DNA from: Solibacillus sp. FSL H8-0523
GTDB taxonomy: Bacteria; Bacillota; Bacilli; Bacillales_A; Planococcaceae
Reading direction: 5' to 3'
Assembly: GCF_038051985.1 (NCBI RefSeq)
Contig: NZ_CP150291.1
Span: 496,001-560,000 of the forward strand
Length of the DNA: 64,000 nt
Part shown: positions 1 through 64,000 of the stretch, one piece after another
Position numbering within the stretch: position 1 is the stretch's first letter
Layout of the letters: each line of letters begins with the position of its first letter
Made by a program: the position numbers and the translations under genes
The notes under the pieces: generated by a model
What the model was told of the DNA's origin: nothing
The model's input: only the letters and a program-made list of their open reading frames with translations
Database searches by the model: none

Positions 1-3
1 CCA

Positions 4-375
4 ATGCTAGATTTGCATCACACTTTCGCTATGCAGAAAAAGGCGTTCTTTTTTTTGCTTGCTATTTGTGCTTTAGGCTGGGGATTTTCGCCGTATGATT
101 CGATATTTGCTGGTATTGCCCTGGGTGCGTTCTTTGGTACGTATAACTTTTGGATATTAGTTCGACGTATGGAAAAATTTGACCGTTCCATGAGTGAAGG
201 GACAAGAGCACCATCTATCGGAATGGCATATCGCTTTTTTTCTGGTGTTGCCGCAGTCGCAATCGCAATATCGTTGCCACAATATTTTCACTTAATAAGC
301 ACGGTCATTGGGCTCATGATTCCGTACATCTTTGTAGTAATAGAAAGAATCGTACATCTATCGAGACGCCACTAA
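4..375 (+). CDS. atpI: ATP synthase subunit I (AtpI)
   Basis: Small hydrophobic protein of 123 residues with about four membrane segments, first in the atp operon. AtpI proteins assist assembly of the c-ring of the Fo sector and are not part of the finished enzyme. The sequence shows the Bacillus AtpI-like N-terminal stretch with LGWGFSPYDSIFAG, an amphipathic loop with WILVRRMEKF, and a basic C-terminus (SRRH). It is followed 30 bases later by atpB, the usual order. Only three bases lie upstream of the ATG, so its ribosome site cannot be seen and an upstream start cannot be excluded, but the length fits the family. Identification rests mainly on position and hydrophobic profile. Confidence 0.88.
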   Translation: MLDLHHTFAMQKKAFFFLLAICALGWGFSPYDSIFAGIALGAFFGTYNFWILVRRMEKFDRSMSEGTRAPSIGMAYRFFSGVAAVAIAISLPQYFHLISTVIGLMIPYIFVVIERIVHLSRRH

Positions 376-1131
<756 letters not shown>

Positions 1132-1164
1132 TTATAAATTACCGCATTCAATGTAGTGTAGTAG

Positions 1165-1431
<267 letters not shown>

Positions 1432-1449
1432 TCTTTAACAGGCTATTTA

Positions 1450-1489
1450 CAGTGGCGAAGAAGACTTTTCAAAGAGCCCTTCGCCATTG
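1450..1489 (+). other. Intercistronic stem-loop downstream of atpE
   Basis: CAGTGGCGAAG (1450-1460) pairs with CTTCGCCATTG (1479-1489) around an 18-base loop, an 11-bp stem with a G-T wobble. No T-tract follows directly, so it looks like an mRNA-stabilising or processing hairpin rather than a terminator. Confidence 0.6.
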
Positions 1490-1498
1490 CTTTTGTAT

Positions 1499-1530
1499 AA
1501 ATAAGGAACATCCTTATTTTTTCGTTTTTT
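1499..1530 (+). terminator. Terminator-like hairpin inside the atp operon (atpE/atpF)
   Basis: AAATAAGGA (1499-1507) and TCCTTATTT (1511-1519) form a perfect 9-bp stem with a 3-base loop, followed by a T-rich tract (1516-1522, then 1525-1530). It has the form of a Rho-independent terminator but lies within the operon, 77 bases before atpF. It may attenuate transcription so that atpE is made in excess. The stem is AT-rich, so partial read-through is expected. Confidence 0.55.
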
Positions 1531-1595
1531 AACATGAAAGTAAAAGTTTTACAAATATAGATTTTTATTTAGCTCTTGAAGGGAGTGAAACAATC

Positions 1596-2117
1596 GTGTT
1601 TTTAGACCATCTTGTATTAGGTGCAGGCGCTACTGGCATCAACTTAGGTGATGCTATCGCTACATTAGTTATTTTCTTAGGTTTAATGGCACTTCTTAAA
1701 AAGTTCGCTTGGGGTCCTTTAATGGGTATCATGCGCGAGCGTGAAGAGTTAGTTGCTAGCGGTATTGATGCTGCTGAAAAAGCTAAGAAAGAAACGCAAG
1801 CACTATTAGAAGAACAAAAGAGCCTTCTTAAAGAAGCTCGTACAGAAGCGCAATCTATTTTAGAAGGCGCTAAAAAGCAAGGCGAAGCATCTCGCGAGGA
1901 AATCGTGTCAGCTGCACGCGCTGAAGCTAACCGTCTAAAAGAATCTGCTGTTCGTGATATCGAAGCAGAGAAAGAAAAAGCAATCGCTGCGGTACGCGAA
2001 GAAGTGGTTTCATTATCAGTTCTTGCTGCATCTAAAGTTCTTGGAAAAGAAATTTCAGAAGCAGACAACAGCGCATTAATTAAAGAAACGATTGCGAAGG
2101 CAGGCGAAGCGAAATGA
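1596..2117 (+). CDS. atpF: F1Fo ATP synthase subunit b (Fo stalk)
   Basis: Peripheral-stalk b subunit, 173 residues. One N-terminal membrane helix (about residues 15-35, [13 protein letters not shown]) is followed by a long, highly charged coiled coil (about 50-165) that links Fo to F1 through the delta subunit. It starts at a GTG at 1596 preceded by GAAGGGAGTG with good spacing. Its last four bases (ATGA) overlap the start of atpH, indicating translational coupling. Confidence 0.96.
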
Positions 2118-2650
2118 GTCAATCGACTGTAGCAAATCGCTATGCTCAAGCAATTTTTAAATTAGCTGCTCAGCAAAACTTACTTACTGAAGTAGGTTCG
2201 GATTTTAAAGAGATCAAAGAAGTATTAGCTACTAACGATGAGTTTATGGCATTACTTACAGCTCCTAAAATCTCTGCTGATCGCAAAAAAGAGCTTATTG
2301 CTCAAATCTTAACTGGTGCACAGCCAATCGTTGTAAACATGATTCAATTCTTAATCGAAAAGAAACGTTTAAACGAATTATCAGCTGTTGCTGAACAGTT
2401 CCAAGCATTAGCAGCCGCTGCTCAAGGTGCTGCAGATGCAAAAGTTTTCTCTACTCGCGAATTATCAGCTGATGAGCGTGCAGAAATTTCTGCTGCTTTC
2501 GGTAAATTAGTAGGTAAAGAAACACTTAATATTACAAACATTATCGATGCGTCATTAATTGGTGGCGTACGCGTTCAAATCGGCAACTATATCTTCGACA
2601 GCACTGTAGCTTCTAAGCTAGAGGACTTAAAGAAAGTATTAGTTGGTTAA
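2114..2650 (+). CDS. atpH: F1Fo ATP synthase subunit delta
   Basis: Soluble OSCP/delta subunit, 178 residues, joining the b-subunit dimer to the top of the alpha3beta3 head. The N-terminal helical domain begins with the typical [13 protein letters not shown] motif, and the C-terminal region contains [14 protein letters not shown], a conserved delta signature (IGGVRVxxG). Its start overlaps the atpF stop by four bases. Confidence 0.96.
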
Positions 2651-2673
2651 ATCTTAAGAAATGTGAGAGGTGA

Positions 2674-4188
<1,515 letters not shown>

Positions 4189-4201
4189 GAATTGAACAGT
4201 T

Positions 4202-4232
4202 TTTTCACGTGTGCTTCGTGCATGCGTGAAAA
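4202..4232 (+). other. Stem-loop between atpA and atpG
   Basis: TTTTCACG (4202-4209) pairs with CGTGAAAA (4225-4232), extended inward by two wobble pairs and TGC/GCA around a TTCGT loop, giving about 13 bp. There is no T-tract, so it is probably an intercistronic stability or processing element. Confidence 0.55.
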
Positions 4233-4262
4233 GCTGAGCATCTCTTTTTAAGAACTTGATAA

Positions 4263-6609
<2,347 letters not shown>

Positions 6610-6617
6610 TTAGCTGA

Positions 6618-7040
<423 letters not shown>

Positions 7041-7049
7041 TTTAAATTT

Positions 7050-7080
7050 AAAGTGGGCAGAGCAATCTGCCCACTTTTTT
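7050..7080 (+). terminator. Rho-independent terminator of the atp operon
   Basis: AAGTGGGCAG (7051-7060) pairs perfectly with CTGCCCACTT (7067-7076) around a 6-base loop, extended by one A-T pair, with a T-tract to 7080. It begins 10 bases after the atpC stop. Confidence 0.93.
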
Positions 7081-7225
7081 AGTATGTCAGAAAATATAGG
7101 ATTTTGGTGTTTTAGCAGTGTTTAGGTATTCGCGCCACCCCTTCACATATGCATTTTTTGACATTGGACGTCTTTTGTGGTTATATTAATATGTTTGACA
7201 CGATTTGTGAATGGAGAGGATGGAC

Positions 7226-7468
7226 TTGGATTTAGTAGCAGAAGCAGGGCAGCAGGCATTAATGAACGTTATTGCCTATATTGTTTTTATTGGCATGGCC
7301 CTATATGCATTGCAGGGACTACATCTTGAGCAGTTATTTAAAAAGGGAAAAACCTTTCAAATTCAATTGTTTTATATTTTAATGAGTCTTGTCATTGGAT
7401 CGGCAGCAGCAGATTTTTTTCTTAACTTTTTAAGCTGGTCACGAACAATTCCCTATATCTTCAATTAA
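7226..7468 (+). CDS. ywzB: DUF1146 family small membrane protein (YwzB-like)
   Basis: About 80 residues with two membrane helices (NVIAYIVFIGMALYALQ and LFYILMSLVIGSAAADFFLNFL) separated by a basic loop. The DUF1146/YwzB family lies between atpC and murA in many Bacillales, and the function is unknown. Start choice: ATGs at 7211 and 7220 are in frame, but the only Shine-Dalgarno (GGAGAGG, 7213-7219) overlaps or touches them. A TTG at 7226 sits 6 bases after it and gives MDLVAEAGQQAL. The start is therefore likely TTG, not certain. Confidence 0.75.
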   Translation: MDLVAEAGQQALMNVIAYIVFIGMALYALQGLHLEQLFKKGKTFQIQLFYILMSLVIGSAAADFFLNFLSWSRTIPYIFN

Positions 7469-7490
7469 TACAGGAAATAAACGGTGCTAT

Positions 7491-7540
7491 TTATTTCTTG
7501 TAGTGGGGAATAATCACTTGTTTTTCACTACAAGAAATAA
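7491..7540. repeat. Perfect 15-bp inverted repeat
   Basis: TTATTTCTTGTAGTG (7491-7505) and its exact complement CACTACAAGAAATAA (7526-7540) flank a 20-base spacer. No T-tract follows on either strand, so it is not a typical terminator. A separate palindrome ATTTCCTAGGAAAT (7542-7555) starts one base later. Confidence 0.85.
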
Positions 7541-7701
7541 AATTTCCTAGGAAATAGTATACGTTTGCCATCTTACAAAGTCGGGGTAGTTAATTAAAGA
7601 TGATACTTTTCTGTGAAATTCTGTCTATTCACATTAACTACCTGCGCTGCGTATTATAAAATAATAGCTATTTCTATAAAATTAGCTTAAAATAGTGATT
7701 T

Positions 7702-7727
7702 GGGTGCTTGAATAAGCGCACCTTTTT
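7702..7727 (+). terminator. Terminator-like hairpin upstream of murA
   Basis: GGTGC pairs with GCACC, with a short imperfect inner extension (CTT/AAG), and is followed by TTTTT. It is a weak to moderate intrinsic terminator, probably for ywzB read-through. Confidence 0.5.
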
Positions 7728-7842
7728 ATGTAGTATGTTTTTGTGTGAGAAATAACAGTCAAATGAAGTTTTAACATGATAAAAATTAATTGAACTTATT
7801 CATTTATTCATTATATGAGAATCGAATTCGGAGGGACGAATT

Positions 7843-9141
7843 GTGGAGAGAATTATTGTTACTGGGGGTCAAACGCTAAAAGGCAATGTGCGCGTCGAAG
7901 GTGCGAAGAATGCTGTATTACCAATTTTAGCTGCGTCTCTATTAGCTTCAAAAGATAAAAATATTATTAAAGATGTACCAAACTTAGCAGATGTAAGTAC
8001 AATTAATGAAGTATTAAAAAGCTTAAATGCACTTGTTGAATATAATGTAGAACAAAACGAAATGATCATCGATACGTCAATGGAGCTTTCAAGCGAGGCG
8101 CAATTCGAGTTTGTTAGTAAAATGCGTGCATCGATTTTAGTAATGGGTTCATTACTAGCGCGTAACGGTTATGCTCGTGTAGCATTACCAGGCGGTTGTG
8201 CAATCGGCTCACGTCCAATCGAACTACACTTAAAAGGCTTTGAAGCAATGGGTGCTGAAATTTCATTTGGCCATGGCTATGTAGAAGCAAAAGTAAAAGA
8301 CGTACTGAAAGGTGCTGAAATTTATTTAGACTTCCCAAGTGTTGGGGCGACTGAAAACATTATGACAGCAGCAGCTTTAGCGAAGGGCACTACAGTTATT
8401 GAAAATGCTGCAAAAGAGCCTGAAATTGTAGATTTAGCGAACTTCATTAATGCGATGGGTGGTCGTGTTATCGGTGCAGGTACCGACACAATTCGTATTG
8501 AAGGTGTAAAACAATTAAAAGGTTGCGAGCATTATATTATTCCAGACCGTATTGAAGCCGGAACGTTTATGGTGGCAGCAGCAATTACGCGTGGTGACGT
8601 ATTCATCGAAAACGCAGTACCTGAGCATATGACAGCATTGATTGCTAAAATGCGTGAAATGGGTGTTGAAGTCATCGAAGAAGGCGAAGGGTTACGTGTA
8701 CGTGCTACGGATCCACTTAAAGCTGTGGACATTAAAACAATGCCACACCCAGGCTTCCCGACAGATATGCAATCACAAATGATGGCGTTAATGTTAACGG
8801 CAACAGGCACAAGTATTATCACAGAAACGGTATTTGAAAACCGCTTTATGCATGTGGAAGAGTTCCGTCGCATGAATGCCGATGCGAAAATTGAAGGTCG
8901 CTCAGTATTTATTGAAGGCGGTAAAAACTTACAAGGTGCGGAAGTATCAGCAACAGACTTACGTGCAGCAGCATCGCTTATTTTAACTGGTCTTGTATCT
9001 GAAGGCGTAACACGAGTAACAAAATTACATCACTTAGACCGTGGCTACGTGGACTTCCACAAAAAATTAGCTGCCCTAGGTGCGAATATCGAACGCGTTG
9101 ATTCTGAAGAAGTTGTAGAAGAAACAATTGTAACGGTATAA
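7843..9141 (+). CDS. murA: UDP-N-acetylglucosamine 1-carboxyvinyltransferase MurA
   Basis: First committed step of peptidoglycan synthesis: transfer of enolpyruvate from PEP to UDP-GlcNAc in the cytoplasm. The protein has 432 residues with the N-terminal GGxxLxGxVxVxGAKNA signature (residues 8-24) and the catalytic Cys119 in [12 protein letters not shown], the residue targeted by fosfomycin. It starts at a GTG with GGAGGGA 8 bases upstream. Bacillales often carry two MurA paralogues. The position after atp and ywzB and before spoIID matches murAA of B. subtilis. Confidence 0.96.
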
Positions 9142-9156
9142 TACTAGAATTTCAGG

Positions 9157-9199
9157 AGCATCCATTCCCTCACAGAATTTGAGGTAGTGGGTGCTTTTT
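9157..9199 (+). terminator. Rho-independent terminator of murA
   Basis: AGCATCC...CCCTCA pairs imperfectly with TGAGG...GTGGGTGCT (about 9158-9195), ending in TTTTT. It lies 16 bases after the murA stop. Confidence 0.75.
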
Positions 9200-9251
9200 A
9201 TGTAGAAAATAGGACTATGGTGAATTCCCTAAAATCTAAATCACGTACAAT

Positions 9252-9279
9252 GTATATTCAGATGAGAAAAACATACACT
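9252..9279 (+). promoter_or_regulatory. Sigma-E type promoter of spoIID
   Basis: GTATATT (9252-9258), 13-base spacer, then CATACACT (9272-9279). This matches the sigma-E -10 consensus CATACAnT exactly and its -35 (ATATT core) closely. spoIID is a known sigma-E regulon member in B. subtilis. The predicted start of transcription falls at or next to the ATG at 9285. Confidence 0.75.
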
Positions 9280-9284
9280 GTCTC

Positions 9285-10190
9285 ATGAAAAAAATTCTAC
9301 TTTCTATTTTGTTACTTAGCTTATTCGTTATTCCGCTTTTTATGCTAAAAAAACTACCGAATTCATCAAAACAGATGGAGGAACCATTCGAAAACATGTG
9401 CCAGCTATTCATTTCGATCAATGACACATCGATTCCGATAGAAGACTATTTAATCGGTGTGCTTGCGGGAGAAATGCCGGCTAGTTTTCATGAAGAAGCG
9501 CTAAAAGCTCAGGCAATCGCGGCGAGGACATATGTATTGAAGCAAACTAACAATGGACAAACTGCCATCAGCGCAACAACAGCGCATCAAGTATTTAATG
9601 ATCAGCAAATGCGCGAAGAAAAGTGGCAAGCCGCTTTCGCGCAAAATGAACAAAAGCTCGAGCAAGCCGTAAACGAAACCAAGCAGCAAGTACTGACCTA
9701 TCAAGATCAACTCATCACCGCCATGTTTCATGCATCCTCCTACAAACAAACAGAATCCGCACAAAATTATAGCGACAATGTTCTTCCTTATTTGCAATCG
9801 GTACCGACATCAGAGCTACTTGAACCACAACAACTTATCTTCTCCTATAACGAGCTAAATACGCAGCTACAACAAAATTTTACAGCCAAAGAGTATCAAC
9901 AAGCCAAAATCCTAAAGAACAGTTCTGAGCGTATAGAGTCCGTTACAATCGCAGGTAAAACATGGTCTGGGCGAGAAATCCGGGAATACTTAAATTTACG
10001 GTCAACACATTTCATGTGGGAGCAGGCAGCAGCGGGTATCCAAATTACTACGCTTGGTTATGGGCACGGGGTAGGGATGAGTCAAGAGGGTGCAAATGCG
10101 ATGGCACAAAGAGGCGCAACCGCTGAAGATATTTTGGCGCACTATTATCCGAATACAAACCTACAAACTTTTGATTATTGTGAAAAATGA
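9285..10190 (+). CDS. spoIID: Stage II sporulation protein D (lytic transglycosylase)
   Basis: Peptidoglycan hydrolase that, with SpoIIP and SpoIIM, drives engulfment of the forespore by the mother cell. 301 residues: an N-terminal membrane anchor (ILLSILLLSLFVIPLFML), then the SpoIID domain with the catalytic glutamate in LAGEMPASF (Glu63), followed by the conserved LKAQAIAARTYVL. The C-terminus carries GYGHGVGMSQEGANAMA, typical of the family. No Shine-Dalgarno precedes the ATG. The sigma-E -10 box ends only 5 bases before it, so the message may be leaderless. Short for the family but complete in its motifs. Confidence 0.93.
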   Translation: MKKILLSILLLSLFVIPLFMLKKLPNSSKQMEEPFENMCQLFISINDTSIPIEDYLIGVLAGEMPASFHEEALKAQAIAARTYVLKQTNNGQTAISATTAHQVFNDQQMREEKWQAAFAQNEQKLEQAVNETKQQVLTYQDQLITAMFHASSYKQTESAQNYSDNVLPYLQSVPTSELLEPQQLIFSYNELNTQLQQNFTAKEYQQAKILKNSSERIESVTIAGKTWSGREIREYLNLRSTHFMWEQAAAGIQITTLGYGHGVGMSQEGANAMAQRGATAEDILAHYYPNTNLQTFDYCEK

Positions 10191-10191
10191 T

Positions 10192-10221
10192 GTTTAACTT
10201 CGGTACTTCCTGTCCACACTT
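10192..10221 (+). promoter_or_regulatory. Possible sigma-F/G type promoter of spoIIQ
   Basis: GTTTA (10192-10196), exactly 15-base spacer, then GTCCACACTT (10212-10221). This compares with the forespore consensus GYATA and GGnnAnAnTW, with one mismatch in each box. spoIIQ is sigma-F dependent in B. subtilis. The match is suggestive, not decisive. Confidence 0.4.
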
Positions 10222-10239
10222 TTTCTTGAGGTGATGAAC

Positions 10240-10887
10240 ATGAGAGAAGTTAAACGAAAGCCTTCTCAAAAACTGATGGAGCGACCGTGGTTTTGGCCGG
10301 TTGTTTATAGCAGTATTGCATTGATGATTGTCGGCGTAATTTTGAGCTACAACGCTTTGTACAATAGTCAACAGGATCAGGTCGCATTAGAAGAGCAACC
10401 AGCAACCAATCAAGAAACCATTTTGCCAACCGCAACAAAGCTAGAAACATTGAAATATCCGTTTAAAGAGGAATTGTTAAATGAAGTGGCCATCTTACAT
10501 GAATTTTATGATGTCACAGCCGACGAAGCAACACGAGAAAATGCACTTTTAGTATTCAACCAAGTGTTTACAACATCAACAGGTGTAACGATTGCGATTA
10601 ATAGTGAGCCGTTCGAAGTGGTCGCTGCGATGAGTGGCGAGGTGACAAAAGTGAAGATGGACGTCTTTACAGGTAATCAAATTACAATCACACATCCAAA
10701 TGGCATGGAAACGCGTTATAACTCCGTTGCAGATATTTTAGTAAAAGAAGGCGACAAAGTAACGCAAGGAGAGCCAATCGCCAAATCACAGGAAAATGAA
10801 TGGAATGAAGCGGCAGGCATCCATTTGCACTTTGAAGTTCTAGAAAATGGAGTTCTTGTGAATCCAAGGAAGTTTTTAGCGTTCTAA
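10240..10887 (+). CDS. spoIIQ: SpoIIQ-like M23 (LytM) family engulfment protein
   Basis: Forespore membrane protein that zips to mother-cell SpoIIIAH across the intermembrane space. The start is ATG 10240, since GTG/ATG at 10231-10236 lie in the Shine-Dalgarno TTGAGGTG. The result is 215 residues: a basic N-terminus, one membrane helix (about 17-40), and a C-terminal LytM domain (about 105-205). The domain keeps the GIHLHFEV motif (His195, His197). The segment that normally holds the other zinc ligands (HxGxDIA) reads TSTGVTIA, so His and Asp are lost. This suggests a non-catalytic domain, as is known for B. subtilis SpoIIQ. Shorter than the B. subtilis protein (283 residues). Confidence 0.85.
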   Translation: MREVKRKPSQKLMERPWFWPVVYSSIALMIVGVILSYNALYNSQQDQVALEEQPATNQETILPTATKLETLKYPFKEELLNEVAILHEFYDVTADEATRENALLVFNQVFTTSTGVTIAINSEPFEVVAAMSGEVTKVKMDVFTGNQITITHPNGMETRYNSVADILVKEGDKVTQGEPIAKSQENEWNEAAGIHLHFEVLENGVLVNPRKFLAF

Positions 10888-10929
10888 TGTAATCCCGAAT
10901 AAACGCAAGACTCGACACATATGGTGAAC

Positions 10930-10958
10930 CAATAAGAACTAAACACTCTTCATACATT
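10930..10958 (+). promoter_or_regulatory. Sigma-E type promoter of spoIIID
   Basis: CATACATT (10951-10958) is a perfect sigma-E -10 box. CAATAAG (10930-10936), 14 bases upstream, is a partial -35 match (4 of 7). spoIIID is sigma-E transcribed in B. subtilis. Transcription would start near 10965, leaving a leader of only about 13 bases. Confidence 0.65.
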
Positions 10959-10977
10959 TTAAAGAGAGGAAGAGAAC

Positions 10978-11256
10978 GTGCACGAGCATATTCGGCAACG
11001 TTGCGTTCGATTGGGGGAGCTATTTGTGGAGAAAGGTGGAACGGTACGTGCACTAGCGAGTAAGACGGGATTTTCAAAAAGCACGGTGCATAAGGATTTA
11101 ACAGAAAGACTCGTACAAGTAAATGAACCACTCGCCAAACAAGTGCAGGAACTACTCGCCTATAACAAGTCGATTCGACATTTGCGAGGTGGTGAAGCAA
11201 CACGCAAAAAATGGCTAGAAAAACCAATACAAGCAACAGTAATGTCTAGCGAGTAA
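10978..11256 (+). CDS. spoIIID: Sporulation transcriptional regulator SpoIIID
   Basis: Small DNA-binding regulator of mother-cell genes, 92 residues. It contains a helix-turn-helix in TVRALASKTGFSKSTVHKDL (about 22-42) that is near-invariant in the family, plus a basic C-terminal helix (LRGGEATRKKW) that contacts DNA. It starts at a GTG (10978) after the purine-rich AAGAGAGGAAGAG. Situated between spoIIQ and mbl, as in related genomes. Confidence 0.95.
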   Translation: MHEHIRQRCVRLGELFVEKGGTVRALASKTGFSKSTVHKDLTERLVQVNEPLAKQVQELLAYNKSIRHLRGGEATRKKWLEKPIQATVMSSE

Positions 11257-11277
11257 GTAAGCTCACTAGACATTTTT
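11241..11277 (+). terminator. Terminator overlapping the end of spoIIID
   Basis: AATGTCTAGCGAG (11241-11253) pairs with CTCACTAGACATT (11262-11274) with one mismatch, followed by a T-tract. The left arm begins inside the spoIIID coding region, and the stop codon lies just after it. Confidence 0.8.
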
Positions 11278-11448
11278 GATTTTTTTAGCAAATCCGCAAC
11301 AACTTAAAATCCCTATAAATTCCAAAGTAAAGGAAATTGTCTACCATAATTATAGATGTAATTCAGTAGGGTATATGATAAAATAAGCTAGATAAAGAGG
11401 CATATGAATCGTATACATGTTGAAATCGCTGGAAGGAGACTAACAAAC

Positions 11449-12444
11449 ATGTTTTCTAAAGATATTGGGATAGATTTAGGTACTGCAAACGTGTTAATTC
11501 ACGTGAAGGGGAAGGGCATTGTATTAAATGAGCCTTCTGTAGTGGCAATTGATAAAAAGAGTGGAAAAGTGCTAGCTGTAGGTGAAGAGGCACGTCAAAT
11601 GGTAGGGCGTACACCGGGCAATATCGTGGCAATTCGTCCGTTAAAAGACGGCGTGATTGCAGATTTCGATGTAACAGAAGCAATGTTAAAGCATTTTATT
11701 AATAAACTAGATTTAAAGGGCTTTTTATCGAAGCCACGTATTTTAATTTGCTGTCCGACAAATATTACGTCAGTCGAGCAAAAAGCAATCCGCGAAGCAG
11801 CTGAAAAATCAGGCGGTAAAAAGGTGTATCTAGAGGAAGAACCAAAAGTAGCAGCAATTGGCGCAGGTATGGATATTTTCCAACCAAGCGGCAATATGGT
11901 TGTTGATATCGGCGGTGGTACGACAGACGTAGCGGTCCTTTCAATGGGTGATATCGTAACAAGTGAATCAATCAAAATCGCAGGCGACGTATTCGACAAT
12001 GACATCTTGCAATACATAAAGAAAGAATACAAGCTACTAATCGGTGAACGTACGGCAGAGGATATTAAAACAACAATCGGTACGGTTTTCCCAGGTAGTC
12101 GCAAAGAATCAATGGACATTCGTGGCCGTGACATGGTAACTGGTTTACCACGCACAATCGAAATCCATTCAGAAGAAATCGAGCATGCCCTGCGTGAATC
12201 AGTAAGCATGATCGTACAAGCGGCGAAAAACGTGCTTGAAAAAACACCACCAGAATTATCGGCAGATATTATTGACCGTGGTGTTATTTTAACAGGCGGT
12301 GGGGCGTTACTACACGGTATCGACCAATTGTTAATTGAAGAATTAAAAGTCCCGGTATTTATTGCTGAAAACCCGATGGACTGTGTCGCAATCGGAACAG
12401 GTGTGATGTTAGATAATATTGACCGAGCAGTTAGTAATAAATAA
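11449..12444 (+). CDS. mbl: Actin-like cell-shape protein Mbl
   Basis: MreB-family filament protein that directs lateral-wall synthesis. 331 residues beginning MFSKDIGIDLGTANVLIHVKGKG. The phosphate-binding loops (DLGTAN, DIGGGTTDVAV) and the C-terminal GVILTGGGALLHGID are intact. Assignment to Mbl rather than MreB rests on recalled similarity to B. subtilis Mbl along the full length and on the spoIIID-mbl-flhO-flhP synteny. An in-frame ATG at 11404 has no Shine-Dalgarno. The ATG at 11449 has GGAAGGAG upstream and is the better start. Confidence 0.95.
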   Translation: MFSKDIGIDLGTANVLIHVKGKGIVLNEPSVVAIDKKSGKVLAVGEEARQMVGRTPGNIVAIRPLKDGVIADFDVTEAMLKHFINKLDLKGFLSKPRILICCPTNITSVEQKAIREAAEKSGGKKVYLEEEPKVAAIGAGMDIFQPSGNMVVDIGGGTTDVAVLSMGDIVTSESIKIAGDVFDNDILQYIKKEYKLLIGERTAEDIKTTIGTVFPGSRKESMDIRGRDMVTGLPRTIEIHSEEIEHALRESVSMIVQAAKNVLEKTPPELSADIIDRGVILTGGGALLHGIDQLLIEELKVPVFIAENPMDCVAIGTGVMLDNIDRAVSNK

Positions 12445-12462
12445 CTGAACTAGCTGATAACC

Positions 12463-12489
12463 TAACATTCAAATGAATTTTACCGATAT
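12463..12489 (+). promoter_or_regulatory. Sigma-D (motility) type promoter of flhO
   Basis: TAAC (12463-12466), exactly 15 bases, then ACCGATAT (12482-12489). This compares with the sigma-D consensus TAAA-N15-GCCGATAT, with one mismatch in each box. It lies 33 bases before the flhO start, in the gap after mbl. Confidence 0.6.
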
Positions 12490-12522
12490 ATATGAAATAT
12501 GACGTAACTAGAGGTGAAGTGC

Positions 12523-13362
12523 ATGTTTAAAGGGTTTTATACAGTAGCAACAGGAATGGTTGCACAACAACGTAAGACAGAAATTTTAACGAATAATATG
12601 GCGAATGCCAGTACACCTGGTTTCAAATCAGATCAAACGACAATTCGCTCGTTTCCAGATATGCTTATGTCAGCAGTTGGCTCGACGAATATCCCAACTG
12701 AAAAAGGCTTTGCACTAAAAAAATTAGATACAATCGGCGCATTAAACGCAGGTGTATACTTACAAGAAACAATGCCAGACCAAGCACAGGGACAAATTTT
12801 TTCAACAGGTTTAACGACAGACGTGGCGCTGATTAATGGCAATCTGCCAACAGACGAAACATCGGGTAATGCAGGTCAAGTATTCTTCCGTTTAGAAAAC
12901 GAAAATGGCACAGAAAGTTACACGCGTAACGGGAACTTCACAATGGACGGCCAAGGTAACTTAGTAAATCCAATGGGCTTATTCGTGCTAGATGCAAACG
13001 GCAATCGTATGCAATTTGCAAACGATAATATCCGCATTGATTCAACAGGTGCTATTTTTGATGAAAATAATGCACAGGTTGGGACATTAGGCGTAGCATT
13101 TTCAAATAACCCAGACGTATTAGTAAAGCGAGATAACGGCCTTTACAATACGCTAGATGGTGTAGACTTACCTACAGCTTACGGACAAGCGGGCGTGGAA
13201 TTCTCGATGCAGCACCAATATTTAGAAGGTTCTAATGTAGATGCCGCAAGAGCAATGACAGAACTTATGACAGCTTACCGTGCATTCGAAGCCAACCAAA
13301 AAGTATTACAAGCGTACGATAAGAGTATGGATAAAGCTGTAAATGAAATCGGACGTGTCTAA
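12523..13362 (+). CDS. flhO: Flagellar rod/hook-basal body protein FlhO (FlgF-like)
   Basis: Axial flagellar protein of the FlgF/FlgG family, 279 residues. The N-terminal rod motif (QRKTEILTNNMANASTPGFKSD, written here only as the family landmark) and the C-terminal helix (DAARAMTELMTAYRAFEANQKVLQAYD) are the coiled-coil ends that polymerise in the rod. It starts at ATG 12523, 6 bases after GAGGTG; the GTG at 12514 falls inside that site. Followed by its partner flhP. Confidence 0.92.
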   Translation: MFKGFYTVATGMVAQQRKTEILTNNMANASTPGFKSDQTTIRSFPDMLMSAVGSTNIPTEKGFALKKLDTIGALNAGVYLQETMPDQAQGQIFSTGLTTDVALINGNLPTDETSGNAGQVFFRLENENGTESYTRNGNFTMDGQGNLVNPMGLFVLDANGNRMQFANDNIRIDSTGAIFDENNAQVGTLGVAFSNNPDVLVKRDNGLYNTLDGVDLPTAYGQAGVEFSMQHQYLEGSNVDAARAMTELMTAYRAFEANQKVLQAYDKSMDKAVNEIGRV

Positions 13363-13468
13363 TTTCGTTTAGCCAAATCCACACGCAATATCGCCGAGTA
13401 AAAATGGACTATGAGCAATTATTTTCATTCAGCGGCGAGTTTACGTATAATAGGGAGGTAACTAGTTT

Positions 13469-14308
13469 ATGCTACGTACAATGATTACAGCAACAAATAC
13501 GCTGTCACAAGTTCAAAGTCAATTAGACAATATTAGTACAAATATCGCGAACAGTAATACTCACGGTTATAAAGCACAGCAAGCTAACTTTACAGAGATG
13601 CTTTATCAACAGTTTAATAATGATGAATACGATAAAACTGTACGTAATACACCAGTAGGCATTCGTTATGGTGTGGGAGCACAAATCGGTCAAATCCAAT
13701 CGAACCAAAACCAAGGCTCGATTCAAGTGACAGAGCGTGATCTAGACTTTGCATTAACAACAAAAAATCAATACTTCAACGTCCTAATGCAAAATGATGC
13801 GGGTGAAACACGTACAGCTTATACACGTAATGGTAGCTTTTATGTAACGCCAACCGAGCCAGGAATTGTTACGCTTGTTAATAGTGATGGCTATCACGTA
13901 GCCGATGCAAATGGACAAGCCATTACATTCCCGGATAATGCGACACAGTTTACGATGGACGCAGACGGTACATTAGTCGTGAACTATGCAAATGGTCAGC
14001 CGCAGCGTTTCCAATTAGCTGTGACGTCACTGCAAAAGCCACAAGTAATGGAAAGCCTACAAGGTGGTACGTATATTGGCTTACCAGAAAACTTAGATGA
14101 GCTTGACTATACAGAGGCTGAAATTTTAACAAATTTACAAGGGGCGAATCGTCAAGTAGGCATCCAAAAAGGAGCACTTGAAATGTCGAACGTTGATTTA
14201 TCACAAGAGATGACCAACTTAATTCAAGCGCAGCGTTCATATCAGTTCAATACGCGCGCGGTTTCGATTGCAGATCAAATGCTCGGACTAATTAACGGGA
14301 TTCGCTAG
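13469..14308 (+). CDS. flhP: Flagellar rod/hook-basal body protein FlhP (FlgG-like)
   Basis: Paralogue of the preceding gene, 279 residues. The N-terminal segment LDNISTNIANSNTHGYKAQQ and the C-terminal NVDLSQEMTNLIQAQRSYQFNTRAV are the classic FlgG-type termini, and the central domain is the variable surface part. It is exported by the flagellar type III apparatus, so no signal peptide is expected or seen. Shine-Dalgarno GGGAGGT. Confidence 0.93.
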   Translation: MLRTMITATNTLSQVQSQLDNISTNIANSNTHGYKAQQANFTEMLYQQFNNDEYDKTVRNTPVGIRYGVGAQIGQIQSNQNQGSIQVTERDLDFALTTKNQYFNVLMQNDAGETRTAYTRNGSFYVTPTEPGIVTLVNSDGYHVADANGQAITFPDNATQFTMDADGTLVVNYANGQPQRFQLAVTSLQKPQVMESLQGGTYIGLPENLDELDYTEAEILTNLQGANRQVGIQKGALEMSNVDLSQEMTNLIQAQRSYQFNTRAVSIADQMLGLINGIR

Positions 14309-14349
14309 GCATTTATCAATTACGCCTTGGTATTAAGGGAGAAAAAGCG

Positions 14350-14655
14350 ATGACAAATGAGTTTGAACGACAAGCAGTACAGCCGACAATTAAAAAGACG
14401 AGACGTGGCTTCAGACGAAAGCAAGAGCAGCAACCGCCAACGCCTGAGCCAACGAACGATCCGCCTGTCCGCTGGGTACAGCTTCGTCTCATTCCCATTT
14501 GGCTACGTGTGATTCTAGTAGTAGCACTCTTTATAGCGGCTGGATCAATCGGCATTACAGTTGGTTATAGTGTGCTTGGCGGCGGGGATTCTGCGGACGC
14601 CCTAAAGTGGAGCACTTGGCAGCATCTACTTGATATTATGAGTGGGAAACAGTAA
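14350..14655 (+). CDS. EpuA-family small membrane protein
   Basis: 101 residues: a basic, proline-rich cytoplasmic N-terminus (about 1-45), one membrane helix (about 58-80, VILVVALFIAAGSIGITVGYSVLG), and a short outer tail with WSTWQHLLDIM. The pattern VRxxxxxWLRVxL...GxTVGYxVLGGGD...TWQHxxDIM fits the EpuA family. Databases often label this family DNA-directed RNA polymerase subunit beta, although it has no polymerase features. Function unknown. It follows flhP after 41 bases and is probably co-transcribed. Confidence 0.75.
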   Translation: MTNEFERQAVQPTIKKTRRGFRRKQEQQPPTPEPTNDPPVRWVQLRLIPIWLRVILVVALFIAAGSIGITVGYSVLGGGDSADALKWSTWQHLLDIMSGKQ

Positions 14656-14826
14656 AGGGATTGCCATGGATATTAGTTTGTGCAATCCCTTTGCGCATTC
14701 CTTTTTTAAAGATATTTTGTGGTAGATTGGCTGTAGGAACTATTTTCTACAGCCTATTTACTCACGTTTTTCATGATTGTTATACATACTTATTAGGCAG
14801 TGAGCAAACAAACAAAGGGGATGTTT

Positions 14827-15264
14827 TTGTTGAATGTAGAGCAAATTCAAAATATTTTACCACACCGTTATCCATTTTTATTAGTTGATCGTATGGTAGA
14901 AATAGAAGAAGGAAAACGGGCGGTAGGTTTGAAAAATGTAACCATTAATGAACCGTTCTTTAATGGACACTTCCCAGGCTATCCTGTTATGCCAGGTGTG
15001 TTGATTGTAGAAGCGTTAGCACAAGTTGGTGGGGTAGCGTTACTAAGTATGGAAGCCTATAAAGGACGTCTTGTATTTTTAACGGGTATCGACAATTGCC
15101 GCTTCAAACGTCAAGTAGTACCAGGGGACCAGTTAAAGCTTGAGATGGAGTTTTTAAAACTGCGTGGACAAATGGGTAAGGGGAAAGCAAAGGCTACAGT
15201 AGATGGCGAGCTTGTATGTGAATGTGAAATTTTATTCGCAATTGGTCCAGAGCAACCAGTATGA
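14827..15264 (+). CDS. fabZ: 3-hydroxyacyl-ACP dehydratase FabZ
   Basis: Dehydrates 3-hydroxyacyl-ACP in fatty-acid elongation (hot-dog fold, cytoplasm). The catalytic His is in [14 protein letters not shown] and the Glu in [11 protein letters not shown]. Start choice: AAAGGGG (14814-14820) sits 6 bases before a TTG at 14827, giving [19 protein letters not shown], which parallels the B. subtilis protein ([19 protein letters not shown] as recalled). The ATG at 14821 touches the ribosome site. Length is 145 residues, close to the family norm. Confidence 0.95.
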
Positions 15265-15445
15265 GGCGATTTGCAATTATTCCACAAAGATTATAGAATA
15301 TATAGGTTGAAGTAAAATAGTTTTTAGTTTTTGACAAATATAAAAATAATGGCGCTTAAATAATAGCCGAATACATTTGTCGAATTTTGAATAGATGATA
15401 AACAACAAGCGAAGTTTAGCTTTAAACGTAGGAGGTTTTAACTAG

Positions 15446-15829
15446 ATGTATAAACAATTGTCTTCAGGCGTAAAAATTAGTATTACACGATCAATCTCGA
15501 CGTCGTTTGAAGCTTATTTAGCGAGTATTGGTTGGGATGAAGAAAAATTTTCGATGGAAGATTACATGGTAAGTTGGCAAACCTACTTCAAGGATAATGC
15601 GGCTTGGATCGACAAAATACCAACTGACGTGCTATTAAGCCCTGAATTCCATGAAGAAATCGCAAAAAAAATGGATGAAGTGATCGCCAAAATTTTAAAT
15701 GAAGAGCCAACTGAAAAGCAAAAAAAAGAAATTGCGAAGCTACAAAAACAGTTAGGTACGGATTATACATTTGATTGTAAGGCAGAAGCTGCTTACGTGG
15801 AGCAACTTTTAAAGCATAAATTAAAATAA
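15446..15829 (+). CDS. Small hypothetical protein, unrecognised
   Basis: 127 residues with a good Shine-Dalgarno (TAGGAGGTTTT, 15430-15440). No signal peptide or membrane helix is visible. The N-terminal half has several Trp/Tyr (IGWDEEKF, MVSWQTYF, AAWIDKIP), and the C-terminal half is a charged helix (about 68-105, EEIAKKMDEVIAKILNEEPTEKQKKEIAKLQKQ). I do not recognise a family. A TTGACA at 15331 lies in the upstream gap, but no convincing -10 is placed for it. It may be transcribed alone. Confidence 0.7.
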   Translation: MYKQLSSGVKISITRSISTSFEAYLASIGWDEEKFSMEDYMVSWQTYFKDNAAWIDKIPTDVLLSPEFHEEIAKKMDEVIAKILNEEPTEKQKKEIAKLQKQLGTDYTFDCKAEAAYVEQLLKHKLK

Positions 15830-15925
15830 TCCCATCTGTAGGATAGATCCGTCTTTTCCCGGGCAATCTATTGATGATCACTGAGGTGATTGTGAATTGA
15901 TCAACGTGAAAGGAGGGATTTTTTT

Positions 15926-16309
15926 ATGCATAAATTTGTACTTGCAATAGGTTGTAGCGCTTTGTTGCTCGCAGGTTGTAACTGGAATACGGCCGACGAA
16001 AATAACGACACGCCCGCAGAAGACGTAAATCGTGGGGTAAATGACACGATGAATGATACGCGGGATGCCATCGATGACACAATCGATACGGTGGATCCGA
16101 ACCAATCGGGGAACGGCACTAACGGAAACAACGGCAATGGGAATGTAAATGAAAGTACGATTGACAATAACGGGGCGTATCCAAACGGCTCAAGTAATCC
16201 AAATGGCGAAAACGGCGTCACATCACCAGGGGCACCGTCAGTTAACCAGGAGGATATTATCGAAGACGATCGAGATCGTAAAGATCAAGATAAAGTAGAT
16301 AATAATTAA
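15926..16309 (+). CDS. Predicted lipoprotein with Asn/Asp/Gly-rich low-complexity body
   Basis: 127 residues. The N-terminus MHKFVLAIGCSALLLAGC carries a lipobox (LLAGC, Cys18), so the mature protein should be lipid-anchored on the outer face of the membrane. The rest is low-complexity and acidic, rich in Asn, Asp, Gly, Thr and Ser (NDTMNDTRDAIDDTIDT; NGTNGNNGNGNVN), and is probably disordered. No enzyme motif. Strong Shine-Dalgarno GAAAGGAGGG. Ends at a bidirectional terminator shared with the convergent ywpF. Confidence 0.75.
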   Translation: MHKFVLAIGCSALLLAGCNWNTADENNDTPAEDVNRGVNDTMNDTRDAIDDTIDTVDPNQSGNGTNGNNGNGNVNESTIDNNGAYPNGSSNPNGENGVTSPGAPSVNQEDIIEDDRDRKDQDKVDNN

Positions 16310-16312
16310 AGA

Positions 16313-16347
16313 AAAGGGAAATCCACGCAGTATGTGGATTTCCCTTT
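16313..16347. terminator. Bidirectional terminator between lipoprotein gene and ywpF
   Basis: AAAGGGAAATCCAC (16313-16326) and GTGGATTTCCCTTT (16334-16347) form a perfect 14-bp stem with a 7-base loop between two converging genes. Confidence 0.85.
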
Positions 16348-16348
16348 G

Positions 16349-16807
16349 TCATTTCCGTAATTGAGTATTTTCTAAACGCTCGTTTCGTTCTTGTAAGGAA
16401 GGACGATCGCGCATCCCTTGTTCAAAGGCAACGAGCAGTTCATCGTCACGCAAGCCTTGTTCAAGTAATTTTGATAACAGTAGCTCAGCATATTTTTTCC
16501 GCTGGGCTTTTAAACGACCTTTAAAGAGCACCGAGATTTTGTCGTCAATCGGCGTTACGGCATGCGCAATAATTGAAAATGGCGCAGGCTCGTTGTCTGG
16601 AAGCGAAATAATGACACGCGCATCGAGCATATCCCCAGATGAAATGAGCGTATCAAACAATTCTTTGTACTCTGCAGGCATAAACGCCTCGAGCACCCAA
16701 AGCTGATGACTGTTTTCTTGGTTAATGATAATGCCATCCGTAAGTGGAAATTTTTTGAGTTCACCATCAAGTAATAATTCAAATGAAAGCATTTTAAAAG
16801 TTTTCAA
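16349..16807 (-). CDS. ywpF: YwpF-like protein
   Basis: 152 residues, cytoplasmic by appearance. It begins MKTFKMLSFELLLDGELKKFPL, which matches the start recalled for B. subtilis YwpF (MKTFKLVS). The start codon is a TTG at 16807, supported by GAAGGGA 8 bases upstream. The family (YwpF-like) has no known function. The gene lies next to ssbB as in B. subtilis (ywpF-ywpG-ywpH region) but is divergent from it here. The charged C-terminus (KAQRKKYAELLLSKLLEQG) is helical. Confidence 0.75.
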   Translation of the reverse strand: MKTFKMLSFELLLDGELKKFPLTDGIIINQENSHQLWVLEAFMPAEYKELFDTLISSGDMLDARVIISLPDNEPAPFSIIAHAVTPIDDKISVLFKGRLKAQRKKYAELLLSKLLEQGLRDDELLVAFEQGMRDRPSLQERNERLENTQLRK

Positions 16808-16998
16808 ACGACCATTCCCTTCGACGTACTTTAATTAAAAGTATAGCACATCAAAATTGCCAAACTGTCAAAATGAGCTACGGTAAATTAAGAATGAATC
16901 GGCTAGATGTCATCGTTCTTTCAAGAATTAGAAAAAACAAGCGTAGCGAAATCGACACTTTGCACATGTAGAATAGGCGAAATATCAGATTTCGTGTT

Positions 16999-17028
16999 TT
17001 GAAAAACAGGCATAGTCTCTTATATGAT
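16999..17028 (+). promoter_or_regulatory. Sigma-A promoter of ssbB
   Basis: TTGAAA (16999-17004), 18-base spacer, TATGAT (17023-17028), 31 bases before the ssbB start. No AAAA-N5-TTTT ComK half-box pair was found upstream. Confidence 0.6.
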
Positions 17029-17058
17029 AGTGCTAATAATATGAAAGGGGGTTTCTAA

Positions 17059-17463
17059 ATGAATCATGTTGGAATTGTCGGGCGTACCACGAAAGAGTTA
17101 AGCTTGCGCCAATTATCAGAAGGGCGCGTACAGACGACATTTACGTTGGCTATAAATCGTCACTATAAAAATAGTGAAGGTATGACAGAGGCTGACTTTA
17201 TTCACTGTATTGCATGGGGCAAGACGGCGGAGCTAATTGTTAAGTATTGCGGAAAGGGCTCGCTAATTGGTGTAAAAGGACGCTTACTAACAGGTTCTTA
17301 TATAAATCGGGATAATCAAAAGGTATATACAACGGATGTTGTAGCAGAAGAGGTTCGCTTTTTTGCATTAAAGCCTTTAGCAGGTGCTACAGAAGCATCA
17401 CCGCCAATTCCGGAAGATTTCGTATTACCAGAGCAAGAAAGTGAACTTGTCAGACCGTTATAA
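17059..17463 (+). CDS. ssbB: Single-stranded DNA-binding protein SsbB-like
   Basis: OB-fold protein of 134 residues. It shows MNHVGIVGRTTKELSLRQLSEGR and the conserved DFIHCIAWGKTAELIVKYCGKGSLIGVKGRLLTGSY core (quoted only as landmarks VGIVGR, AWGKTAE, KGSLIGVKGRL). It lacks the long glycine-rich linker and acidic DDDIPF tip of housekeeping SSB. Its shortness and its ywpF neighbourhood match B. subtilis SsbB (YwpH), the competence-linked SSB that protects incoming single strands. The terminal LPEQESELVRPL is not a standard SSB tip. Confidence 0.88.
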   Translation: MNHVGIVGRTTKELSLRQLSEGRVQTTFTLAINRHYKNSEGMTEADFIHCIAWGKTAELIVKYCGKGSLIGVKGRLLTGSYINRDNQKVYTTDVVAEEVRFFALKPLAGATEASPPIPEDFVLPEQESELVRPL

Positions 17464-17547
17464 CCTATTGAAAAAGTTAGCTGCTTACTGTATGACCGCG
17501 CAGTAGTAGCAATTCCAATCTGTAATCAGGTAGTTGTGAAGTAAGCG

Positions 17548-17584
17548 AAAAAAAGAGTCTACTTCTAGGCGTAAAAGTAGACTC
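17548..17584 (-). terminator. Terminator of the ywqB-ywqA operon
   Basis: GAGTCTACTT (17555-17564) pairs with AAGTAGACTC (17575-17584). The A-run at 17548-17554 gives a T-tract on the minus strand, 9 bases past the ywqA stop. It may also stop ssbB transcripts. Confidence 0.8.
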
Positions 17585-17592
17585 CCTCCAAC

Positions 17593-20346
17593 TTATTTAA
17601 TTGTTGATGTATCAAGAACAAGTAAATCCATTAACTCTTGGTCACCAAGCTCGGTTAGCCATTTACTTGATTGAATTAATTCTTCGGATAGAGCAGATTT
17701 CATCGTGATCATTTTATCGATTTTTTCCTCGATTGTCCCAATTGTTACAAACTTATGCACCTGTACAAATTGTGTTTGTCCGATTCGATAGGCACGGTCT
17801 GTCGCTTGATTTTCGACTGCTGGATTCCACCATCGATCGGCGTGAAGCACATGGGTTGCAGCGGTTAAATTTAGCCCCGTACCACCAGCTTTTAGTGATA
17901 GTAAAAATATTGGAAACTCTCCTGCTTGGAAGGCCTCTACTAAATGATCACGTTGAACTTTCGTTGTACTTCCTGTTAAAAACGGCGCATCGACACCGTA
18001 AAGCTCCTGTAAACAATGTTGAATCAAATTCCCCATCCCAATATACTGGGTGAAAATTAAGCATTGCTCGCCACTATCAATAATTTCCTTTGTCATTTCG
18101 ATAATACGCTTTAACTTGACCGAGCGCTTCATCATCGTCTTGGCATCATCAAATGGCTCTTTTAAATAGAGTGCAGGGTGATTACATAATTGCTTCAATT
18201 TTCCAAGCATTTTTAAAATACGGCCCTTTTTCTCAAAGCCAGCTAGTTGTTCGAGACTAGCAAGTGTATCTTGGATATAGCCTTCGTATAGCGCAGCCTG
18301 CTCAGTCGTTAATGCACAAAATTCATGCGATTCCTGTTTGTCTGGTAAATTTAATTGTAGCTCTGGATCTCGTTTGGTACGACGCAGTAAAAATGGGCTG
18401 ATTTTCGTCCGTAATACGCGTTTATGTGTTTCCGATTCGTCGCGCTCAATTGGCACAATGTATTGCTCAGAGAATTTGCCAAAGCTTCCTAAATAACCTT
18501 TATGAATAAAATCAAAAATCGCCCAAAGCTCAGAAAGGCGGTTTTCAACAGGCGTTCCGGTTAAGGCAATATGATGTGCCCCAGTTAGTTTCCGAATTGC
18601 GCGTGATTGCATCGTTTGCATGTTTTTAATATTTTGTGCTTCATCAAGCGCAATCGTCGACCACTGAATCAGCTTTAAATCTTCGGCATCCTGTGTCACG
18701 GTACCATACGTTGATAAAATAACGTGAGGGCGCTGTGTTGCGATAAAGCTTGTTAAATCATCGCCTTTTAATCGGCGCGGTCCGTAATGCGTATACACCT
18801 CTAAGTCAGGTGCAAAGCGTGTTAATTCTTTTTGCCAGTTCCCGACAACTGAAGTCGGGCACACAATGAGTGTCGGCTCTTTTATTTGCAGTGCTTGAAC
18901 CGTATGCAAAATATACGTAATAAGCTGAATCGTTTTCCCTAGGCCCATATCGTCGGCTAAACAAGCACCGAATTTTTGCTCGCGCATGAAGGTCAGCCAC
19001 TCAAAGCCCTCGTGCTGATAGGCTCGAAGCTCCGCATGTAATTTCGTTGGCACTGCAATAGGTGGAAGGCCTTTTTTATGCTGAAGCTGCTCAATATAAG
19101 AAGCGAGCGATTGCTGCATTTCAAAGGCAAAGATCGGATCATCGCGCTCAGCGTCATCTTCCTCATCAAGTGGCGCGGTTAACGTTTCTGGTAGCTCACG
19201 GAATAGTAAATCTTTAACCGTCCAATCTTCCTCTTCGGCTTGTTCCATTAATTCCTTCATTTCTGTAAGCCACTGCTCATCAATGCGGAACCATTCATTC
19301 CCAACGCGAACAAATTCTCGTTTTTCCTCAACTAAACGTTTAAACTGCTCAGCAGATACTTCTTCACCGTTCATTGAGAACTGCCATTTAAACGTTAAAA
19401 TATCATCAAGTCCGGCTACGCTCTTTGTAGATTGGTTCGCAGCACTCACACGTACTTTAAACTTCGACTGCTTTAATTCCTTTAGCCATGCCGGTAAGAT
19501 GACCTCAAAGCCAATTGCCTGAAGCTTAGCTAAGTCATGCTTAAGAAATTCACGTACCTCTACATCGCTCATGGTCATGCGGATGAACGGTGCAGTTTCA
19601 TGTGGGAGTTGCAGTAAGTCAATCACCTGCTTTTGCGTTTGTTCAACGCGCGCTGCAATATGTGCCCACTTTTTCGGAATCGCTTCAGCAATCGTCAATT
19701 TGCGCTTGGTTGCTGCGGGTGTCCAGTGCTTGATAGAGGAGGAACTTATTAGAATGGTTTCCAGTAGCCAGTTTTCCTCGTTTTCTTCTGGTTCGCTTAA
19801 GCGTAGCGCCATTTTAACCCCATCAAAAGCATGGGTTGTTTGAAGCGGCCAGCCTCCGTTTGTAAAGTACGGAATGAGAGCGAGTGAGTCTTGTTTAGAA
19901 AGCCCTGCATTCGCAAGCTTTTGCTCCATCGCGTGCTGCACGAGCTCATTATCAAAATGAAAGCCATCCTCTGTGATCTTTGCGTGCTGCCACAGTGTAG
20001 AATCGTTCCATAACGGCAGCGTCCCTTGTAATGCTGTAAAAAGCTGTGTCGTTTCCGAATTCAGCGCTGCAAAATCTACAAATGGGTGACGATAGCGAGG
20101 GGACAGGACATCGAGTAAGTCCGCTGCGCTAATGAGTAGATCACGCTCTTCTAATGACGTGTTCAACCCATATAAATTATGCTCGAAATTAAAAAATAGC
20201 GTAGACACCCAGCTTGTCGGCGGTAAAATTAAATCGTCTTTGTTGTAGGCCGTCATTCGAAATAATCCAGGACGCACCGTACTTATCTTAATGCGCATGG
20301 TTTGTAGAAATGGCAGCTTTGTATTTAATAAAGTTTGCATTGTCAT
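17593..20346 (-). CDS. ywqA: SNF2/Rad54-family ATP-dependent helicase (YwqA)
   Basis: 917 residues. The N-terminal 430 residues form the family-specific region; the SNF2 ATPase core follows, with motif I DDMGLGKT (465-472), motif II DEAQ (568-571), ALTGTPVENRLSEL, and the C-terminal helicase lobe with GGTGLNLTAATHVLHADRWWNPAVE and a QATDRAYRIGQ motif. Such proteins translocate on duplex DNA, and the cellular role of YwqA is unknown. The start is uncertain: AGGAGGTG (20364-20371) is too far from the ATG at 20346. A five-codon GTG reading frame starting at 20360 ends in TGA overlapping that ATG. Co-transcribed with the upstream SWIM-finger gene. Confidence 0.9.
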   Translation of the reverse strand: MTMQTLLNTKLPFLQTMRIKISTVRPGLFRMTAYNKDDLILPPTSWVSTLFFNFEHNLYGLNTSLEERDLLISAADLLDVLSPRYRHPFVDFAALNSETTQLFTALQGTLPLWNDSTLWQHAKITEDGFHFDNELVQHAMEQKLANAGLSKQDSLALIPYFTNGGWPLQTTHAFDGVKMALRLSEPEENEENWLLETILISSSSIKHWTPAATKRKLTIAEAIPKKWAHIAARVEQTQKQVIDLLQLPHETAPFIRMTMSDVEVREFLKHDLAKLQAIGFEVILPAWLKELKQSKFKVRVSAANQSTKSVAGLDDILTFKWQFSMNGEEVSAEQFKRLVEEKREFVRVGNEWFRIDEQWLTEMKELMEQAEEEDWTVKDLLFRELPETLTAPLDEEDDAERDDPIFAFEMQQSLASYIEQLQHKKGLPPIAVPTKLHAELRAYQHEGFEWLTFMREQKFGACLADDMGLGKTIQLITYILHTVQALQIKEPTLIVCPTSVVGNWQKELTRFAPDLEVYTHYGPRRLKGDDLTSFIATQRPHVILSTYGTVTQDAEDLKLIQWSTIALDEAQNIKNMQTMQSRAIRKLTGAHHIALTGTPVENRLSELWAIFDFIHKGYLGSFGKFSEQYIVPIERDESETHKRVLRTKISPFLLRRTKRDPELQLNLPDKQESHEFCALTTEQAALYEGYIQDTLASLEQLAGFEKKGRILKMLGKLKQLCNHPALYLKEPFDDAKTMMKRSVKLKRIIEMTKEIIDSGEQCLIFTQYIGMGNLIQHCLQELYGVDAPFLTGSTTKVQRDHLVEAFQAGEFPIFLLSLKAGGTGLNLTAATHVLHADRWWNPAVENQATDRAYRIGQTQFVQVHKFVTIGTIEEKIDKMITMKSALSEELIQSSKWLTELGDQELMDLLVLDTSTIK

Positions 20347-20387
20347 TGCGCGTAACGCACATTCACCTCCTGGTAGTTGAATACATA

Positions 20388-21962
20388 TTATGAAGCAATG
20401 AGATTGCTTTTACTAATTTCCTCTTGTAGGGCGCGCAGACGTTTAAATTGCTGCTGCACGGCGTCCATGTAGTTATCGAAATAATCGAGCTTGCCGGCTT
20501 TTTTGGCCGCCGATTTCATCGCACGCCAAATACGTACAGCCTGCTTATAGTTTTGACGTGATTTTTGGTTAATTTCATCCATCGCATAAAAATGATACAG
20601 CGGTAGGGCAACTTCAGGTTCATGGGCAACGACTTCCTTTAAGCCGCTTTGCTCAAGATAAGCAATCGACGTCGGGTACAGCTGATGAAGTGCAATCCAT
20701 TCGCTATAGCGTTGCTCACGCAGTAAATAATCCGAAAACGCCTCGATGCCGTATTTACCAAAGGCCGCGTAAAGCGCTAGCTCTTCGGATTCCGTCAAGG
20801 TAATTTGCTCGTATAGGACATCGAGCTTGCGCGTGTATTTTTGCCGGCGAATCGGTACTAATGTGTCTTGAATATAGCTTTGTAAAAACGGAATCGCCTT
20901 TTTCAAAATAAGCGTCGCCTCGGTTGTATAGCCTTTAGCGAGACTATGCTGGGCGATATCGATAAAGCTTTCTACATTTTTAGGCGACATCTCGTGAATT
21001 GTTCGTTCTAGCGGTGTCATCGCGTGTAATAAAATATAGAATAGTGCTTTTACGACGTGTAAATCGATATCGGTTGTTGCGTTTGCATGTTCAAGTGCTG
21101 TGAGCTCCTTTGTTTGGCGCTTTTGCTCAGTAAATAACTTTGTCCAAAACTGTAGGTACAACGCCAGACGGAAATGCGCGGCCCCTTTTTCTATGAGTAA
21201 AATGTCGTGTGTCATCGTTTGTAGCGCATCGAAAAACGGTTCAGTCGCAAAAAGGCGCGTTGTTTTACTAATGGCATCGATAGAACGTTCGATTCGGCTA
21301 AGGGCATTTTCTAAATAATAGTTGAAATAGTTATTATCCATCGCCATACCTGTTTTTGAGGCATGCTGTAATAAGCGCTGCATAATGGTAATTTCCATAT
21401 ATAAATCAAATAACTGCTGCCACTCCTGCTCAAAAGGACGCTGACGCTGTAATTTCATACGCGCATTTTCAAGGAGTGACGAAATTAAAAAGCTATCGAT
21501 CGGGCGCGGGTCTTTAAACGTATAGTTCAACACCTCATCAGCCATACGCTGCCAGCTCTCCGGGCTACGCTCAGAGGCGAGGGTATGCAGCTGTACCGTT
21601 TTTTTCGCACGCCACTTCGTTAGCCAATCCTGCAGCGAAATAAAATACTGGGATAGCTTAAAAATAACTGCCAGCTGATGACGGCATATCTTTTTTTGTG
21701 GGCACGTACAGCTAATTTGCTGTTGGGTGAAGGAAATCGTCACTTCGGTCGTGCGGACGTCTTGGATTTGGCACACTAATATTTGGTTAAACGCTGAGTA
21801 AGTGCGCAGCTTAATCGCTTGATTACGCACGGAAAACATCGCACGTGTCACAAGCTCGGCATCTTCATTAACGGAAGGGTGGAGCTGCTGCTCAAAGCGT
21901 TGTAATGTTTTTCCTATAAAATCTTGATGTGAATGAGCCACTTCTGAAAAACTAGAACTCAA
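20388..21962 (-). CDS. ywqB: SWIM zinc-finger protein (YwqB)
   Basis: About 524 residues. The SWIM-type zinc finger CTCPQKKICRHQLAVIFKL (CxCx5-6CxH) lies near the N-terminus. The remainder is a helical, tetratricopeptide-like region without recognisable catalytic motifs. YwqB and the YwqA helicase are paired in Bacillales. Start choice: the reading frame could be extended to an ATG at 22001, but that codon lies on top of the TATAAT at 22000-22005. A TTG at 21962, 9 bases after GAGGAGG, is the likelier start (MSSSFSEVAHSHQD). Confidence 0.82.
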   Translation of the reverse strand: MSSSFSEVAHSHQDFIGKTLQRFEQQLHPSVNEDAELVTRAMFSVRNQAIKLRTYSAFNQILVCQIQDVRTTEVTISFTQQQISCTCPQKKICRHQLAVIFKLSQYFISLQDWLTKWRAKKTVQLHTLASERSPESWQRMADEVLNYTFKDPRPIDSFLISSLLENARMKLQRQRPFEQEWQQLFDLYMEITIMQRLLQHASKTGMAMDNNYFNYYLENALSRIERSIDAISKTTRLFATEPFFDALQTMTHDILLIEKGAAHFRLALYLQFWTKLFTEQKRQTKELTALEHANATTDIDLHVVKALFYILLHAMTPLERTIHEMSPKNVESFIDIAQHSLAKGYTTEATLILKKAIPFLQSYIQDTLVPIRRQKYTRKLDVLYEQITLTESEELALYAAFGKYGIEAFSDYLLREQRYSEWIALHQLYPTSIAYLEQSGLKEVVAHEPEVALPLYHFYAMDEINQKSRQNYKQAVRIWRAMKSAAKKAGKLDYFDNYMDAVQQQFKRLRALQEEISKSNLIAS

Positions 21963-21999
21963 AATGGACGCCCTCCTCTCTAAAAAAGTCGTTCCCTCC

Positions 22000-22005
22000 A
22001 TTATA
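22000..22005 (-). promoter_or_regulatory. -10 box for the ywqB-ywqA operon
   Basis: A perfect TATAAT reads on the minus strand (22005 down to 22000). No good -35 is visible at 16-18 bases. Its position argues against translation starting at 22001. Confidence 0.45.
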
Positions 22006-22245
22006 ATATGAATTCAGACAAAACGGGTAATAAGAAGAAACGCGCTACATATTTCATTTCACGTAATTATTGGAAGTTTGAAATGTTGAAAGTATGGGGA
22101 ACATATAGATAAATAGAAAATTTATTAAATTATCACGGTTTATAAGGAATAAAACATTAAATTTAATGAACAGGTAACCTCAAATAGGTATTATGTCTGT
22201 GAATAAATGTTAAAAAGTAGAATGATTTCTAAGGAGGAATTCGAT

Positions 22246-22728
22246 ATGATTCAAGTTCAATTTATGAAACCCTTTTATACAAAATTATCTGGCGAAAAAC
22301 TACGCTTAGTATTTGCTTATCAATATTTTTCAATCACAAAGGACGACGAAATTTTCCATTTCATCCCGATTGAAGGCAAGGAAATGATTGTAGACCTGAA
22401 TACGATGCAGGTCGAAAATTTATCGGAAGTATTCGTCTTCCAGCGTGGTAACCGCTTCGTGCGACTACCACTGTACCAATTACTATTAGTCTCCAATGTG
22501 CATGAGTACTTAATGCCGATTATTGAAAACGTATCTACACATGTGAAGCTACCACAAGCAGAAGCGGTCTATGAATTTGATGCTGAGGTAGAAGGTATCG
22601 TGCGCGTATTAGAAGCAGAAAACTTAGATCGTCTCATTGACGATGCACTCGAGGCTCGTAATGAAGCATTATTCCATGATTTAATGGCAGAGAAGGCAAA
22701 GTTCACCGGGGGCTATGCGGCCTCATGA
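22246..22728 (+). CDS. IDEAL-domain protein
   Basis: 160 residues from ATG 22246, which has AAGGAGGA 7 bases upstream; an in-frame ATG at 22207 lacks one. The C-terminal segment LDRLIDDALEARNEALFHDLMAE (about 127-149; key residues I131 D132 A134 L135 R138 F143 L146) fits the IDEAL domain (IDxALxxRDxxxFxxL) found in small Bacillus proteins such as YpiB. The N-terminal 100 residues resemble no family I know. Function unknown. It is monocistronic, with its own terminator. Confidence 0.72.
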   Translation: MIQVQFMKPFYTKLSGEKLRLVFAYQYFSITKDDEIFHFIPIEGKEMIVDLNTMQVENLSEVFVFQRGNRFVRLPLYQLLLVSNVHEYLMPIIENVSTHVKLPQAEAVYEFDAEVEGIVRVLEAENLDRLIDDALEARNEALFHDLMAEKAKFTGGYAAS

Positions 22729-22749
22729 TTATCAAAAAAAAGAATTAGC

Positions 22750-22786
22750 TACCACTGACGCAACACTGCGCCAGTGGTATTTTTTT
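22750..22786 (+). terminator. Terminator of the IDEAL-domain gene
   Basis: TACCACTG (22750-22757) pairs with CAGTGGTA (22772-22779), with an inner GCGC-type extension, followed by seven Ts. Confidence 0.88.
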
Positions 22787-22787
22787 C

Positions 22788-22825
22788 AAAAAAACAGAGG
22801 CACCTCGTAATCGAAGTACCTCTGT
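22788..22825 (-). terminator. Terminator of the tagA-csaB operon
   Basis: ACAGAGG (22794-22800) pairs with CCTCTGT (22819-22825), with an inner AC/GT pair. The A-run 22788-22794 supplies a T-tract on the minus strand, 14 bases past the csaB stop. Confidence 0.8.
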
Positions 22826-22838
22826 TATGAACATAAAA

Positions 22839-23918
22839 TTATTTACCGTTAAATAGATCCAATGCTAATTGCGCAGTATGCTGAGCCTGTTCGTGAAGCA
22901 CTGTAATTTGGTCACGGAGCGCGGCTTCAATCGATTCACGCGCTTGTAACATCGTTTGTGCTTGTTCAAACAGTTGTTTCCCATCCCAATCATCGCGTTC
23001 AACATGACCGATGTTTGGCTGATTGGCAATTGCTGCAAAGGCATCGATTTTTGGATCGTACGAAATGGCGATGAACGGTGTCGTTTGAATCGCTGCAAAA
23101 ATTAATGAATGCAGGCGCATACCAATTAGTAAGTCAGCCTGACCAATAATCGCAATTTTTTCTTCAATCGTTAAATTACCAGGAGCCACTAATGTTTTTT
23201 CTGGTACCATTTGTGCCATTTGGAACGAAGCTTTTTCATCGTGCTCATCATGCATGGGGATGAACACAATTTGATGACCAGCTTGTGCCAGTCGCGATAA
23301 GCTATCCGCAATTTTTTGCTTGAAATCAACTTCAGAAGGCCAGTCGCGCACACTTACTGCGACGAAGCCTGCTTCAAATGCTTGATAGTCCAGCCAACTA
23401 CTACGAAAATCAGTTGGATTTAAGCCGATTACTGGATCAGGTACAATCGACATCGGCTTTTTCACGCCGATATCGACAAGTAACTGTCGAGATGCCTCAT
23501 CACGTAGCGTAATTTGGTCCACTTTATTTAACGTTTTTCGTGTAATCATTTGGCTAATTGAATGATTGATTGGTCCCATACCTTGTGCATAAACGAACAC
23601 CGGCTTTTTATGGTACTTTGCCAGATACATAATTGCACAATAGTACGGGATCGTTTTCATACCAGTTTGGTCTTGTAGTAAACTACCCCCACCACTAATT
23701 AAGCCATCTGCGCGTTTCAGTATGCTAGAAATTTCTTTTAGCTTCCAACGATTTATGGCCTTTACACCGTAAGTTGAAGACGTATGTGCTGGATTATTCG
23801 AAAGCACGGTTAGTTCAACTTCGGGCTGTAGCTTGCGTAATGACGTAATCATTGAAAGTAAAATCGCTTCATCGCCTACGTTGTCAAAGCCAAAATAACC
23901 TGAAAGAACGATATGCAT
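22839..23918 (-). CDS. csaB: Polysaccharide pyruvyl transferase CsaB
   Basis: Adds the pyruvate ketal to the secondary cell wall polymer, creating the ligand for SLH domains. About 359 residues beginning MHIVLSGYFGFDNVGDEA, with the GT-B-like pyruvyltransferase landmarks GFDNVGDEAIL, SGGGSLLQDQTG, VYAQGMGPI and GMRLHSLIFAA. The start is ATG 23918, 5 bases after GAGGTGG; a GTG at 23927 lies within that site. The A of its ATG is the last base of the upstream TAA stop, so the two genes are coupled. In B. anthracis csaAB sits next to the S-layer genes sap and eag, and the same logic holds here. Confidence 0.95.
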   Translation of the reverse strand: MHIVLSGYFGFDNVGDEAILLSMITSLRKLQPEVELTVLSNNPAHTSSTYGVKAINRWKLKEISSILKRADGLISGGGSLLQDQTGMKTIPYYCAIMYLAKYHKKPVFVYAQGMGPINHSISQMITRKTLNKVDQITLRDEASRQLLVDIGVKKPMSIVPDPVIGLNPTDFRSSWLDYQAFEAGFVAVSVRDWPSEVDFKQKIADSLSRLAQAGHQIVFIPMHDEHDEKASFQMAQMVPEKTLVAPGNLTIEEKIAIIGQADLLIGMRLHSLIFAAIQTTPFIAISYDPKIDAFAAIANQPNIGHVERDDWDGKQLFEQAQTMLQARESIEAALRDQITVLHEQAQHTAQLALDLFNGK

Positions 23919-26900
23919 TACGACCACCTCGCGATTGCTTTTTTCACTAATTTCGCTAGCACGTTATAAATCCCAATAAATACGACACCAACAACGAAGC
24001 CGAAAACGATACTATAGAATGTACGAAGTAACGATACGTCTAATGTAATGTGTAAGTGTGTAAAGGTATTCATAATCGATAGGAATCCAATAACCGCTGG
24101 AATGAGTAAAATGCTACCGATTTTTTTGTTAATACCCATGACATAAAGGGCTAATACGAACATCGGGAAACCAATTAAAACTTCCTTCGTACGTGGACGC
24201 GCATATAATACATCCTCAAGCCACTGACGAATCGATAGCTCTAAGGCGCTCGCTGTACCGCCATTACCAGTACGCGTAATGTAGAACACACCGACAGCAG
24301 CGATCACAACAACAACGATTAAATGCCAGTAGCGCACTTCTGTATTTACAAGCTTCACGCTACGAGTTAGCGAATGCTTATAGCCATTTTCGAAAATTTT
24401 ATAAATTTGCATGATGACAAGTAAAATGACACCGGCAATTGGCACAATATATACAAGTTTAACACCGCGGAACACTTCGATACCTGTAATGAAGTGGTTT
24501 CCGTTTAGTAAACCAACAACAATGGCAATACCAAGCACACTAATGCCGACTGCTTTTGCATATTGAACAAAGATTTTTCCGAGATTACGTGAACCTGTTG
24601 CTGTCGACATGACCGCATAAATCGGTGTTAAGACAGCGATTAGTAACGCAAACGTTTGAATAAATACAAGACGGTCTAATAAGAAATAGGCCGCAGCTAG
24701 TAAGGCCATACCACCTGTCGCAACAATACGTAGCCAATGACAGCGTAACCAGCTAAACATCATGTAAGTAAATAAAATACCTGCAAGGAAAATAAGTGCC
24801 GTTGACCAAGAAGGTACACTGATTTTCTCAAATGTTTTAGACTGACCTAAGTCAAATGATGAAGGAACAGCTGTTTGAATTTCATTTAAATAGGTTGTTG
24901 CTAATTCTAGATTTTCTTCAACATCACCTGTAGTTTTTACATGGTAGAAAATCGCTTTAATGTTACGCTCTTTCACCGCACGAACTGTACGTTCCACCAT
25001 TTTTTGCTTCGTTAGTGTAAATTCACGGTTAATGTCCATACTATGAAGACGCACGATATTGTAATTTGTTTGACGGGCAATGGTTTGCTCACCTTTTAAC
25101 CCGCTACCTTCAATGAAATAGAAGAAATAGCCGGCTTCTTCTAACTTGTTGATGAATTTTGGCTGAGCAGTTTGGCCAAAACCAAGCGATTCCATACCCA
25201 TACCTAGTAAACCAGCAGTATTCTCAGTTTTCATATCCACTAATTGTGTGACGATTTTGCCGTTTACTTCTTCTGTTTCGGCATTTGTTACGCGGAAGAC
25301 ATGCATGAAATCATGTTTTTCGATTGTTTCAAGAGCTACTGTGTCGTAGCCAATCGGTGTTGTTAGCTCATAAAACTCATCTGATTTTGGTAAGAAGTAA
25401 AATGGCTCTTCGCCAACCACGACTTCTTCAACATCGATTGTTTCTGTAATTAGTTGTTGATAGGCTTCGTTTTCTGGAATAGAAATGTAGTAGCCACGTT
25501 TTGTTACATCGACGTCTTCACGATAAGGCGTGAAGCGTAACGTTGAGGCTAACTCGCTTTCCTCAAAATAAGAGATAATGTTTTGTGATTTTAAATCGCG
25601 TAGGCTTAAAGGGCTTAAGCTAACAGTCGTTAAGCCGGCATCCTTTAGCTGAGTTAAAATTTCATCGACCGAGTATTCGCTTTCAATCGATAAGGTTAAA
25701 ACTTCCTCATACGGAATAATGACTTCGTAGTTGTGATTCGTTTGTTCAACGTTCCAACGGTTAATTAAGCCAATGGAGCCAGCCAGTAGTAGTATTGTGA
25801 TGACGGCCCAAAGCCATGTACGTTTATTTTTCATAGAAGTGTTGTTGCTCCTTTCGCTTTGTTTCGGTTGTTGTGTAACCTTTATTTTTTTCCCGATGAC
25901 AGGAATCCGTTTTAAATCATCCGGGTGAATGGCGCGTAAAACCCATAGTAAGGCAAAGTACACGACTGCACCAACTGCGATACCAAGGAATACATAGCCT
26001 AGCGCAAGTAAACGCCCCCAATTTTCCACATCTAACCACAATGTAGGCAATCCGACAACAACCGCCATTACAATAGAAGAAACTACTATTTTTAATGTGG
26101 TTGCATTCCATGCAGAGAAGCGGATTTTACGTAAAATAAATATTGTGTTTAGGATAAAGACAACGGCATAAACAATTAATGTCGACCAGGCAGCACCGTC
26201 CAGACCGAACTGCTGGATCAGGATAATGTTTAACACAATTTTTAAGCCAACACCTGCAATGATGAGATAGGCCGCAAATTTGGCAAAATTCATGCCCTGC
26301 AAAATTCCTGTGCTGACAAGTGTTAACGATGTAAACACCGCACTTGCATTAATAATCGCAAGCATGGAGCTTCCTTCAACGTTTGTGTACAGCGCTAGGT
26401 TTAATGGCAGTGTTAATGCAAGTAGCCCCATTGCAGCTGGCCACGTAATTAAATGTGTCATACGGTATGTTTGCTCAATAACAGAGCGTGTCCCATCGAC
26501 GTCCTTTTGTGCGAGCTTTTTCGTAATTAATGGGACAAGTGGCAAGATAATCGATGAGGCAAATACCGTAGTAATTTGCACGAGCGTTACCCCGCGACCA
26601 TACAAGCCGTATAAGTAGTTAATTTCTTGTTGCGCTGTCACTCCGAGTTGCTTTAATGAATACGTTACAGTGAACGAATCAACAAAGTTGAATAATGCCA
26701 TCGTAACCGAACCAATCGCAATCGGAATGGATATTTTTAAAATCGTGCCACTCCATGTTGAGAAGTCACGAGACGTATAGTTTTCGCCTGATTGTACCTT
26801 CAACGAAGAGCGCTGATATTTTAAACGTAAGTATATTAATGAAGCAAGTGCCCCTAAAACCGAGCCAATCATGACCCCACCGGCTACGATTTCTGTTGAT

Positions 26901-27436
26901 AACTCCATTTTTACAAGTACATAGGCTGCCACAATAATCAAGACAGCGCGGATTAGTTGCTCGAGTACTTGCGACACAGCAGTAGGGCGCATGTCATCGT
27001 AGCCCTGGAAGAACCCGCGATATACCGCCATATACGGAGCAACAAGTAATGTTAGTGCTACGATAATGAGGGCAAAGCGTGTCGACGGTCCACCGAGCAT
27101 GTCTGCGAGTACGTGCGAGAAGCTAAAGATAATCGTAAAGCTAAAAATCCCAAAGCAAATTGCAAGGATACTGGCAGTTAGGTAAATCTTCTTTACCTGA
27201 CCCGATTCGTTGCGGGTATTTGCTTCAGCAATTAGCTTGGATATCGCTAGTGGAATACCAGCAACCGATAAATAGAGCGCTACCATATAAACAGGGTAGA
27301 CGAGACTGAAAATCCCAAGTACTTCATCGCCCGCAATATTTTGAAGCGGCACACGGAAAATACTACCTAAGATTTTAGAAAGCAGGGTGGCAATCGTTAA
27401 AATGAGCGTGCTTTTCACTAATGTGGACTGACTCAT
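23918..27436 (-). CDS. Fused SCWP flippase-like protein and DUF5693 membrane protein
   Basis: 1172 residues made of two recognisable parts. Residues 1 to about 525 form a polysaccharide transporter of the MurJ/SpoVB (MVF/MATE-like) type with about 14 membrane helices (opening LVKSTLILTIATLLSKILGSIFRVPLQ). This corresponds to CsaA, which is thought to move the lipid-linked SCWP precursor. After a polar linker, residues about 535-1172 start again with MKNKRTWLWAVITILLLAGSIG, then an extracytoplasmic domain (about 560-840) and eight or so further helices: the DUF5693 family. Other Bacillales carry these as separate adjacent genes, as I recall. The gene overlaps tagA (ATGA) and csaB (TAATG). Calling the first half csaA is by context. 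Confidence 0.85.
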   Translation of the reverse strand: MSQSTLVKSTLILTIATLLSKILGSIFRVPLQNIAGDEVLGIFSLVYPVYMVALYLSVAGIPLAISKLIAEANTRNESGQVKKIYLTASILAICFGIFSFTIIFSFSHVLADMLGGPSTRFALIIVALTLLVAPYMAVYRGFFQGYDDMRPTAVSQVLEQLIRAVLIIVAAYVLVKMELSTEIVAGGVMIGSVLGALASLIYLRLKYQRSSLKVQSGENYTSRDFSTWSGTILKISIPIAIGSVTMALFNFVDSFTVTYSLKQLGVTAQQEINYLYGLYGRGVTLVQITTVFASSIILPLVPLITKKLAQKDVDGTRSVIEQTYRMTHLITWPAAMGLLALTLPLNLALYTNVEGSSMLAIINASAVFTSLTLVSTGILQGMNFAKFAAYLIIAGVGLKIVLNIILIQQFGLDGAAWSTLIVYAVVFILNTIFILRKIRFSAWNATTLKIVVSSIVMAVVVGLPTLWLDVENWGRLLALGYVFLGIAVGAVVYFALLWVLRAIHPDDLKRIPVIGKKIKVTQQPKQSERSNNTSMKNKRTWLWAVITILLLAGSIGLINRWNVEQTNHNYEVIIPYEEVLTLSIESEYSVDEILTQLKDAGLTTVSLSPLSLRDLKSQNIISYFEESELASTLRFTPYREDVDVTKRGYYISIPENEAYQQLITETIDVEEVVVGEEPFYFLPKSDEFYELTTPIGYDTVALETIEKHDFMHVFRVTNAETEEVNGKIVTQLVDMKTENTAGLLGMGMESLGFGQTAQPKFINKLEEAGYFFYFIEGSGLKGEQTIARQTNYNIVRLHSMDINREFTLTKQKMVERTVRAVKERNIKAIFYHVKTTGDVEENLELATTYLNEIQTAVPSSFDLGQSKTFEKISVPSWSTALIFLAGILFTYMMFSWLRCHWLRIVATGGMALLAAAYFLLDRLVFIQTFALLIAVLTPIYAVMSTATGSRNLGKIFVQYAKAVGISVLGIAIVVGLLNGNHFITGIEVFRGVKLVYIVPIAGVILLVIMQIYKIFENGYKHSLTRSVKLVNTEVRYWHLIVVVVIAAVGVFYITRTGNGGTASALELSIRQWLEDVLYARPRTKEVLIGFPMFVLALYVMGINKKIGSILLIPAVIGFLSIMNTFTHLHITLDVSLLRTFYSIVFGFVVGVVFIGIYNVLAKLVKKAIARWS

Positions 27437-28173
27437 TTTTTGTTACCTTGGCCTTTTAATTTCATACCGAATACTTTTAAGGCGAATTGCGGTAGCACCA
27501 GCATGCGTTTCCAGCGGCTAGGCTGCTTTGCTAAACGGTAAAGCCATTCCACATTTAGCTTTTGCCAAATTTCCGGTGCGCGCTGTACGGTACCAGCAAT
27601 CACGTCAAACGAACCCCCAATGCCCATAAAGACACCATGTGAAAACTTGTCCTTGTTTTCGAAAATCCATTTTTCCTGGCGTGGTACACCAAGCGCAACG
27701 AAGATGAAGTCCGGCTCAAGCGCGGCTGCCTCTTCGGCAATCGTATTATTGTTCCAATCAAAGAACCCATCATGATAGCCAACGATCTCAACATTTGGAT
27801 AATCACGGTGAATGTTTGCTACGGTTTTTTCGATGGTTTCTTTCGCAGCGCCTAGTAAATAGATTTTAAAGCGTTTTTGCTGGCCGTTTTCTAATAACCC
27901 GATCATTGTGTCATAGCCTGTTACGCGGCCTGGTAAATCTTTACCTAAAATGGAAGCAGCTTTTACAACCCCAATACCATCTGCGCATATATACGTTGCT
28001 TCCTTAATATACTGTTTAAGTGTGGCATCCTCCGTAGAACGCATAACGATTTCAGGATTCGCTGTTATTACAAATGTCTTTTCCTTTTGCTCAGCGCGCG
28101 TAGTCAATAACTCAATAAAGTGCTGCTGATCTATATGTAAAAAAGGAACATCCATAACGTTTACATGTTTCAT
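27433..28173 (-). CDS. tagA: WecG/TagA/CpsF family glycosyltransferase
   Basis: 246 residues. Enzymes of this family transfer N-acetylmannosamine (or a related sugar) to undecaprenyl-PP-GlcNAc, the linkage step of wall teichoic acid and of many secondary cell wall polymers, at the cytoplasmic membrane face. The family signatures are present: TANPEIVMRSTED, CADGIGVVKAA, LPGRVTGYD, FVALGVPRQEKW, GIGGSFDVIAGTVQRAPE, and the basic C-terminal WLYRLAKQPSRWKRM. It is the first gene of the three-gene SCWP operon, and its TGA overlaps the next ATG. Which polymer it serves is inferred from the csaB neighbour. Confidence 0.9.
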   Translation of the reverse strand: MKHVNVMDVPFLHIDQQHFIELLTTRAEQKEKTFVITANPEIVMRSTEDATLKQYIKEATYICADGIGVVKAASILGKDLPGRVTGYDTMIGLLENGQQKRFKIYLLGAAKETIEKTVANIHRDYPNVEIVGYHDGFFDWNNNTIAEEAAALEPDFIFVALGVPRQEKWIFENKDKFSHGVFMGIGGSFDVIAGTVQRAPEIWQKLNVEWLYRLAKQPSRWKRMLVLPQFALKVFGMKLKGQGNKK

Positions 28174-28726
28174 AATTTTGACAACCTTTCATATTTAAAT
28201 GCATTTTACTGCCCTTTATCATACCACAAATACTACATGGAAAAAATATTTCCCTGTGGAATTGAAAAGAGGGTTAAACATTTGACGTTGGGGAAGAGGA
28301 ATAGTTCGATAAGGTGAATTAATATGGAAAATTACTGAAAAATAGCTATTTGCAAACAAAATAAACATTACAATTGCATTACAAATTTAAAACTTATATT
28401 ACTTAAAATAACAGTAATTTAAGGCGGTGAAGTAAAATAATTTGGGTTATTACCTAATAAAGTTATTATTTGGATGTAAAGAATGCTCTGAATAATGAAA
28501 TTTCATTTATCGAAAAATGATATTTTTTTGACTTTAAATGGCTTTTATACAGCTAAATGGTTGAAAAAAGTAACTTAAAACCTAGTAATATGTAAAATCA
28601 TAATGCACAAATAGCGCACATACTATATAATGAGTAAGACATATGCCATTATTAGGATTTAAAGGATAAATTGATATGTTTCGTTTTTTTCGTAATGTGG
28701 AAATGTGAAAGAGTTCTAATCTATCC
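28174..28726. other. Divergent intergenic region between the SCWP operon and slp1
   Basis: About 550 very AT-rich bases with no gene. On the minus side it holds an extended -10 for tagA (28218-28226). A lone TATAAT at 28626-28631 on the plus strand lacks a good -35. A small TCATTT/AAATGA hairpin followed by Ts lies near 28503-28528. A long AT-rich upstream stretch is common before S-layer genes. I see no other clear signal. Confidence 0.6.
28218..28226 (-). promoter_or_regulatory. Extended -10 promoter of the tagA-csaB operon
   Basis: The minus strand reads TGGTATGAT, a perfect TGn extension plus a TATGAT -10, 45 bases before the tagA start. The -35 is not evident, which extended -10 promoters tolerate. 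Confidence 0.5.
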
Positions 28727-28755
28727 TTGTCTTCTAGAAAAATAGATGGTATATT
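28727..28755 (+). promoter_or_regulatory. Promoter of S-layer gene 1
   Basis: TTGTCT (28727-28732), 17-base spacer, TATATT (28750-28755), preceded by TGG at 28747-28749, i.e. an extended -10. It lies 172 bases before the start codon, giving a leader of about 160 bases, almost the same geometry as at the second S-layer gene (51191-51219). Confidence 0.55.
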
Positions 28756-28921
28756 ATTGAAGTAATTAAATGTGTTAAATTGATACTGTTATCCCAATTT
28801 ATTCACATTTACTAAAAAAATCCTTTATCCAATTGTTTTAAGTAGCTATGGTGAATTGGTACATAAACCTGTATCGGCTCTTCGAAACTGGATAAACGGA
28901 AAATTTAGGAGGAAAAATTTA

Positions 28922-31900
28922 ATGGCAAAGACAAACAAAGGTCGTAAATTATTCGCGACAACTGCAACTGCTGCATTAGTAGCATCTGCTATCGTTCCTG
29001 TGGCTTCGGCTGCAGAAGTAAACGACATCAACTCGGTTGCATCATACGCTAAAGATGCGGTACAAGATTTAGTGGATCGCGGTGTTATCGAAGGTGATGC
29101 AAAAGGTAACTTCAATCCTAGAAATTCAGTAACACGTGCTGAAGCTGCAACAATCTTTGCAAAAGCTTTAGATCTAGAATCTACTGGTTCAATCAACTTC
29201 TCAGATGTTAAATCTGGTGCTTGGTACTATGATGCAATCGCTGCTGCAGTAAACAACGGAATTTTCCAAGGTCAAAGCGCTAGTAACTTCAACCCATCAG
29301 GTAACCTTACTCGCTCAGAAGCTGCAATCATTTATGTGAATGCATTTGGCTTAGAAGGTTCTGATGATTTATCATCATTCAAAGATGCTTCTGCTGTAAA
29401 AGCTTGGGCTAAAGAAGCAATCCAAATCGCAGTTGCTAATGGCGTTTTAAAAGGCGACGATAAAGGCAACTTAAATCCAAATGCTAACATCACTAAGCAA
29501 GACTTTGCTGTAATGTTTGCACGTGCTGAAGCTGCTGTAGTAGACCCAGCTGCTGACTTAAAAGAAGCATTAGAAACTCTTAAGACTACTTCAGAAAAAT
29601 TAGCTGAAAAAGTAACTGCTGAAAACGTAGCTGCTGCAAAAACTGCAGTTGCTGACGCTAAAGAAGCAATCACTGCTGTAGAAGAAGCTTTAAAAGCTGC
29701 TCAAGAAGCAAAAGTTGTAACTGAAGAAGAAGTTAAAGCTACTGAAGAAGCAATCACTGCTGCAAAAGCTGCATTAGAAAAAGCAGAGAAAGCTGTAGCT
29801 GGTTATGAAGAATCATTAACAGTTGCTAAAGTTGAATCTGTAAGTGCGACTAACTTGAAACAAGTAGTTGTAACTTTCAACCGTGCTGTTGACAAATCAA
29901 CTGCAAGTGAAGTGGTAAACTATGCAATTACTGGTGCTAATTCACCTGAAATCGCTGCTGCTTCAGTATCAGAAGATGGTAAATCAGTAACTTTAACTCT
30001 TAAAGATGTATTCGTAAACCAAAATGAATACAAATTATCTGTATACAATATTAAAGCTGGAGATAAAGTACTAAACGAAAAAGATTTAGTTTTCAAACCA
30101 CTTGATAACACAGTTCCTACTGTTGCTGCTGTTCAAGCATTAGGTAACAAAACAATTCGTGTATTATTCAGTGAGCCAATTAAACCTGCACAAACTTCTC
30201 AATTTTTAATCGATGGTAAAGTAGTGGTAGGTTCTATCCAAACTACTGGTAATGCCGTAATTATTAAACTTTCTTCAGCACTTACAGATGGTGAACACAC
30301 TATCACTGCAGAAGGTACTCAAGACTTTAATAATTTTAAAGTAGTTAAAGCTGATACAAAATTCAACGTTGTTGAAGATAAAACAGCACCAACTGTAACT
30401 TCAGTAGTAAGTGCTTCTTTCGAAAAAGTAGTTCTTAAATTCTCTGAACCAGTTGAGCAAGTATTTGCTTCTAATGTTTACTGGTTGCAAGGTGCAGCTA
30501 AGAAACAAGCTTCAAGTGTGAAACAATTAGCTGATGACACATTTGAATTCACATTTGTAGGTGATAACAAACTTGTTTATACTACGGACTTGTTCGTAAC
30601 AAATGTAAAAGATTACTCAGGTAACGTAATTGATAAAGATACTAAAGTTCAAGTTACACCTGTAATTGATCAAACACGACCAGAAGTAATTAGTGCTGGT
30701 TTTGTTAAAAATTCAAGCAACAAAAAAGTTGTAATTAAATTCACTAAATCATTAGATTTAGATTCTGCTAAAAAAGTTGCTAACTATGTAATTAAAGATA
30801 AAGATGGTAAAGTTCAATTAATCTCTAGTTCAGTAGATACTTCAAATGATAAAGAAGTAACAATTACTTTATTAAATTCATTAAAAGATAACACTGAATA
30901 TACATTAACAGTGAACGGTGTGAGTGATAACACTACGTTGAAAAACGTAATTTTACCTTATACAACAACTTTAAGTGTGAGTGATGTAACGCCACCAACA
31001 TTAAGTACTGTTACACGTTTAAATGATAAACAACTTTATGTTGAATTTAGCGAAGCTATGGCAACAAGTGGTGATGGATCAGTAGTAGATTCTTCAAAAT
31101 ACACTATTACTGATACTAGTGTATCTCCAAACAAAACTCTTACACCAGCATCTTACAATGTAACTGGCGATGCAAAAGGGGTTATCCTTACTTTCAATGA
31201 TAATTTACCAACAGCTGGTAATGTTTCATTTAAAGTTCAATTAGTAAAAGACGTTGCTGGAAATTATATAGCTAATCTAGTTGCTCCAGGAACTGTTATT
31301 ACTAATACTGCTACAACAGTTGATAAAGTTACTGCAGTTGCAACAGATAAAGTAGAAGTAACATTTACTAAAGCTTTACAATCATTAAATCAAGGTGACT
31401 TCTCAGTAGAAGGTCATGAAATTGCTTACTCAGAATTATCTGCTAATGGTAAAAAGGCTACTTTCACATTAAAAACGAAATTACCTGAAGATGTTAAAAA
31501 TTCTTCTGGTGATGAATTAAAACTTATTGTTACAGGTACACCTTCTTCTGTTGATATTTTAGGTGAAAAAATTGGTACAATTGGTGCTAAAGATATTACC
31601 GATGAAATTAGCGCAACTGTAAAAGCGATTGCAGCGGCTGATTTATCTGGAACTAAAATTAAAATTACTTTCAATGAAGCAATTAATATTGGAACATTAA
31701 GTGAAGTGAAATCTGACTTCGTTGTAGAAGACAATTTAGGAAATCCTCTTTCAATAACAGGCGTAGCTGTAAGTGGTACTGATAATGATGAACTGGTCCT
31801 TACTTTAAGTGGAGCGGTTATTGCTGCTACAATTTCAGCTAAAGATGTTCGCTTCGTTACTGACCGTGCAACAGATGCTAATACAATCGCTGATATTGAA

Positions 31901-32245
31901 GCTAGAACTGTTGAGTTAAATGGAGATCTTCTAGCACCAGTTATCTCTTCACCATCTTATACAGCTGGTGCAGTAGGTTCTAAACAGGCAGACATTTCAA
32001 TAACATCTGATGAAGCTGGTACGGCTTACTACTTAGTAGTTGCTAGTGGTGCTGCAGCACCAACTGCAAGTACCGTAGTTGCTGGTGGTGTTAGTGAAGC
32101 TGTAGTTGCTGGGACAGCTAAAACTAAAACATTGACATTTGCTGCAGATGCAACAACTTATGATGTTTATGTGGTTGTAAAGGATGCTACTAATAATTTA
32201 AGTGCAGTTACTAAAGTTATTGTATCAACTCCGGCAGCACTGTAA
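28922..32245 (+). CDS. S-layer protein 1 (three SLH domains, Ig-like repeats)
   Basis: 1107-residue secreted protein. The signal peptide is GRKLFATTATAALVASAIVP...ASA, cleaved about 30/31. Three SLH domains follow at about 31-85, 92-143 and 150-202, ending in the motifs VTRAEAA, LTRSEAA and ITKQDFA, which bind pyruvylated SCWP. Then comes an Ala/Glu/Lys coiled coil (about 210-300) and several Big_5/SbsA-like Ig domains recognisable by repeated phrases of the type VVTFNRAVD, VLFSEPI, VKFTKSL, VEFSEAMA. The start is ATG 28922 with AGGAGG upstream. It is paralogous to the gene at 51383: signal peptide, SLH order and coiled coil match. Ala/Thr/Val/Lys-rich composition and a strong third-position preference suggest high expression. 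Confidence 0.93.
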   Translation: MAKTNKGRKLFATTATAALVASAIVPVASAAEVNDINSVASYAKDAVQDLVDRGVIEGDAKGNFNPRNSVTRAEAATIFAKALDLESTGSINFSDVKSGAWYYDAIAAAVNNGIFQGQSASNFNPSGNLTRSEAAIIYVNAFGLEGSDDLSSFKDASAVKAWAKEAIQIAVANGVLKGDDKGNLNPNANITKQDFAVMFARAEAAVVDPAADLKEALETLKTTSEKLAEKVTAENVAAAKTAVADAKEAITAVEEALKAAQEAKVVTEEEVKATEEAITAAKAALEKAEKAVAGYEESLTVAKVESVSATNLKQVVVTFNRAVDKSTASEVVNYAITGANSPEIAAASVSEDGKSVTLTLKDVFVNQNEYKLSVYNIKAGDKVLNEKDLVFKPLDNTVPTVAAVQALGNKTIRVLFSEPIKPAQTSQFLIDGKVVVGSIQTTGNAVIIKLSSALTDGEHTITAEGTQDFNNFKVVKADTKFNVVEDKTAPTVTSVVSASFEKVVLKFSEPVEQVFASNVYWLQGAAKKQASSVKQLADDTFEFTFVGDNKLVYTTDLFVTNVKDYSGNVIDKDTKVQVTPVIDQTRPEVISAGFVKNSSNKKVVIKFTKSLDLDSAKKVANYVIKDKDGKVQLISSSVDTSNDKEVTITLLNSLKDNTEYTLTVNGVSDNTTLKNVILPYTTTLSVSDVTPPTLSTVTRLNDKQLYVEFSEAMATSGDGSVVDSSKYTITDTSVSPNKTLTPASYNVTGDAKGVILTFNDNLPTAGNVSFKVQLVKDVAGNYIANLVAPGTVITNTATTVDKVTAVATDKVEVTFTKALQSLNQGDFSVEGHEIAYSELSANGKKATFTLKTKLPEDVKNSSGDELKLIVTGTPSSVDILGEKIGTIGAKDITDEISATVKAIAAADLSGTKIKITFNEAINIGTLSEVKSDFVVEDNLGNPLSITGVAVSGTDNDELVLTLSGAVIAATISAKDVRFVTDRATDANTIADIEARTVELNGDLLAPVISSPSYTAGAVGSKQADISITSDEAGTAYYLVVASGAAAPTASTVVAGGVSEAVVAGTAKTKTLTFAADATTYDVYVVVKDATNNLSAVTKVIVSTPAAL

Positions 32246-32290
32246 TATCAAGTACCGAATGCATAACTAACTGCATTTCCGGAATTGATG

Positions 32291-32327
32291 AAAGGCTCTA
32301 CATGGCTTCGGCTGTGTAGGGCTTTTT
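32291..32327 (+). terminator. Terminator of S-layer gene 1 with UUCG tetraloop
   Basis: CTCTACATGGC (32296-32306) pairs with GCTGTGTAGGG (32311-32321) around TTCG, extended by A-T and G-C pairs, with a T-tract at 32323-32327. It lies 45 bases after the stop. Confidence 0.9.
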
Positions 32328-32401
32328 GCCGGTTATACAAATAATGATGCATAAACAATTTTGTGTCACTACAATTAGAAGTTCTACGTAAGCCCGAAAT
32401 T

Positions 32402-32426
32402 TCGTGCACCGGGTGCAAAAACAATT
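32402..32426 (+). repeat. REP-like palindromic element, copy 1
   Basis: 25 bases differing by one substitution from the element at 34810-34834. Core GTGCACCGGGTGCA followed by AAAACAATT. Its position upstream of the yifB-RAYT pair and the second copy just downstream suggest a REP sequence recognised by the RAYT transposase at 34195. Confidence 0.7.
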
Positions 32427-32470
32427 CAGAAAATACACTACAATTTATGAATATGCATTGAGTGAAATCG

Positions 32471-32515
32471 AAGAAGCCCTATATGAGAGAAATCTTGTAT
32501 AAGGCTTCTTTTTTG
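32471..32515 (+). terminator. Second intrinsic terminator downstream of slp1/REP copy 1
   Basis: AAGAAGCC (32471-32478) pairs with GGCTTCTT (32503-32510) with a partly paired AT-rich interior (TATA/TATA), followed by a T-run to 32515. No gene between the first terminator and this one explains it. Confidence 0.7.
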
Positions 32516-32687
32516 TTATGTAGATGCCCCCGAAAAAATTTAGTTCACTGCGAATTTCCCTACAAAATTTCAATTTCCTCCAAAAACTTAAGTCAAACTG
32601 TCGATTTAGAGTTGTTAACAATTTCACTCTATTTGCATTTATTTCCCATATATTTTATGCTCAAAGAAAATGAAAGGGGCGAATGCT

Positions 32688-34202
32688 ATGATTTGTAGTG
32701 TTGGGTTAGAAGGGATGCGTGGTTATATCGTGAATGTTGAGGCGGATGTGCGCCTAGATAAGGAACAGTGTGTCATTGTAGGGCTGCCGGATGCTTCGAT
32801 GAAGGAGTCAAAGGAGCGGATTTTGAGTAATTTGCACTTGCTTGATCTTGATTTAACCTTAAAAAAGATTACGATTCACTTATCGCCTTCGGATAAACGA
32901 AAAATCGGCGTCGGCTATGATTGTGCGATGCTGCTTGCGGTGCTTAATAAAATGCTTGAAAACCCACTACCCATCAACGAACAAACCTGTGTGCTTGGTT
33001 CTTTATCGCTTCAGGGAGAAATCGTTGCTTTTCACGGACTGATGCCGTCACTTCAACAAGCGCTCCAGCTTGGCTTTAAGCGAATTTTCATTCCCCCAAT
33101 TGACACGAGCTTTCTTCAATTAAATGATGATATCGAAATCGTTGCGCTGAAAAATGTCGAGCAAATGTTCGATTATTTGAACGGCCAGCTCTCCCTTGCA
33201 ATGACTAGGTTGACAGTTGTAAAAGAACTAATTCCAGAGTCGAACTTTGACATGACGACAGATTTTAATAGTATCATTGGTCACGAAACCGCAAAGCGGG
33301 CGTTAGAAATTGCGGCAGCAGGTGGGCATCATGTGCTGCTTAGTGGTCCGCCAGGCTGTGGCAAAAGTATGCTGGCCGATGCCTTTCATACGATTTTTCC
33401 TGATATTATACATGAGCAAATGTTGGAAGTATACAGTATTTATCATTTAGCGAAGGAAGATGCGAGTTTTTCGCAGCGACCGAGCTACCGCGCGCCGCAT
33501 CATTCGTCCTCGGCTACATCACTAATTGGAGGAGGGACATATCCAAAGCCAGGTGAAATCTCACTAGCACACCGCGGTGTACTATTTTTAGACGAGCTGG
33601 GTGAATTTCCAAGAAAGGCGCTTGATATGCTGCGCCAGCCGCTTGAAAGGGGTGAGGTGACGATTAGTCGTGTTCGTCAAACGGTAACTTATCCTGCTGC
33701 GTTCACACTCATTGCGGCAACGAATCCGTGTCCATGTGGCTACTTTGGCTCAAACGAACGCTATTGCACCTGCTCGCCGCAGCAAGTAAAGGCATATCAG
33801 CAAAAAGTGTCTGGTCCGTTACTTGATCGCATTAATTTTTTCTTACAGCTTAAAAGTGTCGGCATGAGATCAGGCATTTCAGGTGAAAGCTCTGTCGTGA
33901 TTCGGCAACGTACAGCGCAGGCTCGTGAAATGCAGCAAAATCGCTATGGCCCCCATTTTTTGAACGGCAATGCCCCGTCTCATTTACTAGTAGAAGCCTG
34001 TGCGCTCACATCAGTTCAAAAGCAATATGTTCATGAAGTGTGCTATGCAAATAAGTGGAGCAACCGGACACAGCTAAAAATTTTACGCATCGCGCGCACC
34101 ATTGCGGACTTACAACAGCAAGAGGAATTACAAGAAGCGCATTTAGAGGAGGCCGTTTCATGGAAGCAAGATGCGTTAGTGGAGGGGAGCGTCCATGGGT
34201 AG
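32688..34202 (+). CDS. YifB/ComM-family Mg-chelatase-like AAA ATPase
   Basis: 504 residues from ATG 32688, 8 bases after AAAGGGG. The N-terminal Lon-protease-like (ChlI) domain has VGLPDASMKESKERI. The AAA core follows, with Walker A GPPGCGKS (about 220-227), Walker B GVLFLDELGEF, and ATNPCPCGYFG, which holds the family cysteines; the C-terminal Mg_chelatase_C region is complete. In Gram-negative bacteria ComM is a branch-migration helicase in natural transformation, and in Firmicutes the role is unproven. The last 8 bases overlap the RAYT transposase start, so the two are coupled. Confidence 0.9.
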   Translation: MICSVGLEGMRGYIVNVEADVRLDKEQCVIVGLPDASMKESKERILSNLHLLDLDLTLKKITIHLSPSDKRKIGVGYDCAMLLAVLNKMLENPLPINEQTCVLGSLSLQGEIVAFHGLMPSLQQALQLGFKRIFIPPIDTSFLQLNDDIEIVALKNVEQMFDYLNGQLSLAMTRLTVVKELIPESNFDMTTDFNSIIGHETAKRALEIAAAGGHHVLLSGPPGCGKSMLADAFHTIFPDIIHEQMLEVYSIYHLAKEDASFSQRPSYRAPHHSSSATSLIGGGTYPKPGEISLAHRGVLFLDELGEFPRKALDMLRQPLERGEVTISRVRQTVTYPAAFTLIAATNPCPCGYFGSNERYCTCSPQQVKAYQQKVSGPLLDRINFFLQLKSVGMRSGISGESSVVIRQRTAQAREMQQNRYGPHFLNGNAPSHLLVEACALTSVQKQYVHEVCYANKWSNRTQLKILRIARTIADLQQQEELQEAHLEEAVSWKQDALVEGSVHG

Positions 34203-34773
34203 AAAAAAACGGCTGTGGCACCCACAGTACTTTGATCATGTTGTGATGCGAGGTAATAACCGACAAGTGATTTTTGCTGAACAGCAGGACTTTGCTGAAT
34301 TTTTCCGTGCGCTTCACTACACTTACGACAAATATCCATTCGAACTCCTTGCCTATTGCCTTATGAATAATCACTATCATCTTTTAATCCTCAGCAAAAC
34401 TCCACTCAGTAAAACAATGATGCTTCTTAATCGCCGCTATAGTGATTACTACAAAAAGAAATACCGCTATTCAGGTCATCTATACGAAAATCGCTATTAT
34501 TCCGATATGGTGTTAAGTGCGCAGGGGATTCTTGAAGTGAGCCGTTACATCCACCAAAATCCAATCCGTACAAAAACCCCACTAGTAAACGAACTCGAGC
34601 ATTACCCATACTCAAGCTTTCAATATTATGTGGCGCCTAAAAAAGCTCCCGTCTATTTAAATCCCTTTGCACTCGTACAATATTTTCCACTTGAATCAGA
34701 GCGCACATTAGAAAATTATATTACCTATTGCAGCATCATAGAAAAAACAGTCGTACACGAAATGCCATTGTAA
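34195..34773 (+). CDS. REP-associated tyrosine transposase (RAYT, IS200-like Y1)
   Basis: 192 residues. The N-terminus HPQYFDHVVMRGNNRQVIF is the standard Y1/RAYT opening. The HUH motif is in CLMNNHYHLLI (His60-Tyr61-His62), and SRYIHQNPIR near residue 118 is the RAYT landmark with the probable nucleophilic tyrosine (Tyr118). RAYTs cut single-stranded REP hairpins and are usually single-copy, non-IS genes flanked by REPs. Here a palindrome lies 37 bases downstream and a near-identical one upstream of yifB. Excellent Shine-Dalgarno GGAGGGGAG; the start overlaps the yifB stop by 8 bases. Confidence 0.9.
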   Translation: MGRKKRLWHPQYFDHVVMRGNNRQVIFAEQQDFAEFFRALHYTYDKYPFELLAYCLMNNHYHLLILSKTPLSKTMMLLNRRYSDYYKKKYRYSGHLYENRYYSDMVLSAQGILEVSRYIHQNPIRTKTPLVNELEHYPYSSFQYYVAPKKAPVYLNPFALVQYFPLESERTLENYITYCSIIEKTVVHEMPL

Positions 34774-34809
34774 TATTTAGTGCTGAGGAAAAATTATACA
34801 GGTGGAATA

Positions 34810-34834
34810 TCGTGCACCGGGTGCACAAACAATT
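34810..34834 (+). repeat. REP-like palindromic element, copy 2
   Basis: The core GTGCACCGGGTGCAC (34812-34826) is a perfect palindrome with a central G and 7-bp arms, followed by AAACAATT. It matches copy 1 at 24 of 25 positions. It ends exactly where recognisable ISL3 transposase sequence begins. Confidence 0.75.
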
Positions 34835-35255
34835 ATTTAACACGTTATACAGAAATGTCGCCTGTCTTAAAAGAAGCATATGAATTGAAACAGGCGTATT
34901 GTGAGTGGTTTGACCAAGCAAAAAATGAATCAGAAATTTCGGTGATTAAAGAGAGATTACTTCAGTTTTATAAGCAAGTAGAAGCGTCTGGCATTCCAGC
35001 GTTTAAGAAAGCGATTTAAACGTTCAAGAACTGGCAAACAGAGATTTTGAACAGCTTTTCATTTGGCTATTCGAATGGATTTTTAGAAGGCATTAACAAT
35101 AAAACAAAAGTGATGAAACGGAATGCATATGGCTTCAGACGTTTCGATCACTTTAAGGCAAAGATATTATTAAATTTAAAGTATAAAAATATAGGTGGGC
35201 ATGTAGGGGGAAATCGGTTTGGAAATTATTTCACCCCAACATTTGACTTAGAGCC
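34834..35255 (+). pseudogene. 3' remnant of an ISL3-family transposase
   Basis: Reading from YLTRYTEMSPVLKEAYELKQ through FYKQVEASGIPAFKKAI, one TAA (35017-35019), then in the same frame TFKNWQTEIL and SNGFLEGINNKTKVMKRNAYG. This is the C-terminal DDE-transposase region of ISL3 elements, including the catalytic glutamate in GFLEG. The N-terminal three quarters are absent. A single nonsense codon (lysine position, AAA to TAA is the simplest change) splits the rest. TTTCACCCC...TTTGACTTAGAGCC near 35229-35255 resembles the ISL3 right end. A dead relic, truncated at the REP element. Confidence 0.8.
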
Positions 35256-35263
35256 TAAAAATC

Positions 35264-35308
35264 AAATCAAAAAAACAGCCCTACACAAAATTACCATTGT
35301 GTAGGGCT
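35264..35308 (-). terminator. Terminator of the SLH gene at 35350
   Basis: AGCCCTACACAA (35277-35288) and TTGTGTAGGGCT (35297-35308) form a perfect 12-bp stem. The A-rich tract before it (35264-35275) gives Ts on the minus strand. Confidence 0.85.
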
Positions 35309-35349
35309 ATTAGTATTGTGTGAAGACTAGTTACAACAGATCCAGCTCA

Positions 35350-36696
35350 CTATTTAATCAACGAAAATATCTCTTCTCTAGAAAAATAATCAATATCTGA
35401 AATTTCTAGGATAACATAAGTACCATTATCTTGACGTTTTAAAATAGCATTGCCGTAATAATGATCGCCATAAATAAATGCGTTCTTTTCTTTTTCAGTA
35501 AAATCAGTCCATAAATGATCACTAATATTACCAAAGTAAAGATCAGACCCCTCATTTCTATAATAATCTAAATTATAGTTTGTGTACTTTACTTCATAAT
35601 AGCCATTTTGAATATGGTTCACATACGTTATGTTTCGATAAGGAACATAAATTGAGCCGGGGAATTCATAACCGGGTACATAATAGTAGCCATTTTTATA
35701 GAAAATATTCATTTCAACGCCGTGGTCTTTAGACAATCCTGTCTTTAGTTGGCTTGGTTGTAGATCAATATTGAAATATTGCTTTAGTATAGCTTTTGCA
35801 TGTTTCTCTGAGTAGACAAAGTAATAATCGTCGCCAATTTGTTGTTGGCCTCCAACAGTTAGCAGTCCATATGCGCTGGCATCAAGTAAATAATCCGAAA
35901 CAGTCATACCTCTAGACTCTTCTAAGAACCATGTAGTTCCTAGTAATTTAGTCATCTTTAATAACTCTTGTTTACTTATAAGTGCGTGCGTATTTTTTGA
36001 AAGATTTGTCGGTTCAATTTGGTAATATTCAGCTTGAAATGCTAGAGATGCGTCCGAATCACTTGGATAATGGTTTGTAATAGCAGAATCTTCACTACGA
36101 TAATTTTTTAAAGATGTGTCAATTCGTTTCATAAAGGAAGCAACTTGTTGGCGCTTTAATGGATTGTAATAACCAAATTTTTCAATAGTAGTTCCTGTTG
36201 AATATTGGTTGTTAGTGATGTTGTACTTTAATAAAAATTGAACAGCACCTTCTAAATTATAGTGTTCACGATCGATTAGGAAAGTTAAAACCATAGCGAA
36301 ATGTTCGCGGTCAATTGGTTTATTACGCAATGAAATATCGGAATATCCAAATAACGGGACTTTATAATCAGCCATGATGTTATAGTACGTATCAGACCAA
36401 TGTGTTTTTTCATTAGGCAATTTGTAAGAAGTCGATTTTAATTGGAAATATTCAGCAAAAATCTTCACTAATTCTGCTTCAGTTATATTGCCACCTGGAT
36501 TGAATAGGTTATTTGCCTGCCCATTGACAATGCCCTTTTCTTTTGCCCATAAAATATCATTGTAATGAGGATTTTCTTTTTTTACGTCTTTAAACGTTGC
36601 TGAATTGCTGGCTGCGTCACTAGTGATCGTTGCTAAATTAAATGCAAAAATCAAAATGACTAAACAAGATAAAACCTTACATAATTGACTTTTCAT
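35350..36696 (-). CDS. Secreted SLH-domain protein, function unknown
   Basis: 448 residues with an N-terminal signal sequence (VLSCLVILIFAFNLATI, cleavage near SDAASN). SLH-type segments follow: SATFKDVKKENPHYNDILWAKEKGIV... with FNPGGNITEAELVKIF (about 33-85), a degenerate second one (about 95-145, PIDREHFAMVL), and a third ending NPLKRQQVASFMKRI (about 150-192). The remainder (about 200-448) is Tyr/Asn/Asp-rich and matches nothing I know. It is presumably wall-anchored through SCWP. Monocistronic, minus strand, against the orientation of most island genes. Confidence 0.8.
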   Translation of the reverse strand: MKSQLCKVLSCLVILIFAFNLATITSDAASNSATFKDVKKENPHYNDILWAKEKGIVNGQANNLFNPGGNITEAELVKIFAEYFQLKSTSYKLPNEKTHWSDTYYNIMADYKVPLFGYSDISLRNKPIDREHFAMVLTFLIDREHYNLEGAVQFLLKYNITNNQYSTGTTIEKFGYYNPLKRQQVASFMKRIDTSLKNYRSEDSAITNHYPSDSDASLAFQAEYYQIEPTNLSKNTHALISKQELLKMTKLLGTTWFLEESRGMTVSDYLLDASAYGLLTVGGQQQIGDDYYFVYSEKHAKAILKQYFNIDLQPSQLKTGLSKDHGVEMNIFYKNGYYYVPGYEFPGSIYVPYRNITYVNHIQNGYYEVKYTNYNLDYYRNEGSDLYFGNISDHLWTDFTEKEKNAFIYGDHYYGNAILKRQDNGTYVILEISDIDYFSREEIFSLIK

Positions 36697-37059
36697 ATGT
36701 TCCTCCTAGTAATCTCTTTTATTCACAAGATAAAAATAAGTAATGCATATGTACTAAATAGAGCGTAAATAATACGTGCAATCCCATGTTTTAATTAGTG
36801 TATATTTTACCATTATAGTCAATTTGATAGTTTATTGGTAGATAATATTAAATCTCCTTAATTATGTACTTTAACCATATATAACAATGAGGTTTTGGAG
36901 AAGCTAGATGAAAAATGTCATAAGAAATTTTATGCATAAAAGTCTATTAAACTATAAATCAAAATAAATTATTCCTCTTAATACCTACCAAATAACTATT
37001 TTTTGTAATAAAATATAATATGTAGGTTTGAAGTTACATAGATAGAGGAGAGAAACCAA
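36697..37059. other. Divergent intergenic region between two SLH genes
   Basis: 363 very AT-rich bases without a gene. TATAAT at 37014-37019 is a likely -10 for the plus-strand gene at 37060 (46 bases upstream), without a clear -35. Promoter signals for the minus gene are not evident to me. Confidence 0.5.
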
Positions 37060-40000
37060 ATGAATAAAAATTACAAACGCTTAATTGCGAGTACAACCAT
37101 TGCGACATTAGCAATTCCAGCCGTAGCATTTGCTGATACGAGCTTCAAGGATGTTCAATCTGATGCATTTTACACAAAGGCAGTTAATGATCTTGCAGAG
37201 CGTGGCATTATTAATGGCTATAAAGAGGACAATACATTCCGCCCAAATGACAATGTAACCCGTGCGCAAGCAGCAAAAATTATTGCGGGTGTTGCTGGTC
37301 TTGATACAGAAAATGTGGAAAATCCGAATTTTGTGGATGTTCCTGAGAATAGCATTTATTACGGTGCGATTGCTGCGCTTGCAAAAGCAGGAATCATTAA
37401 TGGAGTTGAAGGCACAAAGAATTTTGATCCAAATGAGCCGATGACGCGTTATCAAATGGCAAAGGTAATCTCGTTAGCATTTGACTTACAAAGCAAAAAT
37501 GCAGCGTTGCCATTTACAGATGTTGCTGACTTTTACAAAGACTATGTACAGGCTTTATATGATAACGAGATCACAACAGGGAAATCTGCCAATACATATG
37601 GCGGTGGCGATTACGTTAAACGCGGAGAGCTAGCGACTTTTGTTTACCGTGCTGAAAATAATGACAGCACAGAACAAGCAGCAACAGTACAAGGTGAAAT
37701 TACTGAAATTTCTGCCACATCTATTTCAATTGATGGTAAAGAATTTACGATTGCACCACAATTAAAGTCATTAGTAAACGAAACGAACAAGCAAGCATTA
37801 GCAGGTGCAGTAATAAAAGCTACGATTGATGGGGAAAGTGTGGCAACTATCGAGGAATTAGTCATTAAAGCGGTAGGGACAAAAGAACAGCCAATTACAC
37901 TACAAGGCGTTCAACAGCCAGTAGCAGATGTAGCGAACCAATTAGATGCAATTTCTTGGAATGGTAAATTAGTAATTGATACGCCATTCATTACATTAAA
38001 AAATATTTTATTAGCAGATGTACAGCTAACAGCAGCAGTAACAGATGCTCAATTATTTAGCGCGATTGAAAAATTAGTAGTCGCAAAAGATGCAAAGATC
38101 AATATTTCAGGGGATGCACAAATTGCTGTATTAGAAGTAAATAGTGAACAGCCTGTTGTGCTTGACTTAACAAAAGTAATTGGCCAATTAAAGGTTACGG
38201 CGTTAAAAGCAGCGATCGAGTTAAGTGCCGTTACAAAAGTAGAGCAATTAGTAACCGATACAGCAAAAGCTGAAGAAGTTATTAAAAACTATCAGCAAGT
38301 GCTAGCGAATATTTCTAAAGTTAACGACAAGGCACCTGAAAAAGCGCCAACACCAGGTAATAATTCATCAGCAGGAGAAACACCAGCACCAGCAACAGAT
38401 GGAAATAATAATGGTACACCGCCAACAACGGATAATAATAACGAAATACCAGTAGTTACGCCACCAGCAACGGATAAAAATAACGAAACACCAGTAGTTA
38501 CGCCACCAACAACGGATAATAATAACGAAACACCACCTAAAGAAGATTCAACTGTGACATCAGTTTCAGGAGAAATTACAGAGCTTTTAAATGAGGGTGT
38601 TGTCATCGATGGTGTTACATACCAAGTTGATGAAAAGTTAACGCCACTATTTAGTAACGGTACTTTAGTGGATGCAACGATTAAAGCAGATGTACAAAAT
38701 AAAAAAATAGTAAAAATTACGGAATTAACCGTTCAACAGAGCGGCGATTTAAATGCAAAAAATGTAACGATTGACGGGACCTTAACAATTAATGCGGACA
38801 ACGTTAAAATTACAGGTTTAACAGTTGCAGGGGATGTAATTTTAACGAACCTTGTTAAAGAAGCAATTGATTTCGATGAAGTAAACATTAAAGGAAAGTT
38901 AATGTCAGTGAATGACAATGTGGCCAATACACGTCAACGAATCGCTTCCTTAGTTCCATTTATAGCAAATGAAAAGCCTAAAACAACGCTAACAATTACA
39001 TTTGCCAACTCAGTAGTAGTAACTGTTGAGATATCAAAAGTAGATACGGTACTAAGTTTAGGTGCAGCAACTCAAATATCACTATTAAATGTTCAATCAA
39101 ATGGTGTTTCAATTGAAGCGGCTAAAGATGTTATTTTACCAAACCTAAGTATCGTAAAAGGTGTTACACAAATCGAGTTAAATGCATCGATTGCAAAAGT
39201 TGAAATTAATACAAATGACGATGTTAAAATTTCAGGTTCAGGTAACTTCCAAAGCGTAGAAGTCAAAACAGAAAAATCGGTAGAATTAGCAACGACAGGT
39301 ACGGTTGCGGCACTTGTAACGGATAACAAAAACGTAACACTTGGTGATCAGGTGAAAGTTGGAACAACGACGAATAGTCAGGGTGAAACGAAAAAGCCAG
39401 AAGATGTGATCTCAAATATTGCTGAAGTTAGCGGAAATGTGAATGTTGAAATCAAACAAGACGAATTTATTGGCTATATCGCAGCGAAAGTAATTCCGGT
39501 AGAGGGGAAATTTGGTTATGTAACTTTATCCGTACTAAATATCGGAAACCGTACGATTAAATACCGTTTTATTGACGGATATAACAATAATATTAAATTA
39601 CCGGCAATTGGGTCACTGGCACCAGCAGATGCAAAAACGTATAACCCAGGCGATGAATTTATTAGCTGGTTCTCAAAAGATTTACAAGTATTTGCGGTAA
39701 ATGATAAAAATGAAATCATCGACACATATAAAATTCAAAGCTTCGGTACATCGATGCGTGCTATTTCTGAAGCAAAAGTAGAAAACAATAAAATTATTTT
39801 ACAAGCAGTTCACGCACCACTTCTGCAGCTTCACGAGGCTTACTTTGTTAATAACGGACAATTCTATCTCATCGATCAAAAACAGCAGCTTAAATCAGCA
39901 GCTGATGTGTCGGGTATTCCAACATTTGAAATCGATTTGCCAACAAACATTGCATATGATGCACAAAAAATGTCGAAACTTGCATTCTATTTAAATGAAA

Positions 40001-42192
40001 TTGATGAAAAGGGTAACCGCAGAGGCGGATATATCTCTTGGCAATATATGGGCTCTGGAAACAGTGAGCAACGCTTTGCGAACGATTTAGTAGCACTTAA
40101 AGAATTAGTAAAGTTAAGTGATGATATGTCATCAGAACGTTTATATTGGATCGAAAGTATTTTAGACAGCTATGCTTATTCAAAAGTAGAGGTAAAAGAT
40201 GAAGCAGGGAATATTGAATATATTTCTCAAGAAGGCAAGGCATTACCTTCTATTTTCGATAAGTATATTGCAGAGCTAAAAATTCGCACGATTACAACAG
40301 CTACTGAACTTGAAAAGCTAGTAGATGATGTAAATACAGCAAACAAAGCGTTAATTGATTTATTTGTTAAAGCAGATGCAGCGGTAAATGCTCTTTATAA
40401 AGAAGATAAATATGACTATGAGCACTATGAGCAATTAAAAGATGGTGTAACAAAAGCAGATATCGAAGCAGCTCAAAAATTAGTACAGGAGCTGCAGGCA
40501 AAGCTTCAAAATAATGTAACAAAACAGCTTGGCTATTCAGTAGAATCTGCTTTTGGCATTTTGGAAGCGCTAGAACGATTAAAGGCTTTTGCATTAATGT
40601 TGCCAAACTATGATTCGACTAACTATAATGAAGAATTTACAAATATATTAAATCGTTATGCAAATGAAACAGTAATTGAAGCATTCTTAGATCAATATGT
40701 AGCAAAGTTGAAAACATTAGCTGAGCTAACGCCAACAACATTAAAATCAGCAATTGAGCAAGTAAATGCACTACCAGAAAACAAAGAAATTACTACGAAA
40801 TATGAAGTGACTCGAAATGCGGTAACGGCATTGTTAAGAGAAAATCGTTATTCATATGAGCAATATGATCGTTTAGCTGATGACTTTACTCAAGAGAAGT
40901 ATCAAGCAGCCGAAAAGCTAGTAGCAGAGCTGAAGCTAAGTGGTAATGTTGGTAATGTGGCATCCATGTTTGCAGAGGTAAAACAAATTGTAACCAAATT
41001 ACAAGAAGTTGCAAAAATTAACGAAGCAGCAAAAGCTTATCTAGCTTTACAACCATCTGAACAAGTAAATGCGTTCTATACGCTAAAAAATGACATTCAA
41101 ACTTTTGCAAAAGATGAGTTTGTTGAAATTTTATTCACAAAATACATCGATGCAATTGCTCAACTACAAACTGTAACACCGGCATCAATTAAAGAAACAG
41201 TGAAGGCAGTAAATCAGGAAACAGCAAATACTGAAACAATTGCTACTTATACGAAAGTAAAAACAGCAGTAGATGCACTATTAAAAGAAGACTATAATTC
41301 TTCAAAATATAATATTGATGAGCGCTTAAACGCAGGTATCACAAAACAGCATTATACAGACGCAAAGACTTTAGTAAATGCTTTACAAGTAGATGAGCGT
41401 TTTAAGCAAGGTCTTGTAGGAAGATTGCATGAGGCATCGCGTGTATTTGAAGTGCAGGAGCAAGTAGCAAAACTGCAAGAGCAAGCGAAGGCGTATGTAG
41501 CTACCGAAACAACAACTCAACGTTATTATGAGCTTCAAAATATTTTACAAAACATTTCGTATGGTCCTTTAGGTAATGGTTTTTATGGTAGTTTAGCTAA
41601 AAATGAGCTGACAGAGGCGTACATTGTAGAATTAGCTAAAAAGAACTATACAACTGTAGCTGAAGTGAAAGAAACGTTAACTTTAGTAAATAAAGAAAAC
41701 GAATCAACTGTTCAGCTTATAAATACAGTGAGTAATTTAATAGTGAATAATAAATTAGTTGACGGAATGACAATTGAAAAACTACTTGATTTAGAGGTAC
41801 AAGTAAGTATGGTACATGCTATTAGTACATCTAATTTAAGTAGTTACATTGAGGCGGCGAAAAAGAAATACTATGAAAATACGACGAGACCTGAGCAACT
41901 AACAACGATTTATGTGAATAAAGACACATCAAATACCAGTCGTACGATTCAAGTTACATTTTCTGAGTCAATCAGCGCGGAAAGCATGACATTTGATTTA
42001 GCGGGCTTACAAAAAGATGAGGATTATACAGTCGAAGCGGCTAATGGACATGAAAATCAAGTAATTATCACAATCAAGGAATTAAAGCCTTCAGCACTAT
42101 CAACAATTTCAATTGAAGGTATTAAAACAGCTGATGGTACAGCGCCAATTGAGTTTAAAGATGTGCCTTTAGTTGAATGGAATAAGCAATAA
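37060..42192 (+). CDS. Giant SLH surface protein with duplicated domain and helical repeats
   Basis: 1710 residues. The signal peptide (LIASTTIATLAIPAVAFA) is followed by three SLH domains at about 27-80, 88-140 and 150-198 (VTRAQAA, MTRYQMA, VKRGELA). A module starting VQGEITEIS at residue 209 recurs as VSGEITELL near residue 501; the two flank a Pro/Asn/Thr linker built of 14-residue repeats (PPATDKNNETPVVT type). Then comes a beta-rich stretch (about 530-800), a domain of unknown type (about 800-1000), helical repeats of about 120 residues with LxEDxYxYExYxxLxDG-like phrases (about 1060-1600), and a C-terminal SbsA/Big_5-like Ig domain. No catalytic motif seen, so probably structural or adhesive. 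Confidence 0.85.
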   Translation: MNKNYKRLIASTTIATLAIPAVAFADTSFKDVQSDAFYTKAVNDLAERGIINGYKEDNTFRPNDNVTRAQAAKIIAGVAGLDTENVENPNFVDVPENSIYYGAIAALAKAGIINGVEGTKNFDPNEPMTRYQMAKVISLAFDLQSKNAALPFTDVADFYKDYVQALYDNEITTGKSANTYGGGDYVKRGELATFVYRAENNDSTEQAATVQGEITEISATSISIDGKEFTIAPQLKSLVNETNKQALAGAVIKATIDGESVATIEELVIKAVGTKEQPITLQGVQQPVADVANQLDAISWNGKLVIDTPFITLKNILLADVQLTAAVTDAQLFSAIEKLVVAKDAKINISGDAQIAVLEVNSEQPVVLDLTKVIGQLKVTALKAAIELSAVTKVEQLVTDTAKAEEVIKNYQQVLANISKVNDKAPEKAPTPGNNSSAGETPAPATDGNNNGTPPTTDNNNEIPVVTPPATDKNNETPVVTPPTTDNNNETPPKEDSTVTSVSGEITELLNEGVVIDGVTYQVDEKLTPLFSNGTLVDATIKADVQNKKIVKITELTVQQSGDLNAKNVTIDGTLTINADNVKITGLTVAGDVILTNLVKEAIDFDEVNIKGKLMSVNDNVANTRQRIASLVPFIANEKPKTTLTITFANSVVVTVEISKVDTVLSLGAATQISLLNVQSNGVSIEAAKDVILPNLSIVKGVTQIELNASIAKVEINTNDDVKISGSGNFQSVEVKTEKSVELATTGTVAALVTDNKNVTLGDQVKVGTTTNSQGETKKPEDVISNIAEVSGNVNVEIKQDEFIGYIAAKVIPVEGKFGYVTLSVLNIGNRTIKYRFIDGYNNNIKLPAIGSLAPADAKTYNPGDEFISWFSKDLQVFAVNDKNEIIDTYKIQSFGTSMRAISEAKVENNKIILQAVHAPLLQLHEAYFVNNGQFYLIDQKQQLKSAADVSGIPTFEIDLPTNIAYDAQKMSKLAFYLNEIDEKGNRRGGYISWQYMGSGNSEQRFANDLVALKELVKLSDDMSSERLYWIESILDSYAYSKVEVKDEAGNIEYISQEGKALPSIFDKYIAELKIRTITTATELEKLVDDVNTANKALIDLFVKADAAVNALYKEDKYDYEHYEQLKDGVTKADIEAAQKLVQELQAKLQNNVTKQLGYSVESAFGILEALERLKAFALMLPNYDSTNYNEEFTNILNRYANETVIEAFLDQYVAKLKTLAELTPTTLKSAIEQVNALPENKEITTKYEVTRNAVTALLRENRYSYEQYDRLADDFTQEKYQAAEKLVAELKLSGNVGNVASMFAEVKQIVTKLQEVAKINEAAKAYLALQPSEQVNAFYTLKNDIQTFAKDEFVEILFTKYIDAIAQLQTVTPASIKETVKAVNQETANTETIATYTKVKTAVDALLKEDYNSSKYNIDERLNAGITKQHYTDAKTLVNALQVDERFKQGLVGRLHEASRVFEVQEQVAKLQEQAKAYVATETTTQRYYELQNILQNISYGPLGNGFYGSLAKNELTEAYIVELAKKNYTTVAEVKETLTLVNKENESTVQLINTVSNLIVNNKLVDGMTIEKLLDLEVQVSMVHAISTSNLSSYIEAAKKKYYENTTRPEQLTTIYVNKDTSNTSRTIQVTFSESISAESMTFDLAGLQKDEDYTVEAANGHENQVIITIKELKPSALSTISIEGIKTADGTAPIEFKDVPLVEWNKQ
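38417..38541 (+). repeat. Three tandem 42-base repeats within the 1710-residue SLH gene
   Basis: Units begin at about 38417, 38459 and 38501, each encoding 14 residues of the type PP(A/T)TD(K/N)NNE(T/I)PVVT. Unit length is a multiple of three, so copy-number change keeps the frame. It encodes a flexible spacer between the two related modules. Confidence 0.85.
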
Positions 42193-42316
42193 TTTTTTCA
42201 ACAATAATGAAATGACTAAAGAGAGATTTCTCGCTAGTTTGCTTCAAAAGTTTAGGTCTTAATATAGAGCTTTTGTAGTGTCTACTTTTAAATAGGTATG
42301 TTGATTATCCATATTG

Positions 42317-42360
42317 AAAAGGGGGCGTCCGGAGAATGATTTCGGTACGCCCCTTTATTT
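42317..42360 (+). terminator. Terminator of the 1710-residue SLH gene
   Basis: AAGGGGGCGT..CCG pairs with CGG..ACGCCCCTTT around a 9-11 base loop, one base bulged, followed by TTTATTT. Confidence 0.8.
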
Positions 42361-42384
42361 GGTTTGGAGGTATTAATAAAGCAA

Positions 42385-42419
42385 GAAGCCCTACACCATA
42401 TAATCTGGTGTAGGGCTTC
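42385..42419 (-). terminator. Hairpin terminating the transglutaminase-SLH gene
   Basis: GAAGCCCTACACCA (42385-42398) and TGGTGTAGGGCTTC (42406-42419) form a perfect 14-bp stem with a 7-base loop, 22 bases past the minus-strand stop. The minus-strand tail is only moderately T-rich. It shares the AGCCCTACAC arm with the hairpin at 35277. Confidence 0.75.
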
Positions 42420-42441
42420 CCACATTTCTAATAATAGTTCA

Positions 42442-45400
42442 TTAAAGCATTTTTGCTAATTCTAACGTTTTATAAAGCACTTTTGCCATTTGTGAACGCG
42501 TAAGCTCGCCTGATGGATCGAATGAACCGTCAGATTTCCCACTGAAAATACCTAATGCATACACTTGTGCTACTGCCTCTCGGTATGCGACCGGAATTTG
42601 ATCTAAATCTGTGAAGGGAATTGTCGATAGGTCAGCTGGTGGTAATTCAACACCAGAGAATTGTAATAAGCGTACAGTCATTAATGTTACTTGCTGACGT
42701 GTTAATGTTTGATCTGGATCAAAGGCACTTTCAGTTTTACCATTAACGATGCCTGCTTCAAATAATGCTTGTACAGAGTCGGCATACCATTTACCTTCAA
42801 CATCCTTAAATGTAGTTGAACCTTCTGGCTGTAATCCCATTGCGCGTGCTACCATTGTCGCGAATTGTGCGCGCGAGATACCGGCAGTTGGGTCAAAGTT
42901 TTCCTCCGTTGCGCCGAATACAATATGACGTTTTGCTAGAGCTTCGATATAGTCTTTGTGTCCGTCATTTGCAACATCGGTAAATGTTTTTTCTTCTGTG
43001 CTTACGATAAATTCACCAGAAGTCATCGTTTTAATGATGTATTTACCATCTTTAATGATAAATGGAGTCGCTACTTTATTACCGTTTTCATCGATTCGTA
43101 AAAGGACTGCGTTTTCTGGTAAATTACTAATTTCTACTTCGATATACGTCGCGAATGTTGCTGGTACATCATTTAATGTTGCTTGAATTTGTATTTTACC
43201 ATCGTTGTTTTCAATTGCTAACGCTAAGGTCGCTCCATCCTGACCTTGAGGAACAGCATTCGCTGGGATTGAAATATTAATATTTTCAGAAGCTGTAATA
43301 ACAATTGGCTCCGTTGAATCTTTGTATTCAGCGATTGGTACATTTACTTTTACCGTATCGCCATCTTGTACAACCGCTGGGGCTGTGGGAGTAGTTGGCT
43401 TTACATCATTAGGTAATGATTCTTCGCTCGGATTGGTTGGAATAGAAGATCCACCACCAGCAGAACCAGCGGAACCAGCGGAACCACCAGAACCAGCGGA
43501 ACCACCAGAACCACCAGAACCACCAGAACCACCAGAACCACCAGAACTATTTGAGCCGCCACCAGAACCGCTAGCTCCTCCTGAACCACCTGTATTCGAC
43601 TGTGCGTTTTCAAGTGTCACTAAAGCTTGTAGATTTGTTACGAGCTGCTTTTGGTTTGCTGTTAGCGCATTATATGCCGCGCGTGCAGCACTTACATCAG
43701 AACTATTTGTTAAACTTGTAATCTTTGTTACAACGTCGTTAGCTGCTTCTTTATCAGCAGTTACAATTGCCTGTGCCTCTGTTAACTTTTCAGTAGCCTC
43801 GGCAGAAATAATAGCTTTGTAGTTTGTAGAGAGCTGATCGAATAGCTCTTGTGCAGCAGCTACATCATTATGATAAGTCGGCTTTAATGAATTTAACGCT
43901 AAAATTTGAGCATCTAACGTACGAATTTCTTGAAGGTCATGAACAAATTGTTTTAACGTAGCAATAGCACTTTCAGCTACTAATGATTGCTGAGCTGCAT
44001 TAAGCTGATTAAATTTCGTATTTGCTACTTCAACATCAGTTGTAAATGTAGGCTGTGCTGAATCAAGTGCAGCGATTTGAGTCTCGAATGCGGCTGCCTC
44101 TTGCTGATAAATAGTCAATGTGTTTTCATGTTCCGTTAACGTATTTACATTTGTAACATATGCTTGGTCCTCGGCACCTAACGTACCTAACGCATCTTTT
44201 GCCGTTTGTAAATTTGTGCTAAAGCTTGCTGACGTTTCATCAATTGAAGCGATTAATCGAATAACAGAAGCTGCGGCCTCGATACTTTTAGCAATTTCTG
44301 CAGCACGTACGATTGCGGCTACTAATTTTGCATTTTCGTTAACAAGTGCCTGCTGAGCGGGATTTAATTTATTATAGGCTGCCTCAGCTTGTGCTACATC
44401 TGCAATAAATGTAGGTGCTTCTTCGTTTAGTGCATTAATTAGCGTATCTACTTTATTTACAGCAATTTTATTTTCGAATGCTTCTATTTGCGCATAGTTC
44501 GTAACAAACGCCTTTTGTTGTTCTGTTAATGCCTCGTAGCTTGCTTTTATAGCTGCAAAGTCATTAGTATTTGAAGTAATTGTTAGCGCGGCAATTGCTG
44601 CTACTAAGTCTTTTACATTCATAATGGTAGTAGTCGCTACCGTGAGTGATGTTTGGTTTGTTACCGCAGTTTTATATAGATCTTGAATACTATTGAATGA
44701 AGTTATCGCGTCATTTACAGCCACTTCGAATGCTTCAATCGTTGGATACGTAGTTGTCTCAAGTTTAGAAATTGCCTCAATGGCCAATTTAATAGTTGTT
44801 ACAGTAGTTGTTAAGTCTGCTAAATCAGTATAGTTCGTTACCTTTGCTTGTTGCGCAGGTGTTAAATTTTCATAAGCTGCAAGTGCGGCATCATAATTAG
44901 CAACAAACGATGGAGTTACAGTTTGTAAGGCTTTGATCTGTTCGATAACAGACTGTGCAATAATCGTATTTTGCTCACTAGAAATCGCTTGCTCCGCATT
45001 TTGTAAATCCCCATAATTTGTAATGAAATATTTAGCTAAATCAGATAACGTTTTATAGGCAGTGCGCGCTTCCATGATCGCTGTAGCATCGAATGGCTCG
45101 GACAACGCAGTGATTTTTTGGACTACCGCTTCAGCTGCGGATAGATCTGATTTAACAATAATATATTTGTTGGCATTTGTTACATGATTTTTTTCAGTGT
45201 CAGTTAGAGCCTCATAAGCCGCTGAAGCTGTATTGAATTTAGATTTAAAGTCAGCTGTAAATGTCGTTGGAATAGCTTCGATAGCTGAAATGGTTGCTTG
45301 AATATTCGTTACGCGTTGCTCATGCTGTACTAATACGTCAAGATTTCCAACGAACGCCTTTTGAGCTGGTGCTAAATTTGCATAGGCAGTGCGCGCTGTT

Positions 45401-47670
45401 GCAACATCTGTTGAAAAGCTAGTACTAGCTACATCTAATGTATTGATAAGTGCAATAACATCTTCTGCGAGTTGTAAGTCTGTTGCAATTTGTGCGACAT
45501 AGTCGGTTAAGATTTTCTTCGTGTTCTCAGAAATATAAGCTTGCTGAGCAAAATTAAATTTATCAAATGTTGTATTGGCATCTTGAACTTTTAAGGCGAA
45601 ATCATTAGAAGATTCCTTTAATGCGGCGATATCTGCTTCAAATTGTGTTGCAGTTGCATTATAAGATTGATGTGTTTTTCGTGCTGTTTCTAAAAGAGCT
45701 ATATTTGCAACTAATGTTTTTTGGGTAGCTGTTAATGCATCGTAGCTAACTACTAGCGGTGCAATTACATCTTTAAATGTAGCTGCTTCTTCATTTAATA
45801 GTGCTAATGAATGATTGATATTAAACACAGCTTTCTCATCGGCTGCTTTTTGTGTTTCAGCATTCGTTAATTTCTTGAAATCATTTTGGCTAATGAGTAT
45901 TTTTTGAGCCAGTGTCAATTTGTCATATTGTGCACGAGCGTCAATAGTTTGCTGATAGTAAGAGGCATCATTTACATCAATCGTGTTAATCGCGTTTACA
46001 AGCGCTGTGGCAATCTTGTTATTTTCAATTACTTGATTTTGAGCTTCAACTAATGCTGAGTTGTTTGTAACCTTTTCTTGTTGTGTTTTAGTTAATGCAT
46101 CAAAAGCATCTTGGGCAGCTTGTACCTGCTGTGCGAAGTTCTCATCATATTGATCTAATGAAGCGATTGCTGAAATGACTGTGGCAATTATTTCATTTGT
46201 TTCTTTAATGCTTGTCTCAAAATCAATTAATGCTTGAAGGTTTGTAACTAACGTTTTTTGATCGGCTGTTAACGCATCATAAGCCTTTCGTGCATTTGCG
46301 GCGTCTTCTAAATATGTAGATGAGTTGTTATCGATTTTACTAATCAATTGAATTACTTGTTTCGCTGCTTCCTGATTGATAACAGCTATATCTTTTAGTG
46401 GCTTTGTATATTTATTTGAATTGCCATCAGTGTAAACTAGGTCGTTATTTACTATTTTTAAGCTGGTAATTTCAACTCTGTCTAACACCTCTAAACTGGA
46501 TCCATCTAGCTTTATTTTTGTTAAAAAGGCACCATTACTATAGTTTGAGAAGTATAACCAGCCATCGTGATGTACTAAATATTTTACGCGAGTATCCGTA
46601 ACTTTTGTAATACCTGCAGCAAGGTTATTTAAATCAACTGTATATAGAAGAATATCATCGTTTTTATTTGGGAAGTACCATTGTGAATCAACAATAACTG
46701 GATTTTCTACATTTGATAAGGGTGCGTATTTTTCAGAGCTAGCAACAGGATAATTTTTGTTATCAATTTTATGGTCATTTTTAATCGTTGTGTCTGAAAT
46801 TAAGAAATATTTATAGCGCAGAAAATCACTCATATCACCAGCCGAAGCATTGAACACGGGATCGTTCCAAGTTGTGTCAAGATGGTACCATTCATTATCT
46901 AGCTTTACTAAATTCCATGCATGACCCTCTACGCCTACCTCACCTGTCACATAGTATGCTTCGATTTTTGCTTCTTTAAGTAAACGATAGGCTAGTAGCG
47001 CGTATGCCTGACACACACCTTGGCCTTCTTTTAAAATGGCATAGGCTGCATGTGGACTTGCAGTAGTATTTTTAGAATAAGTAGTATTTAAAACAACATA
47101 ATCATTCACTGCTTTGATTTTATCGAAATCACTCATAGTAGTAGTGAAAATTTCACTAGCAATACGCTTTACCTCACTATTAACGAATTGCTCCTGCGCG
47201 GCTGTTGTGTGGTAGCTTATTGTAGCTGTAATAGTTGCCTCTGTTGAGGTCATTGATCCACTATAGCTATATCTAGAAAGTGTCCCAGCTTCATAAACCA
47301 TCGCTTGATCCGTTTGTAAATCATTGAATATTTTTGTCCATTCATTACTAAGCTGACTTGTGTTCCCTGTATATGTAATTTTGAATTCCGTATTGTATGT
47401 ACGTAAGTTTTCGTAAATTACTTCTTTTAGTTCTGCTACAGATGTTGCTTTATAGGAAGGTACTTCGTTTGCAGCAACGCTTCCAACTGAAGCAATTCGC
47501 TGCATTTGAGGCTTGGCATCATATAGGTGATAGGGATTTACCCAAGAATCGCTAATTATTTCTTTACTGTTTACTGCATCTGCAGCATTAACTTCTGCTT
47601 CAGGTAATGAAACAATTGCAGCAGGAATTAAAGCAAGTGTTAGTAAGGCTGTTTTTTGTTTTTTCTTCAT
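42442..47670 (-). CDS. Transglutaminase-like SLH surface protein with 16 helical repeats
   Basis: 1742 residues. The signal peptide is followed by a transglutaminase-like domain (about 80-280) with the triad Cys220 (GQGVC), His250 (EGHAW) and Asp265 (YHLDTTW). A six-bladed-propeller-like DUF5050-type stretch (about 310-430) follows, then 16 helical repeats of 55-75 residues (about 440-1440) whose hallmark is AYxxLTxxQKxxVTN. Next are a Gly/Ser linker, a beta domain with VEISNLPENAVLLRID (ZU5-like), and three C-terminal SLH domains (ISRAQFA, LTRQQVT, LTRSQMA). The enzyme could cross-link or hydrolyse surface proteins; many bacterial homologues are proteases. Unlike its neighbours the SLH anchor is at the C-terminus. 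Confidence 0.87.
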   Translation of the reverse strand: MKKKQKTALLTLALIPAAIVSLPEAEVNAADAVNSKEIISDSWVNPYHLYDAKPQMQRIASVGSVAANEVPSYKATSVAELKEVIYENLRTYNTEFKITYTGNTSQLSNEWTKIFNDLQTDQAMVYEAGTLSRYSYSGSMTSTEATITATISYHTTAAQEQFVNSEVKRIASEIFTTTMSDFDKIKAVNDYVVLNTTYSKNTTASPHAAYAILKEGQGVCQAYALLAYRLLKEAKIEAYYVTGEVGVEGHAWNLVKLDNEWYHLDTTWNDPVFNASAGDMSDFLRYKYFLISDTTIKNDHKIDNKNYPVASSEKYAPLSNVENPVIVDSQWYFPNKNDDILLYTVDLNNLAAGITKVTDTRVKYLVHHDGWLYFSNYSNGAFLTKIKLDGSSLEVLDRVEITSLKIVNNDLVYTDGNSNKYTKPLKDIAVINQEAAKQVIQLISKIDNNSSTYLEDAANARKAYDALTADQKTLVTNLQALIDFETSIKETNEIIATVISAIASLDQYDENFAQQVQAAQDAFDALTKTQQEKVTNNSALVEAQNQVIENNKIATALVNAINTIDVNDASYYQQTIDARAQYDKLTLAQKILISQNDFKKLTNAETQKAADEKAVFNINHSLALLNEEAATFKDVIAPLVVSYDALTATQKTLVANIALLETARKTHQSYNATATQFEADIAALKESSNDFALKVQDANTTFDKFNFAQQAYISENTKKILTDYVAQIATDLQLAEDVIALINTLDVASTSFSTDVATARTAYANLAPAQKAFVGNLDVLVQHEQRVTNIQATISAIEAIPTTFTADFKSKFNTASAAYEALTDTEKNHVTNANKYIIVKSDLSAAEAVVQKITALSEPFDATAIMEARTAYKTLSDLAKYFITNYGDLQNAEQAISSEQNTIIAQSVIEQIKALQTVTPSFVANYDAALAAYENLTPAQQAKVTNYTDLADLTTTVTTIKLAIEAISKLETTTYPTIEAFEVAVNDAITSFNSIQDLYKTAVTNQTSLTVATTTIMNVKDLVAAIAALTITSNTNDFAAIKASYEALTEQQKAFVTNYAQIEAFENKIAVNKVDTLINALNEEAPTFIADVAQAEAAYNKLNPAQQALVNENAKLVAAIVRAAEIAKSIEAAASVIRLIASIDETSASFSTNLQTAKDALGTLGAEDQAYVTNVNTLTEHENTLTIYQQEAAAFETQIAALDSAQPTFTTDVEVANTKFNQLNAAQQSLVAESAIATLKQFVHDLQEIRTLDAQILALNSLKPTYHNDVAAAQELFDQLSTNYKAIISAEATEKLTEAQAIVTADKEAANDVVTKITSLTNSSDVSAARAAYNALTANQKQLVTNLQALVTLENAQSNTGGSGGASGSGGGSNSSGGSGGSGGSGGSGGSAGSGGSAGSAGSAGGGSSIPTNPSEESLPNDVKPTTPTAPAVVQDGDTVKVNVPIAEYKDSTEPIVITASENINISIPANAVPQGQDGATLALAIENNDGKIQIQATLNDVPATFATYIEVEISNLPENAVLLRIDENGNKVATPFIIKDGKYIIKTMTSGEFIVSTEEKTFTDVANDGHKDYIEALAKRHIVFGATEENFDPTAGISRAQFATMVARAMGLQPEGSTTFKDVEGKWYADSVQALFEAGIVNGKTESAFDPDQTLTRQQVTLMTVRLLQFSGVELPPADLSTIPFTDLDQIPVAYREAVAQVYALGIFSGKSDGSFDPSGELTRSQMAKVLYKTLELAKML
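43451..43590 (-). repeat. Short tandem repeat encoding a Gly-Ser linker
   Basis: Nine-base units (CCACCAGAA on the plus strand) and close variants, tightest at 43500-43546 where five successive units stand. It encodes GGS repeats between the helical repeats and the C-terminal domains. Copy changes stay in frame, so length variation between strains is likely. Confidence 0.85.
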
Positions 47671-47882
47671 GTGAAAACCTCCAAATTTAGTAATAAATTC
47701 TTACGTTAGAATCGTATAAATATTCATACAATAATAGTAATATTATTTTGCAATACAGAAAAGTGAAAAAAGTAACTAAAAACCATTAAAATGAAATTTT
47801 TTGGTTTTATAATGTGTCTTAGTACCCGTTAAAGCGGGGGATTCAATTTAAATTTCTTGAGATATTTAATGGTTTAGAAATC

Positions 47883-47891
47883 TGCTATAAT
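47883..47891 (+). promoter_or_regulatory. Extended -10 promoter of the 47930 gene
   Basis: TGCTATAAT: a TGn extension and a perfect TATAAT -10, 38 bases before the start codon. No standard -35 at 17 bases; TTGAGA at 47857 is 23 bases away. Confidence 0.5.
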
Positions 47892-47929
47892 TTAAATACC
47901 ATAAATTTGAAAGAGGAGTATTCAATTTA

Positions 47930-49045
47930 ATGAAAAAAATAATATCAGCACTTTTATTCGCGCTATTAATGAGCCTTAGTTTCTCAGCAGTTAACTCACA
48001 TGCCAATTCCTATGGTGTAGTTGAAGACAGTTCAAAGCGTACACTCGTACCATTGCGCACAATTGCGGAAACCTTTTCAGTGAAGGTAGATTGGGATAAT
48101 ACGAGCAAAGTTGTCACGATTGACGGTCAATACAAGCTAGCAATGGGCAGTAAAGCAATTAAAAGAGACGGACAAGTCATTCGCCAAATGGATACACAGC
48201 CAAAGATGCTACAAAATGCTGTGTATGTGCCAGTCCGTGAGGTAGCATTTTTATTTGATGTACCGATGAATTGGGATCAAGTAAAAAAGGAAGTTTCTTA
48301 TCAGGTAGGAGCGAACGCCTATCAGGTTGCGGTATATCCTGAAAAGGTACTAAACAAACCAAAAGTAGCGGTAGCAAAGAAAACCGTCAATGTAGGTGGA
48401 AAAAAGTTAGGGGTTAATGTTGTATCCATCAATTTACTCGCACCGAATACATCGTTACATGTGGAGCTTGCGAACAATAAGTTGGGTGCGGTTGGCTCGC
48501 TAGCAGGTATTGCGAAGGCGCATAATGCACTTGTAGCAATTAACGGGAATTATTTTGATGCTTATACCAATGCAAAAGAACGTTTAGTTTACAACGGCTT
48601 AGTAATGGATGGTGAGCGCGTAAAAGTATTTGATTTAAAATTTTCGGTGTTCTATGTGTTAAAGGATGGCAATGTCGGCATTTTACCGGGGGATCAATTT
48701 ATGAGACTATTTGCAGACGGGAATGTACAGGAAGCCATTCAAGTAGGGCCACGATTAGTAACGAAGGGTGCGGTCACGGTCGATCCGATTGCAGAAGGTT
48801 TTTCGAGTCATAAAATTTTGAGTTCACCTGGTGCGAGAAGTGCGATTGGGATTTTGCCGAATCGCCAGCTTATTTTTGTAACAACTGCAGGTGCTACAGT
48901 GCAGCAACTTGCATCGGTAATGAAGCAATTAGGCGCGGTTGATGCCATGAATTCAGATGGTGGTGCTTCCAGTGGCTTATATGCAAACGGCAAATATATG
49001 ACAACACCTGGCCGCGATATTGCGGTAGGCTTGTTGGTAAAATAA
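47930..49045 (+). CDS. Secreted phosphodiester glycosidase (NAGPA) with copper amine oxidase-like N-terminal domain
   Basis: 371 residues. Signal peptide (IISALLFALLMSLSFSAVNSHA), then a CuAO_N1-type stalk domain (about 35-125, RTLVPLRTIAETF, VYVPVREVAFLFDV), which is common in exported Firmicutes proteins and thought to help surface retention. The NAGPA domain (about 155-371) shows VAINGNYFDAY, SAIGILPNRQLIFVTT and AMNSDGGASSGLYANG; the last holds the conserved D-G-G. The family hydrolyses sugar-1-phosphate diester bonds, so a wall glycopolymer is a plausible substrate. No SLH domain. Followed 45 bases later by the next gene, probably the same operon. Confidence 0.82.
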   Translation: MKKIISALLFALLMSLSFSAVNSHANSYGVVEDSSKRTLVPLRTIAETFSVKVDWDNTSKVVTIDGQYKLAMGSKAIKRDGQVIRQMDTQPKMLQNAVYVPVREVAFLFDVPMNWDQVKKEVSYQVGANAYQVAVYPEKVLNKPKVAVAKKTVNVGGKKLGVNVVSINLLAPNTSLHVELANNKLGAVGSLAGIAKAHNALVAINGNYFDAYTNAKERLVYNGLVMDGERVKVFDLKFSVFYVLKDGNVGILPGDQFMRLFADGNVQEAIQVGPRLVTKGAVTVDPIAEGFSSHKILSSPGARSAIGILPNRQLIFVTTAGATVQQLASVMKQLGAVDAMNSDGGASSGLYANGKYMTTPGRDIAVGLLVK

Positions 49046-49089
49046 CTATTGTAACGCATCATTTATAGGGATGCGAGAGAAGGAACAAG

Positions 49090-50922
49090 ATGAAATTTTA
49101 TAAAATAGTTTTAGGGGTTTTACTTTTCACTGCGCTATTACCGAGTTCAATTGGAATTGCGCAGGAAGAAGGGCAACAATATATCGTTGTCGCCGATGCT
49201 GGTATTTCAATGACAGCTAGTGCAGATGAAAAAGGTATGGTTGTTTCAAAATTAACAAAGGGAACGCGCGTAAGCTTTGTACGACAGCAGGATAATTGGG
49301 TAAAAGTGGACTATAAAGGGCGATTAGGATGGCTACCGAGTGATACAATAGCGCCTTTTACGAAAGAATTATTGCCGGTATATGCGAGCTATTATAAGCA
49401 GTTAGCAAAGATGGACCATGTGATTTATGCATTAATAGCCGATTTCACACAGGATGGTATCGAGGAATTATATGTCGTACGTGATACGGATCCAATAAAA
49501 GGGCAATATGAAGAATACATATATAGTGGCGACCAGCTTATTTATCAAAAAAATAATACAAATGCGTTAACAATTTTAAAAAGTGGGGAGAATTATTATT
49601 TATATCACCATGCCCAAATAAATAAAGAAAAAAAATTCAAGCTGAATCAGTTAAATAACCAAGCGAAAACAGATTATTTTGAGGTTAGTGAAGGGAAGAC
49701 TGACCACGAAATTACAACTAATAGTTATTTAAAATCTTATTATATATTGAGTGCTGGCGATGGCCATGTGAAGGAGCAAACATTTTCATACGAGCAAATT
49801 GCCTCAATGGATTATTATGGTGCAGAAAAGAAAAATGACTATGAGGAATCCATTTATTTAGAAAAATACGCTGTATCAAAAGAAGGTAAAACAACAATAC
49901 TGACACAGCAGGAGTATACTGCTAAATTAGCAATATTTGATAAATCAAAAGTAGTGAAGGTCATTTATGATGACCACTATAAGGCGGCTTCTTTAAACGA
50001 ACGTTTTACATACGACAATGAACGTAGCAAAAAAGAATTAATAGAGATGGCGGCAAAAATCATGCCGGAAAAGCAGTTGAATCTTGAAGCACAGGAACTC
50101 GATGCGCTTCAACAAATGCTCGCACAATCGGTTCATTTAGAATTGCCTTATAGCGGTAATGTAGCGCGTAATATGCTGTCGTATTTTCAAGCCGTACAGC
50201 GCGGTCTTGAAAGTGGTATGCCAGGAACTGATTCGATACAGTTGAATACTACAAAAAATGCACAAGACGTTACTTATGACCGGGCAGCCATTGACCAACT
50301 GATTTATAACTTTTATGGTGTGCAAATGAAGCCAGACGAATTTAATCGCTTAGGGAACGATTTGGGCTATTTAATGACAAATGAAGAATATACGGCATAT
50401 ATAATGGAAGAAACTAAAAAAAATGCTAATCTATATCGTCAAATGCTTGCAGTTGAAACCATTGATAGCGGCTATGTGGCGATACACTATCAGGACTATG
50501 AAATGCCAGAAAATTTAACCATTTCTGAGGCGAATGAAAGTCTAATTATCGCAGGGGAGACGTTAGAAAAAGGGTATGTGCTATTAAAAAGGCTACCATT
50601 TAAAGAGGGTGTCCGATTTGTCTACATAGATACTGTAGATGCCCTTACCTATTTAAATACAAATCAGTTTAGCGTGTATGAAAATTCATTGGACGTTCTT
50701 CAAAAGTTATCGGTAGAGCAAAAAACGAATGCTGTAGCAGATACGGAGTTAGAAGAAATCGTAGAAAGTACAAATTTAACAGTAGCGAATGCGCAAGAGC
50801 CTACTAACGATGAATCGCCAACATTTAGTTGGTTAGGGTGGATTGGAGTCGGCGCATTAGTAACAACAGTATTTGCAGCTGCATTTTACGTCTATCGAAA
50901 GAAATATTTTAAAAAAGTTTAA
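49090..50922 (+). CDS. Exported SH3-domain protein with C-terminal membrane anchor
   Basis: 610 residues. Signal peptide (VLGVLLFTALLPSSIGIA), bacterial SH3 domain at about 30-88 (MTASADEKGMVVSKLTKGTRV... WVKVDYKGRLGWLPSD), a long unrecognised region (about 95-565) with mixed alpha/beta character, and a C-terminal membrane helix (WLGWIGVGALVTTVFAAAFYVY) ending in a positive tail (RKKYFKKV). The positive tail predicts an extracytoplasmic body held to the outer membrane face. It lacks an LPxTG motif and SLH domains. Likely co-transcribed with the glycosidase upstream and ends at a strong terminator. Confidence 0.78.
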   Translation: MKFYKIVLGVLLFTALLPSSIGIAQEEGQQYIVVADAGISMTASADEKGMVVSKLTKGTRVSFVRQQDNWVKVDYKGRLGWLPSDTIAPFTKELLPVYASYYKQLAKMDHVIYALIADFTQDGIEELYVVRDTDPIKGQYEEYIYSGDQLIYQKNNTNALTILKSGENYYLYHHAQINKEKKFKLNQLNNQAKTDYFEVSEGKTDHEITTNSYLKSYYILSAGDGHVKEQTFSYEQIASMDYYGAEKKNDYEESIYLEKYAVSKEGKTTILTQQEYTAKLAIFDKSKVVKVIYDDHYKAASLNERFTYDNERSKKELIEMAAKIMPEKQLNLEAQELDALQQMLAQSVHLELPYSGNVARNMLSYFQAVQRGLESGMPGTDSIQLNTTKNAQDVTYDRAAIDQLIYNFYGVQMKPDEFNRLGNDLGYLMTNEEYTAYIMEETKKNANLYRQMLAVETIDSGYVAIHYQDYEMPENLTISEANESLIIAGETLEKGYVLLKRLPFKEGVRFVYIDTVDALTYLNTNQFSVYENSLDVLQKLSVEQKTNAVADTELEEIVESTNLTVANAQEPTNDESPTFSWLGWIGVGALVTTVFAAAFYVYRKKYFKKV

Positions 50923-50958
50923 ACTTAAAACTTTTTTACAACTAAATGACAATTGAAA

Positions 50959-50997
50959 ACATGTGAAACGTTTAAAGACGTTTCACATGTTTTTTTA
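50959..50997 (+). terminator. Terminator after the 49090 gene
   Basis: ACATGTGAAACG (50959-50970) and CGTTTCACATGT (50979-50990) form a perfect 12-bp stem with an 8-base loop, followed by seven Ts. Confidence 0.92.
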
Positions 50998-51190
50998 GTA
51001 TATTTTCTAAAATATAAAATTATTATTAAATAATAAATGTCATTTTTTTAATATAAAGTAAATATTAAAATGTTTTACATTTATTAGTTTAAATTACCTT
51101 TAGTATACTTTAGATGTATTAAATTACCACTAATGTTAATGTTTTTATTGTTTTTGTAATAGATTATTAATAAAAATGTAATAATTTAAG

Positions 51191-51219
51191 TTAGTACTTT
51201 ATTAAATGTATGTTATAAT
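51191..51219 (+). promoter_or_regulatory. Promoter of S-layer gene 2
   Basis: TTAGTA (51191-51196), 17-base spacer, TATAAT (51214-51219), with TGT at 51211-51213 making a perfect extended -10. It lies 169 bases before the ATG. Confidence 0.65.
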
Positions 51220-51335
51220 TATATAGAATTGTTTAACGGAGAAATTTGTTAAATTTAATTCATTAGTATAAGCAAGAGCCAATTTCTTTTTAATACATAA
51301 TGTAGAGAAGGATAATGTAGGCTTTAATTTGGAGT

Positions 51336-51358
51336 TTTGTCTCAAAAATTGAGGCAAA
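51336..51358 (+). other. Leader hairpin upstream of S-layer gene 2
   Basis: TTTGTCTCAA (51336-51345) pairs with TTGAGGCAAA (51349-51358) with one G-T wobble and a 3-base loop, 11 bases before the AGGAGG ribosome site. S-layer messages are known for long, stable leaders, and this is a candidate stabilising element. Confidence 0.5.
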
Positions 51359-51382
51359 GTAGACGTCTTAGGAGGAAATACA

Positions 51383-54142
51383 ATGTCAAAACAAAATACA
51401 GGTCGTAAATTCTTTGCGACAGCTGCAACTGCTGCATTAGTAGCATCAGCAATCGTACCAGTAGCTTCAGCTGCTGAATTCACAGATGCAGACAAAATCG
51501 CATCTTGGGCAACAGAAGCGGTAGAAGCTTTAGCTGCAAACGAAGTAATCTCAGGTAACCCAGATGGTTCATTTAACCCAGCAGGTACAGTAACTCGTGC
51601 CGAAGCTGCAAAAATGTTCACAGTAGCTTTAGGTTTAGATACTAAAGGCACTGAAACTTTCGCAGATGTTAAAGATGGCCAATGGTTCCAAGAATACGTA
51701 GTAGCAGTAGTAAACGCTGGTATCGTTAACGGTATGACAACTACTGAATTTGCTCCAAACGGTAAATTAACTCGTGAACAAGCTGCAAAAATGATCGTAG
51801 AAGCTTACGGTTTAGAAGGTGAAGCTGATCTTTCAGCATTCGCAGACGCTAAATCTGTAGCTGGTAAATGGTCTGAAGGTTACCTTGCAACTGCAGTTGA
51901 AAACGGTATTATCGCTGGTAAAGGCGACAAATTAGCTGCAACTGATTCAATCTCTCGTCAAGAGTTTGCTGTAATGTTAAACCGTGCTATCAACGTTGAA
52001 ACTGTAGACACTGCTGCTGTATTAGCTGAAGCTGTAAAAGCTTTAGAAACAGCAACTGCTGCATTAACAACTGAAGTAGCAATTGAAAAAATTGCTGAAG
52101 CAAAAGCTACTGTAGCTACTGCTAACGAAGCAATCACTGCTGTTGAAGAAGCTGCAAAAGCTGCTGAATTAACAGAAGAAGAAGCAAAAGAAGTAGCAAC
52201 TAAAGTAGAAGCAGCTAAAAAAGCTGTAGAAACTACTGAAGCTGCAATCGCAAAAGCTGAAGAAGCTGCTAAAGAATTAGCTGTAGAATCAGTAGTTGCT
52301 GAATCTGCAACTAAATTAGTTGTTAAATTCACAAAAGCTGTTGATAAAAACACACTTTCTGTTGGAGATTTCACAATCTCTCCATTAGATTCTCAAACTT
52401 TAAATGCTGGTACTTTAGTAGGTACTTTAAGTGAAGATGGTAAAACTTACACTATCGAAACTGCTGGTGGTCAATTCTTAACTAAACGTTATGATGTTAA
52501 AGTAATTGCTGATTCAATCAAATCAGTTGACGGTTCTGCTATCGCTGCATTTGAAACAACTATTACAGTTGAAGACAAAACAGCTGCAGCTATCACTACT
52601 ACAGAAGTAGTTCAAGCTGCATCAAATACTGTAGATGTAACTGTAAACTTCACTGAGCAATTATCTTCAGTTGGTACTGTAAGTGTTGACGGTGTTGCAG
52701 TAGCTTCATCGAATTTAACATTCACTGCTAACGGTAAAAAATTAGTAATCACTGGCTTAAAAGCTGGTAAAACTTACAAAGTTGATGTTGTAGGTGCAAC
52801 AGACGTAGCTGGTAACTTAGCTAACCCATTATCTACAACAGTAGTAACTGAAGAAGATGCAGTAGCTCCAACAGTTGCTTTATCTGCTAAAGAAACTACA
52901 ATTACTTTAGACTTCTCAGAAGAAGTTACTAACGCATTCGTAGTAACTGTAAATGGTACAACTATTACAGCTCCTAAAGTTCAAGATTCTAAAGATAAAA
53001 CAGTTTACACTGTAGATGCTAGCGAAGTATTAACAGGTTCTCTTACTTTCTTAAACAATGCAGAAGTAAAAGTTACTTCAATCGTTGACTTAGCTGGTAA
53101 CGCTGGTAAAGTTGCAACTTTAACTACAAACTTAGTTAAAGATACTACAGCTCCAAAATTCGTATCTTCATTCATCGAAGATAATACTTTAGTATTAAAA
53201 TATGACGAAGCTATTAAATCTACAACAGCTGCAGCAATTACAAACGCTGGCTTAACAATCAAGTATGCTGACAAAGATGGTGTTCAACACTCATTAGCAG
53301 CAGCTGATTTCACTGCTGTAACAGCAGCTGGTTATGATTTAAACGGTAACGGTTCAATCGATACTAACACAGACGAAGAAAAATACGTTTCTATTACATT
53401 AGCAGAAGCTAGCACTAAAGACTTCATCACTGCTGCTGGTAAATTAGTAACTGGTAAATACACTGTAACTGTTGCTAAAGATTTATTAACTGACGCTGTA
53501 GGTAACCAAGTAGCTGCTTCAACATTCACAGTTGAAACATCTGCAACTGCCGCAACTAAATCAGTATTATTCTCAGTTAACACTACTGGTGTTGAAACAA
53601 ACGAATTCGTTGTAGTATATAACGAAACAATGGATGCAAGTGCTTTAGAAGTTGCTAACTACACTTTAGGTGGCGCTAAATTACCAGAAGGTACAAAATT
53701 AGCATTCGTAAACGATAAGAAAAACGTTTTAGTAACATTACCAGAAGGTTACATTACTGTAACTGGTGCACGTAATGTTGAAGTTGCTAACGTAGTTGCT
53801 ATTTCAGGTAACACTCAAGACGTTAAAACTCAAACTAAACAAACTGTAACATTAAACGAAAATGTTGCTCCAGTAGCAAAAACAGTTACAATCAACAACG
53901 ACGTAACTGCTACAGTTGATTTCAACGAAGCATTAGCTTCATTAGCAACTGTTTCAGGTGTAACAGTTAAAGTGAACGGCGCTAAAGTAACTCCAACAAC
54001 AGTTGCAGTTTCTAACGGCGACTTAGTAATCACTTTATCAGCTGCTTTAAAAGCTACAGACAAAGTAACAGTTGAATTCGAATCAACTAACATTGCTGAT
54101 GCTGCAGGCAACAAAGTTAAAGACGCTTCAATCAACAACTAA
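51383..54142 (+). CDS. S-layer protein 2 (three SLH domains, Ig-like repeats)
   Basis: 919 residues. The signal peptide is almost identical to that of S-layer protein 1 (GRKFFATAATAALVASAIVP...ASA, cleavage about 30/31). Three SLH domains at about 31-85, 91-143 and 150-205 (VTRAEAA, LTREQAA, ISRQEFA) precede an Ala/Glu/Lys coiled coil (about 210-300) and repeated Big_5-like Ig domains (VVKFTKAVD, VNFTEQL, LDFSEEV, VVYNETMD, VDFNEAL). Codon choice is extremely restricted (GCT/GCA, GTA/GTT, ACT/ACA, AAA) compared with neighbours, which marks it as the likely main S-layer subunit. Very strong Shine-Dalgarno TAGGAGGAA and an own terminator. Confidence 0.95.
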   Translation: MSKQNTGRKFFATAATAALVASAIVPVASAAEFTDADKIASWATEAVEALAANEVISGNPDGSFNPAGTVTRAEAAKMFTVALGLDTKGTETFADVKDGQWFQEYVVAVVNAGIVNGMTTTEFAPNGKLTREQAAKMIVEAYGLEGEADLSAFADAKSVAGKWSEGYLATAVENGIIAGKGDKLAATDSISRQEFAVMLNRAINVETVDTAAVLAEAVKALETATAALTTEVAIEKIAEAKATVATANEAITAVEEAAKAAELTEEEAKEVATKVEAAKKAVETTEAAIAKAEEAAKELAVESVVAESATKLVVKFTKAVDKNTLSVGDFTISPLDSQTLNAGTLVGTLSEDGKTYTIETAGGQFLTKRYDVKVIADSIKSVDGSAIAAFETTITVEDKTAAAITTTEVVQAASNTVDVTVNFTEQLSSVGTVSVDGVAVASSNLTFTANGKKLVITGLKAGKTYKVDVVGATDVAGNLANPLSTTVVTEEDAVAPTVALSAKETTITLDFSEEVTNAFVVTVNGTTITAPKVQDSKDKTVYTVDASEVLTGSLTFLNNAEVKVTSIVDLAGNAGKVATLTTNLVKDTTAPKFVSSFIEDNTLVLKYDEAIKSTTAAAITNAGLTIKYADKDGVQHSLAAADFTAVTAAGYDLNGNGSIDTNTDEEKYVSITLAEASTKDFITAAGKLVTGKYTVTVAKDLLTDAVGNQVAASTFTVETSATAATKSVLFSVNTTGVETNEFVVVYNETMDASALEVANYTLGGAKLPEGTKLAFVNDKKNVLVTLPEGYITVTGARNVEVANVVAISGNTQDVKTQTKQTVTLNENVAPVAKTVTINNDVTATVDFNEALASLATVSGVTVKVNGAKVTPTTVAVSNGDLVITLSAALKATDKVTVEFESTNIADAAGNKVKDASINN

Positions 54143-54198
54143 TTTTAATTAATTGTTCGATTAAATAATTGATAGAATAAAATCTATCTAAAATAGTA

Positions 54199-54240
54199 AA
54201 CCCTAGAATTTTACTACGGTAAAATTCTAGGGTTTTATTG
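54199..54240 (+). terminator. Strong terminator of S-layer gene 2
   Basis: A perfect 17-bp stem: AAACCCTAGAATTTTAC (54199-54215) with its complement at 54220-54236, tetraloop TACG, followed by a T-rich tail. Confidence 0.93.
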
Positions 54241-54398
54241 TATTTAGCCAATAAAAATTAAGTAGTATCATTGACAACTCTAGAGGGTAACCAAAAATAA
54301 CCAATCTATTTCGAAACATAATATTTGCTTTTATTGCCATCTAACTAAAACAATATGCTATTATAATGAAGTACTTGAATAGAGTGAGGGGTGTCTCG

Positions 54399-56330
54399 AT
54401 GAAAAAAATGCTTGCAGTATTGTTAACAGCAATACTGGCAATGAGTACGCTATGTGCAAGTCCAAGTTCTGCAGCGACTAATAAAAACATAGTGGAACAG
54501 CAAGTGACAGTGATTATTAATGGAAAATATATTAGCTTTAAAGATCCGATTATCAATAATGCGGGTACCATTCTTTTACCAATGCGTGATTTTTATGAAG
54601 CCATTGGTGCACAAGTTAATTGGAATCCAACAGCGAAAGTTGCAACGAGTGAACGTAATGGTCAGGTAGTTGAACTAACGATTAACTCGAAAACAGCAGT
54701 AGTAAACGGTACTAAGGCACAAATGCTCGTAGCACCTATGATTTATAAGGACCGTACATATATTCCGATGCGTTTTGTAAGTGAAAATTCGGATGGTGAA
54801 GTGTACTGGAATCAAGCAAATAAAGTAGTAGAAGTTATATTAAATGAACAAATTCATGATGGACAAAGCCCTGGTGCAGGAGAAGAAACTCCAGAAGTGA
54901 ACGTTCCGATTATTCCAGATGTAAAACATATTTTATATATGAATAGCGCGCGTATTGAAATGGATAAAGCCCCGGTTACCAAAGACGGCCGTATGTATAT
55001 TTCTTCATACTATTTCAGTGACTATTTACAAGATAGTTATACACAGTGGGTGAATGAAAATAGCCTAGAATTAACAATTTCAGGGCTTACATTCAAGTTT
55101 ACAAATAACAGTAATGAAATTTATGTCAATGGTGAGCAATACAAAGGTACGGAGAAGCCATTTATTCAATCGGGCGAGATGTATGTGCCTGTAAAATTTA
55201 TTATTGATTCCTTTAAAAACGGTGGATCTTTACGTTATGTACAGGATTCTAAAACAATTTATGTGACAATTTATGATTACATGATGACAAGCAGCTTTTT
55301 AGACAAATCCTATGGGGCATTAGGGGTTCCACAATTAGTTGAAAATGCGGAGCTAGATGGGGAACGTCAATTATTTGTTAGTGATAACCCGGAAGAACTC
55401 ATTCCGACGATTATTATGAAGGCCAATGAAACACTGGCCGAGAATCACGTGAAAGGTGTTACGTCAAAGCAGCACCGTGTATACGGCTGGCATATTAATA
55501 AGCTAGGTGAGAATGCGAAAATCGGGATTACCGTTCAAAATACATCGAATACAGCCCTACAAATTACTGACTCTAAAGGGATGTCGCAAACAACAAGCAA
55601 CAGCTGGAGCACATTTGATGTTGGTTTACCTTTATCAGATGCGGTATTAACGAATACGTTACGTAATGCGAAGGATAGCCAAATTACGGTTGCCCCTGGT
55701 GAAACGAAAGTCATCCAAGCCTATGATATTGGTAAAAACTATTTATTAGGTTTTACACATGATTTTGATATTCGTTCGGCAACAGGTACAGCGGCAGATT
55801 ATACAATTCGTACTGTAATTAGCTTAGAGGCTGAACCACAGCTAGAGAAAATCCATTCTCAAGCAGTCGGCATTAATGAATACGCGGCACATCCACGCGG
55901 TGTATGGCCAAGCTCAGCGGTAAAAGTAACGTTGCCAACTTATGCAGTCGATAGTGCGCAAATCGGTTACAATATTTCAAATGGTAAAACCGATCACTTA
56001 TTAACTGCAGAAAATTCATTGGACACAATGAATGGTACAGTAGGGAACCCGGGCCATTTTGGGATGTCTTATAAGGTAGATATTCCAATTACGAATAACA
56101 CAGGTAAGTTAAAGTATGTAGTGGTGAAAATTACAGGGCGCGGCGGTACATATAGTGGTGCCGTGAAATTAAATGGAAAGACGTATTTAATTCCAACATT
56201 AAAGGTTGGTCAAGAATACGTTCAATTACCAGTAGTTCGTTCGAAAAACAGAAAAGATGTGATTCAGGTAGAAATTATTCATGCAGGTGGTAGTAATTTA
56301 CCGGTCGCAATTTACGTAGAAACGAGATAA
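54399..56330 (+). CDS. Secreted protein with copper amine oxidase-like N-terminal domains
   Basis: 643 residues from ATG 54399 (GAGGGGTG upstream); an in-frame ATG at 54366 has no ribosome site. The signal peptide (MLAVLLTAILAMSTLCASPSSAA) precedes a CuAO_N1 domain (about 38-155; ILLPMRDFYEAIGAQVNWN, TYIPMRFVSENSDGEVYWN). A second, divergent copy follows (about 175-295; MYVPVKFIIDSF). The C-terminal half (about 310-643) is beta-rich, without a family I recognise and without catalytic motifs. No SLH or LPxTG anchor. Its position between two SLH genes suggests an S-layer-associated or cell-wall role. Confidence 0.75.
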   Translation: MKKMLAVLLTAILAMSTLCASPSSAATNKNIVEQQVTVIINGKYISFKDPIINNAGTILLPMRDFYEAIGAQVNWNPTAKVATSERNGQVVELTINSKTAVVNGTKAQMLVAPMIYKDRTYIPMRFVSENSDGEVYWNQANKVVEVILNEQIHDGQSPGAGEETPEVNVPIIPDVKHILYMNSARIEMDKAPVTKDGRMYISSYYFSDYLQDSYTQWVNENSLELTISGLTFKFTNNSNEIYVNGEQYKGTEKPFIQSGEMYVPVKFIIDSFKNGGSLRYVQDSKTIYVTIYDYMMTSSFLDKSYGALGVPQLVENAELDGERQLFVSDNPEELIPTIIMKANETLAENHVKGVTSKQHRVYGWHINKLGENAKIGITVQNTSNTALQITDSKGMSQTTSNSWSTFDVGLPLSDAVLTNTLRNAKDSQITVAPGETKVIQAYDIGKNYLLGFTHDFDIRSATGTAADYTIRTVISLEAEPQLEKIHSQAVGINEYAAHPRGVWPSSAVKVTLPTYAVDSAQIGYNISNGKTDHLLTAENSLDTMNGTVGNPGHFGMSYKVDIPITNNTGKLKYVVVKITGRGGTYSGAVKLNGKTYLIPTLKVGQEYVQLPVVRSKNRKDVIQVEIIHAGGSNLPVAIYVETR

Positions 56331-56332
56331 TT

Positions 56333-56373
56333 TTAAGGGAGCTAAGAAGATTTAATTCTTAGCTCCTTTTTCT
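56333..56373 (+). terminator. Terminator after the 54399 gene
   Basis: AAGGGAGCTAAGAA pairs with TTCTTAGCTCCTTTT with one wobble, a 7-base loop and a T-tract. Confidence 0.88.
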
Positions 56374-56487
56374 ATGAGCATATTATTTTTCTATGACCTA
56401 TGTTTCATTTCAATGAATCACCCCATTTTTGTAAAAGAGTATGTTATTCTTTTTTTAGATACATTGTTTAGAATGGAGAGAGAAAAA

Positions 56488-58986
56488 GTGAATAAGAAAA
56501 TCATAACAGCCTCTATGGCATTCGTTGCTGCGCAGGCCGCTTTTTATGTAGCAGAAAGTGAAGCAACATTCGATGAAAAAGTAACTAATAAGCAAACAAC
56601 CGTTTCACCAGGTGTACAGTACATACAAGAGCGCTATGAATCAGCAGACACGAAGGAAGTTGTAAACTTTCTAAATATTGATTTAAACAACCACCATACG
56701 TCGTTAGAAATAGGGATGCCGGATCCTATTAACTCACTAAAAACCACTTCAGCAATTTCGAAAATACATAATCGTGAAGGCCACCGCGTTGTGGGGGCGA
56801 CAAATGCATCGTATTTCTTGGGAAATGGCTATCCAGCGAATCTATTAGTAAATAATAATGTCATAGTAAACTATGGAATATTAGGTGAAAATACAGACAG
56901 TCCAACGCAACAGCCTGTAGCCTTTGGTATGACAAAATCAGGGGAAGCTATTGCCGATTATTACACAACGGATTTATCGTTTACTGTAGCGGGCCAAAAG
57001 TTTACGATTGATCGTATTAATAATGACCGTGCTGCTGGGACAACGGTGCTTTATACAGCAGAGAAGGCAACAACAAATACAAATAACTGGGGCCTTGAAA
57101 TTGTTGTAACTGGTGCTACGCAAAATACGAAAACGTTAAGTTTTGGGGATTCTATTTCGGGAACAATTGCTAGTATTACAGAATATGGTCAACCAGGGAA
57201 TTCAGCAGTGCCAGCAGATGGCTTCGTAGTATCAATTCAAGATAAGGCGATCGCAGAAAAAGTAAAAGCCGCATTAGAAATTGGTGCGCCAATTCAAGTA
57301 GATTTAAACATTGATGACAAATGGAAAGATGCGCAGTATATATTAGCAGCTGGCCCACTATTGGTGAAAGATGGGCAAGTGAATATTTCAATGCCTACAA
57401 GTTCGTCATTTGTCAAAATGCGTAGTGACCGTACCGCAATAGCAGTAGACGCTACAGGGAAAAAGGTGTTTTTAGTAACGGTAGACGGTCGTCAAAGTGG
57501 CTATAGTAACGGGACATCGTTAACTGATTTTGCCTCATACTTAATTTCAAAGGGCGCCAAATATGCCATTAACTTAGATGGTGGGGGCTCTACAACAATG
57601 GTCGTGCGTACGCCAGGACAAGAAGCACCAAGTCTTGTGAATCGCCCATCTGATGGCAGCGAACGCCGTGTTTCTGCAACATTGCAGGTCATTAATAGTG
57701 CGCCAGCTGGAACATTGAAGGCATTCTCAATTACAGGTCTTCCAGGTTCCATGACCGTCGAGACAAGCGCTACAGCGGATGTTTCGCTCGCGTATGATGA
57801 ATTTTTAAATCCAGTAGCAATCCAAAAAGACCAGGTGAAATGGTCAGTGGAAGGTGACATTGGTGAACTAAACGGGGCAACATTTAGCGCAACAAAGATT
57901 GGTTCAGGTAAACTCGTGGCAACCTACAATGGTGTGCGTTCAGAGGTTGCGTTGAAGGTAACAAAGGCACCAGAAGCAGTTGAAATCATTGATCCATTTG
58001 ATGTCACGTCAAATTGGGCAGTCACTACAGCGAAAGCAACCGCAACAATTGTAAACGCGACAAAGGCTGAGCCATTCCGCGAAGGTGCATCTTCAATGCG
58101 TTTAAACTATAATTTCACAACAGGTGAGTCAGGTACGAAAGCAGCATATGCAGTAGCACAGTCACCGATTCTATTAGAAGGTTTACCGAAGCAAGTCGGA
58201 GTTTGGGTATACGGCGACGCTGCGAAGCATTGGTTACGCGGAGTTATTATTGATGGTAACGGAGAAAAGCATACGATTGATTTTACACAGCAAGGAAAAT
58301 TGGATTGGACAGGCTGGAAATACGTAACAGCAAACGTACCGCAAGATATGGCTCTACCAATTAAGTTTGACCGTATTTATATTACAGAGCCAACTGCTGA
58401 AAACCAAAATCAAGGGGTACTGTACTTCGATCAGTTGCAGGCGGTGTACAAAGAAGATTATAAAGAGCCACTTTATACCGATTTAAAATTAACGCACTGG
58501 GCAAGTTCAACGATTGAATATTTAAATACAAATGAGCTCGTAAAAGGTTATCCAAATGGTACATTTAAGCCGGAAAGCACAATCACTCGTGCAGAGGCCG
58601 CAACAATTATTGCACGTGCATTAGGAATCTCATCGACAAATAATGTCATGTTTGACGATGTAAAAACAAATCACTTTGCGTATGGAGCCATTGCAGCTGT
58701 TTCAGAACAAGGAATTTTAACAGGGCGTGAGGCGAGTAAGTTTAGTCCAGATGGTAAATTGACGCGTGCTGAAATGGCAACGATTTTAAAACGTGCGTAC
58801 AATTTATCAGGTAAGGCATCATTACCATTTAAAGATGTACCAGCCAAACATTGGGCATATGACGCGATTGCGACCGTATATTCAAATCAATTAACAGGTG
58901 GCTACCCAGATAATACTTTTAAACCGAATAACAGTATAACGCGTGCTGAATTTGCGACGTTCCTATCAAAAATTTTGCAAAAATAA
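56488..58986 (+). CDS. SLH-anchored phosphodiester glycosidase (NAGPA domain)
   Basis: 832 residues from a GTG at 56488, 5 bases after GGAGAGAG, giving MNKKIITASMAFVAAQAAFYV as signal peptide. Earlier in-frame ATGs produce an unlikely hydrophobic extension. The NAGPA domain (about 40-390) shows VVGATNASYFLGNGYPAN, RTAIAVDATGKKVFLVTVDGR and INLDGGGSTTMV. A Big-type Ig module (about 410-490), a carbohydrate-binding-like beta-sandwich (about 495-645; VGVWVYGD, WTGWKYVTANVP) and three C-terminal SLH domains (about 660-832; ITRAEAA, LTRAEMA, ITRAEFA) follow. It should hydrolyse glycosyl phosphodiesters at the cell surface. Confidence 0.87.
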   Translation: MNKKIITASMAFVAAQAAFYVAESEATFDEKVTNKQTTVSPGVQYIQERYESADTKEVVNFLNIDLNNHHTSLEIGMPDPINSLKTTSAISKIHNREGHRVVGATNASYFLGNGYPANLLVNNNVIVNYGILGENTDSPTQQPVAFGMTKSGEAIADYYTTDLSFTVAGQKFTIDRINNDRAAGTTVLYTAEKATTNTNNWGLEIVVTGATQNTKTLSFGDSISGTIASITEYGQPGNSAVPADGFVVSIQDKAIAEKVKAALEIGAPIQVDLNIDDKWKDAQYILAAGPLLVKDGQVNISMPTSSSFVKMRSDRTAIAVDATGKKVFLVTVDGRQSGYSNGTSLTDFASYLISKGAKYAINLDGGGSTTMVVRTPGQEAPSLVNRPSDGSERRVSATLQVINSAPAGTLKAFSITGLPGSMTVETSATADVSLAYDEFLNPVAIQKDQVKWSVEGDIGELNGATFSATKIGSGKLVATYNGVRSEVALKVTKAPEAVEIIDPFDVTSNWAVTTAKATATIVNATKAEPFREGASSMRLNYNFTTGESGTKAAYAVAQSPILLEGLPKQVGVWVYGDAAKHWLRGVIIDGNGEKHTIDFTQQGKLDWTGWKYVTANVPQDMALPIKFDRIYITEPTAENQNQGVLYFDQLQAVYKEDYKEPLYTDLKLTHWASSTIEYLNTNELVKGYPNGTFKPESTITRAEAATIIARALGISSTNNVMFDDVKTNHFAYGAIAAVSEQGILTGREASKFSPDGKLTRAEMATILKRAYNLSGKASLPFKDVPAKHWAYDAIATVYSNQLTGGYPDNTFKPNNSITRAEFATFLSKILQK

Positions 58987-59059
58987 ATTAAAGAAAAGTA
59001 ATAAGATATGATCTAGCGATAATAGGTCATAAGCATAATTTTGCTGAAAGGAAGATTAC

Positions 59060-59728
59060 ATGCAATTCAATAAAAAAGTAAGTTTATTTACAGCTGCGTT
59101 TCTCGTTTTACCGGTAACAGCAGCATTTGTAATAGATGCTCCAGCCACTGCTGCAGCAAATCCTTATAGTGATGTCACAACGAAGGATGGTCATTATGAG
59201 GCAATCGTTAATCTAACAGAGCAAGGTATTGTTTCAGGTGTTACGAAAACGGTATTTCACTCTACAAAAGCAGCAACACGCGGAGAGGCCGCTTTATTTA
59301 TTGCAAATGCATTAAATTTAAATACAACATCGGTATCCAATCCGAACTTTAAAGATTTACCAACATCAAGCCCTTATTACAGCGCGGCTGCTGCACTGTA
59401 CGAATTAAAGGTAATCGGTGGCTATACGGACGGTACATTCCGTCCAGATGGTACGTTAAAGCGTTCGGAAATTGCCAAAATGCTAACCCTCGCGTTCGAG
59501 TTAGACATGTCGAGCGTTTCGCAAACGAAATTTGCAGATGTGAACGTGATTACGGATACAAACATGAAACGCTATATTCAAACGTTAATTGATTATGGGA
59601 TTACGTCAGGTACGACAGCAACAACATTTAGCCCATATGGAACGTTAACACGTGGCCAGCTCGCAACATTTTTACAACGTTCTATGAATGCAGTATCTGA
59701 TGACTTAACGGTTATTAGTGTAGAATAA
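59060..59728 (+). CDS. SLH-only secreted protein
   Basis: 222 residues: a signal peptide (LFTAAFLVLPVTAAFVIDAPATA) and nothing but three SLH domains, at about 35-85 (ATRGEAA), 90-145 (LKRSEIA) and 155-210 (LTRGQLA), with a 12-residue tail. It has no effector domain. It could cap or compete for pyruvylated SCWP sites or act as a spacer; that is inference. It follows the SLH glycosidase after 73 bases with AAAGGAAG upstream, and is probably in the same transcript. Confidence 0.85.
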   Translation: MQFNKKVSLFTAAFLVLPVTAAFVIDAPATAAANPYSDVTTKDGHYEAIVNLTEQGIVSGVTKTVFHSTKAATRGEAALFIANALNLNTTSVSNPNFKDLPTSSPYYSAAAALYELKVIGGYTDGTFRPDGTLKRSEIAKMLTLAFELDMSSVSQTKFADVNVITDTNMKRYIQTLIDYGITSGTTATTFSPYGTLTRGQLATFLQRSMNAVSDDLTVISVE

Positions 59729-59734
59729 ATCTAG

Positions 59735-59777
59735 CTATGCAATCGATTATTTACTAACGGTTGCATAGTTTTTTTAT
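59735..59777 (+). terminator. Terminator after the SLH-only gene
   Basis: CTATGCAA (59735-59742) pairs with TTGCATAG (59761-59768), followed by a T-run to 59777. Confidence 0.85.
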
Positions 59778-59800
59778 TTGAAAAGGGGATTTTACTAAAG

Positions 59801-59860
59801 TAGAGTGGCACGGAGTGAAGGGGGCGACCCCAAGGGGATTAGCGTTCGCGGGCCCTCTTT
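59801..59860. repeat. GC-rich structured intergenic element
   Basis: A 60-base GC-rich island in a very AT-rich gap. It contains a CCCC-AA-GGGG hairpin (59828-59837). AGGGGGC (59819-59825) can pair with GCCCTCT (59852-59858), enclosing that hairpin. AAGGGGATT occurs twice (59783-59791 and 59832-59840). It looks like a small mobile or regulatory repeat rather than gene-specific sequence; only one copy lies in this window. Confidence 0.45.
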
Positions 59861-59987
59861 ATTAAAAATCTATTGCAATAAAAATATAATATATAGTATA
59901 AAAGTATAAACTATCTAAAATTAGTGAATTTTATACTATTTTTTGTTAAAATGGTAATTAATTATTAGCTGAGGGAGGCCGGCAGCA

Positions 59988-61802
59988 GTGTACTTAAAAA
60001 AAATCAGCTTGATGTTAGTTGTTTTCGTGATTTCATTATTTGCAGTTCAAAGTTCTAAAGCACAAGCAGCCACGATTAATTTTACGGATGTTTCATCAGC
60101 AACTCCAGCCTATGGAGAGATTATGTATTTAGTGGATTTAGGTGTATTAGAGGGGTCATTTGAAAAGGGCAAGCGGGTATTTAAGCCAAATGACCAAGTA
60201 ACGCGTGGACAAGCAGCCAAGATGGTTGTTGTTGCAACCGGACAAGAACCATTAGTTGTTACAAAATCTTCATTTACAGATATTGACCTAAAAAAGAATG
60301 CGGCATTATCTGGATATGTTGAGCGCGCAGTTCAACTAGGGTATTTTAGTGAATATTCGCCAGGGAAATTTGAACCGAAAATTGCACTTTCTCGTAACGA
60401 GATGAGTAAAGTGCTTTCAAAGGCATTTCATTTAAATGTTGAGCAAACTGCTAATTTAACAATTCCGTTTACAGACGTTGCAAAGTCCGATCCATATTAT
60501 CCGTACATTACGGCAATCTATTACAACGGCATTACGAGTGGAACGCATAATTCTACTAAGTACAGTGCAAAGGATCCGGTAACAAGAGCGCAATTTTCTT
60601 CATTTGTGGCACGTGCATCATCAGATACATACCGCTTAAAACTACCGGTACAAGGTGTATCTACTAGCAATCCAACAGAGCCACTAAAAATTATTGGCAA
60701 GGTTTATGTTACAGTGGACGGGTTAAATATTCGTTCATCTGCAGCAAGTACCCAGAGTACAAACATTGTAGGAAAAGAAAATACAGGAAAAGAACTTGCT
60801 GTTTATGAGGACCAGGGCTATTGGCTAAAGGTAGCATATAACGGTAAAACAGCATTCGTTGCAAAGGAATATACGAAGTCGACCGAACAGCTACAATTGG
60901 ATGAAGAGCAAGAAGAGCCTCAAGAGCAACAAGGGCCAGAAACAGAAAATCCTGTAGTAACAGATGAACAAAGTGAACCAGCAATCGATGAAAATACAAG
61001 TGAGACAGAGATTGTAACAGAGCAGCCAGTGGCAGAGCCTTTAGCTACAATCGGCATTGCGACAATAAATGAGTTAGCTATTTTTGAGGAAAGTAATACA
61101 AGCTCGAAAGTACTTAATAAAATGAGTCGCGGTACACAGGTCGATCTTTTAGCGATTGACGGAAATTGGGTTGAAGTATTGTATAACGGCATGACCGGCT
61201 TTGTTGAAAAAAGATTTGTTCGTTTGAAAAATACTGTAGATGGCCCAGTTAAAAATAGAATTATTGTTCTTGACCCAGGGCACGGTGGGAAAGACCCTGG
61301 AGCAATTAGTGGCGCTTATACAGAAAAATCCATTGTTTTAAAAGTAACAAACTTAGTGAAAGAAAAGTTAGAAGCAGATGGAGCGATTGTGAAAATGACA
61401 CGTACGGGGGATACATTCCCTACACTTGACGAACGTATTCAATTTACGAAAGCCAATTACGGAGAATTGTTTGTGAGTATTCATACAAACTCATTTACAA
61501 CAGCAAAGCCAAACGGAACAGAAACGTATTATAGTGTAAAGTCCAACGAAAATGAAAAAGAAGACGTTGTACTCGCAACAAATATTAATAATTTAATCGT
61601 GAAAAATGCAGACATGACAAATCGTGGTGTGAAACGTAACGATTATAAAGTAATTGTAGGCTTAAAGATTCCCGCAGTGTTATTGGAACTTGGTTTTATT
61701 AGTAATGACGCTGACCGAGCAAAATTAGTGAGCGATAAATACGTAGAAATTTTCGCAGATTCGATTTATCAAGGTATTGTCGATTATTATGCAAGAAACT
61801 AG
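59988..61802 (+). CDS. SLH-anchored N-acetylmuramoyl-L-alanine amidase
   Basis: 604 residues from a GTG at 59988 after GAGGGAGG. Signal peptide (LMLVVFVISLFAVQSSKAQAA); three SLH domains (about 30-215; VTRGQAA, LSRNEMS, VTRAQFS); two bacterial SH3 domains (about 240-295 and 350-410) separated by a Glu/Pro-rich linker; and a C-terminal Amidase_3 domain (about 424-604). The zinc ligands are His in LDPGHGG (about 432), Glu in YTEKS (about 446) and His in SIHTNS, with the catalytic Glu in LLELGF. It cleaves the stem peptide from muramic acid. SLH anchoring places the autolysin at SCWP sites. Confidence 0.92.
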   Translation: MYLKKISLMLVVFVISLFAVQSSKAQAATINFTDVSSATPAYGEIMYLVDLGVLEGSFEKGKRVFKPNDQVTRGQAAKMVVVATGQEPLVVTKSSFTDIDLKKNAALSGYVERAVQLGYFSEYSPGKFEPKIALSRNEMSKVLSKAFHLNVEQTANLTIPFTDVAKSDPYYPYITAIYYNGITSGTHNSTKYSAKDPVTRAQFSSFVARASSDTYRLKLPVQGVSTSNPTEPLKIIGKVYVTVDGLNIRSSAASTQSTNIVGKENTGKELAVYEDQGYWLKVAYNGKTAFVAKEYTKSTEQLQLDEEQEEPQEQQGPETENPVVTDEQSEPAIDENTSETEIVTEQPVAEPLATIGIATINELAIFEESNTSSKVLNKMSRGTQVDLLAIDGNWVEVLYNGMTGFVEKRFVRLKNTVDGPVKNRIIVLDPGHGGKDPGAISGAYTEKSIVLKVTNLVKEKLEADGAIVKMTRTGDTFPTLDERIQFTKANYGELFVSIHTNSFTTAKPNGTETYYSVKSNENEKEDVVLATNINNLIVKNADMTNRGVKRNDYKVIVGLKIPAVLLELGFISNDADRAKLVSDKYVEIFADSIYQGIVDYYARN

Positions 61803-61817
61803 TTTTTAACACGTCTC

Positions 61818-61860
61818 AAAAATACAAATTTTCTACTCATAGAAAATTTGTATTTTTATT
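61818..61860 (+). terminator. Terminator of the amidase gene
   Basis: An 18-bp perfect stem of AAAAATACAAATTTTCTA (61818-61835) and its complement (61840-61857), with loop CTCA and a T-rich tail. AT-rich but long. Confidence 0.85.
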
Positions 61861-62000
61861 TTGTACTAGATTTTATTAAGAATAATTTCTAAATAGTAAC
61901 ATTTACAATCCTGTAACTTAAATTTGGAGCTATTTTACCGATAAAAATTAAAGAAGTATGTCATATACCCTATGTTTATCAAAAAAGAGGAGGAACTATC

Positions 62001-64000
62001 GTGAAAAAAAATATAAAAATCTGCTTAATGGCAGGTTTGCTAGTTACGCCGGCATTTGTTGCACAGGTATCTCCAACACAAGCAGAAGAAATTACACCCG
62101 TAAGCGCAAACGTAGAGAAATTTACGCAAGCCATGGCTACATTTTCAGATTCAACCCCATCAAAAACACTTTCAACACTAAATACAGCAGTGACTAAGGT
62201 GAAGACCGCTTATGGCAAGCTGACGGCTGAAGAAAAAAAGGCAATATCAGAAGAAGTGGCAAAAAATTATGCACAGATCCAAGCGACATATACCATTGCG
62301 AAACGCATTGATGAACTTTCTAAAAAAACGGATGAAGCTATAAAGTTAGACAGTGCAATCAATGATACAATGACAGAATTTGATAACTTAGAAGCGTATC
62401 AACGCTACGTTTTTAACTATTCAACGCTGACTAAATTATCAGATTCTGTTGCGGAAGTAATAATACTTGAGCAAGATATGATAGAAATGACACCAGCCAA
62501 TACGCTGACAAAGGTTGCAGAAATCGTAGCAGCTTATAACGAACTGACGGCTACACAAAGAAAATATTTAACAGATGCCTCACAAGCGACGATTACTTCA
62601 TGGAGACAAGCGCTTACAGCATCCACACAGCTTATTAAAGAAATCGATGCCATTACGACGACAAGCTTTGCAACATGGGGTTCTGCAACAGAATCGAGCA
62701 AGGCTACTGCAGTTAAACAGTTTAATACGAAAGTCAATGCGGCTCTTACAAAGCTAGAAAAAATTACGCTAGCATCGGTTTCAGCAGAGGTTGATCCGCA
62801 AGCGCTTGTTACGAATAAAGGCCGATTAGTAGCGCTAAAAGATTTCACAGCAATTTCCACACCGGTTTTAGAGCTTAATACAGACTTGTCGCGCGTAACA
62901 GAAACAGTCAATGCAGCGAAGGCAACTTTAGAGACCTTTGATGGCAAAATGACGGAACATAGCGCAAATTTATCTGAAATCGACAAAAAAAATCTACCGG
63001 GGCTAAAAATATTTTTAGCTGAATACGTTGCCTATATAGAAGACGAGCAAGCAATCATTGTTGACGTAGAAAATATCATTAATGCCTTAAAGGATAAGGT
63101 AGATCTAGTAACATTAGCAAGCGCCCGTGAAAAATTTAATTCGCTATCTTCGGAAGGAAAAAAATTCGTTTCAAATATAAGCCAGTTAACAGCGTTAGAG
63201 GCCACTTATAAATCGGCATTAGCTGTTGTAAAGCAAATTGAGGCGATTGATCCGAGTGCGAAAGACTTTGTCAGTAAAACAACAGCAGCAAAAGCCGCAT
63301 ACGATAAACTGGCGACGGAAGCACTGAAAAGTACGGTTACCAACTACATGACAGTAGAAAACTATTTACCGATAGCATTAATAATGAAAGAAATTGATGC
63401 CATCCGTGTGAATAGTGCTGAATTTAGAAAAGATTATGAAGCAGCGCAAGGTACGTATAATGCGTTAACTGCAGGGGTAACTGGAAATCCTGAAAGTTCA
63501 CCAGCTCCAACAGATAAAGTGATTGTTGGCAAACAGCGTTTAGTAACGGAATATGGCCCAAAGCTTGATACATTTAAAGCAACGATTGCAACGATTGACA
63601 GCATTACAGCACGAATTGAAGGTCTATCCTCTAAAACAGGTCAAAGTTTTATGGAAGAGCTGAAAAGGCTTTCGGAAGAATATAAACGATTAGACAGCGC
63701 TACAAAGAGCAATATTTTAAATGCTCAAGACTTAACGACATTTGAAAAAGACTATAATGCGTCATTAAAAGTATTTAATGTAATTGAACAACTACCTGAA
63801 AATACAGATTTACAGTTTTCTAAAAAAGTAAATACAGCAGAAAAAGCTTTTCAAAAGTTAACAACAGTGCAAAAAGGCAATGTCTATAACTACGATAAGT
63901 TGAGTAGCCTGTTAAAGCCGGCAGCAATCATTGAGCGTATCAACAAACTAAAAACAACAAGTAAAACGTATGAAACAGACGTTCAAGATTTGCGTAAAGA
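62001..64000 (+). CDS. Secreted helical-repeat protein, cut by the window end
   Basis: An open frame of 666 codons without a stop, running off the window. It starts at a GTG (62001) 6 bases after GAGGAGGA and begins MKKNIKICLMAGLLVTPAFVA (signal peptide, cleavage near VSPTQAEE). The rest is a series of helical repeats with phrases such as AYNELTATQRKYLTD, KFNSLSSEGKKFVSN and AFQKLTTVQKGNVYN. They are like those of the transglutaminase-SLH protein at 42442. No SLH domain appears in the visible part; by analogy one may follow at the C-terminus beyond the window. Function unknown. Confidence 0.85.
   Translation, partial: MKKNIKICLMAGLLVTPAFVAQVSPTQAEEITPVSANVEKFTQAMATFSDSTPSKTLSTLNTAVTKVKTAYGKLTAEEKKAISEEVAKNYAQIQATYTIAKRIDELSKKTDEAIKLDSAINDTMTEFDNLEAYQRYVFNYSTLTKLSDSVAEVIILEQDMIEMTPANTLTKVAEIVAAYNELTATQRKYLTDASQATITSWRQALTASTQLIKEIDAITTTSFATWGSATESSKATAVKQFNTKVNAALTKLEKITLASVSAEVDPQALVTNKGRLVALKDFTAISTPVLELNTDLSRVTETVNAAKATLETFDGKMTEHSANLSEIDKKNLPGLKIFLAEYVAYIEDEQAIIVDVENIINALKDKVDLVTLASAREKFNSLSSEGKKFVSNISQLTALEATYKSALAVVKQIEAIDPSAKDFVSKTTAAKAAYDKLATEALKSTVTNYMTVENYLPIALIMKEIDAIRVNSAEFRKDYEAAQGTYNALTAGVTGNPESSPAPTDKVIVGKQRLVTEYGPKLDTFKATIATIDSITARIEGLSSKTGQSFMEELKRLSEEYKRLDSATKSNILNAQDLTTFEKDYNASLKVFNVIEQLPENTDLQFSKKVNTAEKAFQKLTTVQKGNVYNYDKLSSLLKPAAIIERINKLKTTSKTYETDVQDLRK

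Follow-up and report, generated by a model that had tools for sequence, protein, structure and literature searches.

Introduction

IS21, Tn7 and Mu rely on DDE enzymes acting on double strands, and the groups into which RAYTs are sorted were reportedly defined by Bertels et al. in 2017, a definition known to us by way of Quentin et al. In the accessible part of one account (PMC11208146), IS21 with its IstA/IstB proteins, Tn7 and Mu follow a two-gene plan of a recombinase and an AAA+ ATPase. RAYT/TnpAREP genes, as the available portions of three papers present them (PMC6006769, PMC3116915, PMC8266576), are single-copy Y1/HUH genes with HUH and Y...NP motifs that are flanked by hairpin repeats, the REPs or REPINs, whose spread is called poorly understood in the available part of the last of these papers. 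Two related kinds are TnpAY1 subclass 2.1, or RAYT group 1, which has NHYH and YIH.NP motifs and for which the text at hand of Quentin et al. (PMC6006769) reports no REPs, and the TIRYTs, described in the excerpts of PMC3733652 as having terminal inverted repeats, many with GGGGWSAS.

The locus studied here lies in a 64,000-nucleotide stretch of DNA from Solibacillus sp. FSL H8-0523 (the window) and shares with RAYT/TnpAREP systems the single-copy gene, its motifs and the flanking hairpin repeats, which occur as inverted dimers in the window's relatives. It differs from them in that the window hairpin lacks the GT[AG]G foot of canonical REPs, the copies are few in the window genome and clustered at RAYT loci in the relatives designated g13, the RAYT gene is overlapped by a YifB gene, and the host belongs to the Bacillota. 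By eye, the motif set of the window RAYT fits subclass 2.1, as does the absence of tryptophan at a site where the other subclasses have one, whereas its REP-like flanks do not fit; these flanks are direct repeats of hairpin type, unlike the terminal inverted repeats of TIRYTs. In contrast to IS21, Tn7 and Mu, the predicted partners in the window are an HUH enzyme and a ComM-type ATPase. In our view the locus probably represents a relict RAYT-REPIN unit, one equipped with a dedicated AAA+ partner.

Organization of the locus

The first gene, yifB (32688 to 34202, forward strand), encodes a YifB/ComM-like AAA+ ATPase of a RAYT-linked lineage and scores 430 bits against TIGR00368 (cut-off 362). 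Its likely start at 32688 has GGGG 8 nt upstream, and the first ATG of the frame lies at 32670. TIGR00368, Pfam and a structure match agree on the YifB/ComM domain set in its three-domain order, and the closest solved chain is ComM 8rxd (E 3e-88). The motifs GPPGCGK, LFLDE and N346 are kept across 25 aligned YifB-RAYT pairs. Full-length homology and a common domain order link the protein to the YifB/ComM helicase (8rxd; PMC11612176, as far as its available text goes), and it is a candidate branch-migration helicase.

The second gene (34195 to 34773, forward strand; Pfam Y1_Tnp, E 4e-13) encodes a Y1/HUH transposase of RAYT type with intact catalytic motifs, NHYH (59-62) and YIHQNP (118-123), that are kept in alignments. 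The two genes, both open frames with intact motifs in the window genome, overlap by 8 nt, from the start of the transposase gene at 34195 to the yifB stop at 34202, just as the original prediction stated. Because the protein scores 64.2 bits against NF047646, where the NCBI model for REP-associated transposases requires 80, we call it RAYT-type and not a RAYT member; a profile of it with nine relatives matches E. coli TnpAREP 4er8 (E 9e-6). The locus does not fit an IS200/IS605 insertion sequence, as the genome holds one gene match to the window RAYT and the motif is Y...NP, not Y...Q.

Palindromic elements flank the two genes as direct repeats in one common orientation. Copy 1 (32402 to 32449, forward strand; 65.3 bits against R1, a covariance model of the palindrome and its ACAATT linker built solely from the window's genus and including copy 1) consists of an imperfect palindrome, GTGCACCGGGTGCAA, with a single arm base altered, and a linker, AAACAATTC...CACTACAATT. 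It continues as a longer element form through this ACAATT linker to about 32515, where it is closed by a terminator-like hairpin (32468 to 32515, forward strand; inverted repeat 32471-32488/32493-32510; DNA fold z -5.7). Copy 2 (34806 to 34834, forward strand; R1 29.8 bits over model positions 2-23) is a perfect 15-nt palindrome followed by AAACAATT, after which it loses its likeness to copy 1 where an ISL3-family transposase remnant begins (34835 to 35304, forward strand, a stretch judged by eye; the Pfam DDE_Tnp_ISL3 match, E 8e-13, covers 35047-35301). The predicted identity of 24 in 25 bases between the flanking palindromes was confirmed (32402-32426 and 34810-34834), and over 29 nt the two agree at 27 positions (32398-32426 and 34806-34834). 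GTAG is found only within the copy 1 linker (reverse strand TTGTAGTG), about 20 nt off the palindrome. An Rfam scan of 32200-35400 gave no match near gathering score.

YifB-RAYT pairing across relatives

In an order-level sample of 261 genomes, in which every row shown came from one family, a RAYT was found in 127 genomes and a YifB in 55; they share 48 genomes (Fisher p 3e-11, with related genomes not independent). Placed against the 151 RAYT matches listed, which come from 121 genomes, 43 of 67 YifB matches have a listed RAYT directly downstream. Near-full-length YifBs, with at least 450 aligned residues, lie directly upstream of a RAYT in 35 of 40 cases among the RAYT matches listed and within 5 kb of one in 38 of 40, three of these on the other strand; for the remaining two (in G174 and G206), no listed RAYT falls within 5 kb. 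The linkage goes beyond accident, and since YifBs of this lineage rarely stand alone (2/40 near-full-length ones), yifB is not, in these relatives, a gene that usually occurs without the transposase. The premise that RAYTs normally sit alone is largely true, since 108 of the 151 listed RAYT matches have no YifB match within 200 nt upstream, but it does not always hold.

A class-wide sample of 398 genomes, whose YifB matches split into two groups by identity, was used to look beyond the family; 101 listed non-family YifB rows, down to E 8e-89, were taken in, and no family rows. All seven listed YifBs outside the family at 45% identity or more have a RAYT neighbor, before the gene in four and after it in three, with an additional RAYT remnant after the YifB of G533. 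None of 94 housekeeping YifBs (42% identity or less) is RAYT-adjacent, a control that is partly weak as a RAYT match is present in just 8 of these 94 genomes, always on a contig other than that of the YifB. The genomes of 36 weaker listed non-family YifB rows, checked by eye, contain no RAYT match, and two genomes with a RAYT (G282 and G334) have a YifB whose place is not among the matches listed.

A quick maximum-likelihood tree separates the 40 lineage YifBs from 11 housekeeping Bacillota YifBs with an SH-aLRT value of 100 at a point where long branches meet; 38 of the 40 have a RAYT near, and L233 and L237 have none. The window lineage differs from these compared sequences also in mostly adjoining an HUH gene. 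The linked label switches 8 times across the RAYT tree, compared with a shuffled mean of 28, and the same YifB lineage therefore seems to have had several RAYT branches as partners; the window RAYT falls outside the main linked clade, which counts against our main reading. YifB and RAYT distances are correlated, with a Mantel r of 0.89 over 25 pairs and of 0.74 over the 20 from the family. Of the 30 junctions that could be assessed, with starts picked by alignment, 22 show an overlap of 1-14 nt, direct abutment or a gap of a single nucleotide, and the other 8 have a gap of 2-21 nt; the two genes are close together or overlap in relatives as well. Judged from these sequence comparisons, the YifB-RAYT pairing is old. 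Among the matches listed, no RAYT-YifB pairing is described in open-licence papers by title and abstract.

Unusual arrangements were also seen. Within the family, G162 has the reversed order, a RAYT before a broken YifB (C1:2830825-2832950). A second genus member, G005, carries a broken YifB with a RAYT of a distant branch at L117 (C13:730000-749000), probably a separate acquisition, whose neighboring genes look, by eye, like serine recombinases. Partial duplications, 97-99% identical, lie beside intact pairs at L258 (6323-6882 and 6872-7431) and L039 (2242-3297 and 4150-5203); they take in the 3' end of the RAYT gene or the 5' end of yifB, together with the sequence next to it.

The palindromic element in its own genome and genus

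Four strand matches of the palindrome occur in the window at up to 2 mismatches against 0.02 expected, which excludes a chance origin of the flanking copies. Across the 4.14-Mb genome, a single contig, the core GTGCACCGGGTGCA at up to 1 mismatch is found in both window copies and one flankless place, and the core with its flank at up to 3 mismatches only in the two window copies. R1 at E<=0.05 finds four places: both window copies, 3675234 (strong) and 3395110 (weak). Locally, then, this is nearly a two-copy element, close to the case of a palindrome occurring only twice. Cognate repeats in many dispersed copies, which some genomes of the genus g17 do have, are absent from the window genome with its about four. 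Because of this number, and because copy 2 ends at the ISL3 remnant, the system looks like a remnant in the window genome, from which the element family has almost died out. What holds of the proposed REP unit is the resemblance of its palindromes to REP/REPIN-like elements at relatives' RAYT loci; the GTAG foot does not.

Sixteen genomes of the window's genus carry 0-24 R1 copies each, G003 alone having none. The highest counts, 22 in G008 and 24 in G009, come from genomes without an intact RAYT, which counts against the main reading; weak partial RAYT matches remain in G009 and G002. In G009, the syntenic S-layer gene has three element copies in the 0.5 kb behind it and a further four within 9 kb, and an intact pair is absent. 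Such a distribution, with copies in 15 of 16 genus genomes and mostly without a RAYT, would be expected if the palindromes were regulatory or terminator-type elements of an ordinary kind, specific to the genus and belonging to the S-layer locus, and the pair merely lay between two of them, as would the run of copy 1 into a terminator-like hairpin, to which the tails of several genus copies are similar by eye. We nevertheless regard this explanation as unlikely, since elements related to them flank the pair in other genera, tail-less copies exist, and in the arrays inspected the genes run in both directions and the strong element matches in one. An integron-like cassette array was set aside as a candidate: the repeats are co-oriented but the intervening genes run both ways.

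Two further features of these regions are worth recording. Two secreted-protein genes of G009 (L116, at 9535-10398 and 12580-13443), very alike over the residues shown, lie in the region rich in repeats that follows the S-layer gene. A terminator-like sequence, CTCTACATGGCT...GTGTAGGGCTTTT, recurs behind S-layer genes and after some palindromic element copies (window 32265-32326; L116 7843-7899, 8266-8327 and 14205-14262).

REPIN-like elements at relatives' loci

Compared with control windows of the same genome, internal direct repeats are more numerous at 16 of 19 pair loci, and the other three, including the window, are ties. Among nine RAYT loci without an adjacent YifB, taken from named records, three Planococcus-group loci have 3-10 repeat pairs, and six from other Bacillota (L038, L045-L047, L049 and L050) have 0-3 internal repeats, the latter counting against our reading.

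The g13 element is about 146 nt long; its ends are inverted (CCCTGTG...CACAGGG), a hairpin occupies its center, and 10 of its 22 predicted pairs show two-sided change in at least one sequence. A model of it, R2, matches all 46 g13 genomes with 2-22 copies each. In the 11 g13 genomes that bear the pair, 149 R2 matches were counted and the best 72 listed; 52 of these 72 lie within 20 kb of the pair, against about 1-2 expected, and all 52, among the matches listed, are on the pair's strand. As R2 was trained on pair-locus elements and only its best matches were listed, this clustering is inflated, and 52 of the 149 counted is the safer figure.

A pattern search of nine pair loci, from g17 and two other genera, revealed REPIN-type units, GGTRCCTGTGCA...TGCACAGGYACC, of 69-157 nt. 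With the model R3, built on g17 sequences, copies are detected in 24 of the 41 g17 genomes, and their number reaches at least 76 per genome. All 11 genomes with at least 36 R3 copies have a RAYT, and none of the 16 genomes that lack a RAYT has more than 19 (Mann-Whitney p 0.014); 8 of 25 RAYT-positive g17 genomes have no R3 copy, which counts against the main reading. YifB presence makes no difference to R3 copy number (p 0.97; 9 versus 14 genomes), and we therefore reject a requirement for YifB in REPIN amplification. This comparison gives no support to the earlier suggestion of a joint helicase-nuclease module: REPIN number follows the RAYT, not YifB.

Independence of REPIN number from YifB also bears on whether the adjacency of the two genes is hitch-hiking, with a selfish RAYT and a passenger YifB kept by chance. 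The 108 listed RAYTs that have no YifB directly upstream, and the decayed YifB copies that are common, fit this account. It is harder to reconcile with a single YifB lineage that keeps company with several RAYT branches in three arrangements, RAYT after, before or divergent, and with genes that are close or overlapping, and we think it quite improbable.

Likeness of the window element to those of other genera was sought in both directions. R3, which was built without any sequence from the window's genus, matches the window at 32412-32531 on the reverse strand with E 0.005-0.006 in 495 kb; across 28 genus sources the window is its best match, the next two have E 0.08, and other element-bearing loci are unmatched. 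Of 26 element-bearing genus loci, only the window falls below E 0.05, which counts against the resemblance. R1 at E<=0.01 gave seven matches in 49 loci of other genera, representing six places (one was seen twice), one of them just upstream of yifB in L239, whose YifB is the tree sister of the window's. It found no match in 20 control windows, two of them from the window's genus, and none at E<=0.01 in 11 g13 pair loci. Since R3 at that threshold hits only the window among these genus loci and R1 finds nothing in g13, the cross-genus resemblance of the window element, as judged from these rough E-values, is weak, but it is specific.

At L265, a compact palindromic dimer, GGTACCAGGTTCTCATTGAATTCGGAATTGTTCCAGAACCTGGTACC, is repeated with variants round one pair, at 2496-2579, 2798-2854, 4246-4302 and 7492-7548 on the pair's strand (the reverse strand of the locus).

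Element orientation and proposed mechanism

The available text of Quentin et al. (PMC6006769) has IS608 and ISDra2 targeting the lagging-strand template, and that of Bertels and Rainey (PMC3116915) describes REP tandem arrays that are oppositely oriented on opposite sides of a Pseudomonas genome, so an earlier hint of REP orientation existed. In g13, with GC skew serving only as a proxy for replication direction, the modeled strand of the best element lies on the negative-GC-skew strand in 55 of 58 loci, L368, L373 and L376 being the exceptions; the majority coding strand predicts orientation less well (51/58). A low threshold for grouping loci by common flanks merged 53 of the 58, and three stricter thresholds were used instead; 15 of 18 groups agree at the loosest of these, and 34 of 37 or 52 of 55 at the others, adjoining stretches such as L296/L297 and L298/L299 possibly counting twice.

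In two single-contig g17 genomes, and on the premise that a contig begins close to the origin, orientation changes with the chromosome half without exception among the copies listed, in G215 (15/15) and in G224 (11/11; an assembly 83% complete and 9% contaminated). The five listed copies of G205 split by half too, with the sign reversed. The window's genus shows no clear orientation rule in a hand tally by best hit (16/26 loci), which counts against the main reading. Element orientation in g13 and two g17 genomes agrees with what lagging-strand-template transposition predicts.

For the relict RAYT-REPIN unit that we favor, the Y1/HUH enzyme would be the likely mobilizer of small hairpin elements, the REPINs, made of hairpin ends in inverted arrangement and ACAATTC linkers; two of these elements bracket the RAYT's own operon as direct repeats. 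The RAYT may act strand-specifically, cutting and joining these elements while they lie exposed in single-stranded form on the lagging-strand template and inserting them at replication forks. The YifB ring, whose role we only infer because REPIN number follows the RAYT, might aid it by melting or branch-migrating DNA, with amplification possible in its absence; this part of the scheme is put forward more tentatively. These relatives provide a multi-copy RAYT-REPIN system from the Bacillota whose signature can be read within the genome, in the link between element orientation and GC skew, and show an HUH transposase-type enzyme with an AAA+ partner lineage of its own.

A stronger proposal, doubtful at present, makes YifB and RAYT the two components of one machine for single-strand transposition, in which a ComM/MCM-like ring would open or migrate DNA at replication forks while the HUH enzyme would excise hairpin REPINs and insert them on the lagging-strand template. 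If true, an AAA+ protein would here assist an HUH enzyme, in a bacterial counterpart to the ATPase partners of IS21 and Tn7 and to helicase-linked HUH transposons, and REPIN spread would leave a footprint of replication polarity.

The pair itself is head-on by GC skew in 17 of 27 cases overall and in 11 of 11 in g13, so that outside g13 its orientation is not tied to skew. This lack of a general rule speaks against the whole stretch, from one REP through yifB and RAYT to the other, moving as a mobile composite, and no clean pair of empty and filled sites was found at the G009 locus, the one inspected for it. Elements directly bracket the pair, as in the window, at L231, L236 and L242, the distribution is patchy, G170 has two pairs and decayed extra copies exist elsewhere, all of which suit a composite; it seems to us a possible but doubtful reading. 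The best-ranked YifB matches on plasmids (the best 15 of 51 records) and on phages (the best 10 of 27) reach about 40% identity at most, which again weighs against it. In the plasmid search, the RAYT gave weak matches on four plasmids.
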